A program made the translations under genes and the position numbers. 41,752 nt of DNA from Deltaproteobacteria bacterium (GTDB lineage Bacteria; Myxococcota; B64-G9), in assembly GCA_030622135.1 (NCBI GenBank), contig JAUXGL010000012.1:1-41752 (forward strand), given 5' to 3'. Of this stretch, positions 1 through 41,752 are shown piece by piece. The notes under the pieces were generated by a model. It had not been told where the DNA came from and did no database searches. It was given only the letters and a program-made list of their open reading frames with translations. Position 1 is the stretch's first letter, and the number at the start of each line of letters is the position of its first letter.

Positions 1-68
1 CTGTGTCCAGCAAAATCTGCCCGCTCTGATACATCACCGTCCAAGAGTCTTTCAGCCTTGGCGAGCAT
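1..68 (-). CDS. partial CDS leaving the left edge, N-terminus MLAKAERLLDGDVSERADFAGH..., unknown
   Basis: ATG on minus strand at 68 preceded by GGAGGAAGG-type Shine-Dalgarno; open to the window edge. Confidence 0.3.
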   Translation of the reverse strand, partial: MLAKAERLLDGDVSERADFAGH

Positions 69-259
69 TGTTCCTTCCTCCACTCGAAAATCGGCTACGG
101 GTTTACCGAATGTTTACTTGAGATCCTGGTTAACCCGTTGACTGCGCAAGGGAATCACTGGTGCTCGGTGTCATCCTCAAGAAACGAGGACTGCTTCGCT
201 GCAGATACGGTGAGTGAAGGAAACTCTTACCGTCCGATGCCCCGGGCGTTCAAGGAAAA

Positions 260-400
260 GGAATGGGGTCTGGTCTGGTCACTTGACACTTGGGTGGGTT
301 GAGCGTATCCCTCGTCCATGCCCCGCACGGAAAGAGAAGGTGAAGGGTTGGATCGAGCGCTTTCTTGCATAGGACAAGTGACCAGACCCGACCCCATTTT
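260..400. repeat. inverted-repeat element (REPIN/MITE-like), copy A
   Basis: Arms GGAATGGGGTCTGGTCTGGTCACTTG (260-285) and CAAGTGACCAGACCCGACCCCATTTT (375-400), 23/26 complementary; core shared with 37731-37814 in opposite orientation. Confidence 0.75.
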
Positions 401-453
401 CTCCATTTTCTTGCAGATGCGCGTAAAGCTGGGCGCGGTCGTCTCGGGGCCGG

Positions 454-1806
454 CTACTCCTCCCGCTCAAGAATGATCATCTCGACGCGGCGGTTGGTGC
501 CGCGGCCCTTGTTGGTCTTGTTGGATGCGATGGGGTTGTCCTCGCCGAAGCCCTTGGCCGCTAGACGATTCTTGTCGGTGCCCTTGTTGACCAGGTAGTC
601 CACCACCGCCTGGGCCCGGCGCTGGCTCAGCCTCTGGTTATACTTGCTCGGGCCCTTCGAATCGGTGTGCCCTTCCACTTGGAGCTTCTTGATCTCGGAG
701 TACTGCACCAGGGTGGCGGCTACCTGGTCGAGGATGGCGTAGGACTTTTTCTTGATGATTGCCTTGCCGAACTCGAAGTGGATCTTCTCTCGCAGCTGAA
801 TGGCCTTTGAGCCTACCTTGACCTTCACGTGGGCTTTGCTGGGGCAGCCGTCGTGCTCGGGCTTGCCGGGTTCGTCCGGGCACTTGTCGATGTGGTCGTA
901 GACCCCGTCGGCGTCGCGGTCCGGACAGCCTTCGGTCTCCTTGGGCCCGGGTACCTTGGGGCAGCGGTCGAGCTTGTCGGGCAGCCCGTCATTGTCTGTG
1001 TCCGGTTCGATGGGGCAGCCCCGGTTGGATGCCGGTCCGGGCTCTTCGGGACAGTTGTCGTCGCGGTCGATGATGCCGTCTCCATCGGTGTCCGGCTCCG
1101 GGCAGCCGTCCTGGGCTTCGGAACCCCAGGTGTCGGGGCATTTGTCCAGCTTGTCTTCCACACCGTCCTGGTCGCGGTCCTTGGAAGGCTTGACGATTCT
1201 CACCTCGCCCAGGCCGAAGGTGTAGCGCACCACGGGAAAAACGGCGATGGAAACATCGCCGCGCAACGGGAGGATGGACACGTTCGTCTCGATGGCGAAG
1301 GAGAAGTGGCGCAGCTGGGGGTAGTACTCCAAACCTCCCCCGACGAGTATGGCCACGTCGTCCTTGCCGCCTACATCCATGTCTCCAATCCGCTTGGGCG
1401 AAGTGGCCAGGTATCCCACGCCGGCCTGGGCGTACGCGTAGAAACGCTGGGTGGCCAGCAGTGATAGGGACGCCCCGCCCCAGACCAGACGCCCCTGGAA
1501 ATCCGCCGTCACCTCGCTGCCGGAGCGGGCCTGGGAGGTTGCCGAATAGTGCTCGGTCAGGAAGCCGGCCTTGACACGGAATACCCAGGTCAAGTCGTAG
1601 CCGAGCTCGAGGCCGCCCAGGATGCCCAGACCGGGTGTGTCCACCGGGGGGTTGAAGTCGTAGGCTACCCCGGTCTGCAGGCCGATGGAGAATCCCTTTT
1701 CCACCTCTTCGTAGACCTGGATCTTGGGTGAGTCGGCCCGGACGGACCCCGCGAGTTGCAGAACCAGGAGTCCCACCAGCAAAGCACACGAAGAGCGAAC
1801 GACCAT
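454..1806 (-). CDS. OmpA-family outer membrane protein with beta-barrel N-terminus, thrombospondin type 3 repeats and C-terminal OmpA peptidoglycan-binding domain
   Basis: Signal peptide; repeated DxDxDGxxDxxDxCP motifs; C-terminal VEGHTDSKGPSKYNQRLSQRRAQAVVDYLV...NRRVEMIIL. Confidence 0.9.
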   Translation of the reverse strand: MVVRSSCALLVGLLVLQLAGSVRADSPKIQVYEEVEKGFSIGLQTGVAYDFNPPVDTPGLGILGGLELGYDLTWVFRVKAGFLTEHYSATSQARSGSEVTADFQGRLVWGGASLSLLATQRFYAYAQAGVGYLATSPKRIGDMDVGGKDDVAILVGGGLEYYPQLRHFSFAIETNVSILPLRGDVSIAVFPVVRYTFGLGEVRIVKPSKDRDQDGVEDKLDKCPDTWGSEAQDGCPEPDTDGDGIIDRDDNCPEEPGPASNRGCPIEPDTDNDGLPDKLDRCPKVPGPKETEGCPDRDADGVYDHIDKCPDEPGKPEHDGCPSKAHVKVKVGSKAIQLREKIHFEFGKAIIKKKSYAILDQVAATLVQYSEIKKLQVEGHTDSKGPSKYNQRLSQRRAQAVVDYLVNKGTDKNRLAAKGFGEDNPIASNKTNKGRGTNRRVEMIILEREE

Positions 1807-1904
1807 TTTGCCTTCCCCTAAACACGGACCAGCTCAATACAAGCCTACACTATCCTAGTTGTCGGCCGGGATCAACTTTACGGAAGCTTGCGCAATGGCC
1901 CAGG

Positions 1905-2255
1905 ATGTGGCAACTTTCTTCTGTGGCTTCCAAGACAAGCAAGGCTGGGCGAAAGCCGGGCAAGCGGAAGAAAACGCCTTCCCTGACCGAGCGCCTGGTC
2001 GGGCTGGAGCAATTGATGGACTTGTTGCTGCAGGCTTCGTTGCGCGGGCGCTTGCTGCCCTCCGAGCGGAGAGTGATCAAGTCCTACCTGGTTGCCAGGA
2101 AAAAGGTGGAAGCCAAAAAGACGGAGGAAAAGAAGGGGCCCCGTTGTCCGGTGTGCCGCTCTCCGTTGGTCAAAGCGGATGTCCGTCGCTGCCCGTGGTG
2201 CTCGGTGTTGCTGGATACGAAAAGTCTCAAAAGCAGCAGCAGGAAGAAGAAATAA
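1905..2255 (+). CDS. small zinc-ribbon protein
   Basis: MWQLSSVASKTS...GPRCPVCRSPLVKADVRRCPWCSVLLDTKSLKSSSRKKK; CxxC..CxxC pair; stop overlaps next start (TAATG). Confidence 0.7.
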   Translation: MWQLSSVASKTSKAGRKPGKRKKTPSLTERLVGLEQLMDLLLQASLRGRLLPSERRVIKSYLVARKKVEAKKTEEKKGPRCPVCRSPLVKADVRRCPWCSVLLDTKSLKSSSRKKK

Positions 2256-4234
2256 TGCAGCTGGAACTGCTGGAGAAGCTGGCGGAAGAGAACCTGGCCG
2301 AGGTCTTCCTGGCTCGCCTTACCTTGGGTGGGACGGCCAGGCTGATTACCGCCCGGCGTTTGCACTCGCGGGTTACGGAGGTGCCGGGTGTCGTCGACGC
2401 GTTGATCGACGCATCCGCCGCGATGAAGTCCGTCGAGCACGGAAACATCCTGCGCCACATGGGATTTGGGGAGGCCGGCGGCGGCCATTACTGGATTACC
2501 GAGAGAACGGATGGTTTCGACCTGGCCATGGCAATCAACCGCCTCGGCTCGCACGATGTGCATATCAATTCGGTTCGCAGCCTGCAAATCGGGCTGGATT
2601 TTCTCCATGGCCTTCAAGCGTTGCATCAGCAGGATCTTTTGCACGGAGGGCTGACCCCCCGGTATGTGTTGTTGGGCTACGATGGCGTGGTTCGCCTGGA
2701 CGGCATCGGTTTCGAAAGTACCCTGTTGGGGATCGGGGATTTGCAGAAGCAATCCCGCCGCCTACGTTCCGACTACCTGGCCCCGGAGGTCGTGCAAGGG
2801 CGCAATCCGGTTCCCCAGTCGGATATCTTTTCGTCGGCCGCAATCATGTATACCCTGCTGACCGGTAGCCCTCCCCTGGATAAAGAAAGCTCCGGTGCCG
2901 GCATGCCGGAGAGGCATTCCCCCATCGAGTTGCCCTCCAAGCGGGATCGCACCCTCCCGTTTTCCTGCGACGCCATCTTCATCAAGGCACTCAGTGCCAC
3001 CCCTCGCCAGCGGCACGATTCGATCGACTCGTTCACCGCCGCGATCAAGCGGCTACGCGCGGCCATGCAGAAGGGCCCCGACGAGGGGCGGGCCGGAGTC
3101 AAGAACTTCGTGGAAAACCTTTATCCCAACGAGGCCATGGTTTGGGGGAAACCGGGCTCCATCGATAAGCCGGCCATGGGCGCGGGCATCTGGTTGAACA
3201 TGCCGCCGAGGGAGGCCAGGGGGGCGACTCCTTCCCCGGCTCCGGTGGTTCCAGAACCTGAGATTCGGGAGCCTTCGGTCCCCGAATCTCAGGCAGCGGA
3301 AGTGCGGGAGCCCGCGACGCGGGAAAAGGCTGACGAAGAGGGCCTGGCCCGGGTGGCTGCCTGGGAAATGGCGTTTGGCACTACGGGCAAGCCGGCGGAT
3401 AAGAAGCAGCAGCCCCCACCGCTTCCCGCGCAGCCTCCGCCGGTGCCGGCGGAGAAGAAGGAGGCCTCGGGTCCCACCTCGGTGGTGGTGGATTGGATGG
3501 GACTGGGGGAGGAGCAGGAGCCCGAGGATACCGAGGAGGTCCGATCCGAAAAGGAGCCCACCCAGGAGGAGCCGGTTACCTCCGAACCGCTTTCTGCCCC
3601 CCCGGTGTCTACGGTTGCGCTGGCGCCGGAAGTGGAAGATCCCACGCCCGTCCCCACGAACGAGATCCCCAGCCTGGTGGAGCCGGAAGAGGAAGAAAAA
3701 ACCGTCGAGGAGATCTCCGCACCAGCCGGCACGATTCAGATGCATCAATCGGCGGAGCCGGGGACACCCACGGATGTGACGGTGCCTGGGAGGAAACCTC
3801 CCCAGAAGATCATGGTGATTCTGTTGGCGGTCGTCGTGGTTGCGGTTCTGGTGGTTGCGTTCTGGCCGAAAGATTGTGGCGAAGCCCAGGATGACGGGGC
3901 GGGGACCTCTTTAGTCGCTTTTTTGTCGGTTCACACCGACCAGCCCGCCCGGGTAACCCTGGACGGGGAATTGCTCGAAGGCGGCACTCCGGTCAGGGAC
4001 AAGGTGCTGCGGGTGGGGGAGCACCGGGTGGTAGTGGATTCCCTGGACGGCACCCGGCTGATGGACGAGGCGATCATGCTGGTGGCCGGGGAACACAAGG
4101 ACATCCGGGTGGTGATTGCCACCGCGCCGGGAGCGGTGGCACCGCCCACCGAAGTCAAAACCGAGAAGCCCACCGGCAAGAAGGTTCGGAAGAAGAAACG
4201 CGTTCGCCGGAAGCGTAGAAGAACCCGTAAATGA
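2255..4234 (+). CDS. protein kinase-fold protein, predicted pseudokinase, with C-terminal TM segment and PEGA-like tail
   Basis: Kinase-like order (HGGLTPRYVLL, YLAPEVV, SDIFSSAAIMYTLLTG) with catalytic residues replaced; TM KIMVILLAVVVVAVLVVAFW; start ATG 2255 overlaps upstream stop. Confidence 0.85.
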   Translation: MQLELLEKLAEENLAEVFLARLTLGGTARLITARRLHSRVTEVPGVVDALIDASAAMKSVEHGNILRHMGFGEAGGGHYWITERTDGFDLAMAINRLGSHDVHINSVRSLQIGLDFLHGLQALHQQDLLHGGLTPRYVLLGYDGVVRLDGIGFESTLLGIGDLQKQSRRLRSDYLAPEVVQGRNPVPQSDIFSSAAIMYTLLTGSPPLDKESSGAGMPERHSPIELPSKRDRTLPFSCDAIFIKALSATPRQRHDSIDSFTAAIKRLRAAMQKGPDEGRAGVKNFVENLYPNEAMVWGKPGSIDKPAMGAGIWLNMPPREARGATPSPAPVVPEPEIREPSVPESQAAEVREPATREKADEEGLARVAAWEMAFGTTGKPADKKQQPPPLPAQPPPVPAEKKEASGPTSVVVDWMGLGEEQEPEDTEEVRSEKEPTQEEPVTSEPLSAPPVSTVALAPEVEDPTPVPTNEIPSLVEPEEEEKTVEEISAPAGTIQMHQSAEPGTPTDVTVPGRKPPQKIMVILLAVVVVAVLVVAFWPKDCGEAQDDGAGTSLVAFLSVHTDQPARVTLDGELLEGGTPVRDKVLRVGEHRVVVDSLDGTRLMDEAIMLVAGEHKDIRVVIATAPGAVAPPTEVKTEKPTGKKVRKKKRVRRKRRRTRK

Positions 4235-4890
4235 TCCCGATGAGTGAAGTCGTCGAGCTGGTGGTGGTCGAGGATGATCCCAAGACCCTCAAGAGTCTCA
4301 TGCGGCTTCTGGGATCGTACCCGGAGTTTCGGGTGGTGGGCAGCGCCCTCTCCGGCGAGAGCGCTCTAAAAACCATAGACGCGGTGACCCCCCATCTGGT
4401 TCTTCTCGATCTGGAACTGGGCGACATCGACGGCATCGAGGTTACCCGCAAGGTGAAGGCTGTTCATCCGGAAATCGAAGTTCTGATTCTCACCTCGTTC
4501 GACGATGAGGTGAAAGTTTATATGGCCATGCAGGCGGGGGCCGGCGGGTACCTGGTGAAAAGGGTGGTGCCGGAGAAGATCCGTGACGGAATTTTGGAGG
4601 TGCTGGGCGGGGGAACGGTGATCGAGCCCCGTATCGCCAGGCGTTTCTGGAACTATTTCCAGAGCGTTCAGGGCTCCGCAGAAAACCAGGAATCCATCCT
4701 CGAGCCCATCGAGGCCGATATCCTGCAGATGATCGCCCGGGGCCTGACCAACCAGGAAACCGGCAGGGTCCTCAATCTTGAGCGCCGCACCGTTCGCACT
4801 CACCTCTCGCACATCTACCGCAAGCTGGGCAGCTCCAGCCGCTCCGGGGCGGTGGTCAGCGCTTTGCGAAAAGGCTTGATCAACCTGTAG
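4231..4890 (+). CDS. response regulator, NarL/FixJ (LuxR-type HTH) family
   Basis: REC domain VVVEDDPKTLKSLMRLL...LVLLDLELGDIDGIEV...LTSFDD...LVKR; HTH GLTNQETGRVLNLERRTVRTHLSHIYRKLG; ATGA overlap with upstream gene. Confidence 0.93.
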   Translation: MIPMSEVVELVVVEDDPKTLKSLMRLLGSYPEFRVVGSALSGESALKTIDAVTPHLVLLDLELGDIDGIEVTRKVKAVHPEIEVLILTSFDDEVKVYMAMQAGAGGYLVKRVVPEKIRDGILEVLGGGTVIEPRIARRFWNYFQSVQGSAENQESILEPIEADILQMIARGLTNQETGRVLNLERRTVRTHLSHIYRKLGSSSRSGAVVSALRKGLINL

Positions 4891-4978
4891 GGTTACTTGC
4901 GCCGTAACCGTTTTGGGCAGCTTGGAGGTATCGCGCCTCGATTTGTAGTGAATGGTTTACCTTGGCGCGGTTGCCGGG

Positions 4979-5007
4979 TTGACGAATGCGGATGCTATGA
5001 ATACACT
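4979..5007 (+). promoter_or_regulatory. sigma70-type promoter TTGACG-N17-TACACT
   Basis: TTGACG 4979-4984, TACACT 5002-5007, 39 nt before the ATG at 5046. Confidence 0.55.
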
Positions 5008-5045
5008 TGATCGCAAACATCAAACCCGATAGGGAGGTTTCGCCC

Positions 5046-5198
5046 ATGCGACGCTTGTTTACAATCCTGCTGGTCCTGTTGGCCGCCGTGTCTCTGGTTT
5101 CTTCGGCCGGGTGCAAAAAGAGAACCGTCAAGGATACGGCCGAAGAGGATAATCCCACCCCGGGACCTGGCGATCCCCCTCTTCCCGGTCTCCGCTGA
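5046..5198 (+). CDS. small predicted lipoprotein (50 aa)
   Basis: MRRLFTILLVLLAAVSLVSSAGCKKRTVKD...; lipobox SAGC; AGGGAGG Shine-Dalgarno. Confidence 0.65.
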   Translation: MRRLFTILLVLLAAVSLVSSAGCKKRTVKDTAEEDNPTPGPGDPPLPGLR

Positions 5199-5217
5199 TC
5201 CCGATTTTTTAGAGGAA

Positions 5218-5361
5218 CCCCAATCTCCCATTGGTGCCCCTACGTTTCGACATAACATATTGACTTCCCAAAGGAACTCAATATACGCGGTGCCACTGTA
5301 CTAGTGAGATAATTTACTCGTGGTCCTCTCGTAAGTGTCCCTTTTTACGCGGGAGATTGGG
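5218..5361. repeat. inverted-repeat element, second family, with nested hairpin
   Basis: CCCAATCTCCC 5219-5229 / GGGAGATTGGG 5351-5361; nested stem ATATTGAcTTCC-CAAA-GGAAcTCAATAT 5257-5284. Confidence 0.55.
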
Positions 5362-5429
5362 ATCGACCGGAAATGGGGTGGGAGATCCTGGAGGAAATGC
5401 CGTGCTCGCCTGGGGATACTGGGTGAATC

Positions 5430-6749
5430 TCAGGAGTCCAGTTCGAAGAATTTCAAGATCGAAGGGGCGATATCGAGAACTGACCGGTTTTTCACTCGCT
5501 GTCCGGGTTGCGAGTAGATGAAGATTCCTTCCTCGGTGTGGTTGGCGTCGTCCGGGCCGGTGTCGTTGCCGCGGAAGTGGATCTTTCCGGTGCCCAGCTG
5601 GCCGATGGAGCGCCAGGCCAGATCGCCGAAGTAGACCATCAGGTCCGGGGGAATGCCGTTGAGCTCGCGGTAGGCTTCTTCCGGGAAAATCACCCGGGTG
5701 CCTAAGGGTTTTCCATTTTCGTCGGCGGTCTTTTCGAGGCGGGAGGCCAGGCCGGAGCGGTAGCCTTCTGCCTCGTTCGGATCCAGCACTCCCTGGGGTT
5801 CTCTTCCTTTGATGTTGAGGAAGATCCTCCCGTGGTAGCCGCCCTCGCCCCAGGCACGGGTTCTCGGCCAGTCGATTTCGTTCGTGTTTTCGCGCAGAGC
5901 CAGGTCGCCCTGTTGTATCAGCCATTCGTTGATCAAAAAGCCTCCGTCCAGGGCCCGGGCGCCGTGGTCCGAGACCACCAGGACCGCCGTGTCCGGGCCG
6001 GCTGCCTCGATCAGGTGCCCGACCTCCTGGTCGATATATTCGTAGTAGTCGGGGATGGCGGCTTCGAACGGGTTGCCCGGTTCGTAGAGGCGGTGGCCTT
6101 GGTCGAAGCAGCGCCAGAACCCGTGGTGTATGCGGTCGGTGCCCATCTCCACCATGATCATCAGATCCCAGTCGGGCTCTTTAGCCCAGTTGCGGGCCAC
6201 CCTGAAGCGCTTTTTGGTCATGGTGCGGATCTGTTTTAGCAGCCAGTTCTTGTCCTTGGTGCGGAAACCCTCCACGTCCAGCATGTATCCGTCGGCGATG
6301 GATTCGATCTGCCGTTTCAGCCCGGGCGGGTGGGTGTACTCCGAGCCGGTGCCCGGTGCCAGGAAGGACGACACCATGCGTCCCTGGATGGGCCAGGGGG
6401 GATAGGTTCCGGGCACGCCCAGGAGGTAGGAGGTAAGCCCCGCCTGGGTGAGGCGGTCCCAGACGCGCGGGGCCGAAACCATGCGTGAGTTGAAAAACCC
6501 CAGCTCGTCATAGCCGCGATTCCGGCGGCAGCGGAAGCCGTACACGCCCAGCTGCCCGGGATCGCGTCCGGTGAACATGGACACCCAGGCGGGAATGGTA
6601 CTGGGAGGGATTGTCGTTTTCAGACGTCCCCAGGAGCCTTGCCGGCGCAGGCGGGTCAGGGTAGGCAGGCGCTCCTCCAGCCGGTCGAACACCAGGGAGG
6701 GTTCGGCGGAGTCCAGCCCGATCACCAGGAGGCGTCTTTTTCTAGTCAT
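5430..6749 (-). CDS. type I phosphodiesterase/nucleotide pyrophosphatase family (alkaline phosphatase superfamily)
   Basis: MTRKRRLLVIGLDSAEPSLVF...TTIPPSTIPAWVSMFTGRDPGQLGVYGF; VVSDHGA motif. Confidence 0.9.
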   Translation of the reverse strand: MTRKRRLLVIGLDSAEPSLVFDRLEERLPTLTRLRRQGSWGRLKTTIPPSTIPAWVSMFTGRDPGQLGVYGFRCRRNRGYDELGFFNSRMVSAPRVWDRLTQAGLTSYLLGVPGTYPPWPIQGRMVSSFLAPGTGSEYTHPPGLKRQIESIADGYMLDVEGFRTKDKNWLLKQIRTMTKKRFRVARNWAKEPDWDLMIMVEMGTDRIHHGFWRCFDQGHRLYEPGNPFEAAIPDYYEYIDQEVGHLIEAAGPDTAVLVVSDHGARALDGGFLINEWLIQQGDLALRENTNEIDWPRTRAWGEGGYHGRIFLNIKGREPQGVLDPNEAEGYRSGLASRLEKTADENGKPLGTRVIFPEEAYRELNGIPPDLMVYFGDLAWRSIGQLGTGKIHFRGNDTGPDDANHTEEGIFIYSQPGQRVKNRSVLDIAPSILKFFELDS

Positions 6750-6793
6750 GCGGTGCGAATTAGCGCATATGTCGCCTAACCGCAAGCGATCCA

Positions 6794-6822
6794 TTGACAC
6801 TTTCTCAGCGCCTCTTTACACT
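6794..6822 (+). promoter_or_regulatory. sigma70-type promoter TTGACA-N17-TACACT upstream of topoisomerase VI operon
   Basis: TTGACA 6794-6799, 17-nt spacer, TACACT 6817-6822. Confidence 0.65.
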
Positions 6823-6847
6823 GGCGCCGGATTGATTGGGAGTCGAG

Positions 6848-8632
6848 ATGGTGGTGCGAAAAGAAGAACGCGGGAAGGGGGGCAAGAAGAAGGCAACCGA
6901 TAGAAAGCCCGGGCGCAAGGGGAAGAAGAAAGACGATCAGCTGGGGCTTTTCGAAGGCAAGTCCAAGAAGAAGGAGTCCAAGCCCAATAAAGAGAAAGCC
7001 AAGCCCAAGGAAAAAGCTCCACCCGCGAAGCCGAAACCCGTCGTTAGGGCTGCGAAGAAACCACGGCGGCCACGGAGCATGGCCGAGAAGATGGCCTTGC
7101 AGCAGCGGGATATTTCCATCAGCGAGTTTTTCACCAAGAACCGGCACCTGCTCGGTTTCGACAATCCCCAGAAAGCGCTTTTGACCACGGTGAAGGAGGC
7201 GGTGGACAACTCGCTGGATGCCTGCGAGGAAGCCCATATCCTGCCCGAGTTGGACATCCGCATCACCGACTTGAAAGACAACCGCTTCAAAGTCAGCATT
7301 ACCGACAACGGGCCCGGCATCATTCACTCGCAGGTCAAGAAGATCTTCGGCAAGCTGCTGTACGGCTCCAAGTTCCACACCCTGAAGCAGTCCCGCGGGC
7401 AGCAGGGCATCGGCATCTCGGCGGCCGGGATGTACAGTCAGCTGACTACCGGAAAACCGGTGGTGGTTACCTCACGCACCCAGGAGGACCGGCCCGCTCA
7501 CCGGCTGGAGATCAAGATCGACACGCGCCGGAACGAGCCGGAGGTGCTGGAAGATGTCCAGGGGGTGGAGTGGAGGGAGCCGCACGTCACCGGTACCAAG
7601 GTGGAGATGGAGATCGAGGGGCTCTACCGCGGCGGGAAACGATCGGTGGACCAGTACATCGAGCAGACCTCCATCGCCAACCCGCACACCAAGATTGTCT
7701 ACCACAATCCCAAGGGCGATCGTCTGGAGTTCCCGCGGCTGAGCGAGGAGTTGCCGCGCGAGCCCGTGGAGATCAAGCCGCATCCCCACGGCGTTGAGCT
7801 GGGCATGCTCATGACCATGTTGAAGACCACTAGGGGCCGCAACCTCAGGGGGGCGCTGATGCGGGACTTCTCTCGGGTGAGCGAGCGGGTGGCCCTGGCC
7901 ATCTGCGCGGCGGCCAAGCTGCCGCCCAGCAGTCGGCCCAAACGCCTGGCGCCCGAGCAGGTGGAGGCCCTCCACAAGGCCATGGGCCAGGCCAAGATCC
8001 TGAATCCGCCCACCAACTGCGTGGCGCCCATCGGCGAGGAGCTGATCTACGCCGGGCTGAAGCAGGGCGTGGAAGCCGACTTCTTCACCTCGGTGACCCG
8101 CAGCCCGTCGGTCTACCGCGGCAATCCGTTCCAGATCGAGGTAGGGCTCGCCTGGGGCGGCAGCCTGCCGGCGGAGGCCCTTTGCACCCTGTATCGATTC
8201 GCCAACCGGGTTCCCCTGCAATACCAGCAGTCGGACTGCGCCATCACCAAGGCGGTGATCGAAACCGACTGGCGCAACTACAAGGTTTCCCAGTCACGTG
8301 GCGCCCTGCCTAGCGGGCCCCTGGTGATCCTGGTGCACATGGCCTCGGTATGGGTGCCGTTCACCTCCGAGAGCAAGGAAGCCGTGGCCCGCTACCCTGA
8401 TATCCTCAAGGAGATTCGCCTGGCGCTGCAACTGGCCGGCCGGCGCCTGAGCCATCATCTCAGTGCGCGCCGGCGCGAGGCCGAGGAGGGCCGTAAGCAC
8501 AGCTACATCGAGACCTACATCCCGCACATCGGCATCGCCTTGCAGGATATCCTGGGGCTGAACCAGGATCAGAAGGAGCTGGTGGAGCAGAAGCTTGACA
8601 ACACGCTTCGGCGCAGCCGGAAGTTCAAGTAA
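6848..8632 (+). CDS. top6B: DNA topoisomerase VI subunit B (start 6848 ATG, or TTG 6836)
   Basis: GHKL ATPase motifs EAVDNSLDACEEA, DNGPGI, GQQGIGISAAGMYSQ; lysine-rich N-terminal extension; directly upstream of subunit A. Confidence 0.95.
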   Translation: MVVRKEERGKGGKKKATDRKPGRKGKKKDDQLGLFEGKSKKKESKPNKEKAKPKEKAPPAKPKPVVRAAKKPRRPRSMAEKMALQQRDISISEFFTKNRHLLGFDNPQKALLTTVKEAVDNSLDACEEAHILPELDIRITDLKDNRFKVSITDNGPGIIHSQVKKIFGKLLYGSKFHTLKQSRGQQGIGISAAGMYSQLTTGKPVVVTSRTQEDRPAHRLEIKIDTRRNEPEVLEDVQGVEWREPHVTGTKVEMEIEGLYRGGKRSVDQYIEQTSIANPHTKIVYHNPKGDRLEFPRLSEELPREPVEIKPHPHGVELGMLMTMLKTTRGRNLRGALMRDFSRVSERVALAICAAAKLPPSSRPKRLAPEQVEALHKAMGQAKILNPPTNCVAPIGEELIYAGLKQGVEADFFTSVTRSPSVYRGNPFQIEVGLAWGGSLPAEALCTLYRFANRVPLQYQQSDCAITKAVIETDWRNYKVSQSRGALPSGPLVILVHMASVWVPFTSESKEAVARYPDILKEIRLALQLAGRRLSHHLSARRREAEEGRKHSYIETYIPHIGIALQDILGLNQDQKELVEQKLDNTLRRSRKFK

Positions 8633-8652
8633 CTCAAAAAGGGAGAGGGTCG

Positions 8653-9753
8653 GTGGCCAAGAAGAAAAAGCACCCCAAGATGACCAAGCAGATCCAGACG
8701 GAGGCGTCCTCCATCCACAAGCGGATCCTCTCGGGGAAGAAACCCAGCATGAAGTTCCCGATCCGTTCGCTTTCCAACGTGCGCTACCGGCCCAAGGTGG
8801 GTTTCTTCGAGCTGAAAGGCCGCAAGAAGGAGAGGACCCTGACGGTGGGGACGGTCAAGACCTTCGCCCAGGCGCTGCGGATGATGGCCCTGTCCAAGGA
8901 GCTGGTCGAGTCCGACGACATCGCCACCAAGCGAGAGGCGTACTACGTGAGCAAGAACTGGGGCAAGGCTCGCTTCAACGAGCAGCCGGAGAGCGACACG
9001 GTCATCGACGACGTGGAGGCTCTCTTCCAGGTCAACCGGGAGCAACTGGGGTTCATCCCCGAGGAGAAGGGCGGCGACGTGGCCGGCCGGTTGATTGTCA
9101 TCGACGCCGATCGCGATACCGGTAAGACCCTGAGGATCGACTGCACCAAGTTCGGCTCCGGCGCCTACTCCATTCCCATCAGCGTCGAGGACCTCGGCTT
9201 CGAAACCAATGCCAAGTTTGTCCTGGCCATCGAGACGGCGGGCATGTTCCAGCGCCTGGTCAAGCACAACTACTGGAAGAAGGCCAACTGTATTTTGGTA
9301 TCCATGGGGGGTGTTCCCACCCGTGCCTGCCGCCGCTTCATTCGCCGCCTTTCCGACGAGAAGAAGATCCCCGTCTACGTTTTCGTCGACTGCGATCCCT
9401 ACGGTATCGGCAACATCTACCGGACGCTGAAGGTCGGCTCCGGCAACGCCGCCCACATCAACGAGTTTTTCTGCGTCCCCCGCGCGCGCTTCCTGGGCAT
9501 TACCCCCGACGACATCGACAAGTACAAGCTGCCGACGCATCCTTTAAAGGAAGTGGACATCAAGCGCGCCAAGGATGCCCTGAAGAACGACCCCTTCGTA
9601 CTGCATCACAAGCCCTGGCAGCGCGCCTTCAACAAGCTGGTCTCCATGGGTGTCCGCGCCGAGCAGCAGGCTTTGGCCAAGTGGGGCCTCAACTACGTAA
9701 TCGACACCTACTTGCCCGAGAAGCTGAACAAACCGGAAAAGTTCCTGCCGTAA
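8653..9753 (+). CDS. top6A: DNA topoisomerase VI subunit A (Spo11-like), GTG start
   Basis: TKREAYYVSKNWG active-site tyrosine region; Toprim motif VFVDCDPYGIGNIYRTLKVGS. Confidence 0.95.
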   Translation: MAKKKKHPKMTKQIQTEASSIHKRILSGKKPSMKFPIRSLSNVRYRPKVGFFELKGRKKERTLTVGTVKTFAQALRMMALSKELVESDDIATKREAYYVSKNWGKARFNEQPESDTVIDDVEALFQVNREQLGFIPEEKGGDVAGRLIVIDADRDTGKTLRIDCTKFGSGAYSIPISVEDLGFETNAKFVLAIETAGMFQRLVKHNYWKKANCILVSMGGVPTRACRRFIRRLSDEKKIPVYVFVDCDPYGIGNIYRTLKVGSGNAAHINEFFCVPRARFLGITPDDIDKYKLPTHPLKEVDIKRAKDALKNDPFVLHHKPWQRAFNKLVSMGVRAEQQALAKWGLNYVIDTYLPEKLNKPEKFLP

Positions 9754-9811
9754 CAGCTCACCACAATCTAGCCAGGACTGAGCATCGATGAGTTTGCTCT
9801 TACTGCCTGGA

Positions 9812-9882
9812 TTATCCGTTTATTTATCCAATTATATCCAATTAGCTTGACAAATTAAATAGAAATGGATAAATATGGATAA
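9812..9882 (+). promoter_or_regulatory. operator/promoter region of fic: TTATCC, TTATCC, ATATCC then GGATAA x2 around TTGACA-N17-TAAATA
   Basis: TTATCC 9812 and 9824, ATATCC 9834; TTGACA 9847-9852, TAAATA 9870-9875; GGATAA 9867-9872 and 9877-9882. Confidence 0.6.
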
Positions 9883-9898
9883 GTTAATGGAGATATAG

Positions 9899-10945
9899 AT
9901 GGATTCATTGTCAAAAACGCAGATTACACCCGAGCTCCTCAAGACCATCGGCGAGATCGATGAGTTCAAGGGGCGTTGGGAGGCACTGGGTAATCTTGCC
10001 CCGGAACGTCTGTCGGCACTGAAGCGCATCGCAACGATTGAATCGGTTGGATCGTCGACGAGAATCGAAGGCGTCAAACTTAGCGATGACGAAATCGAGC
10101 GGCTCCTTTCGGGATTGGATGTGAGTTCATTTCGATCCCGCGACGAGGAGGAGGTTGCGGGCTACGCCGAGCTGATGGAGCTGGTTTTCGAGTCATTTGC
10201 CAATATTCCACTCACCGAAAACACCATCCGGCAGCTTCATGGCATTCTGCTTAAATACTCACACAAAGATGAACGGCACCGTGGCAACTATAAAACGCTA
10301 TCCAACAATGTGGAGGCATTCGACGCAGAAGGCCGCAGCATCGGCGTGATCTTCGAGACAGCCACGCCCTTTGATACGCCCAGGTTGATGGAGGCGCTGG
10401 TGGCCTGGAACAACGAGGCCGTTGAAAAAAAAGAGCACCATCCCTTGTTGAACATCGCTGTTTTTGTGGTGCGATTTTTGGCTATTCATCCGTTCCAGGA
10501 TGGGAATGGGCGTCTGTCACGGGCGCTGACCACCTTGCTGCTTCTTCGGGCCGGGTACAATTACGTACCATATAGCTCGCTCGAAAGGATCGTGGAGGAT
10601 AGCAAGGATGAATACTACCAGGCGCTTCGGAGAGCACAGGCTACCTTGGACCAGGATGAGTCTCAGCTCATCGACTGGCTTACTTTCTTCGTGCGCGCCT
10701 TGCATCGGCAAAAGGAAGTTCTCGACCGAAAAGTAAAACAAGAGAAACTCATGGCTCCGCTTGCGCCGCTTTCAGAAAAACTCTTGGGCATTGTGCGCGA
10801 GCACGGTCGGGTCACGGTGCGAGAAGCGGCTGCTGTCACGCAGGCCAACCGAAGCACGATCAAGGAACACCTCAAGCAGCTCGTCAACGCAGGGCGCTTG
10901 GCAAGGCGTGGGCAAGGCCGGGGAACTTGGTATGAGAAGGCATAG
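9899..10945 (+). CDS. Fic family protein with N-terminal inhibitory motif and C-terminal winged HTH
   Basis: Fic motif HPFQDGNGRLSR; inhibitory-type SSTRIEG; C-terminal VREAAAVTQANRSTIKEHLKQLVNAGRLARRGQGRGTWYEKA. Confidence 0.95.
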   Translation: MDSLSKTQITPELLKTIGEIDEFKGRWEALGNLAPERLSALKRIATIESVGSSTRIEGVKLSDDEIERLLSGLDVSSFRSRDEEEVAGYAELMELVFESFANIPLTENTIRQLHGILLKYSHKDERHRGNYKTLSNNVEAFDAEGRSIGVIFETATPFDTPRLMEALVAWNNEAVEKKEHHPLLNIAVFVVRFLAIHPFQDGNGRLSRALTTLLLLRAGYNYVPYSSLERIVEDSKDEYYQALRRAQATLDQDESQLIDWLTFFVRALHRQKEVLDRKVKQEKLMAPLAPLSEKLLGIVREHGRVTVREAAAVTQANRSTIKEHLKQLVNAGRLARRGQGRGTWYEKA

Positions 10946-10997
10946 ATTCATGAATAAAAATAGTTTTCACTGGCGCGCCGAGCAGGGGGTTTATCGG

Positions 10998-11996
10998 TCA
11001 TGATAGCGCCTTTATTCCGGCTTCAGCGGAGATCTTTTTTGCGACGGTTTTGAAGTCCTTGTAAGCTTGAGTGACGGAATGGGTGTGAGCGCCGAGCGCG
11101 CCGTCGGCAGGCTTGAGGAAAAACATGGGCTTGCGCGCTTCCTGGGCCAGAGGCATGAGACTGCGGTAGTCCTTGAGCTTGGCGATACAGTTCGGGTCGT
11201 TGTCAATCGTGAGTTTGGGATCCGATTTTTTCTGGAGCATCGCTTTGGCATAGGTTGACGGCATACGTGCGATCCATCGATCGAATGCCTGGACGGGACG
11301 GTCGAGGCGGATGGAGTGGCGCAAGACCACGTAGCCCATGGGTTGAATAGACCCGGATGGAAGTTCGAGGTCCGCGACCGGGTTCTTCGCCAATCGCTCC
11401 TTCCATTCGTCGCGCCACCGGCGCAGCGTGGGGCCAAGATTTTTAAGGCCCTGAAGGGAAAACAGATCGGGCCCCAGCGGGATGACGACAAAATCGGAAG
11501 CGATCAGAGCGGCGCGGTTGATTGCACCTAGATTGGGACCGAGGTCGATCAGAATGACGTCGGCGCCATGCTGCTTGCCGGCCTCTTGGATGATTCGCCA
11601 GAAGGCGGAGATGACCCGAAAGGCGCGTTCGTCGCGGTCCAGGCATTTGGGCCAGGCTTCGGAAAGTTGATCCTCGAAGGTGGAAAGCGCCATGTCTCCG
11701 ATGACCAGGCCGAGTCGATCCGAGATGATCTCGACATGGGGATCGGCGATGTCGCCGGTGCCGCGCTTGAGCGGTTCCAGCGCGCCGAATATCGTCTGCG
11801 AGTGGCCGTTACTGGGCATGACCTGTTCGAGCCGGTCTTCATCGAGGAATGCGGCGGTGAGGTTCCCCTGCGGGTCAAGATCGGAAGCGATGACACGAAG
11901 TCCGTGGTCGGAGAACATCCATGCGAGGTGATAGACCATGGATGTCTTGCCTACGCCGCCTTTATTGCTGAAGAAGGTAATGACAGAAATGCTCAT
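10998..11996 (-). CDS. ParA/Soj-family P-loop ATPase (no ParB seen)
   Basis: MSISVITFFSNKGGVGKTSMVYHLAWMF..ASDLDPQGNLT..VILIDLGPNLGAINRAAL. Confidence 0.92.
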   Translation of the reverse strand: MSISVITFFSNKGGVGKTSMVYHLAWMFSDHGLRVIASDLDPQGNLTAAFLDEDRLEQVMPSNGHSQTIFGALEPLKRGTGDIADPHVEIISDRLGLVIGDMALSTFEDQLSEAWPKCLDRDERAFRVISAFWRIIQEAGKQHGADVILIDLGPNLGAINRAALIASDFVVIPLGPDLFSLQGLKNLGPTLRRWRDEWKERLAKNPVADLELPSGSIQPMGYVVLRHSIRLDRPVQAFDRWIARMPSTYAKAMLQKKSDPKLTIDNDPNCIAKLKDYRSLMPLAQEARKPMFFLKPADGALGAHTHSVTQAYKDFKTVAKKISAEAGIKALS

Positions 11997-13201
11997 GGTC
12001 GCCTCCTGAGGATAACAGCCACGTGGGTGTCCTCGACCTGAAATTCAGGCCGGGGATTGCCGTTTATTGCCATTTCCCTGCACGCAAGAATAATGCCGTA
12101 ACCGAACTTTTGAACATATCCGAGTTCTTTCATTACTGCGGCCAAGTTCGGGTTGCGGTAATCGTGCGCGCCGGGTTGACCGAAGTTCTGCTTCGTGACG
12201 GAGCCGTAGGGTCCGCCGGGATTGTGTACTTCGACGCGATCGTTGAACCAGTAGAGGCTCACCGGAGCATGTGTGTTCTCATACGAGCGATGTAGAATTG
12301 CATTGCGGACGATTTGCTGAAGCGCGACGAGGGGATAATCCGCATTCTCAACCTCGACGGGACCCGAGGTGAAGTCGCGCGATGATTGAATGTTATTCTT
12401 GATCATGTCTTCAAGATCCGAAATCAAATCAGGCAGAGCCCCTCGCACCTCCCTCGCATTTCGTATCGGATCGCCCAATTCGGTGCCGTCTATTCGAAGA
12501 AATTGCACATACGTACCCGGAATCCAGTCCGTCGGAGTTTTCCCGACAGTGAGCACGCCGAGTACGGTCGGATGGATTGGAGGGCCGGGATGGGCGAACT
12601 TCGAGGCAATCAGTTGATGCTCGATCGTTCGTTGGTTGTCTTCCAGCACCTCGGAGGCGATCGCCGACGGCAGATAGGTACGGCTGAACAATAGACCATC
12701 GAGAATCTCAAGCTCTGCTGAGAATATAGGACGGATGTCCGCGGGCAGGTCGCGAGAGCGACGCTTCTCGTTGAGCCTACGTTCGTCATCCGGATTCGCG
12801 ATGCCGCGGCGTGGTCCCGACCGAATCCAGACGGTGCCTTTGAACCTTACTGGCGGAGAACTGGAAGCATGTACGAAGACAACGGCGACATCCTTCCCCT
12901 TCAGGTGCCGTCTCTGAACGTCAAGAGAGGGAAACGGTACGATGTTTCCGTCTCCTCGCATCGAAGCGAGATTCTGCAGCATCTGGTCAGTGATCGCCAT
13001 GCCGATGGGAGTGCCATCGTCGTTGACGCCGACGAACAACACGCCCGGCTTGTCGTGCCCAGGCAGATCGTTGGCGAACGCGCAAATCACCTGCCTGATC
13101 TTGTCACCGTCGGCCGGCGATTCCTTTCGCTCCACGCGATCGGATTCGATATCATCGAGTAACTGCTCCAGTTCGTCGTTCGTCATGCTCGGTTCCTCCA
13201 T
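11993..13201 (-). CDS. AlbA_2 (Schlafen-like) domain protein with C-terminal GHKL/HATPase_c_4-like region
   Basis: ESDRVERKES..DKIRQVICAFANDLPGHDKPGVLFVGVNDDGTPIG; C-terminal QQIVRNAILHRSYENTH..VEVHNPGGPYG..GYVQKFGYGI; 4-bp overlap with parA-like gene. Confidence 0.88.
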   Translation of the reverse strand: MEEPSMTNDELEQLLDDIESDRVERKESPADGDKIRQVICAFANDLPGHDKPGVLFVGVNDDGTPIGMAITDQMLQNLASMRGDGNIVPFPSLDVQRRHLKGKDVAVVFVHASSSPPVRFKGTVWIRSGPRRGIANPDDERRLNEKRRSRDLPADIRPIFSAELEILDGLLFSRTYLPSAIASEVLEDNQRTIEHQLIASKFAHPGPPIHPTVLGVLTVGKTPTDWIPGTYVQFLRIDGTELGDPIRNAREVRGALPDLISDLEDMIKNNIQSSRDFTSGPVEVENADYPLVALQQIVRNAILHRSYENTHAPVSLYWFNDRVEVHNPGGPYGSVTKQNFGQPGAHDYRNPNLAAVMKELGYVQKFGYGIILACREMAINGNPRPEFQVEDTHVAVILRRRP

Positions 13202-13299
13202 CGAAGCTTGTCTATTCTACTCCGGCAGCAAACGGCAGTCAGTAAGTAACTGATCCATGGTTCGCCGTTTCGGGCGTTTTAACTGACAGGAGGTGAAAC

Positions 13300-13435
13300 A
13301 TGTTTCAGTTTATGCGTGAGGGCGGATACGCCATGTGGTTCATTCTGGTCGTCGGGGGTGTCACTCTCGGGATTGCCGTCTCCTTCGTCGTGCGGCCCAC
13401 CGAGCGGAAGCTTTCGGTTATGCGTCCCATGTCCG
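13300..13435 (+). pseudogene. 5' fragment of a MotA/TolQ/ExbB-like proton-channel gene
   Basis: Strong SD GGAGGTGA then MFQFMREGGYAMWFILVVGGVTLGIAVSFVVRPTERKLSVMRPMS; afterwards the frame reads into antisense of the neighbouring gene. Confidence 0.6.
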
Positions 13436-13460
13436 TGTCAACCCCCGTCCCTTGGATTTC

Positions 13461-14204
13461 CTACCACAATCTGGCCAGCGTGGTGGTGAAGCCGAAGTGG
13501 ACCTCCCAGTCGGGGGCGCCGTCGAAGCCCTTGACGAAGGCGAAGTCCATGACCAGGCGGGGAGATAAAGACCAGGTGATGGCACCGAGCAGGTGCAAGG
13601 CGTTGTCCTGGTTGGACATGGGGATGTAGTCGGCCATCTCCATGACCACGCCGAGGGGCCCTACGATCCGCGCCGAGAGGGCCAGGATGACGGGGATGTC
13701 TGTGAGTGTATTTCTAGAGTCGATGGCGCGCATGCGAATACCGGTGTTCAGATCCCAGCTCATGGGACCAAACTGGCCGGTCATCAAGAGTAAAAATCCC
13801 AGGTCGCAAGTTTTTTCCCTCAAGTTATCGGATGCAGTAGGTAGAATGATTGCACCGAGGAATCCCATGGCCGGGGTCATTCCGCGTTGTCGTAAGAAGC
13901 GCGCCTTGACGAACAGTCCCAGGTTGCTGAACCCGAATTCTTCGGCTACTCCATTCCACCTGAAACCTTCCCCGCCCAGCTTGAACTCTACCGGGTCGGC
14001 CAGGCCGAGCTTGAGCAGGAAGGGCAGCCCGAACTGATCGTGTTTCCAGAAGTGGCCGCCCAACTCGAACTCCAGGTGCCCGGTGGCCATGGGATGGGCG
14101 TTATCCGAGAACGTGGGCCTGGTGGGATTGACCGACACACCTCCGGCCCGGACCTGGGGAATGGCAAAAACAAGCAACAGGCAGACGACTGCAATGGTTC
14201 TCAT
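13461..14204 (-). CDS. outer-membrane/transporter-like beta-barrel protein with signal peptide
   Basis: MRTIAVVCLLLVFAIPQVRA; alternating beta pattern ending in aromatic residue (TTTLARLW). Confidence 0.6.
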   Translation of the reverse strand: MRTIAVVCLLLVFAIPQVRAGGVSVNPTRPTFSDNAHPMATGHLEFELGGHFWKHDQFGLPFLLKLGLADPVEFKLGGEGFRWNGVAEEFGFSNLGLFVKARFLRQRGMTPAMGFLGAIILPTASDNLREKTCDLGFLLLMTGQFGPMSWDLNTGIRMRAIDSRNTLTDIPVILALSARIVGPLGVVMEMADYIPMSNQDNALHLLGAITWSLSPRLVMDFAFVKGFDGAPDWEVHFGFTTTLARLW

Positions 14205-14269
14205 GACGACCTCCCCTCTACTTGCGCCTGAAGAGTCCCTTGAATTCTTCTGATGAAGAGAGCCATGCC

Positions 14270-16315
14270 TCAAGCCTTCTCTTCAAGCGAGTTGGCCACG
14301 ATCTCTGTGATGTCCAGCACCTTGATCTTTTCGTCCAAGCTCTTGTCGGCCAGGCCGTCCTTGATCATCATCAGGCAGAACGGGCAGGCGGTGGCCACCA
14401 GCCCGGGGTCGACTTCCTTGATATGCTCGACGCGCATATGGTTGATGCGCGTGCCGATCTTTTCCTCCATCCATACGCGCCCGCCGCCGCCGCCGCAGCA
14501 GAAACCGTTTTGCCGGTTACGTTTCATTTCGACCAGCGACGTCCCCGGAATACTCCGGAGCACCTCCCGGGGCGGGTCGTAGATGTTGTTGTACCGGCCC
14601 AGGTAGCAGGAGTCGTGGAAGGTGATCTTCTGGTCCAGGGGGTTCTGCGGCTTGAGCCGGCCCCGGCGGATGAGGTCCGCAATCAGCTCGGTGTGGTGGA
14701 TCACCTCGTAGTTGACCCCGAACTGCGGGTATTCGTTCTTGATGGTCTGGTAGCAGTGCGGGCAGGTGGTCAGGATCTTCTTGACCTTGTATTTTTCGAA
14801 GGCTTCGATGTTCTGCTGCGCCAGCATCTGGAAGAGGTACTCGTTTCCGAGGCGCAGGGCGGAGTCGCCCGTGCAGCCTTCCTCGTTGCCCAAAATGGCG
14901 TAGCTGACTCCGGCCTGGTTCAGCACCTTGACCATGGCCCTGGAGACCTTTTGGCTCCGGTCGTCGAACGCGCCGGCGCAGCCGACAAACCACAGGTACT
15001 CCACGTCCTGGTCCTCTTTCAGGGTCTTCACCCCCAGGCCGTCGCACCAGTCGGCTCTTTCCGCCGTTCCCAGTCCCCAGGGATTGCGCTTGTTCTCCAG
15101 GTTCTTCATGGTGAGGGTGAGCTCCTTGGGGAAGTTGCTCTCCATCATCATCAGGTGCCTGCGCATGTCCACGATGCGGTCCACGTACTCGATGCAGAGC
15201 GGGCAGTTCTCTTCGCAGGACCGGCAGGTGCAGCAGTGCCACAGGGCTTCCCGGCCCTGCTCCTCTTCCAGGCCGGCCTCCAGGCCTTCCCCGATGGCCG
15301 CGAACAGGGACGGGGGTTCCCCGGCGGAGCCCTTGACGATCTGGGGAATACGCTTGTACAGGTGGTGCTTCATGTCCTCGGTGAGCTTCTTGGGCTGGAG
15401 CCATTTTTCCGTCAACTTGGCCGGGCAGTTGACCAGGCAGCGGCCGCACTCGGTGCAGGTGTAGATGTCCAGGATCTGCTTCCAGGAGAAGTCTTCCAGC
15501 CGCGAGGCTCCGATGAGCGGCTCCTCTTTCTCGAACTCCGCCTCGATGTCTTGGATGATCGCGATGGGGTAGCCCTTCTTTTGGTCGGAGAAGAAGACGT
15601 TGGGCAGCGCGGTGATCACGTGGAAGTGCTTGGAGTGGGGCAGGTAGTTCATGAATAAGAACAGGATGCCGATGTGGGCCCAGTAGAAGACATGGAACAA
15701 CGCCGTCTGGGTTTCCGCGGAAGCGCCCGAAAAGATGCCGGCCAGCGCCGGCCCCACGATGGCCCACTCGGCCTCGAAGGCGGCTTCCGGCGTTTTGGCG
15801 TAGGTGAGCATCCAGGCGCCGTCTAAGCAGAAGTCGGTGACCATGAGCAGAAGGATCAAGAGGAGAACGAACTCGGCGTCTCTCGACTGAGTGATCCGCC
15901 AGGGTCTAATCACCCATCGACGGAAGTAGGCGACCAAGATCATGCCGGCGACCACCAGTTCGGTGATGTCCTTCAGCAGGGTGTACCAGCCCGCCAGCGG
16001 CTCGCTGAAGAAGAAGATACTCCAGTGCATGTGCTCGGTGAAGGCCGCGCCGATAAGCGCCATGCTCCTCAGCAGAAGGATGAGGAAACCCCAGAAGATC
16101 AGCGCATGCATGAGACCGGGGAGGGGCTCCTTGAACAGCTTGAACTGGGCCAGGAATATCTTGATGAGCGCCCATATGCGTGCACCCATCCGGTCGAAGC
16201 GATTGTCCTTCTTTCTGGCCTTGAGCAGCACCTTGAACTTGATCCACAGGCTGTATGCCGCGATCCCGACGGCCAGGATTATGAGTACAATCATGATGAT
16301 GGATGGTAGCGGCAT
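14270..16315 (-). CDS. membrane-anchored Fe-S oxidoreductase, HdrD/GlpC-like (4Fe-4S ferredoxin plus CCG domains)
   Basis: N-terminal TM helices; CTECGRCLVNCPAK and CCTCRSCEENCPLC; C-terminal CFCCGGGGGRVW-type cysteine-rich motif. Confidence 0.9.
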   Translation of the reverse strand: MPLPSIIMIVLIILAVGIAAYSLWIKFKVLLKARKKDNRFDRMGARIWALIKIFLAQFKLFKEPLPGLMHALIFWGFLILLLRSMALIGAAFTEHMHWSIFFFSEPLAGWYTLLKDITELVVAGMILVAYFRRWVIRPWRITQSRDAEFVLLLILLLMVTDFCLDGAWMLTYAKTPEAAFEAEWAIVGPALAGIFSGASAETQTALFHVFYWAHIGILFLFMNYLPHSKHFHVITALPNVFFSDQKKGYPIAIIQDIEAEFEKEEPLIGASRLEDFSWKQILDIYTCTECGRCLVNCPAKLTEKWLQPKKLTEDMKHHLYKRIPQIVKGSAGEPPSLFAAIGEGLEAGLEEEQGREALWHCCTCRSCEENCPLCIEYVDRIVDMRRHLMMMESNFPKELTLTMKNLENKRNPWGLGTAERADWCDGLGVKTLKEDQDVEYLWFVGCAGAFDDRSQKVSRAMVKVLNQAGVSYAILGNEEGCTGDSALRLGNEYLFQMLAQQNIEAFEKYKVKKILTTCPHCYQTIKNEYPQFGVNYEVIHHTELIADLIRRGRLKPQNPLDQKITFHDSCYLGRYNNIYDPPREVLRSIPGTSLVEMKRNRQNGFCCGGGGGRVWMEEKIGTRINHMRVEHIKEVDPGLVATACPFCLMMIKDGLADKSLDEKIKVLDITEIVANSLEEKA

Positions 16316-16373
16316 GGGTAGCTCCTTGGGGATGAGGTGCCTACACTTTTCCCAAGACTTCGCTTGTAAAAAG

Positions 16374-16458
16374 TGTTGGCTTAACCAACAATTGTCATTG
16401 TCGTTTCAACAAGCATTATCGGTAGCATGCAGTCGATGTGACCTCATGAGGTGCCTAC
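16374..16458. promoter_or_regulatory. palindromic sites between FHA-GGDEF and Fe-S oxidoreductase genes
   Basis: TGTTGG-CTTAA-CCAACA 16374-16390; perfect palindrome ACCTCATGAGGT 16441-16452; ATGAGGTGCCTAC repeated at 16332 and 16446. Confidence 0.35.
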
Positions 16459-17453
16459 CTCAGGGGACTGGCGACCCGGTTGCGTCCCGAACGCTTGGCT
16501 TTGTACATGTATTCGTCGGCCGCGTGAATCAGGCTGCCGACATTATGGAAGTTGGCCTGCCGCAGGGTGGCCATACCCAGCGAGATGGTGATCCGCAGGC
16601 GGGTTTGCCCCCACATGAACTTGCTCACCTCCACGGTGCGCCGGATCCGTTCCGCCAGGACGTGGGCGCGTTTTTCGTCCACCTGGCGCAGGACGATGGC
16701 GAACTCCTCGCCGCCGATGCGGGCGAACAGGTCTTCCGAGCGCAGTGAATCGGCGACGATCTTGGCCAGTTGACGCAGAACCAGATCACCGGCCTGGTGG
16801 CCGTAGGTATCGTTGACCTTCTTGAAATGATCGATGTCGAAGATGATCAGGCTGGTGGCTTCGTTATGACGGAGTGCGTAGCTGAAGTCCTTGTTGAGCT
16901 GCTCGGAAAAGGACTTCTTGTTGTAGATGCCGGTAAGGTGGTCCTTGGTGGCCGATTCGTACTGGTGCTGATGGAAGGTCTCTTCCAGTGAATCCTGGTA
17001 GCTGAACTTCAATATGGTGGTCGAGCCGATCTGGATCTTGTCCCCGTTGCGCAGTTGGTAGCGGTCGATCCGCGTTCCGTTGAAGTAGGTGCCGTTGGTG
17101 CTTCCCAGGTCCAAAACGACGGCGTTTCCGGATTCGTCCTGCTCCACCCGGGCGTGCTGGCGGGAAATGCCCTCGTCGTCCAGATGGATGTCGCAGTCCA
17201 CCGACCGGCCGATGGTGGTAAACTTGAGCTTGGACAGCTTGAACATCTTGCCTACCTGAGGGCCGGAGATGACGATCAGGTAGGCCTGCCGGTCCTCCAG
17301 GGAACCGGTCAGGTCCTTGATGCCCTGGACGACCGTGCGGTCCGAGTCGGCCTCTTCGAACTCATCGTCGCCCAGCGAGCAGATGTCTCCGTCGTCGTCC
17401 AAACTGACACCTCGTTCAGCACCCAAGAATAGCAAATCAGGGGGCCTTTTCAA
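16455..17453 (-). CDS. FHA-domain diguanylate cyclase (GGDEF); true start uncertain
   Basis: FHA TTIGRSVDCDIHLDDEGISRQHARVE..LDLGSTNGTYFNG; GGDEF region FARIGGEEFAIVLRQ. Confidence 0.93.
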   Translation of the reverse strand: MKRPPDLLFLGAERGVSLDDDGDICSLGDDEFEEADSDRTVVQGIKDLTGSLEDRQAYLIVISGPQVGKMFKLSKLKFTTIGRSVDCDIHLDDEGISRQHARVEQDESGNAVVLDLGSTNGTYFNGTRIDRYQLRNGDKIQIGSTTILKFSYQDSLEETFHQHQYESATKDHLTGIYNKKSFSEQLNKDFSYALRHNEATSLIIFDIDHFKKVNDTYGHQAGDLVLRQLAKIVADSLRSEDLFARIGGEEFAIVLRQVDEKRAHVLAERIRRTVEVSKFMWGQTRLRITISLGMATLRQANFHNVGSLIHAADEYMYKAKRSGRNRVASPLR

Positions 17454-17570
17454 CTAGAAAATGGGGCTTGCTGGAGCGGGTGCAAAGCGGTATATTTTCG
17501 CCGGGTAACTCATACGTTGTAACTCGCGGACTGCTCTTGCCGAAGGGAGCGAGTTTTCCCGGATCGTAAA

Positions 17571-18245
17571 ATGATTCAGCTGCGCACCATACTGACGGTT
17601 TTCCACACTCCCCAGAGGGCCTTCCAGGCTTTGCTGGACCGGCCCCGGCCCCGGGCCCTGGTTGCCGTGTTGTTGCTGATCGTAGTCGGCTTGGCGGTCA
17701 ACGCCACCATCTCCGCAAGGATCGACCGCGAAGCCCAGGTGCGTCTGACCGCCCAGGAACTGGTTGCCGAGCCCGGTGGGAAAGTCTCCGAGACCGAAAT
17801 CAAGAAAGAAGCCGTCCGGGCCCTGAATGTCCGGCGCATCGTCGGCTACGTATTCGTGGTCGTGGTCATTCCGTTCATGACTCTGGCGCTGGCGATCCTG
17901 TTCTGGTTGCCCGGTCGTTTCTCGAAGCAGAGAGTTTCCTTCAAGACCAGCTATTCCATCGCCGCCCACCTGTGGCTTCCCTATGGCCTGCGCCAGCTGA
18001 TATCCATCCCGGTGATCCTGACCTATCCGAGCCTGGATCCCCTGCAGACCGAGAACCTCTTCAAGACCGATCTGGGCTCCCTGATCCCGGTCCCGGGTGC
18101 TGCTCTCATCGATCCCTTCTGGATCTGGACCGCCGTGCTCCTGGCCCTGGCCGGCCGTGCCGCCGGCTGGAAAACCTGGAAATCCGTGCTGATGGGCGTA
18201 ATAGTGTGGTTGATCCTGGGCTTCGTCGGCCGGGCGTTGGTGTAA
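17571..18245 (+). CDS. Yip1-like multi-TM membrane protein
   Basis: MIQLRTILTVFHTPQRAFQALLDRPRP...; five or so hydrophobic segments. Confidence 0.6.
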   Translation: MIQLRTILTVFHTPQRAFQALLDRPRPRALVAVLLLIVVGLAVNATISARIDREAQVRLTAQELVAEPGGKVSETEIKKEAVRALNVRRIVGYVFVVVVIPFMTLALAILFWLPGRFSKQRVSFKTSYSIAAHLWLPYGLRQLISIPVILTYPSLDPLQTENLFKTDLGSLIPVPGAALIDPFWIWTAVLLALAGRAAGWKTWKSVLMGVIVWLILGFVGRALV

Positions 18246-18269
18246 CCAAAGCATTTCGGAGAAGGACCC

Positions 18270-19595
18270 ATGCTAAAACTTCTCGTCGTTGTCATCCTGG
18301 CCCAGCAGTCACCCCAGCAGTCACCCATGAGTCTCGAAGACTGCATTCGCGCGGCGCTGCGAAAAAATGTCGACGTGGGCCTTGCCCAGAAGGATGTGGA
18401 GAGTGCCCGGGCACGGAAACTGGGCACGCGCGCCGGTTACCTGCCCCGCCTGGATATGACCTTGCAGGACGGCTACTATTTTACCGGCAGCCAGGAAGTC
18501 GTATACGGTTTTGGCGGGACACCGGTAAGGTTGACTCAACCCGCCTCCGATGACGATACCCATTATTTCGGCCTGCGCTTGTCGCAGAACATCTTCGACG
18601 GTGGTAAATGGTGGAACCAGGTCGAGCGCGCCGACAAGTCTATCAACGTGACCCGGTTGGCCCTGAAGGCTACCCGCGAATCCATTGCCCATGACACCAT
18701 CGCGACATTCTATGAGCTTTTGAAAGCACAAAAGGAAGCGGAAGTTTTGCGGCAGTCGCTGGAAACCAGCCTGGATCAGCTCCGCCTGGCCGAAGAGCGC
18801 TATCGCCTGGGTGCTGCTTCCAGGGTGGACGTGGCTGTGGCCAAGGTTAACATGGGTGAGGACCGCATCGCCATCCAGCACCAGCAACGCGTGATCGGTA
18901 ACGCCATGGTCAATCTGAACCGGGTAATGGGACGGTCGCCTCTGACAGCGCTGGTCATTCAAGAGCCGGGGGATACACAAGATCTAGCCGGTTCACCGAG
19001 TTACAGAGAAGTTCCCGAAACCCATTTTCTTCTTCGGATGTACGCGGCCGCCCAGGAGCGGGCCAATCTGGACGTTACCATCGCCAAGGGTGATCGTTGG
19101 CCCCAGGTGTCGGGGAGCATTTCGTACAGCCGGCAGGACCCCGAGTTTTACAAGGTCTACTCGCGTTTCGATCAGCTTTATCGGCTTGCCTTTCTGCTGA
19201 ACATCTCTTTCCCCATATTCGATGGTTTCTTGACCAGTTCGAATATCGATCGGGCCGAGGTGGCGTCGGAGCGGGTCAAGCTGGAGAAATTCAAGGCCAG
19301 ACAGGATCTCGAGATGGGCTTGTCCAAGGCCCTGACTGATTTCCTGAGCCTGCGGGCCATCTCCAGGATTGAGGCGGACAATATCGTTGCGGCCGAGCAG
19401 CGTCTCGAATTGGCCAAGGAGAGTTACGAAGTTGGTCAGGGCACGGCATTGGAGCTTCGGGAAGCCCAGCTGGCGCTGAACCGGGCAAAGCTGACCGCGG
19501 TTCAAACTCGATATGAGCTCAGGATTGCCTTTTCGGTGTACCATCAAGCCCGGGGCGATTTGCTGAAGACCTATCTTCCCAAGGAGAACCCATGA
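18270..19595 (+). CDS. TolC-family outer membrane efflux protein
   Basis: MSLEDCIRAALRKNVDVGLAQKDVESARAR; paired coiled-coil repeats; ATGA overlap with next gene. Confidence 0.93.
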   Translation: MLKLLVVVILAQQSPQQSPMSLEDCIRAALRKNVDVGLAQKDVESARARKLGTRAGYLPRLDMTLQDGYYFTGSQEVVYGFGGTPVRLTQPASDDDTHYFGLRLSQNIFDGGKWWNQVERADKSINVTRLALKATRESIAHDTIATFYELLKAQKEAEVLRQSLETSLDQLRLAEERYRLGAASRVDVAVAKVNMGEDRIAIQHQQRVIGNAMVNLNRVMGRSPLTALVIQEPGDTQDLAGSPSYREVPETHFLLRMYAAAQERANLDVTIAKGDRWPQVSGSISYSRQDPEFYKVYSRFDQLYRLAFLLNISFPIFDGFLTSSNIDRAEVASERVKLEKFKARQDLEMGLSKALTDFLSLRAISRIEADNIVAAEQRLELAKESYEVGQGTALELREAQLALNRAKLTAVQTRYELRIAFSVYHQARGDLLKTYLPKENP

Positions 19596-20899
19596 GTGTG
19601 AAACGCATCGTCATCATTGTCGTGGTGGTGGGGATTATAGCCGCCGTTCTGGTGATGAATCTGGGGCCCAAGGAGAAGATCAAGGCTTTGGTGGAGACGG
19701 AAGCGGCGCGGGTGGAGCCGATTACGCAGGTGGTGACCGCTTCGGGAAAGATCCGGCCGGAGACGCAGGTGAAGGTGTCGGCGGACGTGGGCGGGTATAT
19801 CCGCAAGCTGACCGTGAAGGCCGGTGAGCGGGTCGAAAAGGGAAAGCTGCTGGTGGAGGTGGATCCGGAGATTTACCGGGCGCGGGTGCTCGAGGCCCAG
19901 GCGGCGGAGAAGACCGCCCAGGCGCGGGTGAAGCTGGCCGAGGCGTCGCTTACTCGCGCGCAGGGGGAGGCGCGGCGGGTGCGGGGGTTGTACAAGAAGG
20001 ATCTGACCTCGGCGGCCAACCTGGAGAGGGCCCAGGCGGATCTGCAGATCGCCCAGGCGGAGGTGGACGCCACCGGAGGGCAGCTGCTGCAGGCTCAGGC
20101 TTCCTTGTTCCGGGCGCACAAGGACCTGCAGAAGTGCACCATCTCGGCGCCGATGTCCGGGACGGTGATCGAGCTGCAGAAGGAGTTGGGCGAGCGGGTG
20201 TCCGGCGGAGATTTCCGCGAGGACATCATCATGACCGTGGCGGATCTCTCCCGCATGGAGGTAGAGGTGGAGGTGGGGGAGCGGGACGTGGTGCTAATCC
20301 ATGAGAACGACTCGGCGGAGATCGAAGTGGACGCCTATCCCGGGGAGAAGGTTCCCGGCACGGTCAAGGAGATCGCCAACGCCGGCGTGACCCGCAACCA
20401 GTGGACCGAGTCGGAGGTGACCAACTTTCGCGTGGTGGTGCTGGTGGGCGATACCGATAAGGTCCTGCGCCCGCAGATGTCCGCCACGGTGAGTATCAAG
20501 ACCGCTCACGAGGAAAAGGCCCTGACCGTGCCCATCCAGAGCGTGACCCTGAGACGGCCCGCGGAAATCCAAGACGGCGATAAAGAGCCCGAGACGCCCC
20601 GCCCACCCGCCGCCGTAAAAAAAGCCGGTGCCGGTCCCGGTCAACCCATGGGCAGACAACCGGTGGAGGTGGTTTTCGTGGTAGAGGACGGCCGGGCCCT
20701 GGCGCGCGAGGTCAAGACCGGCCTGTCGTCGGACACGCGCATCGAGATTCTTTCGGGCATCGCGGCGGGCGTCTCGGTGGTATCGGGCCCCTTCCGCGTC
20801 CTTTCCAAGGAGCTGAAGCACCAAGACGAGGTGCGTACGGATGGCCCCCGCCCCGACCAGAAGACGTCGCGTCGGCGCGGGCGTCCCCACAAACATTGA
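19592..20899 (+). CDS. periplasmic adaptor (MacA/HlyD-like membrane fusion protein)
   Basis: N-terminal TM; ASGKIRPETQVKVSADVGGYIRKLTVKAGERVEKGKLLVEVD biotinyl-lipoyl-like hairpin. Confidence 0.92.
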   Translation: MSVKRIVIIVVVVGIIAAVLVMNLGPKEKIKALVETEAARVEPITQVVTASGKIRPETQVKVSADVGGYIRKLTVKAGERVEKGKLLVEVDPEIYRARVLEAQAAEKTAQARVKLAEASLTRAQGEARRVRGLYKKDLTSAANLERAQADLQIAQAEVDATGGQLLQAQASLFRAHKDLQKCTISAPMSGTVIELQKELGERVSGGDFREDIIMTVADLSRMEVEVEVGERDVVLIHENDSAEIEVDAYPGEKVPGTVKEIANAGVTRNQWTESEVTNFRVVVLVGDTDKVLRPQMSATVSIKTAHEEKALTVPIQSVTLRRPAEIQDGDKEPETPRPPAAVKKAGAGPGQPMGRQPVEVVFVVEDGRALAREVKTGLSSDTRIEILSGIAAGVSVVSGPFRVLSKELKHQDEVRTDGPRPDQKTSRRRGRPHKH

Positions 20900-20906
20900 G
20901 GATGTC

Positions 20907-22184
20907 GTGGCTAGTTGGGTGAGAGACGGTTCGGGCAGGAGTAGGCCCGGGTGGCTGGCGTCGCACTGGTACGCCGGCGCCTCCGGCGTAGGCGTGGCCC
21001 TGAGCGCGCTGTGGTCGAACAAGTTCCGGGCGGTCATGACCTCGCTGGGGATCGTCATCGGCGTCATGACCGTCACCGGGATCCTGTCCATCATCCACGG
21101 ACTGAAACAGGGGTTCAAGAGCCAGATGGACCTGATGGGGGTGCACAGCCTGTATGTTTCCCAGCATCCCTGGGCGTCGCACCGCGAATGGTACAAGTAC
21201 CGCAACCGGCCGCGGATCAGCGCGGGGCAGTACCGCCGCCTGGCCGAGTTGGTGCCGTTCGCCGAGGCCATGGCTCCCCAGGAGCGTGGCCGGGCCCGGG
21301 TGGAGCGGGGTAGCGAGAAGATCAACGACGTCGAATTGATCGGCACCAACAGCCAGTTCGCGCGGATCACCGGCTACACCATCCGCCAGGGCCGATTTTT
21401 ATCACCCGCCGACATCGAGTTTGAGCGTCCTTTCGTGGTGCTGGGCTCCGAGGTGGCCGAGAAGCTCTTCAGCCACACCGACCCGCTGGGAAAGCCGGTG
21501 CTAATCCAGGGGATGCGCTACCGGGTCATCGGGATCTTGAAGCAGCAGGGCAGCTTCCTGGGCCGTAGCCGTGACGTGATGGCCCTCATTCCCCTCGGGC
21601 GTTTCCGCGGGACCTTCGGGTCCCGGCGCGGGATGAATATCGCCATCAAGGTGATCCCGGAGGTTAGCCTGGAGGAGGCCGAGGCGGAGCTGCAGGGCAT
21701 CATGCGCAGAGTGCGTGGATTGCGCCCCAAGGACCCCGACAACTTTTCCATCAACCAGCAGAAGGTGTTGACCGAGATGTACGACAAGCTCACCGGGACG
21801 CTGTCCATGGTCATCATCATCGTGGGAATGATCTCGTTGCTCGTCGGCGGCATCGGCATCATGAACATCATGTTGGTTTCGGTCACCGAGCGCACCCGGG
21901 AGATCGGCATCCGCAAGGCCCTGGGCGCGCGCCGGAAGGCGGTGCTGTTTCAGTTTCTGATCGAGTGCCTGATGCTGAGCGGGATCGGCGGGTTGATCGG
22001 GCTGGGCGTCGGGTTCGGGGTCGCCTACGTCGTGGATGCCGTCTCGCCGCTGCCGGCCAAGGTCTCGCTGTTTGCGATATTCGCCGGCATCGGTTTTTCG
22101 GCCGCGGTGGGGATATTCTTCGGCATCTATCCGGCCTGGCGGGCCTCCCGGCTGGATCCCATCGAGGCCCTGAGGTACGAGTGA
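20907..22184 (+). CDS. MacB/FtsX-type ABC transporter permease (no ATPase domain), start uncertain
   Basis: ALWSNKFRAVMTSLGIVIGVMTV...SVTERTREIGIRKALGARRKAVLFQFLIE...YPAWRASRLDPIEALRYE. Confidence 0.9.
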   Translation: MASWVRDGSGRSRPGWLASHWYAGASGVGVALSALWSNKFRAVMTSLGIVIGVMTVTGILSIIHGLKQGFKSQMDLMGVHSLYVSQHPWASHREWYKYRNRPRISAGQYRRLAELVPFAEAMAPQERGRARVERGSEKINDVELIGTNSQFARITGYTIRQGRFLSPADIEFERPFVVLGSEVAEKLFSHTDPLGKPVLIQGMRYRVIGILKQQGSFLGRSRDVMALIPLGRFRGTFGSRRGMNIAIKVIPEVSLEEAEAELQGIMRRVRGLRPKDPDNFSINQQKVLTEMYDKLTGTLSMVIIIVGMISLLVGGIGIMNIMLVSVTERTREIGIRKALGARRKAVLFQFLIECLMLSGIGGLIGLGVGFGVAYVVDAVSPLPAKVSLFAIFAGIGFSAAVGIFFGIYPAWRASRLDPIEALRYE

Positions 22185-23416
22185 TGCGCGTGGGCGATCT
22201 GGTTACCGGTGCGCTGGGGGCCTTCTGGATCAACAAGCTCCGCTCCGGCCTGACCGTCCTGGGCATCGTGATCGGCGTGGGCGCGGTGGTGGCCATGCTG
22301 GCCATGACCAGCGGTTTCGAGGAATACGTCAACGAGCGGTTCAGCAGCCTGGGCGGCAACACCTTTCAGATCCAGAAGTGGCCGGCCATGCGCATGGGCG
22401 GCAGCCGGCACATGGCCAAGTACCGCAAGCGCAAGGACATCACCATGGCCAACGCCGAGGCGGTGCGCGAGCGGGACGAGGCGGCGCGCTTCGTGGGCGC
22501 GGAACTGTGGGCCTGGGGCGGTCTGGTTCGTTCCCGCTACGGAACCACTCCGCCCAACGTGCCCGTGGTGGGAGGCACCCCCGCGTACGTTTCCAATAAC
22601 GGGTGCGATTTCTCCCAGGGGCGGAACATGAACGCGTTCGACATGTTGCACGAGCGCAACGTGGCGATCCTGGGAGCGGACGTGGCCACCACCCTCTTCC
22701 CACACTCCTCGCCGGTGGAACAGAACGTGGTTTTCAGCGGCCGGCGGTTCCAGGTGATCGGGGTGCTGGCCGCCAGGGGCAGCTTTTTCGGGATGGGCAG
22801 CCGCGACAACTTCGTGGTGATTCCCATTACCGCCTTCATTCGCATCTACGGCAAGAACCGCTCGGTCAACATAACCGTCCAGGCGCTGGGCCCGCAGGTG
22901 TTCGATTGGGCCAAGGATCGGGCCATCCAGATCATGCGCCAGGAACGCCGGCTCAAGCCGGGTCAGGATAACGACTTCGACATTTTCTCCAACGAATCGA
23001 TCATCGACACCGTTTCGGGAATCACCAGGTACATCACCCTGGCGGCCATCGGCATTGCCATCCTGTCGCTGGTCGTGGGCGGGATCGGCATCATGAACAT
23101 CATGATGGTCTCCGTCACCGAGCGCACCCGGGAGATAGGGGTACGCCGGGCGTTGGGGGCTCGCAAGGCCGACATCCTGTGGCAGTTCACCGTCGAGGCG
23201 GTCATCCTTTCCGCGCTGGGCGGGCTGATCGGGTTGGGAGCCGGGTACGGTGCGGCCTATCTGGCCAAGGCCATGGCCGATCTGCCCGCCGCCGCGCCGC
23301 CCTGGGCGGTGGCGGTGGCCCTGGGCATGTCCTCGCTGGTGGGCCTGGTCTTCGGCATCTACCCCGCCTGGCGGGCCTCGCAACTGGATCCCATCGTGGC
23401 GCTGCGCTACGAGTAA
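22184..23416 (+). CDS. second MacB/FtsX-type ABC transporter permease (no ATPase domain)
   Basis: ATG overlaps previous TGA; NKLRSGLTVLGIVIGVGAVVAML...SVTERTREIGVRRALGARKADILWQFTVEA...ALRYE. Confidence 0.92.
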   Translation: MRVGDLVTGALGAFWINKLRSGLTVLGIVIGVGAVVAMLAMTSGFEEYVNERFSSLGGNTFQIQKWPAMRMGGSRHMAKYRKRKDITMANAEAVRERDEAARFVGAELWAWGGLVRSRYGTTPPNVPVVGGTPAYVSNNGCDFSQGRNMNAFDMLHERNVAILGADVATTLFPHSSPVEQNVVFSGRRFQVIGVLAARGSFFGMGSRDNFVVIPITAFIRIYGKNRSVNITVQALGPQVFDWAKDRAIQIMRQERRLKPGQDNDFDIFSNESIIDTVSGITRYITLAAIGIAILSLVVGGIGIMNIMMVSVTERTREIGVRRALGARKADILWQFTVEAVILSALGGLIGLGAGYGAAYLAKAMADLPAAAPPWAVAVALGMSSLVGLVFGIYPAWRASQLDPIVALRYE

Positions 23417-23472
23417 GGGGTGAATGGGGGGTGAATTGGGTGGGATTGGGACCCCCGGCCCCCTTCGCTTCC

Positions 23473-23502
23473 TTTACAGGTGTTGTGGGCCTGTTCTATG
23501 AT
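23473..23502 (+). promoter_or_regulatory. candidate sigma70 promoter TTTACA-N18-TATGAT
   Basis: 34 nt before the ATG at 23536. Confidence 0.45.
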
Positions 23503-23535
23503 GCCGGGTGATCGCTCAATTGTTCAGGAGGTGCC

Positions 23536-24513
23536 ATGCGGGTCTTGACTGTTGTGGTTGCCCTTTTGGGGTTGCCTGCTTTCATGGCTGGCGGAGCCGA
23601 TAAGGCTGAAACCGGCGCAAAGGTTTCGGCGCAGCCGTCACCGCCGCCGAAGCCGGAGATCCGGAACCTCCAGGTGAAGAGCGGGGCGGTGCTTTTTGGG
23701 ATCCGGCTGGAGCCCGGCGTGCCCGATCCGGAGGAGGTGGTGGAGGTGGCCATCGAGATGGCCGAGATCCCGCCCATTCCCGATCCCATTTATGGAGAGC
23801 GCATACCGGTGAAGGGAGCGGAGATCGTGGCCGAGGTGGCGGACGCGGCTGGGTACACGGTGAGATACCGGGTGCATCCGCTCCAGGATGCGGGTTCGTA
23901 CGGATTTCACTTTACCCCCCAAAGGCAGGACAACTACCGGGTTACGCTGAAGGGGGTTTACAAGACCAAAAAGTTCGATCCCCATTTTCGCGTTCCCGTC
24001 GGTATTTGGCCTTTTGCCAAGGTGGACGAGCCGGGCTCGACTTCACCGGTGTCGGCCCAACCGGTTTCCAGCCGTATGCCCGCGGTGCCCGGTGGGGTGA
24101 AAGTCCCGGCCGTGCCAGGAGGTGCTGCACCCAAGGGGACCGCACCCGGACTGCGGCGGTCCCCGCTTCGCAGCGGCATGCAGACGCTGGGGGAGTCCTG
24201 GGCCCGGGCCGGGGAAGCCCTGCACATGGGTCGGCGCCCGGACCTGAAAGCTGCCCGGGTGGCGTCTAGCCGGATGCAGGCGGCGGTCACGGAGGCCGCG
24301 GAGATCAACCCGTCGGATTCCGAGTTCAAGTCGTTGATGGCGGAGCTGAACCTGGCCCTGGATCGGTTCGAGAAAGTCGCCGGGTCCGCTAAAGCCCCGG
24401 CGACCATAAAGGCCTTCTGGCGAATCGGCAGCCACCACTGCAACCGCTGCCACTTCAAGATGCGCTGGAAGATGATCGACGATCTGAATGCTTTTCCGGC
24501 CGTGCTTCAGTAA
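23536..24513 (+). CDS. secreted protein with C-terminal cytochrome c'-like domain
   Basis: Signal peptide; Pro/Gly-rich linker; helical C-terminus with HHCNRCHFKMRW (single CxxCH near the C-terminus). Confidence 0.75.
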   Translation: MRVLTVVVALLGLPAFMAGGADKAETGAKVSAQPSPPPKPEIRNLQVKSGAVLFGIRLEPGVPDPEEVVEVAIEMAEIPPIPDPIYGERIPVKGAEIVAEVADAAGYTVRYRVHPLQDAGSYGFHFTPQRQDNYRVTLKGVYKTKKFDPHFRVPVGIWPFAKVDEPGSTSPVSAQPVSSRMPAVPGGVKVPAVPGGAAPKGTAPGLRRSPLRSGMQTLGESWARAGEALHMGRRPDLKAARVASSRMQAAVTEAAEINPSDSEFKSLMAELNLALDRFEKVAGSAKAPATIKAFWRIGSHHCNRCHFKMRWKMIDDLNAFPAVLQ

Positions 24514-24528
24514 GCCCAGGAGGAAGAT

Positions 24529-25473
24529 ATGCTCAAGATCTGCAAGCTTGCTCTGCCGGTCGCATTGTTGGTTGCGCTTGCGGTTTTTCCCGCGGCGGCC
24601 GATGAGTCGCTGCCGTTCATCGGAGACGTTACCAGCGGGACGAAACTGTATCGGATGAACTGCGCCGTCTGCCACGGTTTTGACGGCTCGGGGGTCGATC
24701 CGACAGCGTTTATGCTGAAGATCAAACCGGCCGATCATCGCGACGGGTCCCTGATGAACGCCCGCGACAACCAAATGATCTACCGGGTTATCCAACTCGG
24801 TTGCAAAGGGGCCGGCTGCAAGGGGGCCATGCCTCCATTTTCCGACAGCCTGGATAAACTGGACACCTGGGATTTGGTGGCCTACTTGCGTTCCCTGCAC
24901 TTGCCCATCACCGCCTTCTTTCCTGAAGTGGACCAGTATCTGGTCAAGCGGTACACCATCGGGAAGATGGGCAACCGGGATTTCAAGGCAGGCCAGATGG
25001 AGCGTCTCCGGGAGGTGCTGACGAATGTCGATCCGGCGGACCTTCCCCAGACCGTGTTTGCCCTGTTCCGCTCTCATCGGCGCAGGCCCAGCCCGGAGTT
25101 GGTTTCCCAAGAGCCGCGCCGCCTGGCCCAACTGCAAAAAGGCAACAAGATTGGCTACGTGTTCTTCCTGACGCTGATCGGGCCGCGGGGGAAAAAAATT
25201 CCCGTGGGGCTGTCCCTGGATACCAACTACACCATCACCAAGCTGGTCACTGCCATGGCCGATCCTGGCGTGGCCGGGGAGTACAACCTGCGTTTGGAGA
25301 AGTACGCGGGCATGGGCAAGCGCGGAGACCTCCCTGAGTTTGCCATCTCCCGGGACAAGCTGGGCAAGATCTTCGACCAGGCAGCGACCCGTGTCTATAT
25401 GCTTGCCGTCGAGGCCGCCAACTCATACGAATTGGAAGAAAGAGAACGATCCTGGGCGGACGGGACGTTTTAA
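24529..25473 (+). CDS. c-type cytochrome with long uncharacterised C-terminal domain
   Basis: Signal peptide; LYRMNCAVCHGFDGSGVD; MPPFSDSL..DTWDLVAYLRSLH. Confidence 0.85.
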   Translation: MLKICKLALPVALLVALAVFPAAADESLPFIGDVTSGTKLYRMNCAVCHGFDGSGVDPTAFMLKIKPADHRDGSLMNARDNQMIYRVIQLGCKGAGCKGAMPPFSDSLDKLDTWDLVAYLRSLHLPITAFFPEVDQYLVKRYTIGKMGNRDFKAGQMERLREVLTNVDPADLPQTVFALFRSHRRRPSPELVSQEPRRLAQLQKGNKIGYVFFLTLIGPRGKKIPVGLSLDTNYTITKLVTAMADPGVAGEYNLRLEKYAGMGKRGDLPEFAISRDKLGKIFDQAATRVYMLAVEAANSYELEERERSWADGTF

Positions 25474-25476
25474 TCT

Positions 25477-26070
25477 CTACCTTACCCATCCCGGCGGGAC
25501 GCCGCTCTTGCGGGCCTGTTCGGGCAACTCCACTTCCAGATAGCGACGGGCTTTTTTGAGGTTTTCCTGGCACCGCTCGTAGGCGGCCAGGGTCTTCTGG
25601 TACCTCTGGTTGGCGCCGGGGCGGGCATGGGTGAGGCGATCCCGGCTGTTCAGATCCCGCTTGGTTCTCAGCTCTTCGCACTTTTTTTCGAGTTCAGTCA
25701 CGCGATCGCGCGCCTTTTGACTCAGCGCCTGCCATTTTTCCCTCGATTTCTGCCGTCGCTCCAGCCGGTCCTTGGCGGGGTGGGAGCGCGTTACCGGCGG
25801 TCGGGGAGGAGGTGGGGGCGGGAGCCTTTCGGTGGGCACGTGGATACCTTGCTGCCTCAGCTGTTTGCGCCGCTCACGCTCTTTTTGCAGCTTCTCCTCC
25901 AGTTCCCGCAGCACCTGACTGCGTCGGGGTTCGGGAAGTTGATCGGGATCGTCGGTGTAGTGAACCGTTCCCTTTCGGTCGACCCACTTGTAAACCTCCG
26001 CGCGGGCCGGGGATAGCGACAGAAATAAAAGGGTGACCCCAACGATCGGGAATGCATGGTGGGTTTTCAA
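25477..26070 (-). CDS. DUF4124-domain protein (TTG start)
   Basis: AEVYKWVDRKGTVHYTDDPDQLPEPRRSQVL followed by Lys/Arg/Glu-rich coiled coil. Confidence 0.85.
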   Translation of the reverse strand: MKTHHAFPIVGVTLLFLSLSPARAEVYKWVDRKGTVHYTDDPDQLPEPRRSQVLRELEEKLQKERERRKQLRQQGIHVPTERLPPPPPPRPPVTRSHPAKDRLERRQKSREKWQALSQKARDRVTELEKKCEELRTKRDLNSRDRLTHARPGANQRYQKTLAAYERCQENLKKARRYLEVELPEQARKSGVPPGWVR

Positions 26071-26168
26071 ATCGTTGCCGGCCTGGCCAGGTATTCCGCC
26101 AACTGGTGCAACTTGACGTTCGACTGCAATTTGGCCGATTTGGGGATCGTGATTTCAAACCTGGGCAT
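26067..26168 (-). CDS. 33-aa small ORF MPRFEITIPKSAKLQSNVKLHQLAEYLARPATI, overlapping the DUF4124 start (TTGA)
   Basis: ATG with AGGGA upstream; stop overlaps downstream TTG start. Confidence 0.35.
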   Translation of the reverse strand: MPRFEITIPKSAKLQSNVKLHQLAEYLARPATI

Positions 26169-26239
26169 GGCTCTAATTCCCTTTCAATCCTGTTGAAATG
26201 ATTCTAGAAAGCCAGGCATTTTATATCAAGTGTGGTCGG

Positions 26240-26269
26240 TTGACAAGGCTGGGGGGGTGGCGATAGGCT
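26240..26269 (+). promoter_or_regulatory. candidate promoter TTGACA-N18-TAGGCT
   Basis: 25 nt upstream of the ATG at 26294. Confidence 0.35.
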
Positions 26270-26293
26270 AATTAATGATACAAGGGGAACAGG

Positions 26294-27406
26294 ATGGGCA
26301 AGTGGAAGGTTTTGTTGGGGTTGGTGGTTTTTCCGTTTCTTCTGGCTGGTTGGCCCGCGGCGGGTCAGGAGACCGGTTCGAAGAAGATACTGGTATTAAA
26401 CCCGGAGAGCCGCGTTCTCAACCCCAATAAATTGCGCAACCTGGGGAAGCACCTACGTTTTTTGATCAGGAGATATCCGTCCCTGGAGGTTTTGGAAATC
26501 CCATCACTTCAGTTCAAGGTGATGAAGCGCAAGGCCAAATGCCGGGGATCGGAGACGGAATGTCTGGTGAGCATCGGCCGGCAGGTCGGGGTGAACCGGT
26601 TCCTGCATTCCGAGGTTCAGAAGCTTCCGGGCCGGTACCTGGTGGTGATGAAGCTGGTGGACGTGGACGTGGGACGGCTTATCGAGACGTCACGGCAACG
26701 TGCCCGCAGGCGTATCGGCTCGCTGCGCGGCGCCCTGCTGAAGGGATGGGTGGATCTGTTTGGTTCCCTCATTCGCAGCCAGTTGCAGGTGTCGGCCAAT
26801 GTCGTCGGGGCCGATGTTTTCCTGGACGGACGCAACATCGGCAAGACGCCGCTCATCCTCACCAAGGATCTGGGTAAGGGCACCCACATCATAGAGGTGA
26901 CCCACCTGGACTGTCTCCCCGCCCGGCAGGAGATCCAGATCGCCAAGGGTCGCAAGCTGAAGGTGTCGGTGATGCTGGAGGAGAAACCCACCGAGGTTGC
27001 CGTGGCACCGCAGCCTCCGCCGGCACCTGCCGAGGGCAAGAAGATCGGCGGCAAAGAGGAGCAAGACCCGGCGGAGTTGCTTCCGCCACCACCACCATCT
27101 CCACCATCTCCTACTCCCGTGGTTGAAGAAAAGGTGGAGACGCCGCCCGGTTCGAAGTCATTGCCGAGCAAGCAGCCGGATCCGCGGCCTTTTCTACCGT
27201 CATTCGAAACCATCGGGGGCGTCGAGAAGAAGAAGCCGGGCGAGAAGCTGCGCATCTCGGAGAGCGGGCCCATCTACAAGCAGTGGTGGTTCTGGACGGC
27301 CGTGGGAGTGGTAGTGGTGGGCGGGGTAACCGGTCTGGTGGTTGGGCTGACCGATGAAGACGAAGGCATACCGGCCGGTCGGGGCCGGGTGGTGATCGAG
27401 TTTTAA
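26294..27406 (+). CDS. PEGA-domain protein with signal peptide and C-terminal TM helix
   Basis: VVGADVFLDGRNIGKTPLILTKDLGKGTHIIEVTHLD; QWWFWTAVGVVVVGGVTGLVVGL. Confidence 0.85.
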   Translation: MGKWKVLLGLVVFPFLLAGWPAAGQETGSKKILVLNPESRVLNPNKLRNLGKHLRFLIRRYPSLEVLEIPSLQFKVMKRKAKCRGSETECLVSIGRQVGVNRFLHSEVQKLPGRYLVVMKLVDVDVGRLIETSRQRARRRIGSLRGALLKGWVDLFGSLIRSQLQVSANVVGADVFLDGRNIGKTPLILTKDLGKGTHIIEVTHLDCLPARQEIQIAKGRKLKVSVMLEEKPTEVAVAPQPPPAPAEGKKIGGKEEQDPAELLPPPPPSPPSPTPVVEEKVETPPGSKSLPSKQPDPRPFLPSFETIGGVEKKKPGEKLRISESGPIYKQWWFWTAVGVVVVGGVTGLVVGLTDEDEGIPAGRGRVVIEF

Positions 27407-27421
27407 CCAGAGGAAGGAATC

Positions 27422-28972
27422 GTGTTACCCAGACACTTTATTTGCTTGTTGGTGATTGTAGCCGGCTTGGTGGTGTTGTCCGGGTGCGGTCCCGCGCCCA
27501 GCGGGGGTCTTGCTCTGGAGGTTCGATTCGCGCAGATGGAGCAGGCCCAGACGGATGCGGGGGGATTGCCCCTGGGGGTTCACAGCTACATCGTCCAGGC
27601 GCGAACCGGGGGACTTGACGGAAATCTGGTGGGGGGCACCGATTGCATTGGTATCGATGCCGTTGACAAGAAACGCATGTCCGTCAAGCTGGATCTTCCC
27701 GCCCATCAAGGGGTGTCCCTGGTGGTATCCGCGTACGGCGGTGCGGGTTGTAGCGGCAGCCCGGATTGGCAGGGCCTGGCTTACAATGTGGTCATCCAGG
27801 CAGGCCGGCAGATCCGGGTTCCCATCTACGTGACCCGCAGGGGCATGCAGCTCAATCCGACGCGGGCCCACTTCAGTGAGCCCCGCGTATTCGCCACCGC
27901 CACCGCCCTGGACGACGGCCGGGTTTTGCTGGCCGGCGGTTTCGAGAATCCGATTTTGCAAGGTGGTCTGATTCGGCTCCAGGCGTCTTGCGACGCGGTC
28001 ATATACGATCCGGGCACGGCCAGGTTCTCGAGTCCCATTCCCCTGGCTGCCGGCTGTCGCGGGCTTCACCGGGCTTTGAAGCTGTCCGACGGACGCGTGC
28101 TGGTGGTGGGCGGAACCCGGCGGGTAATGGTCGACTTCAACAACACCGTGACGGTTCGCCCGAGCGGGGACCACCTGGTAACGACCGCCGAGATCTTCGA
28201 TCCCGGGACAAACCAATTTTCCCCGGTGGGTTCGTCGGCCGACATCGGCCGGGCCGATGCGGCTGCCGTGGCCATGATCGACGATAAGGTGGTGCTGATA
28301 GGGGGGCGTACCGTCAGTCTAAAAAGCGACACCATCGTGGCCGGCCCGTTGGGCGGTGACACCTGGAACTTCTCCGCGATGGGTACTCCCCTGCTGACGC
28401 CGAGAAGCGGGGCCCGGGCAACGCGCCTGACCGCGGGGATACTGGTGGTCGGCGGCAACGTTTCGGGGACCGATCCGGTAGAGCTTTTGGATCCGGTTTC
28501 TCTCACGTCGGCTATAGTTTCGCTTTCCACTACGGCGTCACTTTCGGTGTTCGGGCACTCGTTGACCCAGTTGAGCGGCATCGAGGCGCTGATCGTCGGA
28601 GGTGTCCCCGACGAGGCCGGGGCGCTTCCGGGCAACGGAGCAGTGAGCATTTCCCTGGGTGGCAATCCTCCCACGGTTTGGGAAGGAACCCTGCAGCATC
28701 CCCGGGCCTTCCACGCGGCCAGCCTGTTGGAGGACGGGCGCGTCCTGTTGGCCGGTGGCCTGGACGACACACTCTCGGCGCGCAAGGATCTGGAAGTGCT
28801 GGTACCGGGTGGGAGCAGTCAGGTGCTTACCGAGGCCACGCTGGGGACCGAGTCCATTGGCATGGCCGCGGCCCGGCTTCCCGACGGCTCCGTCCTTCTG
28901 GCCGGAGGACTGGGTCTGGAAACGGGTGGGACGGTAAAGCTCTCGTCTACTGTTTTGCTACTGTCGCCATAG
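27422..28972 (+). CDS. kelch-repeat lipoprotein (GTG start)
   Basis: lipobox LSGC; repeated DGRVLLAGG / DGRVLVVGG / DGSVLLAGG motifs. Confidence 0.85.
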   Translation: MLPRHFICLLVIVAGLVVLSGCGPAPSGGLALEVRFAQMEQAQTDAGGLPLGVHSYIVQARTGGLDGNLVGGTDCIGIDAVDKKRMSVKLDLPAHQGVSLVVSAYGGAGCSGSPDWQGLAYNVVIQAGRQIRVPIYVTRRGMQLNPTRAHFSEPRVFATATALDDGRVLLAGGFENPILQGGLIRLQASCDAVIYDPGTARFSSPIPLAAGCRGLHRALKLSDGRVLVVGGTRRVMVDFNNTVTVRPSGDHLVTTAEIFDPGTNQFSPVGSSADIGRADAAAVAMIDDKVVLIGGRTVSLKSDTIVAGPLGGDTWNFSAMGTPLLTPRSGARATRLTAGILVVGGNVSGTDPVELLDPVSLTSAIVSLSTTASLSVFGHSLTQLSGIEALIVGGVPDEAGALPGNGAVSISLGGNPPTVWEGTLQHPRAFHAASLLEDGRVLLAGGLDDTLSARKDLEVLVPGGSSQVLTEATLGTESIGMAAARLPDGSVLLAGGLGLETGGTVKLSSTVLLLSP

Positions 28973-29086
28973 GAAGGGTGGGCACGGAGGCTCGTCCCTA
29001 CCTTGGATGTCATTTCCAGTTCTCCTTTATTGATGTCGATCGCACAAAGGCAGCTGGTTTCTTGATGGATCGAGCGGTATTGTGTC

Positions 29087-29446
29087 ATGCTCGAAACAGG
29101 CATGGAAGACGAGTTTGTAGAGCGCAGGCTTTATTCCCGGATTCCGGTTTCGGTGCGCGTCCGGGTGCGGTACCCCGACTTGGAGTTCGTGGTGCCCTCG
29201 GTCGACTTGTCGGCCGGCGGCGTGTTTCTGGACACGGACCGCCGGCTCCCGGTGGGCACCCGCGTGTGCCTGGTGTTTAGCGTACCCATTATCGCCAAGT
29301 ATCCCATTCGCGCGGAAGGGGAGGTGGTCAGGCTGGAGTCTTCGGGAAAGGTCGGTTTGGCTGTCCGCTTCGTGGACATCTCCGACGACGATCGCGCCCT
29401 GCTGGGGGAACTCGCAGAAAAAGCGGATAGTTTGCGCCAGCAATAG
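29087..29446 (+). CDS. PilZ-domain protein
   Basis: ERRLYSRIPVSVRVRVRY...VDLSAGGVFLDTDRRLPVGTRVCLVF. Confidence 0.88.
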   Translation: MLETGMEDEFVERRLYSRIPVSVRVRVRYPDLEFVVPSVDLSAGGVFLDTDRRLPVGTRVCLVFSVPIIAKYPIRAEGEVVRLESSGKVGLAVRFVDISDDDRALLGELAEKADSLRQQ

Positions 29447-29447
29447 G

Positions 29448-29476
29448 GTTGACGCGCGGCAGCGCTTGGCCTACAT
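29448..29476 (+). promoter_or_regulatory. sigma70-type promoter TTGACG-N17-TACATT
   Basis: TTGACG 29448-29453, TACATT 29471-29476. Confidence 0.55.
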
Positions 29477-29481
29477 TGCTT

Positions 29482-29517
29482 ATGCGGGGTTTCCGGCCAC
29501 GAGGCCGGAGGCCTCGC
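29482..29517 (+). promoter_or_regulatory. 5'-UTR hairpin, 16-bp stem, ACGA loop
   Basis: TGCGGGGTTTCCGGCC-ACGA-GGCCGGAGGCCTCGCA, all 16 positions pair (3 G-U). Confidence 0.7.
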
Positions 29518-29543
29518 ACCCGTACTTAACTCGGGAGGGTGGT

Positions 29544-30023
29544 ATGGATACGGGATCGTACAGTGTGGACATAGACGCCCAGAAGGTTAACTTTGGGGGC
29601 GAGTGGTTGGCCAAGGACGAATTGGCGGAGAAGATCCGCAAAATGATCGAGAGCCAGGACTTCAAAATCGGCGCGGCGGGAAACGCGTTGGAGTTCCTGC
29701 AAAAAACGATGACTAGCATCCAGGAGTTCTCGGTAAAGATCGGACCTTCCGACGCCGACTGCCTTGAAAAGCATGCCCAGCGGGCCGGGCTGGAGACGGG
29801 GGTTTTTATCCGGCAGGCCATTTTGGCTTACCTGGCGGCCCAGCTGCCCCTGGACACCGCCATAATCACCGAGCCGGCCAAGCCGGGGGAAGAACCCCAG
29901 GCCGTGGAACTGACCGAAAAGAAAAACCAGGCACCTAACACGAAAGTGCTCGTGGATCCTTCCTTGCAGACGGAAAAAAACCCTTCCGACATTGCCTCCG
30001 AGGATACCTGGTTTAGAAAATAA
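29544..30023 (+). CDS. conserved-looking hypothetical protein
   Basis: SD GGGAGGGT then MDTGSYSVDIDAQKVNFGGEWLAKDELAEKIRKMI... Confidence 0.65.
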   Translation: MDTGSYSVDIDAQKVNFGGEWLAKDELAEKIRKMIESQDFKIGAAGNALEFLQKTMTSIQEFSVKIGPSDADCLEKHAQRAGLETGVFIRQAILAYLAAQLPLDTAIITEPAKPGEEPQAVELTEKKNQAPNTKVLVDPSLQTEKNPSDIASEDTWFRK

Positions 30024-30060
30024 TGAGCCCGCCCGCGTTCTTCCATTACACGCCATGAAC

Positions 30061-30109
30061 CCCAATCTCGCGGTACTAGCGGTAGTTATAGGAATAGCGC
30101 GGGATTGGG
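30061..30109. repeat. short inverted-repeat element related to 5218-5361
   Basis: CCCAATCTCGCG 30061-30072 / CGCGGGATTGGG 30098-30109, 11 of 12 Watson-Crick plus one G-U. Confidence 0.5.
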
Positions 30110-30122
30110 ACCGCCGCCAAGT

Positions 30123-30887
30123 ATGCTCGTGGGGTTTTGGATGAGGGTCACTGGTATCGTCTTTCTGATTCTGCTGATATTTCCGGTCGACAGTGGCCGG
30201 GGGCAGGAGCAGGCTTCATCCAGCCAGCGGGTGATCATGGGGCGCCTGCCCTGCGCAAGCCCGACCGATCCGCGGGCTCATGGCGTCCGGCAGCTTATGT
30301 GGGAGCTGATGAAACGGACCAGCATCGAGGGGCAGATGGAACCGGTGAGTACCGATCCGGCCAGCCCGGATCTCTTCAATACCCCCTTCTTGCTCTGGTC
30401 CTGCGAGGGCTCGGTGTCACCTCTCTCGGATGCGCAGCTGAAGAACCTGCGCCGTTTTCTCTCCCTGGGCGGCTTTGTGTTTATTGACGATCCCGCGGCC
30501 TCCCCCGGCGGACCCTTCGACCGGAGCGTGCGTGAGGCCCTGCAAGCGTTGTTTCCCGAGAAAAAGCTTGTTCCGGTACCCGGGGATCACGTGTTGTTCA
30601 AGACGTTTTTCCTGGCCAATCCAAAGGCGGGCCGCGTGTTGACCGGTCCTCTGGAGGCGGTGCGGATCGGAGGCCGGCTGGCGGTGGTGTATTCCTCCAA
30701 TGACCTGTTGGGGGCGGTGAGCAAGGACTTGTACGGGAATTGGGAATTGGCCTGTGAGCCCGGTGGAGAGATGCAAAGGGAAACCGCCTACCGCATGGGC
30801 ATCAACATTATTTTCTACGCCATGTGCTTAGACTACAAGAGCGATCGTGTGCACCTGCCGTTCATTCTCCGGCGAAGGAAGCTGTAG
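30123..30887 (+). CDS. DUF4159-domain protein with signal peptide
   Basis: LFNTPFLLWSCEGSVSPLSDAQLKNLRRFLSLGGFVFIDDPAA; EGQMEPVSTDPASPDL. Confidence 0.8.
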   Translation: MLVGFWMRVTGIVFLILLIFPVDSGRGQEQASSSQRVIMGRLPCASPTDPRAHGVRQLMWELMKRTSIEGQMEPVSTDPASPDLFNTPFLLWSCEGSVSPLSDAQLKNLRRFLSLGGFVFIDDPAASPGGPFDRSVREALQALFPEKKLVPVPGDHVLFKTFFLANPKAGRVLTGPLEAVRIGGRLAVVYSSNDLLGAVSKDLYGNWELACEPGGEMQRETAYRMGINIIFYAMCLDYKSDRVHLPFILRRRKL

Positions 30888-30896
30888 GGAAGGAAT

Positions 30897-33125
30897 ATGA
30901 GCGACACGATCCTAGTCTTCGAGTCCACGGGTTCCTGGCCGATCGTGGGTGTCGTCGCGGCGATGGGGGTGGCGGGGTTCCTCGCCTGGTTGGGGCTTTT
31001 GGGGACTATGTCCCGGCGCCGCCGGATGTTTTTGATGACGCTGCGCGGGTTGGCGCTTCTGCTGGTCGGCATGTTGCTGCTCGAGCCGGCCTTGCAGCAG
31101 CGCAAGTTGGAGCCGTTGCAGCGCCGGATGGCCCTGCTGGTGGACGCCTCGGAAAGCATGGGAATTTCAGAGGGTGGCGGCAGCCGGATCGACAAGGTTG
31201 CCGAGTTTCTTCAACAAGAGGAGCGGGCGCTGCAGCAGTTGCGGGACGAGTATTCGGTGGAGACCTACAGCTTCGCTACGCAATTGAATCCCGTGTCGTC
31301 TGAAGAGTTGGGCCGGAGGGCGGACGGGAGTTTTACCGATATTCTCTCGGCCCTGTCCGCCCTGGGAGGGGAATCGGCCGCCCGGCAGAAGGACCTCGCG
31401 GCGATCATCCTGGTGAGCGATGGAGCCGATACCGAGCAACTGAGTCACATTTCTCCCGGCTCGGCCCTACCCGAAGCGGTGCTGGAAACCGTCGAATCCC
31501 TGCAGAGCCCGATCAACACCTTTTCGGTGGGTGGCCGAGACGATTTCGTCGATCTGGCCATATCCGACGTTGCCTTCGACGATTTTGCGTTCATTCGCAA
31601 CGCCGTGGAGGTTGAAGTCACCCTGCAGTCGACCGGGATGGCCGCTGTTTCCGTTCCCGTAGTGCTGGAACAAGGGGGGCGGAACCTGGTCAGCCGGGTG
31701 GTGACGGTGCCGGCGGAGGGAGCCGAGAAGGTGACTCTGCGTTTCGTGCCCGATCGTGTGGGCAAGTTCACCTACCGGGTCGTGGCGCCGGTGATGAACG
31801 GGGAGTCGATCTCGGAAAACAACACGCGCAGCTACGTGGCTCGCGTCATCCGGGACAAGATCCGGGTGCTGCACGTGGTGGGACGGCCGTCCTGGGACCA
31901 GCGTTTCCTCCGGGAGGTGCTGAAGCGGAATCCCAACATCGATCTGGTGAGCTTCTACATCTTGCGTATGCACCTGGATGCACCCGGGGTGAGCGAACAG
32001 GAGCTCAGCTTGATTCCTTTCCCGGTGGCGCAGCTGTTCGCAACGGAGATAGACACGTTCGACGTGGTTATTTTCCAGAACTTCAACCATGCTCCCTATC
32101 AGGTGAGTTTTTACCTGAACCAAGTGGTTCAATACGTTCGCGGCGGCGGGGCGTTTTTCATGATCGGCGGAGACTTGTCTTTCGGAGCCGGCGGCTACGG
32201 ACTGACTCCACTCGATGAAATCTTGCCGGTTCGTCTGCGGGCCGGTTTGGATTTCCGCGTTGACCGGTTCAAAGCCGTCCTCAGCCCCGAAGGCTCCGGC
32301 CATCCGGTCCTCGACCTGGGCCAACCTGGGTTGTGGGAGCGCCTTCCCGAGTTGGAGGGACTCAATCTGGCTTCCGCTCCGGTACCCGATGCTCTGGTCT
32401 TGTTGGTTCACCCGTTTGAGCGCTCCGGTTCAGAGCGTGCGCCCGTCCTGGCCTTGCGGGAGGTGGGCCGCGGCAGGGTCGCCGCGCTGCTGACGGATGG
32501 ATCCTGGCGGTGGAATTTTCTTCACGCGGGCCGGGGTGGCGGCACGCGCCCGTATCACCGTTTCTACAACAACCTGCTGCGCTGGCTCATTCGGGATCCG
32601 GCGCTGGATCCGGTGTTTTTACGTTCCCGCAAGGCCCGCTACGTTCCCGACGAGCCGGTGCAGCTGAAGATCCAGGCTCACGGTGCTTCACCCGCTTCGA
32701 AGGCGGTGGTCAGGTTATACCCGGGCCGGGGAAAGGCAGAGATCGAGCGGCATTCGGTAGAGCTGGACGACCAGGGGAAGGGAGAGATCGAGTTTAAGTC
32801 CCCGGGTACCGGCGCTTTCATTGCGCGCGTCGAGGTGGGTAACCACCAGGCCGAAGAAGCCTTCGTGGTGGAGGGCACCAGCAAGGAACGTTCCAATCCC
32901 GCGCCTCGACCCGACCTCTTGGAGAAGATTGCCAAGGCCACCGGCGGCCGTTTTGGTAGCGTGGAAAAAGGCTCTTTGGCCGGGTTGAGTATCGACTCCG
33001 AAAGGCGTTACCGTGTGGAAGCCAGCACCACCCGGCCCCTGCTTTCCCGTTGGTGGGTGCTGGCCGGCTTGATCGCGTTGCTGGTGGCGGAATGGTGGAT
33101 TCGGAGGTACTGGGGGTTTTGCTAA
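30897..33125 (+). CDS. membrane protein with VWA-like and class I GATase-like regions
   Basis: MALLVDASESMG (MIDAS-like DxSxS); DVVIFQNFNHAPYQ..LNQVVQYVRGGGAFFMIGGDLSFGAGGYGLTPLDEILPV; N- and C-terminal TM helices. Confidence 0.82.
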   Translation: MSDTILVFESTGSWPIVGVVAAMGVAGFLAWLGLLGTMSRRRRMFLMTLRGLALLLVGMLLLEPALQQRKLEPLQRRMALLVDASESMGISEGGGSRIDKVAEFLQQEERALQQLRDEYSVETYSFATQLNPVSSEELGRRADGSFTDILSALSALGGESAARQKDLAAIILVSDGADTEQLSHISPGSALPEAVLETVESLQSPINTFSVGGRDDFVDLAISDVAFDDFAFIRNAVEVEVTLQSTGMAAVSVPVVLEQGGRNLVSRVVTVPAEGAEKVTLRFVPDRVGKFTYRVVAPVMNGESISENNTRSYVARVIRDKIRVLHVVGRPSWDQRFLREVLKRNPNIDLVSFYILRMHLDAPGVSEQELSLIPFPVAQLFATEIDTFDVVIFQNFNHAPYQVSFYLNQVVQYVRGGGAFFMIGGDLSFGAGGYGLTPLDEILPVRLRAGLDFRVDRFKAVLSPEGSGHPVLDLGQPGLWERLPELEGLNLASAPVPDALVLLVHPFERSGSERAPVLALREVGRGRVAALLTDGSWRWNFLHAGRGGGTRPYHRFYNNLLRWLIRDPALDPVFLRSRKARYVPDEPVQLKIQAHGASPASKAVVRLYPGRGKAEIERHSVELDDQGKGEIEFKSPGTGAFIARVEVGNHQAEEAFVVEGTSKERSNPAPRPDLLEKIAKATGGRFGSVEKGSLAGLSIDSERRYRVEASTTRPLLSRWWVLAGLIALLVAEWWIRRYWGFC

Positions 33126-34690
33126 TGCGTGCCCTGGAAATACCGGCACTGGGTGTCTGCATACTCCTTCTGTGCGCGTCGGCGGCCCCAGACGGCGCCG
33201 CGGCGCGGGACGATATCTTTTGCACCGGCCGTCCCATAACTGCCCGGGACGGTACCGCCGCGGGGCTGACCGATTGCGATCTGGAGGTTGCCTGGAAGCG
33301 GGCCGGGTTACGCGCGCGCATGCAAAGATGTGTGCAGGCCGGGCAGGCGGATTCCGATATCTCGTTCGGGTTTGTGCTCTACCCCGGCGGGGGAATCGAA
33401 GACCTGGTGTTCGAACCCGAAAATCCCTGCCTGGAGGCGGTCGTAAAGACACATCTGGCCGGCCCGTCGGAAGGCACGCCCGGATTCGTCGAGGGCCGCC
33501 TGGTTGTTACCGGGGAGAAGCCGGGGAACATTACCCTTACTCTTACCGGCTGGCTGTATCCAAGGAGATCGCCCGTGGTGGTCTTGCCGGGGTGTCTGGT
33601 CCCGGAGGGCGACGGCTACACGTCCACCTGCCCGCTGGGTTCGGCCCATCTGGCGCTGCGCCTGGGTTCCCCGTCGGGTTCGGCCGGGGTCAATACCTCC
33701 TTCGACCAGGCAGCGGAGGATCTGGTCGATCGGTGCGAGCAGAACATTCAGGCGGGCGGCTGGGAGACGTGGACCCGTGCGGACTGGAAACGGGAGAGGG
33801 AAAAGTCCTGCAAATGCTTGATCGGGCGGTTGGGTCACGAAAAGCTCGAGGTCCGGGGGCGGGCGGCCGAGAGACTGGCGCAGGGACGCTACTGGAAGGG
33901 GCGCCGGGCGCTTACGGCGGTCGTGAAAGAAATGATGAAGCCGCCGGGATGCCGAAACGGTGCGGAATGCCGGCCGGTCGGGCCGAAGGATACCGAGGCG
34001 GGGCTGGTGCTGGTGCGCATGGTTCGGGCACATTTGCGATTGCGGCGTTGGGTAAAGGACGAGTACCTGGAGGCCCTGGCTCGGCATCCCGCCAGGCAGG
34101 TTCGCCTGCACCTGGTCCGCGACATTTTAAAAAACTGGCGGAGTGGCCTGCCCCCCGCCCTCGGGATTCTGTACCACGATCCCGATCCCGTCGTCCGCGC
34201 GCGGGCATGTGACATCGGGTGCCAGCGGGAGGACCGCGCCGGCCGCGAGGAGTTCCTAAAGAGGCTGATGCATCCCCGGGCGGAGATCCGAGCCGCGACC
34301 ATCATGTATGCGGGTAGCTGTGTGGAGAAATCCAGCCGGCAGGTCCGTGAACATGTTCGCCAAGAAGCGGATTTGGCCGTGGTCCTGCTGATGTTGCAGG
34401 CGCTGCCCGTCGCGCCCGAGCCCTTGGTTGCCCAACGGGTCGTAAAGGCTCTTTTCGATCCCTGCCCGATCGTGCGGTTCCTGGCGGGAAGGCTGTTGAG
34501 AAACGCAAAATCGCTGCCCACCGAGGCGGTCAAGCAGGCACTCGCCCGCGAGCCCAATGTCGCCCTGAAAGAACAGCTCGTGGATCTCCTCGGGCGCGGG
34601 GGTCTGCCCCCCAGTGCCCGCCACCGCCTGCAGATCTGGCTTCAGTTCGACAGGGGAGAGAACTCCTCCGAACCGAAGAGTTCCAGATAG
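33125..34690 (+). CDS. HEAT-repeat-like secreted protein
   Basis: Signal peptide MRALEIPALGVCILLLCASAAPDGAAA; helical repeats HPARQVRLHLVRDIL, DPVVRARACDIGC, HPRAEIRAATIMYAG; ATG overlaps upstream stop. Confidence 0.75.
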   Translation: MRALEIPALGVCILLLCASAAPDGAAARDDIFCTGRPITARDGTAAGLTDCDLEVAWKRAGLRARMQRCVQAGQADSDISFGFVLYPGGGIEDLVFEPENPCLEAVVKTHLAGPSEGTPGFVEGRLVVTGEKPGNITLTLTGWLYPRRSPVVVLPGCLVPEGDGYTSTCPLGSAHLALRLGSPSGSAGVNTSFDQAAEDLVDRCEQNIQAGGWETWTRADWKREREKSCKCLIGRLGHEKLEVRGRAAERLAQGRYWKGRRALTAVVKEMMKPPGCRNGAECRPVGPKDTEAGLVLVRMVRAHLRLRRWVKDEYLEALARHPARQVRLHLVRDILKNWRSGLPPALGILYHDPDPVVRARACDIGCQREDRAGREEFLKRLMHPRAEIRAATIMYAGSCVEKSSRQVREHVRQEADLAVVLLMLQALPVAPEPLVAQRVVKALFDPCPIVRFLAGRLLRNAKSLPTEAVKQALAREPNVALKEQLVDLLGRGGLPPSARHRLQIWLQFDRGENSSEPKSSR

Positions 34691-34693
34691 TCC
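34617..34693. repeat. 77-bp direct repeat, left copy (overlaps end of HEAT gene)
   Basis: 73/77 identical to 37813-37889. Confidence 0.9.
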
Positions 34694-34862
34694 CTTGAAG
34701 CCCCTACTACTTGAAGCCGCAAAATGTAGTTTTCCTCTGGGGAATAGTGTTATGCTAGCTTGACACTTTTGAGGTTTCGATCACACGATGGCGATCAGTC
34801 TGAGCGGAATTTATTCCAAACAAATTAGTTAGTTAATAAAAAACGACCACCGTACGCACCGG

Positions 34863-34880
34863 TTGGCACGGAAATTGCGA
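34863..34880 (+). promoter_or_regulatory. sigma-54 (-24/-12) promoter
   Basis: TTGGCACGGAAATTGCGA; GG 34865-34866 and GC 34877-34878 with 10-nt spacing. Confidence 0.65.
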
Positions 34881-35108
34881 ATCACAAGGGCGAAATGAAG
34901 ATATCCACAACCCATGCAAGTAGACTCTTCGTTCGTAACTTTTTAGCATCTTGCGAAGATCTTCGGAGGGTGCAAATGGTACTTCAAGTCCTGCGCGGGT
35001 CATTCCAACCAGATCCTGACGCCGTAGACTTTTCTTGTAGTACCCCAAAACATGTTGACCCGGGTCCGTACGGGTTGCGGGTTTCAGCCCCGGGCTCAGG
35101 AGGCCGTC

Positions 35109-37727
35109 ATGGTTCGTTCGCCTGACTCTTTGTTGCGTCCCTTTGCGCTGATTGTCGCCATGCTGTTGCTCGCCGGTTGCGGATCCGACTCCGGAGGGTC
35201 GGGTGGGGGCGATGGGGGGCTGGACGGAGGCGACGGACAGACCGGAGACGGGGACTGCCCCACTGGGATCCTGTGCGGGCCGTTTGAAGAGTGCTGTGCC
35301 GAGGGAACCGAATGCGTCAACAACAAGGTCTGTCTTCCCATCTGTGAGAATGTCCGTTGCGGAGGGGACTTGACGGTGTGCTGTGCCGTGGGAACCGAAT
35401 GCGTCAACGACATGGCCTGCCTTCCCATCTGTGAGAATGTCCGTTGCGGGGAGAACTTGACGGTGTGCTGCGAAGCCGGTGAGATCTGTCTGGACGGGGT
35501 ATGGTGCGCCGTGGACTGTGGTCCGACCGAGGTTCTCTGCGGCGCCGGTTTGGATATCTGCTGCAATGCGGGAGACGTGTGCCTTTACGACGCGTGCGTG
35601 ACTCCCGGGGACACCTGCGATAACAACTTCGATTGCCTGGACGACGGTTGGTACTGCGAGTCGACCATCGGGCGGTGTCTGCCGCTGCCGATCGGGCCCC
35701 TGTGCGAGGGGGAACCGCAGTTCAGCGACATCGAACCGGTTCTGGAATGGTACTGGCCGGGCATTTCCTACGGCGGGTTCTACTATCAGAACATTATGGT
35801 CTCCCCGGCCGTGGGCGACGTGAACGGCGACGGAGTGCCGGACGTGGTGGTCGTGGTCTATCATGACTCTTCTTACGCTACCAATAATCTGATCGTGGTT
35901 CTGAACGGGGAGGGGGACGGGCAGGGCAACGGGCAGGTGCTGTTCACCATTCCGTCCGCGGCCGATCCGGCTGCGCCCATGGCCTGCGGCTCTTCGTCCG
36001 TGGCGTTGGGCAACTTTGACGCCGATCCCGGGCTGGAGATCGTTTACAACATGGTCGGCGGGGGGATACGGATCGCGGACAACGACGGCGTCGGCGATGT
36101 CTGCGGCGCCACCAACTACCCGGGCTGCTCCGGTGTGCGTATCACCGGAAGTGGGGCTGCCACCGTCATCGTAGGTGGTCCGTCAGTGGCCGACCTTGAC
36201 CACGACTCGATGCCCGATATTGTGATCCGCTGTCAGGCCCTGAACGGGCACGACATCAGCGACCCCGCAATGGATTTCATGGATGTGGCGGGTTGCGAGT
36301 ACAACACCGTGGTGGCGGACCTGGACCAGGACCTGCGACCGGAAATAATCGATGCCTCCCATGCCGTGACGGCCGATCCCAACATCCCCGGCGGCCAGCC
36401 CCTGTGGACCACTGCCAATGGGCAGACGTCTGGTTTTGTGGCAGTGGCCGACATTCTTCCGGACAACCCCGGACCCGAGGTGATCAATATCTGTTTTGGC
36501 TTCTTCCTGCTGGACGGGCAGACGGGTGCCGTGCTCGTCGGTCCAGGCGGCACGGTACTAGACGCGTCCATTCCCATTCCGGGCGGGGGTACGGGGGGCG
36601 CACCCACGGTGGCGGATTTCGACGGGGACGGATTTCCGGAGGTTTCCACCGCGGGTACGGCCGCTTACGTGGTCTATGACCCGGACTGCACCGATCCGCC
36701 CATCCGGGGCGGTCAGTGCGATAGCGGCACGACGGATTTCATGTTGTGGACGACCTCCACCCAGGACTTCAGCAGCAGCTGCACGGGCTCAAGCGTTTTC
36801 GATTTTCAGGGAGACGGTCCGGCGGAGGTGCTCTACAACGACGAGTGCTTTTTACATATCTACGACGGGCTGACCGGAGCCGAGTTGGTGAACCCGGTTA
36901 TCCCGAACTCGTCCCGTACCTGGGCCGAGTACCCCCTGGTGGCGGACGTTGACGGTGACGGGAACGCGGAAATGATCGTCATTTCCAACGAGGACAAGGC
37001 CATAAGCCGAGACAACTGCCACATCTCCTGGAAGGACGCTAACGTGCCCATTGATTGGCTGTGCCAGTACACCGTTTGTACGATCGGTCCGGCCTGCACC
37101 GGCGGCATCGGCGGAACCTGCAGTGGTGTAGGGTATCAGTGCGACGCCGCCGGCATCTGTCATCGGCCCGGCGGAACCCACGGGGTACGCATCTACGGCG
37201 ACCTGAACGATCGATGGGTCAAAACCAGGCCCGTGTGGAACCAGTTTTCCTATCACGTCACCAACATCGAGTTCGCGGGGGGTTGGTGGAACGTGCCGGA
37301 CGTGGAAGTGGACAACTGGACCGTGTACAATAACTATCGACAGAATGTGCAGGGCGGAGCGTTGTTCCCGGTGCCCGACCTTCAGGTGGAGTTGACCGCC
37401 ACGCCCATCTGTCCCTCCGAGGTGCGGTTGGCCGCCGTGGTGCGCAACGAGGGAAGCGCCGGCGCCCTTCCCGTTTTCGAGGTAAGGTTTTACCGCACGG
37501 ACACCGGGGTTCCGAACCCGCCGGAGTTGCTGGGCACGGTGTTCCCGTCCGGTCCGCTTCTTCCGGGCGGTTGGGACCGGCTTACGCTGGTGTACAACAT
37601 TCCGGCCACGGATGTGGACATGACCTTTTCGGTCGTCCTGGATGAGGATGGGGTGATGGAGGAGTGCGAAGAGGGCAACAACGGTGCAGACAGCGCCACG
37701 GTGTACTGCCCCGGCCCAGTCCTATAG
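35109..37727 (+). CDS. secreted lipoprotein-like surface protein: Cys-rich tandem modules, FG-GAP/VCBS-like repeats, C-terminal CARDB-like domain
   Basis: lipobox LLAGCG; ECCAEGTECVNNKVCLPICENVRCG repeats; DVNGDGVPDVVVV, DLDHDSMPDIVIR, DFDGDGFPEVS; C-terminal LQVELTATPICPSEVRLAAVVRNEGSAG. Confidence 0.85.
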   Translation: MVRSPDSLLRPFALIVAMLLLAGCGSDSGGSGGGDGGLDGGDGQTGDGDCPTGILCGPFEECCAEGTECVNNKVCLPICENVRCGGDLTVCCAVGTECVNDMACLPICENVRCGENLTVCCEAGEICLDGVWCAVDCGPTEVLCGAGLDICCNAGDVCLYDACVTPGDTCDNNFDCLDDGWYCESTIGRCLPLPIGPLCEGEPQFSDIEPVLEWYWPGISYGGFYYQNIMVSPAVGDVNGDGVPDVVVVVYHDSSYATNNLIVVLNGEGDGQGNGQVLFTIPSAADPAAPMACGSSSVALGNFDADPGLEIVYNMVGGGIRIADNDGVGDVCGATNYPGCSGVRITGSGAATVIVGGPSVADLDHDSMPDIVIRCQALNGHDISDPAMDFMDVAGCEYNTVVADLDQDLRPEIIDASHAVTADPNIPGGQPLWTTANGQTSGFVAVADILPDNPGPEVINICFGFFLLDGQTGAVLVGPGGTVLDASIPIPGGGTGGAPTVADFDGDGFPEVSTAGTAAYVVYDPDCTDPPIRGGQCDSGTTDFMLWTTSTQDFSSSCTGSSVFDFQGDGPAEVLYNDECFLHIYDGLTGAELVNPVIPNSSRTWAEYPLVADVDGDGNAEMIVISNEDKAISRDNCHISWKDANVPIDWLCQYTVCTIGPACTGGIGGTCSGVGYQCDAAGICHRPGGTHGVRIYGDLNDRWVKTRPVWNQFSYHVTNIEFAGGWWNVPDVEVDNWTVYNNYRQNVQGGALFPVPDLQVELTATPICPSEVRLAAVVRNEGSAGALPVFEVRFYRTDTGVPNPPELLGTVFPSGPLLPGGWDRLTLVYNIPATDVDMTFSVVLDEDGVMEECEEGNNGADSATVYCPGPVL

Positions 37728-37730
37728 CGA

Positions 37731-37814
37731 GGAATGGGGTCGGGTCTGGTCACTTGCCCCTTATCCTGTGCAAGAAAGTGCTCGATCCAACCCTTCACCT
37801 TCCGACCCCATTCC
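37731..37814. repeat. inverted-repeat element (REPIN/MITE-like), copy B
   Basis: GGAATGGGGTCGG...CCGACCCCATTCC perfect 13-bp termini; shares core TGCAAGAAAG(T/C)GCTCGATCCAACCCTTCACCTT with copy A. Confidence 0.75.
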
Positions 37815-37889
37815 CGCCACCGCCTGCAGATCTGGCTTCAGCTCGAAAGGGGAGAGAACTCCTCCGGACCGAAGAGATCCAGATAGTCC
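37813..37889. repeat. 77-bp direct repeat, right copy (3' end of the radical SAM gene)
   Basis: 73/77 identical to 34617-34693. Confidence 0.9.
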
Positions 37890-38731
37890 TTGCGCGGGCC
37901 CAGGCAGTTCGATCTCATACCGCAGCCGCTACAGGTTTTTAGATATGCTCCGCCTTCGATTGGGGATTCTTCGGCCGAGAAAGGTTCCGATCCGGGCGTG
38001 ATTACCGAGAGTTTCCAGGTTCCCGCGTGCACGTAGCGCCGGCGGTACTCCGGCTTCAGCACGCATGGGGGCGTATGCAACGTGGTTGCCGCCGCCCCGT
38101 TCCGGTCGGCGGTTTGGAAGGCCGACTCCAGGAAAGGCATCAGATCGGCCATCCGGGGCACCAGGGGCTCGAGGCCTTTTGCCTGTGTGCCGAACAGGGA
38201 GGTCAACCAGAAGGTGAACCGGCCCACGCCCAGCCCGGCGAAGCGCAGGACCGCGTCGGCCAGTCGGGTCATGGAGTGAGAGGTGATCAGGATGTCCCCC
38301 TCCACCCGGGCGTCCGTGGCCACCAGGTTTTGGGTTCCCTGGATCAACCGGTCGAAGGAGCCGGGGTTCTGGGTGGCCTGGTCATGGCTTGCGGCGTCCG
38401 CGCCCTTGATGGAGAGGGAGAACTCGTTGGCACCCGCGTCCAGGCAGCGTCGGGTGAAGGGCAGATAGGCGCAGCGGATCCCGTTGGTCTGGATGCGGAT
38501 CCGGTGGTAGCCGAGCTCGCGGGCGCGCTCGATGGACCGGATCAGGTCGGGGTGCAGGGTGGGCTCTCCGCCTCCGAACCACACGTGCTTCGCGCCGCGC
38601 TCCCGGCCCTCCTCCAGCCAGTGGGCGATCTCTTTGGCGCTCATGCCGGGCACATGCGACTGGGAGGCCGCGGGGCAGACCCGGCACCGGCAGTTACACC
38701 CGAAGCCGACGACGATCTCGATCCAGTCCAT
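37838..38731 (-). CDS. radical SAM protein
   Basis: MDWIEIVVGFGCNCRCRVCPAAS (CX3CX2C); WFGGGEPTLHPDLIRSIERARELG; C-terminal extra cysteines CSGCGMRSNCLG. Confidence 0.92.
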   Translation of the reverse strand: MDWIEIVVGFGCNCRCRVCPAASQSHVPGMSAKEIAHWLEEGRERGAKHVWFGGGEPTLHPDLIRSIERARELGYHRIRIQTNGIRCAYLPFTRRCLDAGANEFSLSIKGADAASHDQATQNPGSFDRLIQGTQNLVATDARVEGDILITSHSMTRLADAVLRFAGLGVGRFTFWLTSLFGTQAKGLEPLVPRMADLMPFLESAFQTADRNGAAATTLHTPPCVLKPEYRRRYVHAGTWKLSVITPGSEPFSAEESPIEGGAYLKTCSGCGMRSNCLGPRKDYLDLFGPEEFSPLSS

Positions 38732-38738
38732 GAATTTC

Positions 38739-39230
38739 CTAGAAGAGGAGCACCAATCCCCCGGTAATGTACCAGTCTCCAATTGGATCTTCACCGGGGA
38801 AGAAGAACCACATGTAGGTTCCCTGCAGATCGATTCCGTACCAGGGACCGAACATGTAGAGCAATCCGCCCCCGGCCGAAACGGTCCAGGCGTCATCGCC
38901 CTCGACGAACAGCCTTCCCCCGGCGGCCTTGATGTAGGGGGTGAGCATAAGGTCGGGCAGGGGGATGAAGCGAACGCCTCCGGTGCACAAAAACTGGGTG
39001 GGAATGTCGCCGCCGGTCTGGAAGACGGTGCTGATGCCCACATCCAGCCCCTTTAGCACGAAGACTCCGCCGGAGGCCCCCAGGGAGAAGATGACTCCCT
39101 CCGGGGAACCCTGGAACCCCAGCCCGGCCCCGAAGCGAAAGGTGCCCGCCTCGAAACGCGCCTGGGCCGGTGCCGTCAGCAGCGCCAGTACGAGGATCGT
39201 GAGGAACATGGGTGGCTTATTGCCGCGCAT
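38739..39230 (-). CDS. small outer-membrane beta-barrel-like protein with signal peptide
   Basis: MFLTILVLALLTAPAQARFEAGTFRFGAGLGFQG...; C-terminal YITGGLVLLF; 7 nt from radical SAM start. Confidence 0.65.
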   Translation of the reverse strand: MRGNKPPMFLTILVLALLTAPAQARFEAGTFRFGAGLGFQGSPEGVIFSLGASGGVFVLKGLDVGISTVFQTGGDIPTQFLCTGGVRFIPLPDLMLTPYIKAAGGRLFVEGDDAWTVSAGGGLLYMFGPWYGIDLQGTYMWFFFPGEDPIGDWYITGGLVLLF

Positions 39231-39319
39231 CTCTTGTGGATTCTACCGTATTGCCGTTTTACGTGCAAAGCGCTAAGATCTACGGATCTACGGGATTGTA
39301 GGGGAGCAAAGGAGAAGCT

Positions 39320-39424
39320 ATGTGGTGGGTTGCTGTCGTCGGCGCCGTCTTCCTGACCGCTTCGTCCAGCCTGGCCGGACCCTTCTACATCCACAGCGAT
39401 GGTCACCGGTCTGAATCTGACTAG
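39320..39424 (+). pseudogene. truncated secreted-protein gene (signal peptide stub)
   Basis: GGAGAAGCT SD then MWWVAVVGAVFLTASSSLAGPFYIHSDGHRSESD*. Confidence 0.45.
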
Positions 39425-39425
39425 G

Positions 39426-39548
39426 ATGATGGACCAATATCCAATCCTGGAATGCAGGGGTGCGCAGACTGCGCTGTTGATGATGTCTCATGGCTGGGAC
39501 AAGAGCTTCGAGGAGTACCACGAATCGATCAAGAAGGAGGGTGAGTAG
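39426..39548 (+). CDS. 40-aa ORF MMDQYPILECRGAQTALLMMSHGWDKSFEEYHESIKKEGE, unknown
   Basis: Stop 1 nt before GIY-YIG start. Confidence 0.35.
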   Translation: MMDQYPILECRGAQTALLMMSHGWDKSFEEYHESIKKEGE

Positions 39549-39549
39549 A

Positions 39550-40263
39550 ATGGTACGCAGGAGGCCTCTGGTCACTCAGCACCTTGAAAACATCTCACGT
39601 GAAGCCTTGGAGAAGTACCAAGACATCATCAAGGAATACATTCGCAAGCGACAGGGCATTTATGCGTTGTACCGCCGTGGAAAGCTCTACTATGTCGGAC
39701 TGGCCAGCAATCTCCGGGCACGGCTGAAAACCCACCTTCGTGACCGCCATGGCGAATTATGGGATCGTTTCAGCGTCTACCTCACCATTGGTGATGAGCA
39801 CATGCGGGAACTTGAGGCCATGATCCTCCGGATCGTCAATCCCGCAGGCAACAAGGTGAAGGGCAAGTTCATCAAGTCTGAGAATTTGAGGAACCGTGTG
39901 CGGCGCGATTTCCGTCTGCGGTTACGGGAGGAAGAAGCCCAACTGTGGGGTGGTAGAGGCTACCAACCCAAGAAGAAGAGGAAAACGAAGAAGGAAGAGT
40001 TGAAGAAGTCGAAGGCGACTGGTCGAAGGCCAATCCTCGCCAAGTATGGCAAGACCGGTATGCGGTTGAAGGGGGTACACAAGGGCAAGAACTTGAAGGC
40101 GTGGGTGCGGAAAGATGGTGCGATCCGATATGATGGCGATGTCTACAACTCTCCATCGCTTGCAGCCAGGGCTGCCATCGGGCACAAGGCCAATGGATGG
40201 CGTTTCTGGAAGTACGAAAGGTCACCAGGTGATTGGGTGTCTCTTGATCACCTGCGGCGTTGA
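39550..40263 (+). CDS. GIY-YIG endonuclease domain fused to C-terminal RAMA/DUF4357-like domain
   Basis: GIYALYRRGKLYYVGLASNLRARLKTHL..RELEAMILRIVNPAGNKVKG; C-terminal LKAWVRKDGAIRYDGDVYNSPSLAARAAIGHKANGWRFWKYE. Confidence 0.85.
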   Translation: MVRRRPLVTQHLENISREALEKYQDIIKEYIRKRQGIYALYRRGKLYYVGLASNLRARLKTHLRDRHGELWDRFSVYLTIGDEHMRELEAMILRIVNPAGNKVKGKFIKSENLRNRVRRDFRLRLREEEAQLWGGRGYQPKKKRKTKKEELKKSKATGRRPILAKYGKTGMRLKGVHKGKNLKAWVRKDGAIRYDGDVYNSPSLAARAAIGHKANGWRFWKYERSPGDWVSLDHLRR

Positions 40264-40280
40264 GGCAAGAGGATTGAGTC

Positions 40281-40391
40281 ATGAGCGAAAGCGGCAGAAT
40301 AGTCCAGAAACTATGGTCCTACTGCAATGTCCTCCGGGATGACGGGTTGTCCTACCAGGACTACCTTGATTGCTTAGGAATTTGTATTTGA
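40281..40391 (+). pseudogene. hsdM: 5' stump of type I restriction-modification methyltransferase gene
   Basis: MSESGRIVQKLWSYCNVLRDDGLSYQDYLDCLGICI*; matches the recalled HsdM N-terminus, then stops. Confidence 0.75.
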
Positions 40392-40510
40392 CCGGCGATG
40401 ATGGCCGCGAGCGGTGTGTGTGGCGATTTTAGTTGGGGCAAAGGCGAAGAAAAGGTCAAGTTGGGTGGTCAAAAGACAGTTGTTGAGGCTTCGACGGGTC
40501 CAAGACGAAC

Positions 40511-40699
40511 TCACCACCGCATTCTGGGTAGCAGAGGACAGGCCCTCCCCCGGGCTTGGCGTGGGGGGGAGGCGAAAAAGACGATGTCCTCGACCCAGTC
40601 GGTGTGGTCACAGGAACGGCATCGGTAGAAGTACCAGTTGCTCGGTTCGTTCCAGGGGTCCTCGCGCTCGGGTGGAGGGGGATTGTGATGGTGGTTCAT
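40511..40699 (-). CDS. short putative zinc-binding ORF
   Basis: MNHHHNPPPPEREDPWNEPSNWYFYRCRSCDHTDWVEDIVFF...; single CxxC. Confidence 0.3.
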   Translation of the reverse strand: MNHHHNPPPPEREDPWNEPSNWYFYRCRSCDHTDWVEDIVFFASPPRQARGRACPLLPRMRW

Positions 40700-40817
40700 T
40701 AGGCGACTCCCATCCGGAGGTCATGAAGTCACAGCGCGGCTCCGCCGCACCAAAACCGTTCGCTGCGCTCACTGGCACTGCTCCGCTTCCGCGATTTGTG
40801 CGGTGCCCTTGGGTGCG

Positions 40818-41231
40818 CTACGCTGCAACCCAATGACCCACGCAGTACTCAGAAAATCTTCGCGGGCCGCGGAGATTCTCGGGGTCAGTAGTATAGATGG
40901 TGCCGTAGTCGGGATGGTGGATCAGCTCCAGTTCCATTTTATTGCCACAGTTGGGGCAGCGCAGGGGATCGGCCCCGAATGAATCGAAGAATAGTTGGCA
41001 AAACGGCTTGCGAGGGGCCACACGATAGCCGAGGGGATCGACGGGAGCATTGGTCGGAAGGATGGCTGCGAGTTGGCTTCTCATTTTTTCGTAGCGGACG
41101 TTGCCGTGCAGGCCGTAGTAGCGAATCCGCTGGAATCTTTTGGGGAGGATGTGCTGAACCATGCGTCCGATGAAGCGGAGCGCCGGCAGGTTCTCGTGTT
41201 GAAGGTGGGCTGTTAGGTCAGGTGCGCCTCC
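40818..41231 (-). pseudogene. C-terminal remnant of IS91-type transposase
   Basis: LTAHLQHENLPALRFIGRMVQHILPKRFQRIRYYGLHGNVRYEKM...DPLRCPNCGNKMELELI; upstream in-frame TGA, no N-terminal catalytic region. Confidence 0.7.
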
Positions 41232-41360
41232 TGATCATGCGCGCCATATGTACCATCCGGAAACGTTGGAAAAGCAGCAATACCAGTCACCTACGTGGTG
41301 TCCTGTCCGGTCCCCGTGTTTCCCGAGCGAAACTAAACCCTGGGTTAATATTTGTGCAGG

Positions 41361-41752
41361 ATGAGCAAGAATGTCCAGGTTACGTCTGGTCCCGATTGGG
41401 ATCGTCTCTATGAGATCGCTCTGGCCCAGGAAGGCCATTTCACGACTGCCCAGGCGACTGAGGCCGGGTATTACCCTCAGCTTCTCGCAAAATACCTCAG
41501 AAACGGGAAGATCGTCCGAATTAGGCGTGGCATCTATCGACTGGCACATTTCCCAGCCAGTGAACACGAGGATCTCGCCGTCGTGTGGCTCTGGACTGAA
41601 CGTGTCGGCGTGTTTTCCCACGAAACGGCACTCGCCCTCCATGGGCTGTCTGACGTGCTACCCGCTCGTGTGCATGTTAGCCTCCCATCATCATGGAGCA
41701 AGCGGCGGCTCCGCGTTCCAAGGGGCGTCATGCTGCACTTTGCCGATGTGGA
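41361..41752 (+). CDS. AbiEi-type (type IV) antitoxin, partial, runs off right edge
   Basis: Open 130 codons: MSKNVQVTSGPDWDRLYEIALAQEGHFTTAQATEAGYYPQLLAKYLRNGKIVRIRRGIYRLAHFPASEHEDLAVVWLWTERVGVFSHETALALHGLSDVLPARVHVSLPSSWSKRRLRVPRGVMLHFADV. Confidence 0.85.
   Translation, partial: MSKNVQVTSGPDWDRLYEIALAQEGHFTTAQATEAGYYPQLLAKYLRNGKIVRIRRGIYRLAHFPASEHEDLAVVWLWTERVGVFSHETALALHGLSDVLPARVHVSLPSSWSKRRLRVPRGVMLHFADV

Follow-up and report, generated by a model that had tools for sequence, protein, structure and literature searches.

Convergent genes that overlap are regarded as locked to each other: any insertion there would disrupt both. In the window analyzed here, a 41,752-nucleotide stretch of a myxobacterium-like genome (contig JAUXGL010000012.1 of assembly GCA_030622135.1), two convergent genes encoding a HEAT-repeat protein and a radical SAM (RSAM) protein are separated by a segment of about 3.1 kb, which is bracketed by 77-bp direct repeats and carries a single gene. 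How did this gene come to lie between them while both neighbours stayed intact? The features of the locus are as follows.

33125..34690, + strand: HEAT-repeat gene; last 24 codons inside the left repeat; open reading frame open from 33050, start provisional
34617..34693: left junction repeat, 77 bp; functional HEAT end and remnant RSAM end (DYLELFGSEEFSPLSN*)
34642..34690: 49-bp ancestral HEAT/RSAM overlap, left copy, from RSAM stop to HEAT stop
34694..37812, + strand: inserted segment, about 3.1 kb; absent between HEAT and RSAM in relative G002, other genes there in relative G005
34743..34923, + strand: promoter region, 77% like the sequences that precede genes on C109 and C81
34864..34879, + strand: putative sigma-54-type promoter TGGCACGGAAATTGCG (TGGCAC-N5-TTGC), by consensus match only
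34920..35004, + strand: 5' part of a dispersed structured element, 85 bp; many copies, own genome only
35109..37727, + strand: gene for a Cys-rich/FG-GAP/CARDB lipoprotein-like surface protein (FG); open reading frame open from 35052
37730..37815: internally deleted REPIN-like element bounded by the inverted repeat AGGAATGGGGTCGG/CCGACCCCATTCC; its outer end borders on the right repeat
37813..37889: right junction repeat, 77 bp; functional RSAM end and remnant HEAT tail
37838..37886: 49-bp ancestral overlap, right copy
37838..38731, - strand: radical SAM gene, PF04055 match

Each repeat copy contains the whole HEAT/RSAM junction

The two copies are in direct orientation and identical at 73/77 positions without gaps (blastn E ~1e-30 in a 356-kb sample), the left/right mismatches being T/C at 34646/37842, C/A at 34651/37847, A/G at 34671/37867 and T/A at 34681/37877. 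Our alignment agrees with the initial annotation on the coordinates and the four mismatches, and also on its reading of the left copy in the RSAM frame, where we find one silent change and three amino-acid changes (D->E, P->S, S->N). No third copy of the 77-mer was found in the 4.79-Mb genome, a draft of 280 contigs. With just two copies, a multicopy mobile repeat was rejected.

On the minus strand, RSAM ends KDYLDLFGPEEFSPLSS in the right copy and its remnant reads RDYLELFGSEEFSPLSN in the left copy; on the plus strand, HEAT ends ARHRLQIWLQFDRGENSSEPKSSR in the left copy and its frame is still open in the right copy (SRHRLQIWLQLERGENSSGPKRSR). The right copy had initially been read as the 3' end of the RSAM gene. 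RSAM does end there, but the HEAT frame is retained as well, so each copy represents the entire HEAT/RSAM junction and not the RSAM 3' end alone. The right copy even includes HEAT codons past the RSAM stop, which have no role at that place. In the 77-bp unit the 49-bp overlap is extended by 25 bp towards HEAT and by 3 bp towards RSAM, with boundaries 3 bp beyond the HEAT stop and 25 bp beyond the RSAM stop. The HEAT stop itself (34688-34690 and 37884-37886) is the antisense of conserved RSAM Asp-Tyr codons, a motif that therefore always places TAG or TAA in the reading frame of HEAT; the corresponding codon in G002 is TAA.

The ancestral junction in relatives

The protein identities proposed earlier were borne out by Pfam matches: PF13646 for HEAT, PF04055 for RSAM and PF13517 for the FG-GAP gene. 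HEAT orthologues were found in 8 genomes of the family. In G002, which belongs to the same family (record QMME01000165), HEAT and RSAM are adjacent and convergent with a 43-bp overlap and no intervening gene; in stretch L063 HEAT ends at 3968 (+) and RSAM at 3926 (-). The junction sequences of G002 and the window can be aligned across the overlap, so that G002 holds an orthologous single-copy junction without the insert. Since its pair is overlapping and convergent, the ancestral junction would have been an overlapping gene pair. The earlier proposal that a convergent HEAT/RSAM pair was split by insertion is thereby strengthened, and the suggested search for a relative with both genes adjacent and lacking the insert led to this genome. 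G002 is distant from the window genome (RSAM 47%, HEAT 27%), hence a single-step insertion is neither dated nor directly shown by it.

By RSAM identity the nearest relative is G005, where HEAT and RSAM are separated by three other genes (L062:2439-5967), which we take by eye to be MopE-like, acyl-CoA dehydrogenase-like and YkuD-like. The HEAT tail is cut (LQLWLQLKP*) and no repeat was found at this HEAT/RSAM junction. The genes in between differ, so the junction took separate insertions in two lineages. The two genes were not found together in the other family genomes, and no FG homologue was found near HEAT or RSAM at the loci of 8 relatives. Two findings that would have spoken against an insertion were thus not obtained. 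No relative had the gene order of the window without its repeat, G005 having other genes at the repeat-free junction. Likewise, no decayed full RSAM paralog was detectable to the right of the left copy, where RSAM similarity did not rise above shuffles, and decay of such a paralog was rejected.

The inserted segment and its REPIN-like element

The only coding sequence of the insert is the gene with the FG-GAP/CARDB matches, and no integrase or recombinase was found within the segment. A search for terminal inverted repeats of the insert and an Rfam search of the region were both negative. The FG-GAP protein has no PADLOC match and the insert is not a restriction-modification system. Paralogues of the gene occur at five loci (C80, C43, C58, C35 and C166), with no second FG copy close to the window locus. 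Third-position GC of the segment is 0.77, equal to that of its neighbours, so the segment looks native and not recently foreign. The Cys-rich part of the gene contains an 87-bp tandem duplication (91%, 35291-35470).

Upstream of the gene, the previously noted sigma-54 promoter was found again as a consensus match (TGGCAC-N5-TTGC) at 34864-34878. The region around it (34743-34879) is common to the genes on C109 and C81, pointing to a possible regulon of lipoprotein or surface-protein genes. The adjoining dispersed structured element (34920-35004; also L134:1501-1612, L163:247-290 and others) often lies just upstream of start codons. It has at least 41 matches in its own genome, none in the 9 relatives searched and no Rfam match. 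Its two variants have a common 3' half (GAGTnCTGCGCGGGTCATT..GGTTGCGGC.GAGCCGCGCTG) and 5' arms that, by eye, covary between them (AGACTC..GAGTCC vs GTACT..AGTAC), which makes the element a candidate for a new cis-RNA or MITE. A separate repeated motif of 25-34 bp (TCCAACCAGATCCTGACGCCGTAGA) follows at 35004-35035 and is found elsewhere, for example on C139, C140, C66 and C248. Outside the repeats, an open reading frame at 39490-40263 matches RAMA and DUF2924, and GIY-YIG weakly, and adjoins the RSAM and outer-membrane protein genes. A minus-strand frame at 40818-41162, presumably the C-terminus of an IS91-type transposase judging by its resemblance, has no Pfam match.

At the right end of the segment, the element initially described as REPIN-like proved to have about 16 better copies elsewhere in the genome (34 blast matches). 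Its inverted ends are multicopy, as in REPINs, and some copies run into a reading that resembles a Y1 transposase (RAYT), from the motif MPNHYHLL read by eye. In the copy at 37730-37815 the right REP is reduced to 13 bp. The outer end CCCCATTCCC joins the right repeat with 3 bp in common, the HEAT sequence at the corresponding position being CCCCAGTGCCC. A second, nearly full-length REPIN-like copy lies in the window at 259-398.

Similar events elsewhere in the genome

We surveyed local two-copy repeats in ~1.5 Mb (about a third) of the same genome, using slightly overlapping stretches, part of which had been picked for REPIN neighbourhoods. The event list excludes pairs at contig ends and a MITE-like pair on C81. 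Overall, about nine further local two-copy direct repeats were found beyond the window pair. Five pairs, the window included, are 59-77 bp long and spaced 1.7-4.7 kb (window, C107, C119, C209 and C229); longer pairs measure 155 bp on C255 and 617 bp (95%) on C258. On C61, C74 and C42, each leftover is split into two separate pieces of the intact neighbour gene, as though the middle of a longer copy had been deleted. All ten events are direct, and inverted pairs were few in this survey. Repeat length ranges from 59 to 617 bp across the candidate events, and the repeats at different loci are unrelated sequences, each from its own target. Applied to 0.4 Mb of G001, this search yielded one or two doubtful pairs; applied to 0.4 Mb of E. 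coli K-12, it yielded no two-copy pair. A uniform, transposon-like target duplication of ~60-80 bp was rejected, because the composite leftovers and the 155- and 617-bp cases show variable length.

For two further events, C107 and C229, relatives show the genes adjacent, that is, an empty site. On C107, a 67-bp repeat surrounds a ParA-like and an SLFN/AlbA_2 gene (L164:11872-14042), which are flanked by genes for an M2/M3-type peptidase and an S2P protease; the repeat begins at the peptidase stop codon and extends over the final 20 codons of the gene for the protease. In G004, G006 and G001 these peptidase and protease genes are convergent and lie 11-35 bp apart in alignments. The ParA-like and SLFN/AlbA_2-HATPase pair is weakly similar to Argonaute-associated PADLOC models and may possibly be a defence pair. 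On C229, a 64-bp repeat comprises the final 13 codons of gene Y (S1 domain), a short gap and the start codon of a gene that we take by eye to encode an acetyl-CoA synthetase (ACS); in G003, Y and ACS are 27 bp apart. The inserted gene encodes a lipoprotein (PF00932) and directly precedes Y in G006 and G004, so that duplication and loss explains C229 best. The feature common to the window, C107 and C229 is that the repeat unit covers the entire ancestral junction and both neighbours are intact.

A repeat edge lies no more than 8 bp from a REP end in 2/10 events (window and C107), while 4/2000 random shifts reached two; we regard this as suggestive at most, since two events are involved and the stretches were partly chosen for REPs. 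The 617-bp (95%) duplication contains a gene for an HTH protein and a downstream 176-aa open reading frame (L255:3052-3927), presumably toxin-antitoxin-like by eye, with no PADLOC match for the pair.

Proposed mechanism and rival explanations

Our preferred reading, to which we assign a probability of roughly 0.6, is an insertion with long target duplication that arose illegitimately, probably by template switching, and was retained because both gene ends were preserved. HEAT (+) and RSAM (-) would have been convergent in the ancestor, with an overlap of ~49 bp. A native-looking segment of 3.1 kb with promoter, FG-GAP gene and REPIN would then have been joined into their junction, illegitimately and without a transposase, and the same event would have copied at least 77 bp of the target. 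From then on HEAT would use the left copy and RSAM the right copy, each with a private 3' end; as the duplication covers the whole overlap, neither gene would be broken. The joining step could be a microhomology-mediated template switch or break-repair, with the right join probably formed at the REPIN outer end, CCCCATTCCC against CCCCAGTGCCC in HEAT. The original duplication may have exceeded 77 bp and been shortened afterwards to little more than what both genes require, and selection may have kept solely those events that preserved the overlap. No Ku gene was matched in the genome (93% complete), so a simple NHEJ fill-in is unlikely, and we discarded it. A cut-and-paste transposon was also discarded, given the lack of terminal inverted repeats and a duplication of 77 bp, far above the usual 2-14 bp.

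An unlikely, though credible, alternative is a tandem duplication followed by reciprocal loss, whereby FG and part of HEAT-RSAM were duplicated with a new joint at the REPIN and the redundant copies were deleted, their short leftovers being the direct repeats. Exactly as this predicts, the order lipo-Y-ACS of G006 and G004 became Y-lipo-(Y end)-ACS on C229. The leftovers on C61, C74 and C42 can be read as eroded longer copies of the intact neighbour gene and the C258 duplication as possibly an earlier stage. It would also fit that local repeats are almost all direct and that REPs mark duplication junctions (PMC3161906). At the window locus, however, this route requires one duplication and two losses, and the 8 relatives have no FG homologue near either gene; nor were further RSAM, HEAT or FG remnants detectable above shuffles around the repeat. 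The 5% difference between the copies, as strain alleles might show, would suit single-crossover integration of a circle carrying FG and a junction copy from a sister strain, a route proposed for Arabidopsis transposed genes with flanking target-homologous repeats (PMC2869330). Yet homologous recombination would work poorly on 77 bp that include 4 mismatches, the junction has no other copy in the genome, and divergence after duplication explains the 4 changes, making a circle quite improbable.

The initial annotation had likened the layout to site-specific integration at a gene 3' end (attL/attR), and it does resemble islands in such ends. This comparison was not supported: no recombinase was identified, the 77-mer is unique, and the repeats of the other loci share no sequence, although one enzyme acting on all of them would require a shared site. 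We consider such integration extremely improbable. An assembly artefact could be imagined in a draft of 280 contigs but is very improbable, as the copies differ at 4 positions in ways that make sense for each gene, no long exact k-mer is shared at the joins and all genes are intact.

Returning to insertion with target duplication, the locus suggests how a lineage may escape the lock of an overlap, because duplication of the overlap upon insertion leaves each gene with an end of its own. It is doubtful, but conceivable, that an unrecognised process is active in this lineage which inserts genes between adjacent gene ends, copies the junction in full (59-77 bp in five events), uses REPIN/RAYT ends as joining points and moves surface-protein and defence-like genes with the neighbours left unbroken. 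Several similar events in one uncultured myxobacterium-like genome, with the empty junction in relatives for three, form a testable set that bears on transposase-free insertion of accessory genes and on REPs as joining points.

Comparison with known systems

Genomic islands inserted in gene 3' ends by tyrosine integrases regenerate that end and leave a remnant at the far end. The window has the same regenerated 3' end and far remnant, but no integrase and no common att site. Tandem duplication-random loss, a process familiar chiefly from mitochondrial genomes (e.g. PMC3283314), resembles this genome in the short leftovers of lost copies and in the altered gene order on C229, whereas at the window locus no trace of lost copies was detectable beyond the 77 bp. 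Arabidopsis transposed single genes are flanked by direct repeats that are single at the orthologous target, and one such repeat is a neighbour gene's 3' end (PMC2869330). The repeats are likewise drawn from the target in the window, but the Arabidopsis case concerns a eukaryote and circle integration was proposed for it.

REP-type sequences are known breakpoint hotspots: in starving E. coli, 22/90 novel junctions lay at REP sequences, most of them too short to serve in homologous recombination, microhomology was present at all sequenced amplicon junctions, and partly deleted duplications arose via two template switches (PMC3161906). Joins at REPs, short microhomology and partly deleted duplications are also what the proposed window event would involve, with the difference that the E. 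coli junctions are laboratory amplifications and the window represents an old fixed event.

The closest likeness is with Helicobacter. As recounted in later papers (PMC1643837, PMC3031569, PMC3154945), Nobusato et al. (2000, Gene 259:99) originally described insertion with long target duplication, mainly for restriction-modification genes, in two H. pylori genomes. The target duplications around the inserted genes are long and variable there (PMC3031569, PMC1643837). Common to this class and the window are accessory gene(s), a long variable direct target duplication, no transposase or inverted ends, and an empty site in relatives. The window locus fits the class by every feature tested except the type of gene carried. 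Such insertion is already known from Helicobacter; what differs here is the carried gene, which encodes a surface protein instead of a restriction-modification system, the target, which is an overlapping convergent gene pair, and the one join at a REPIN end.
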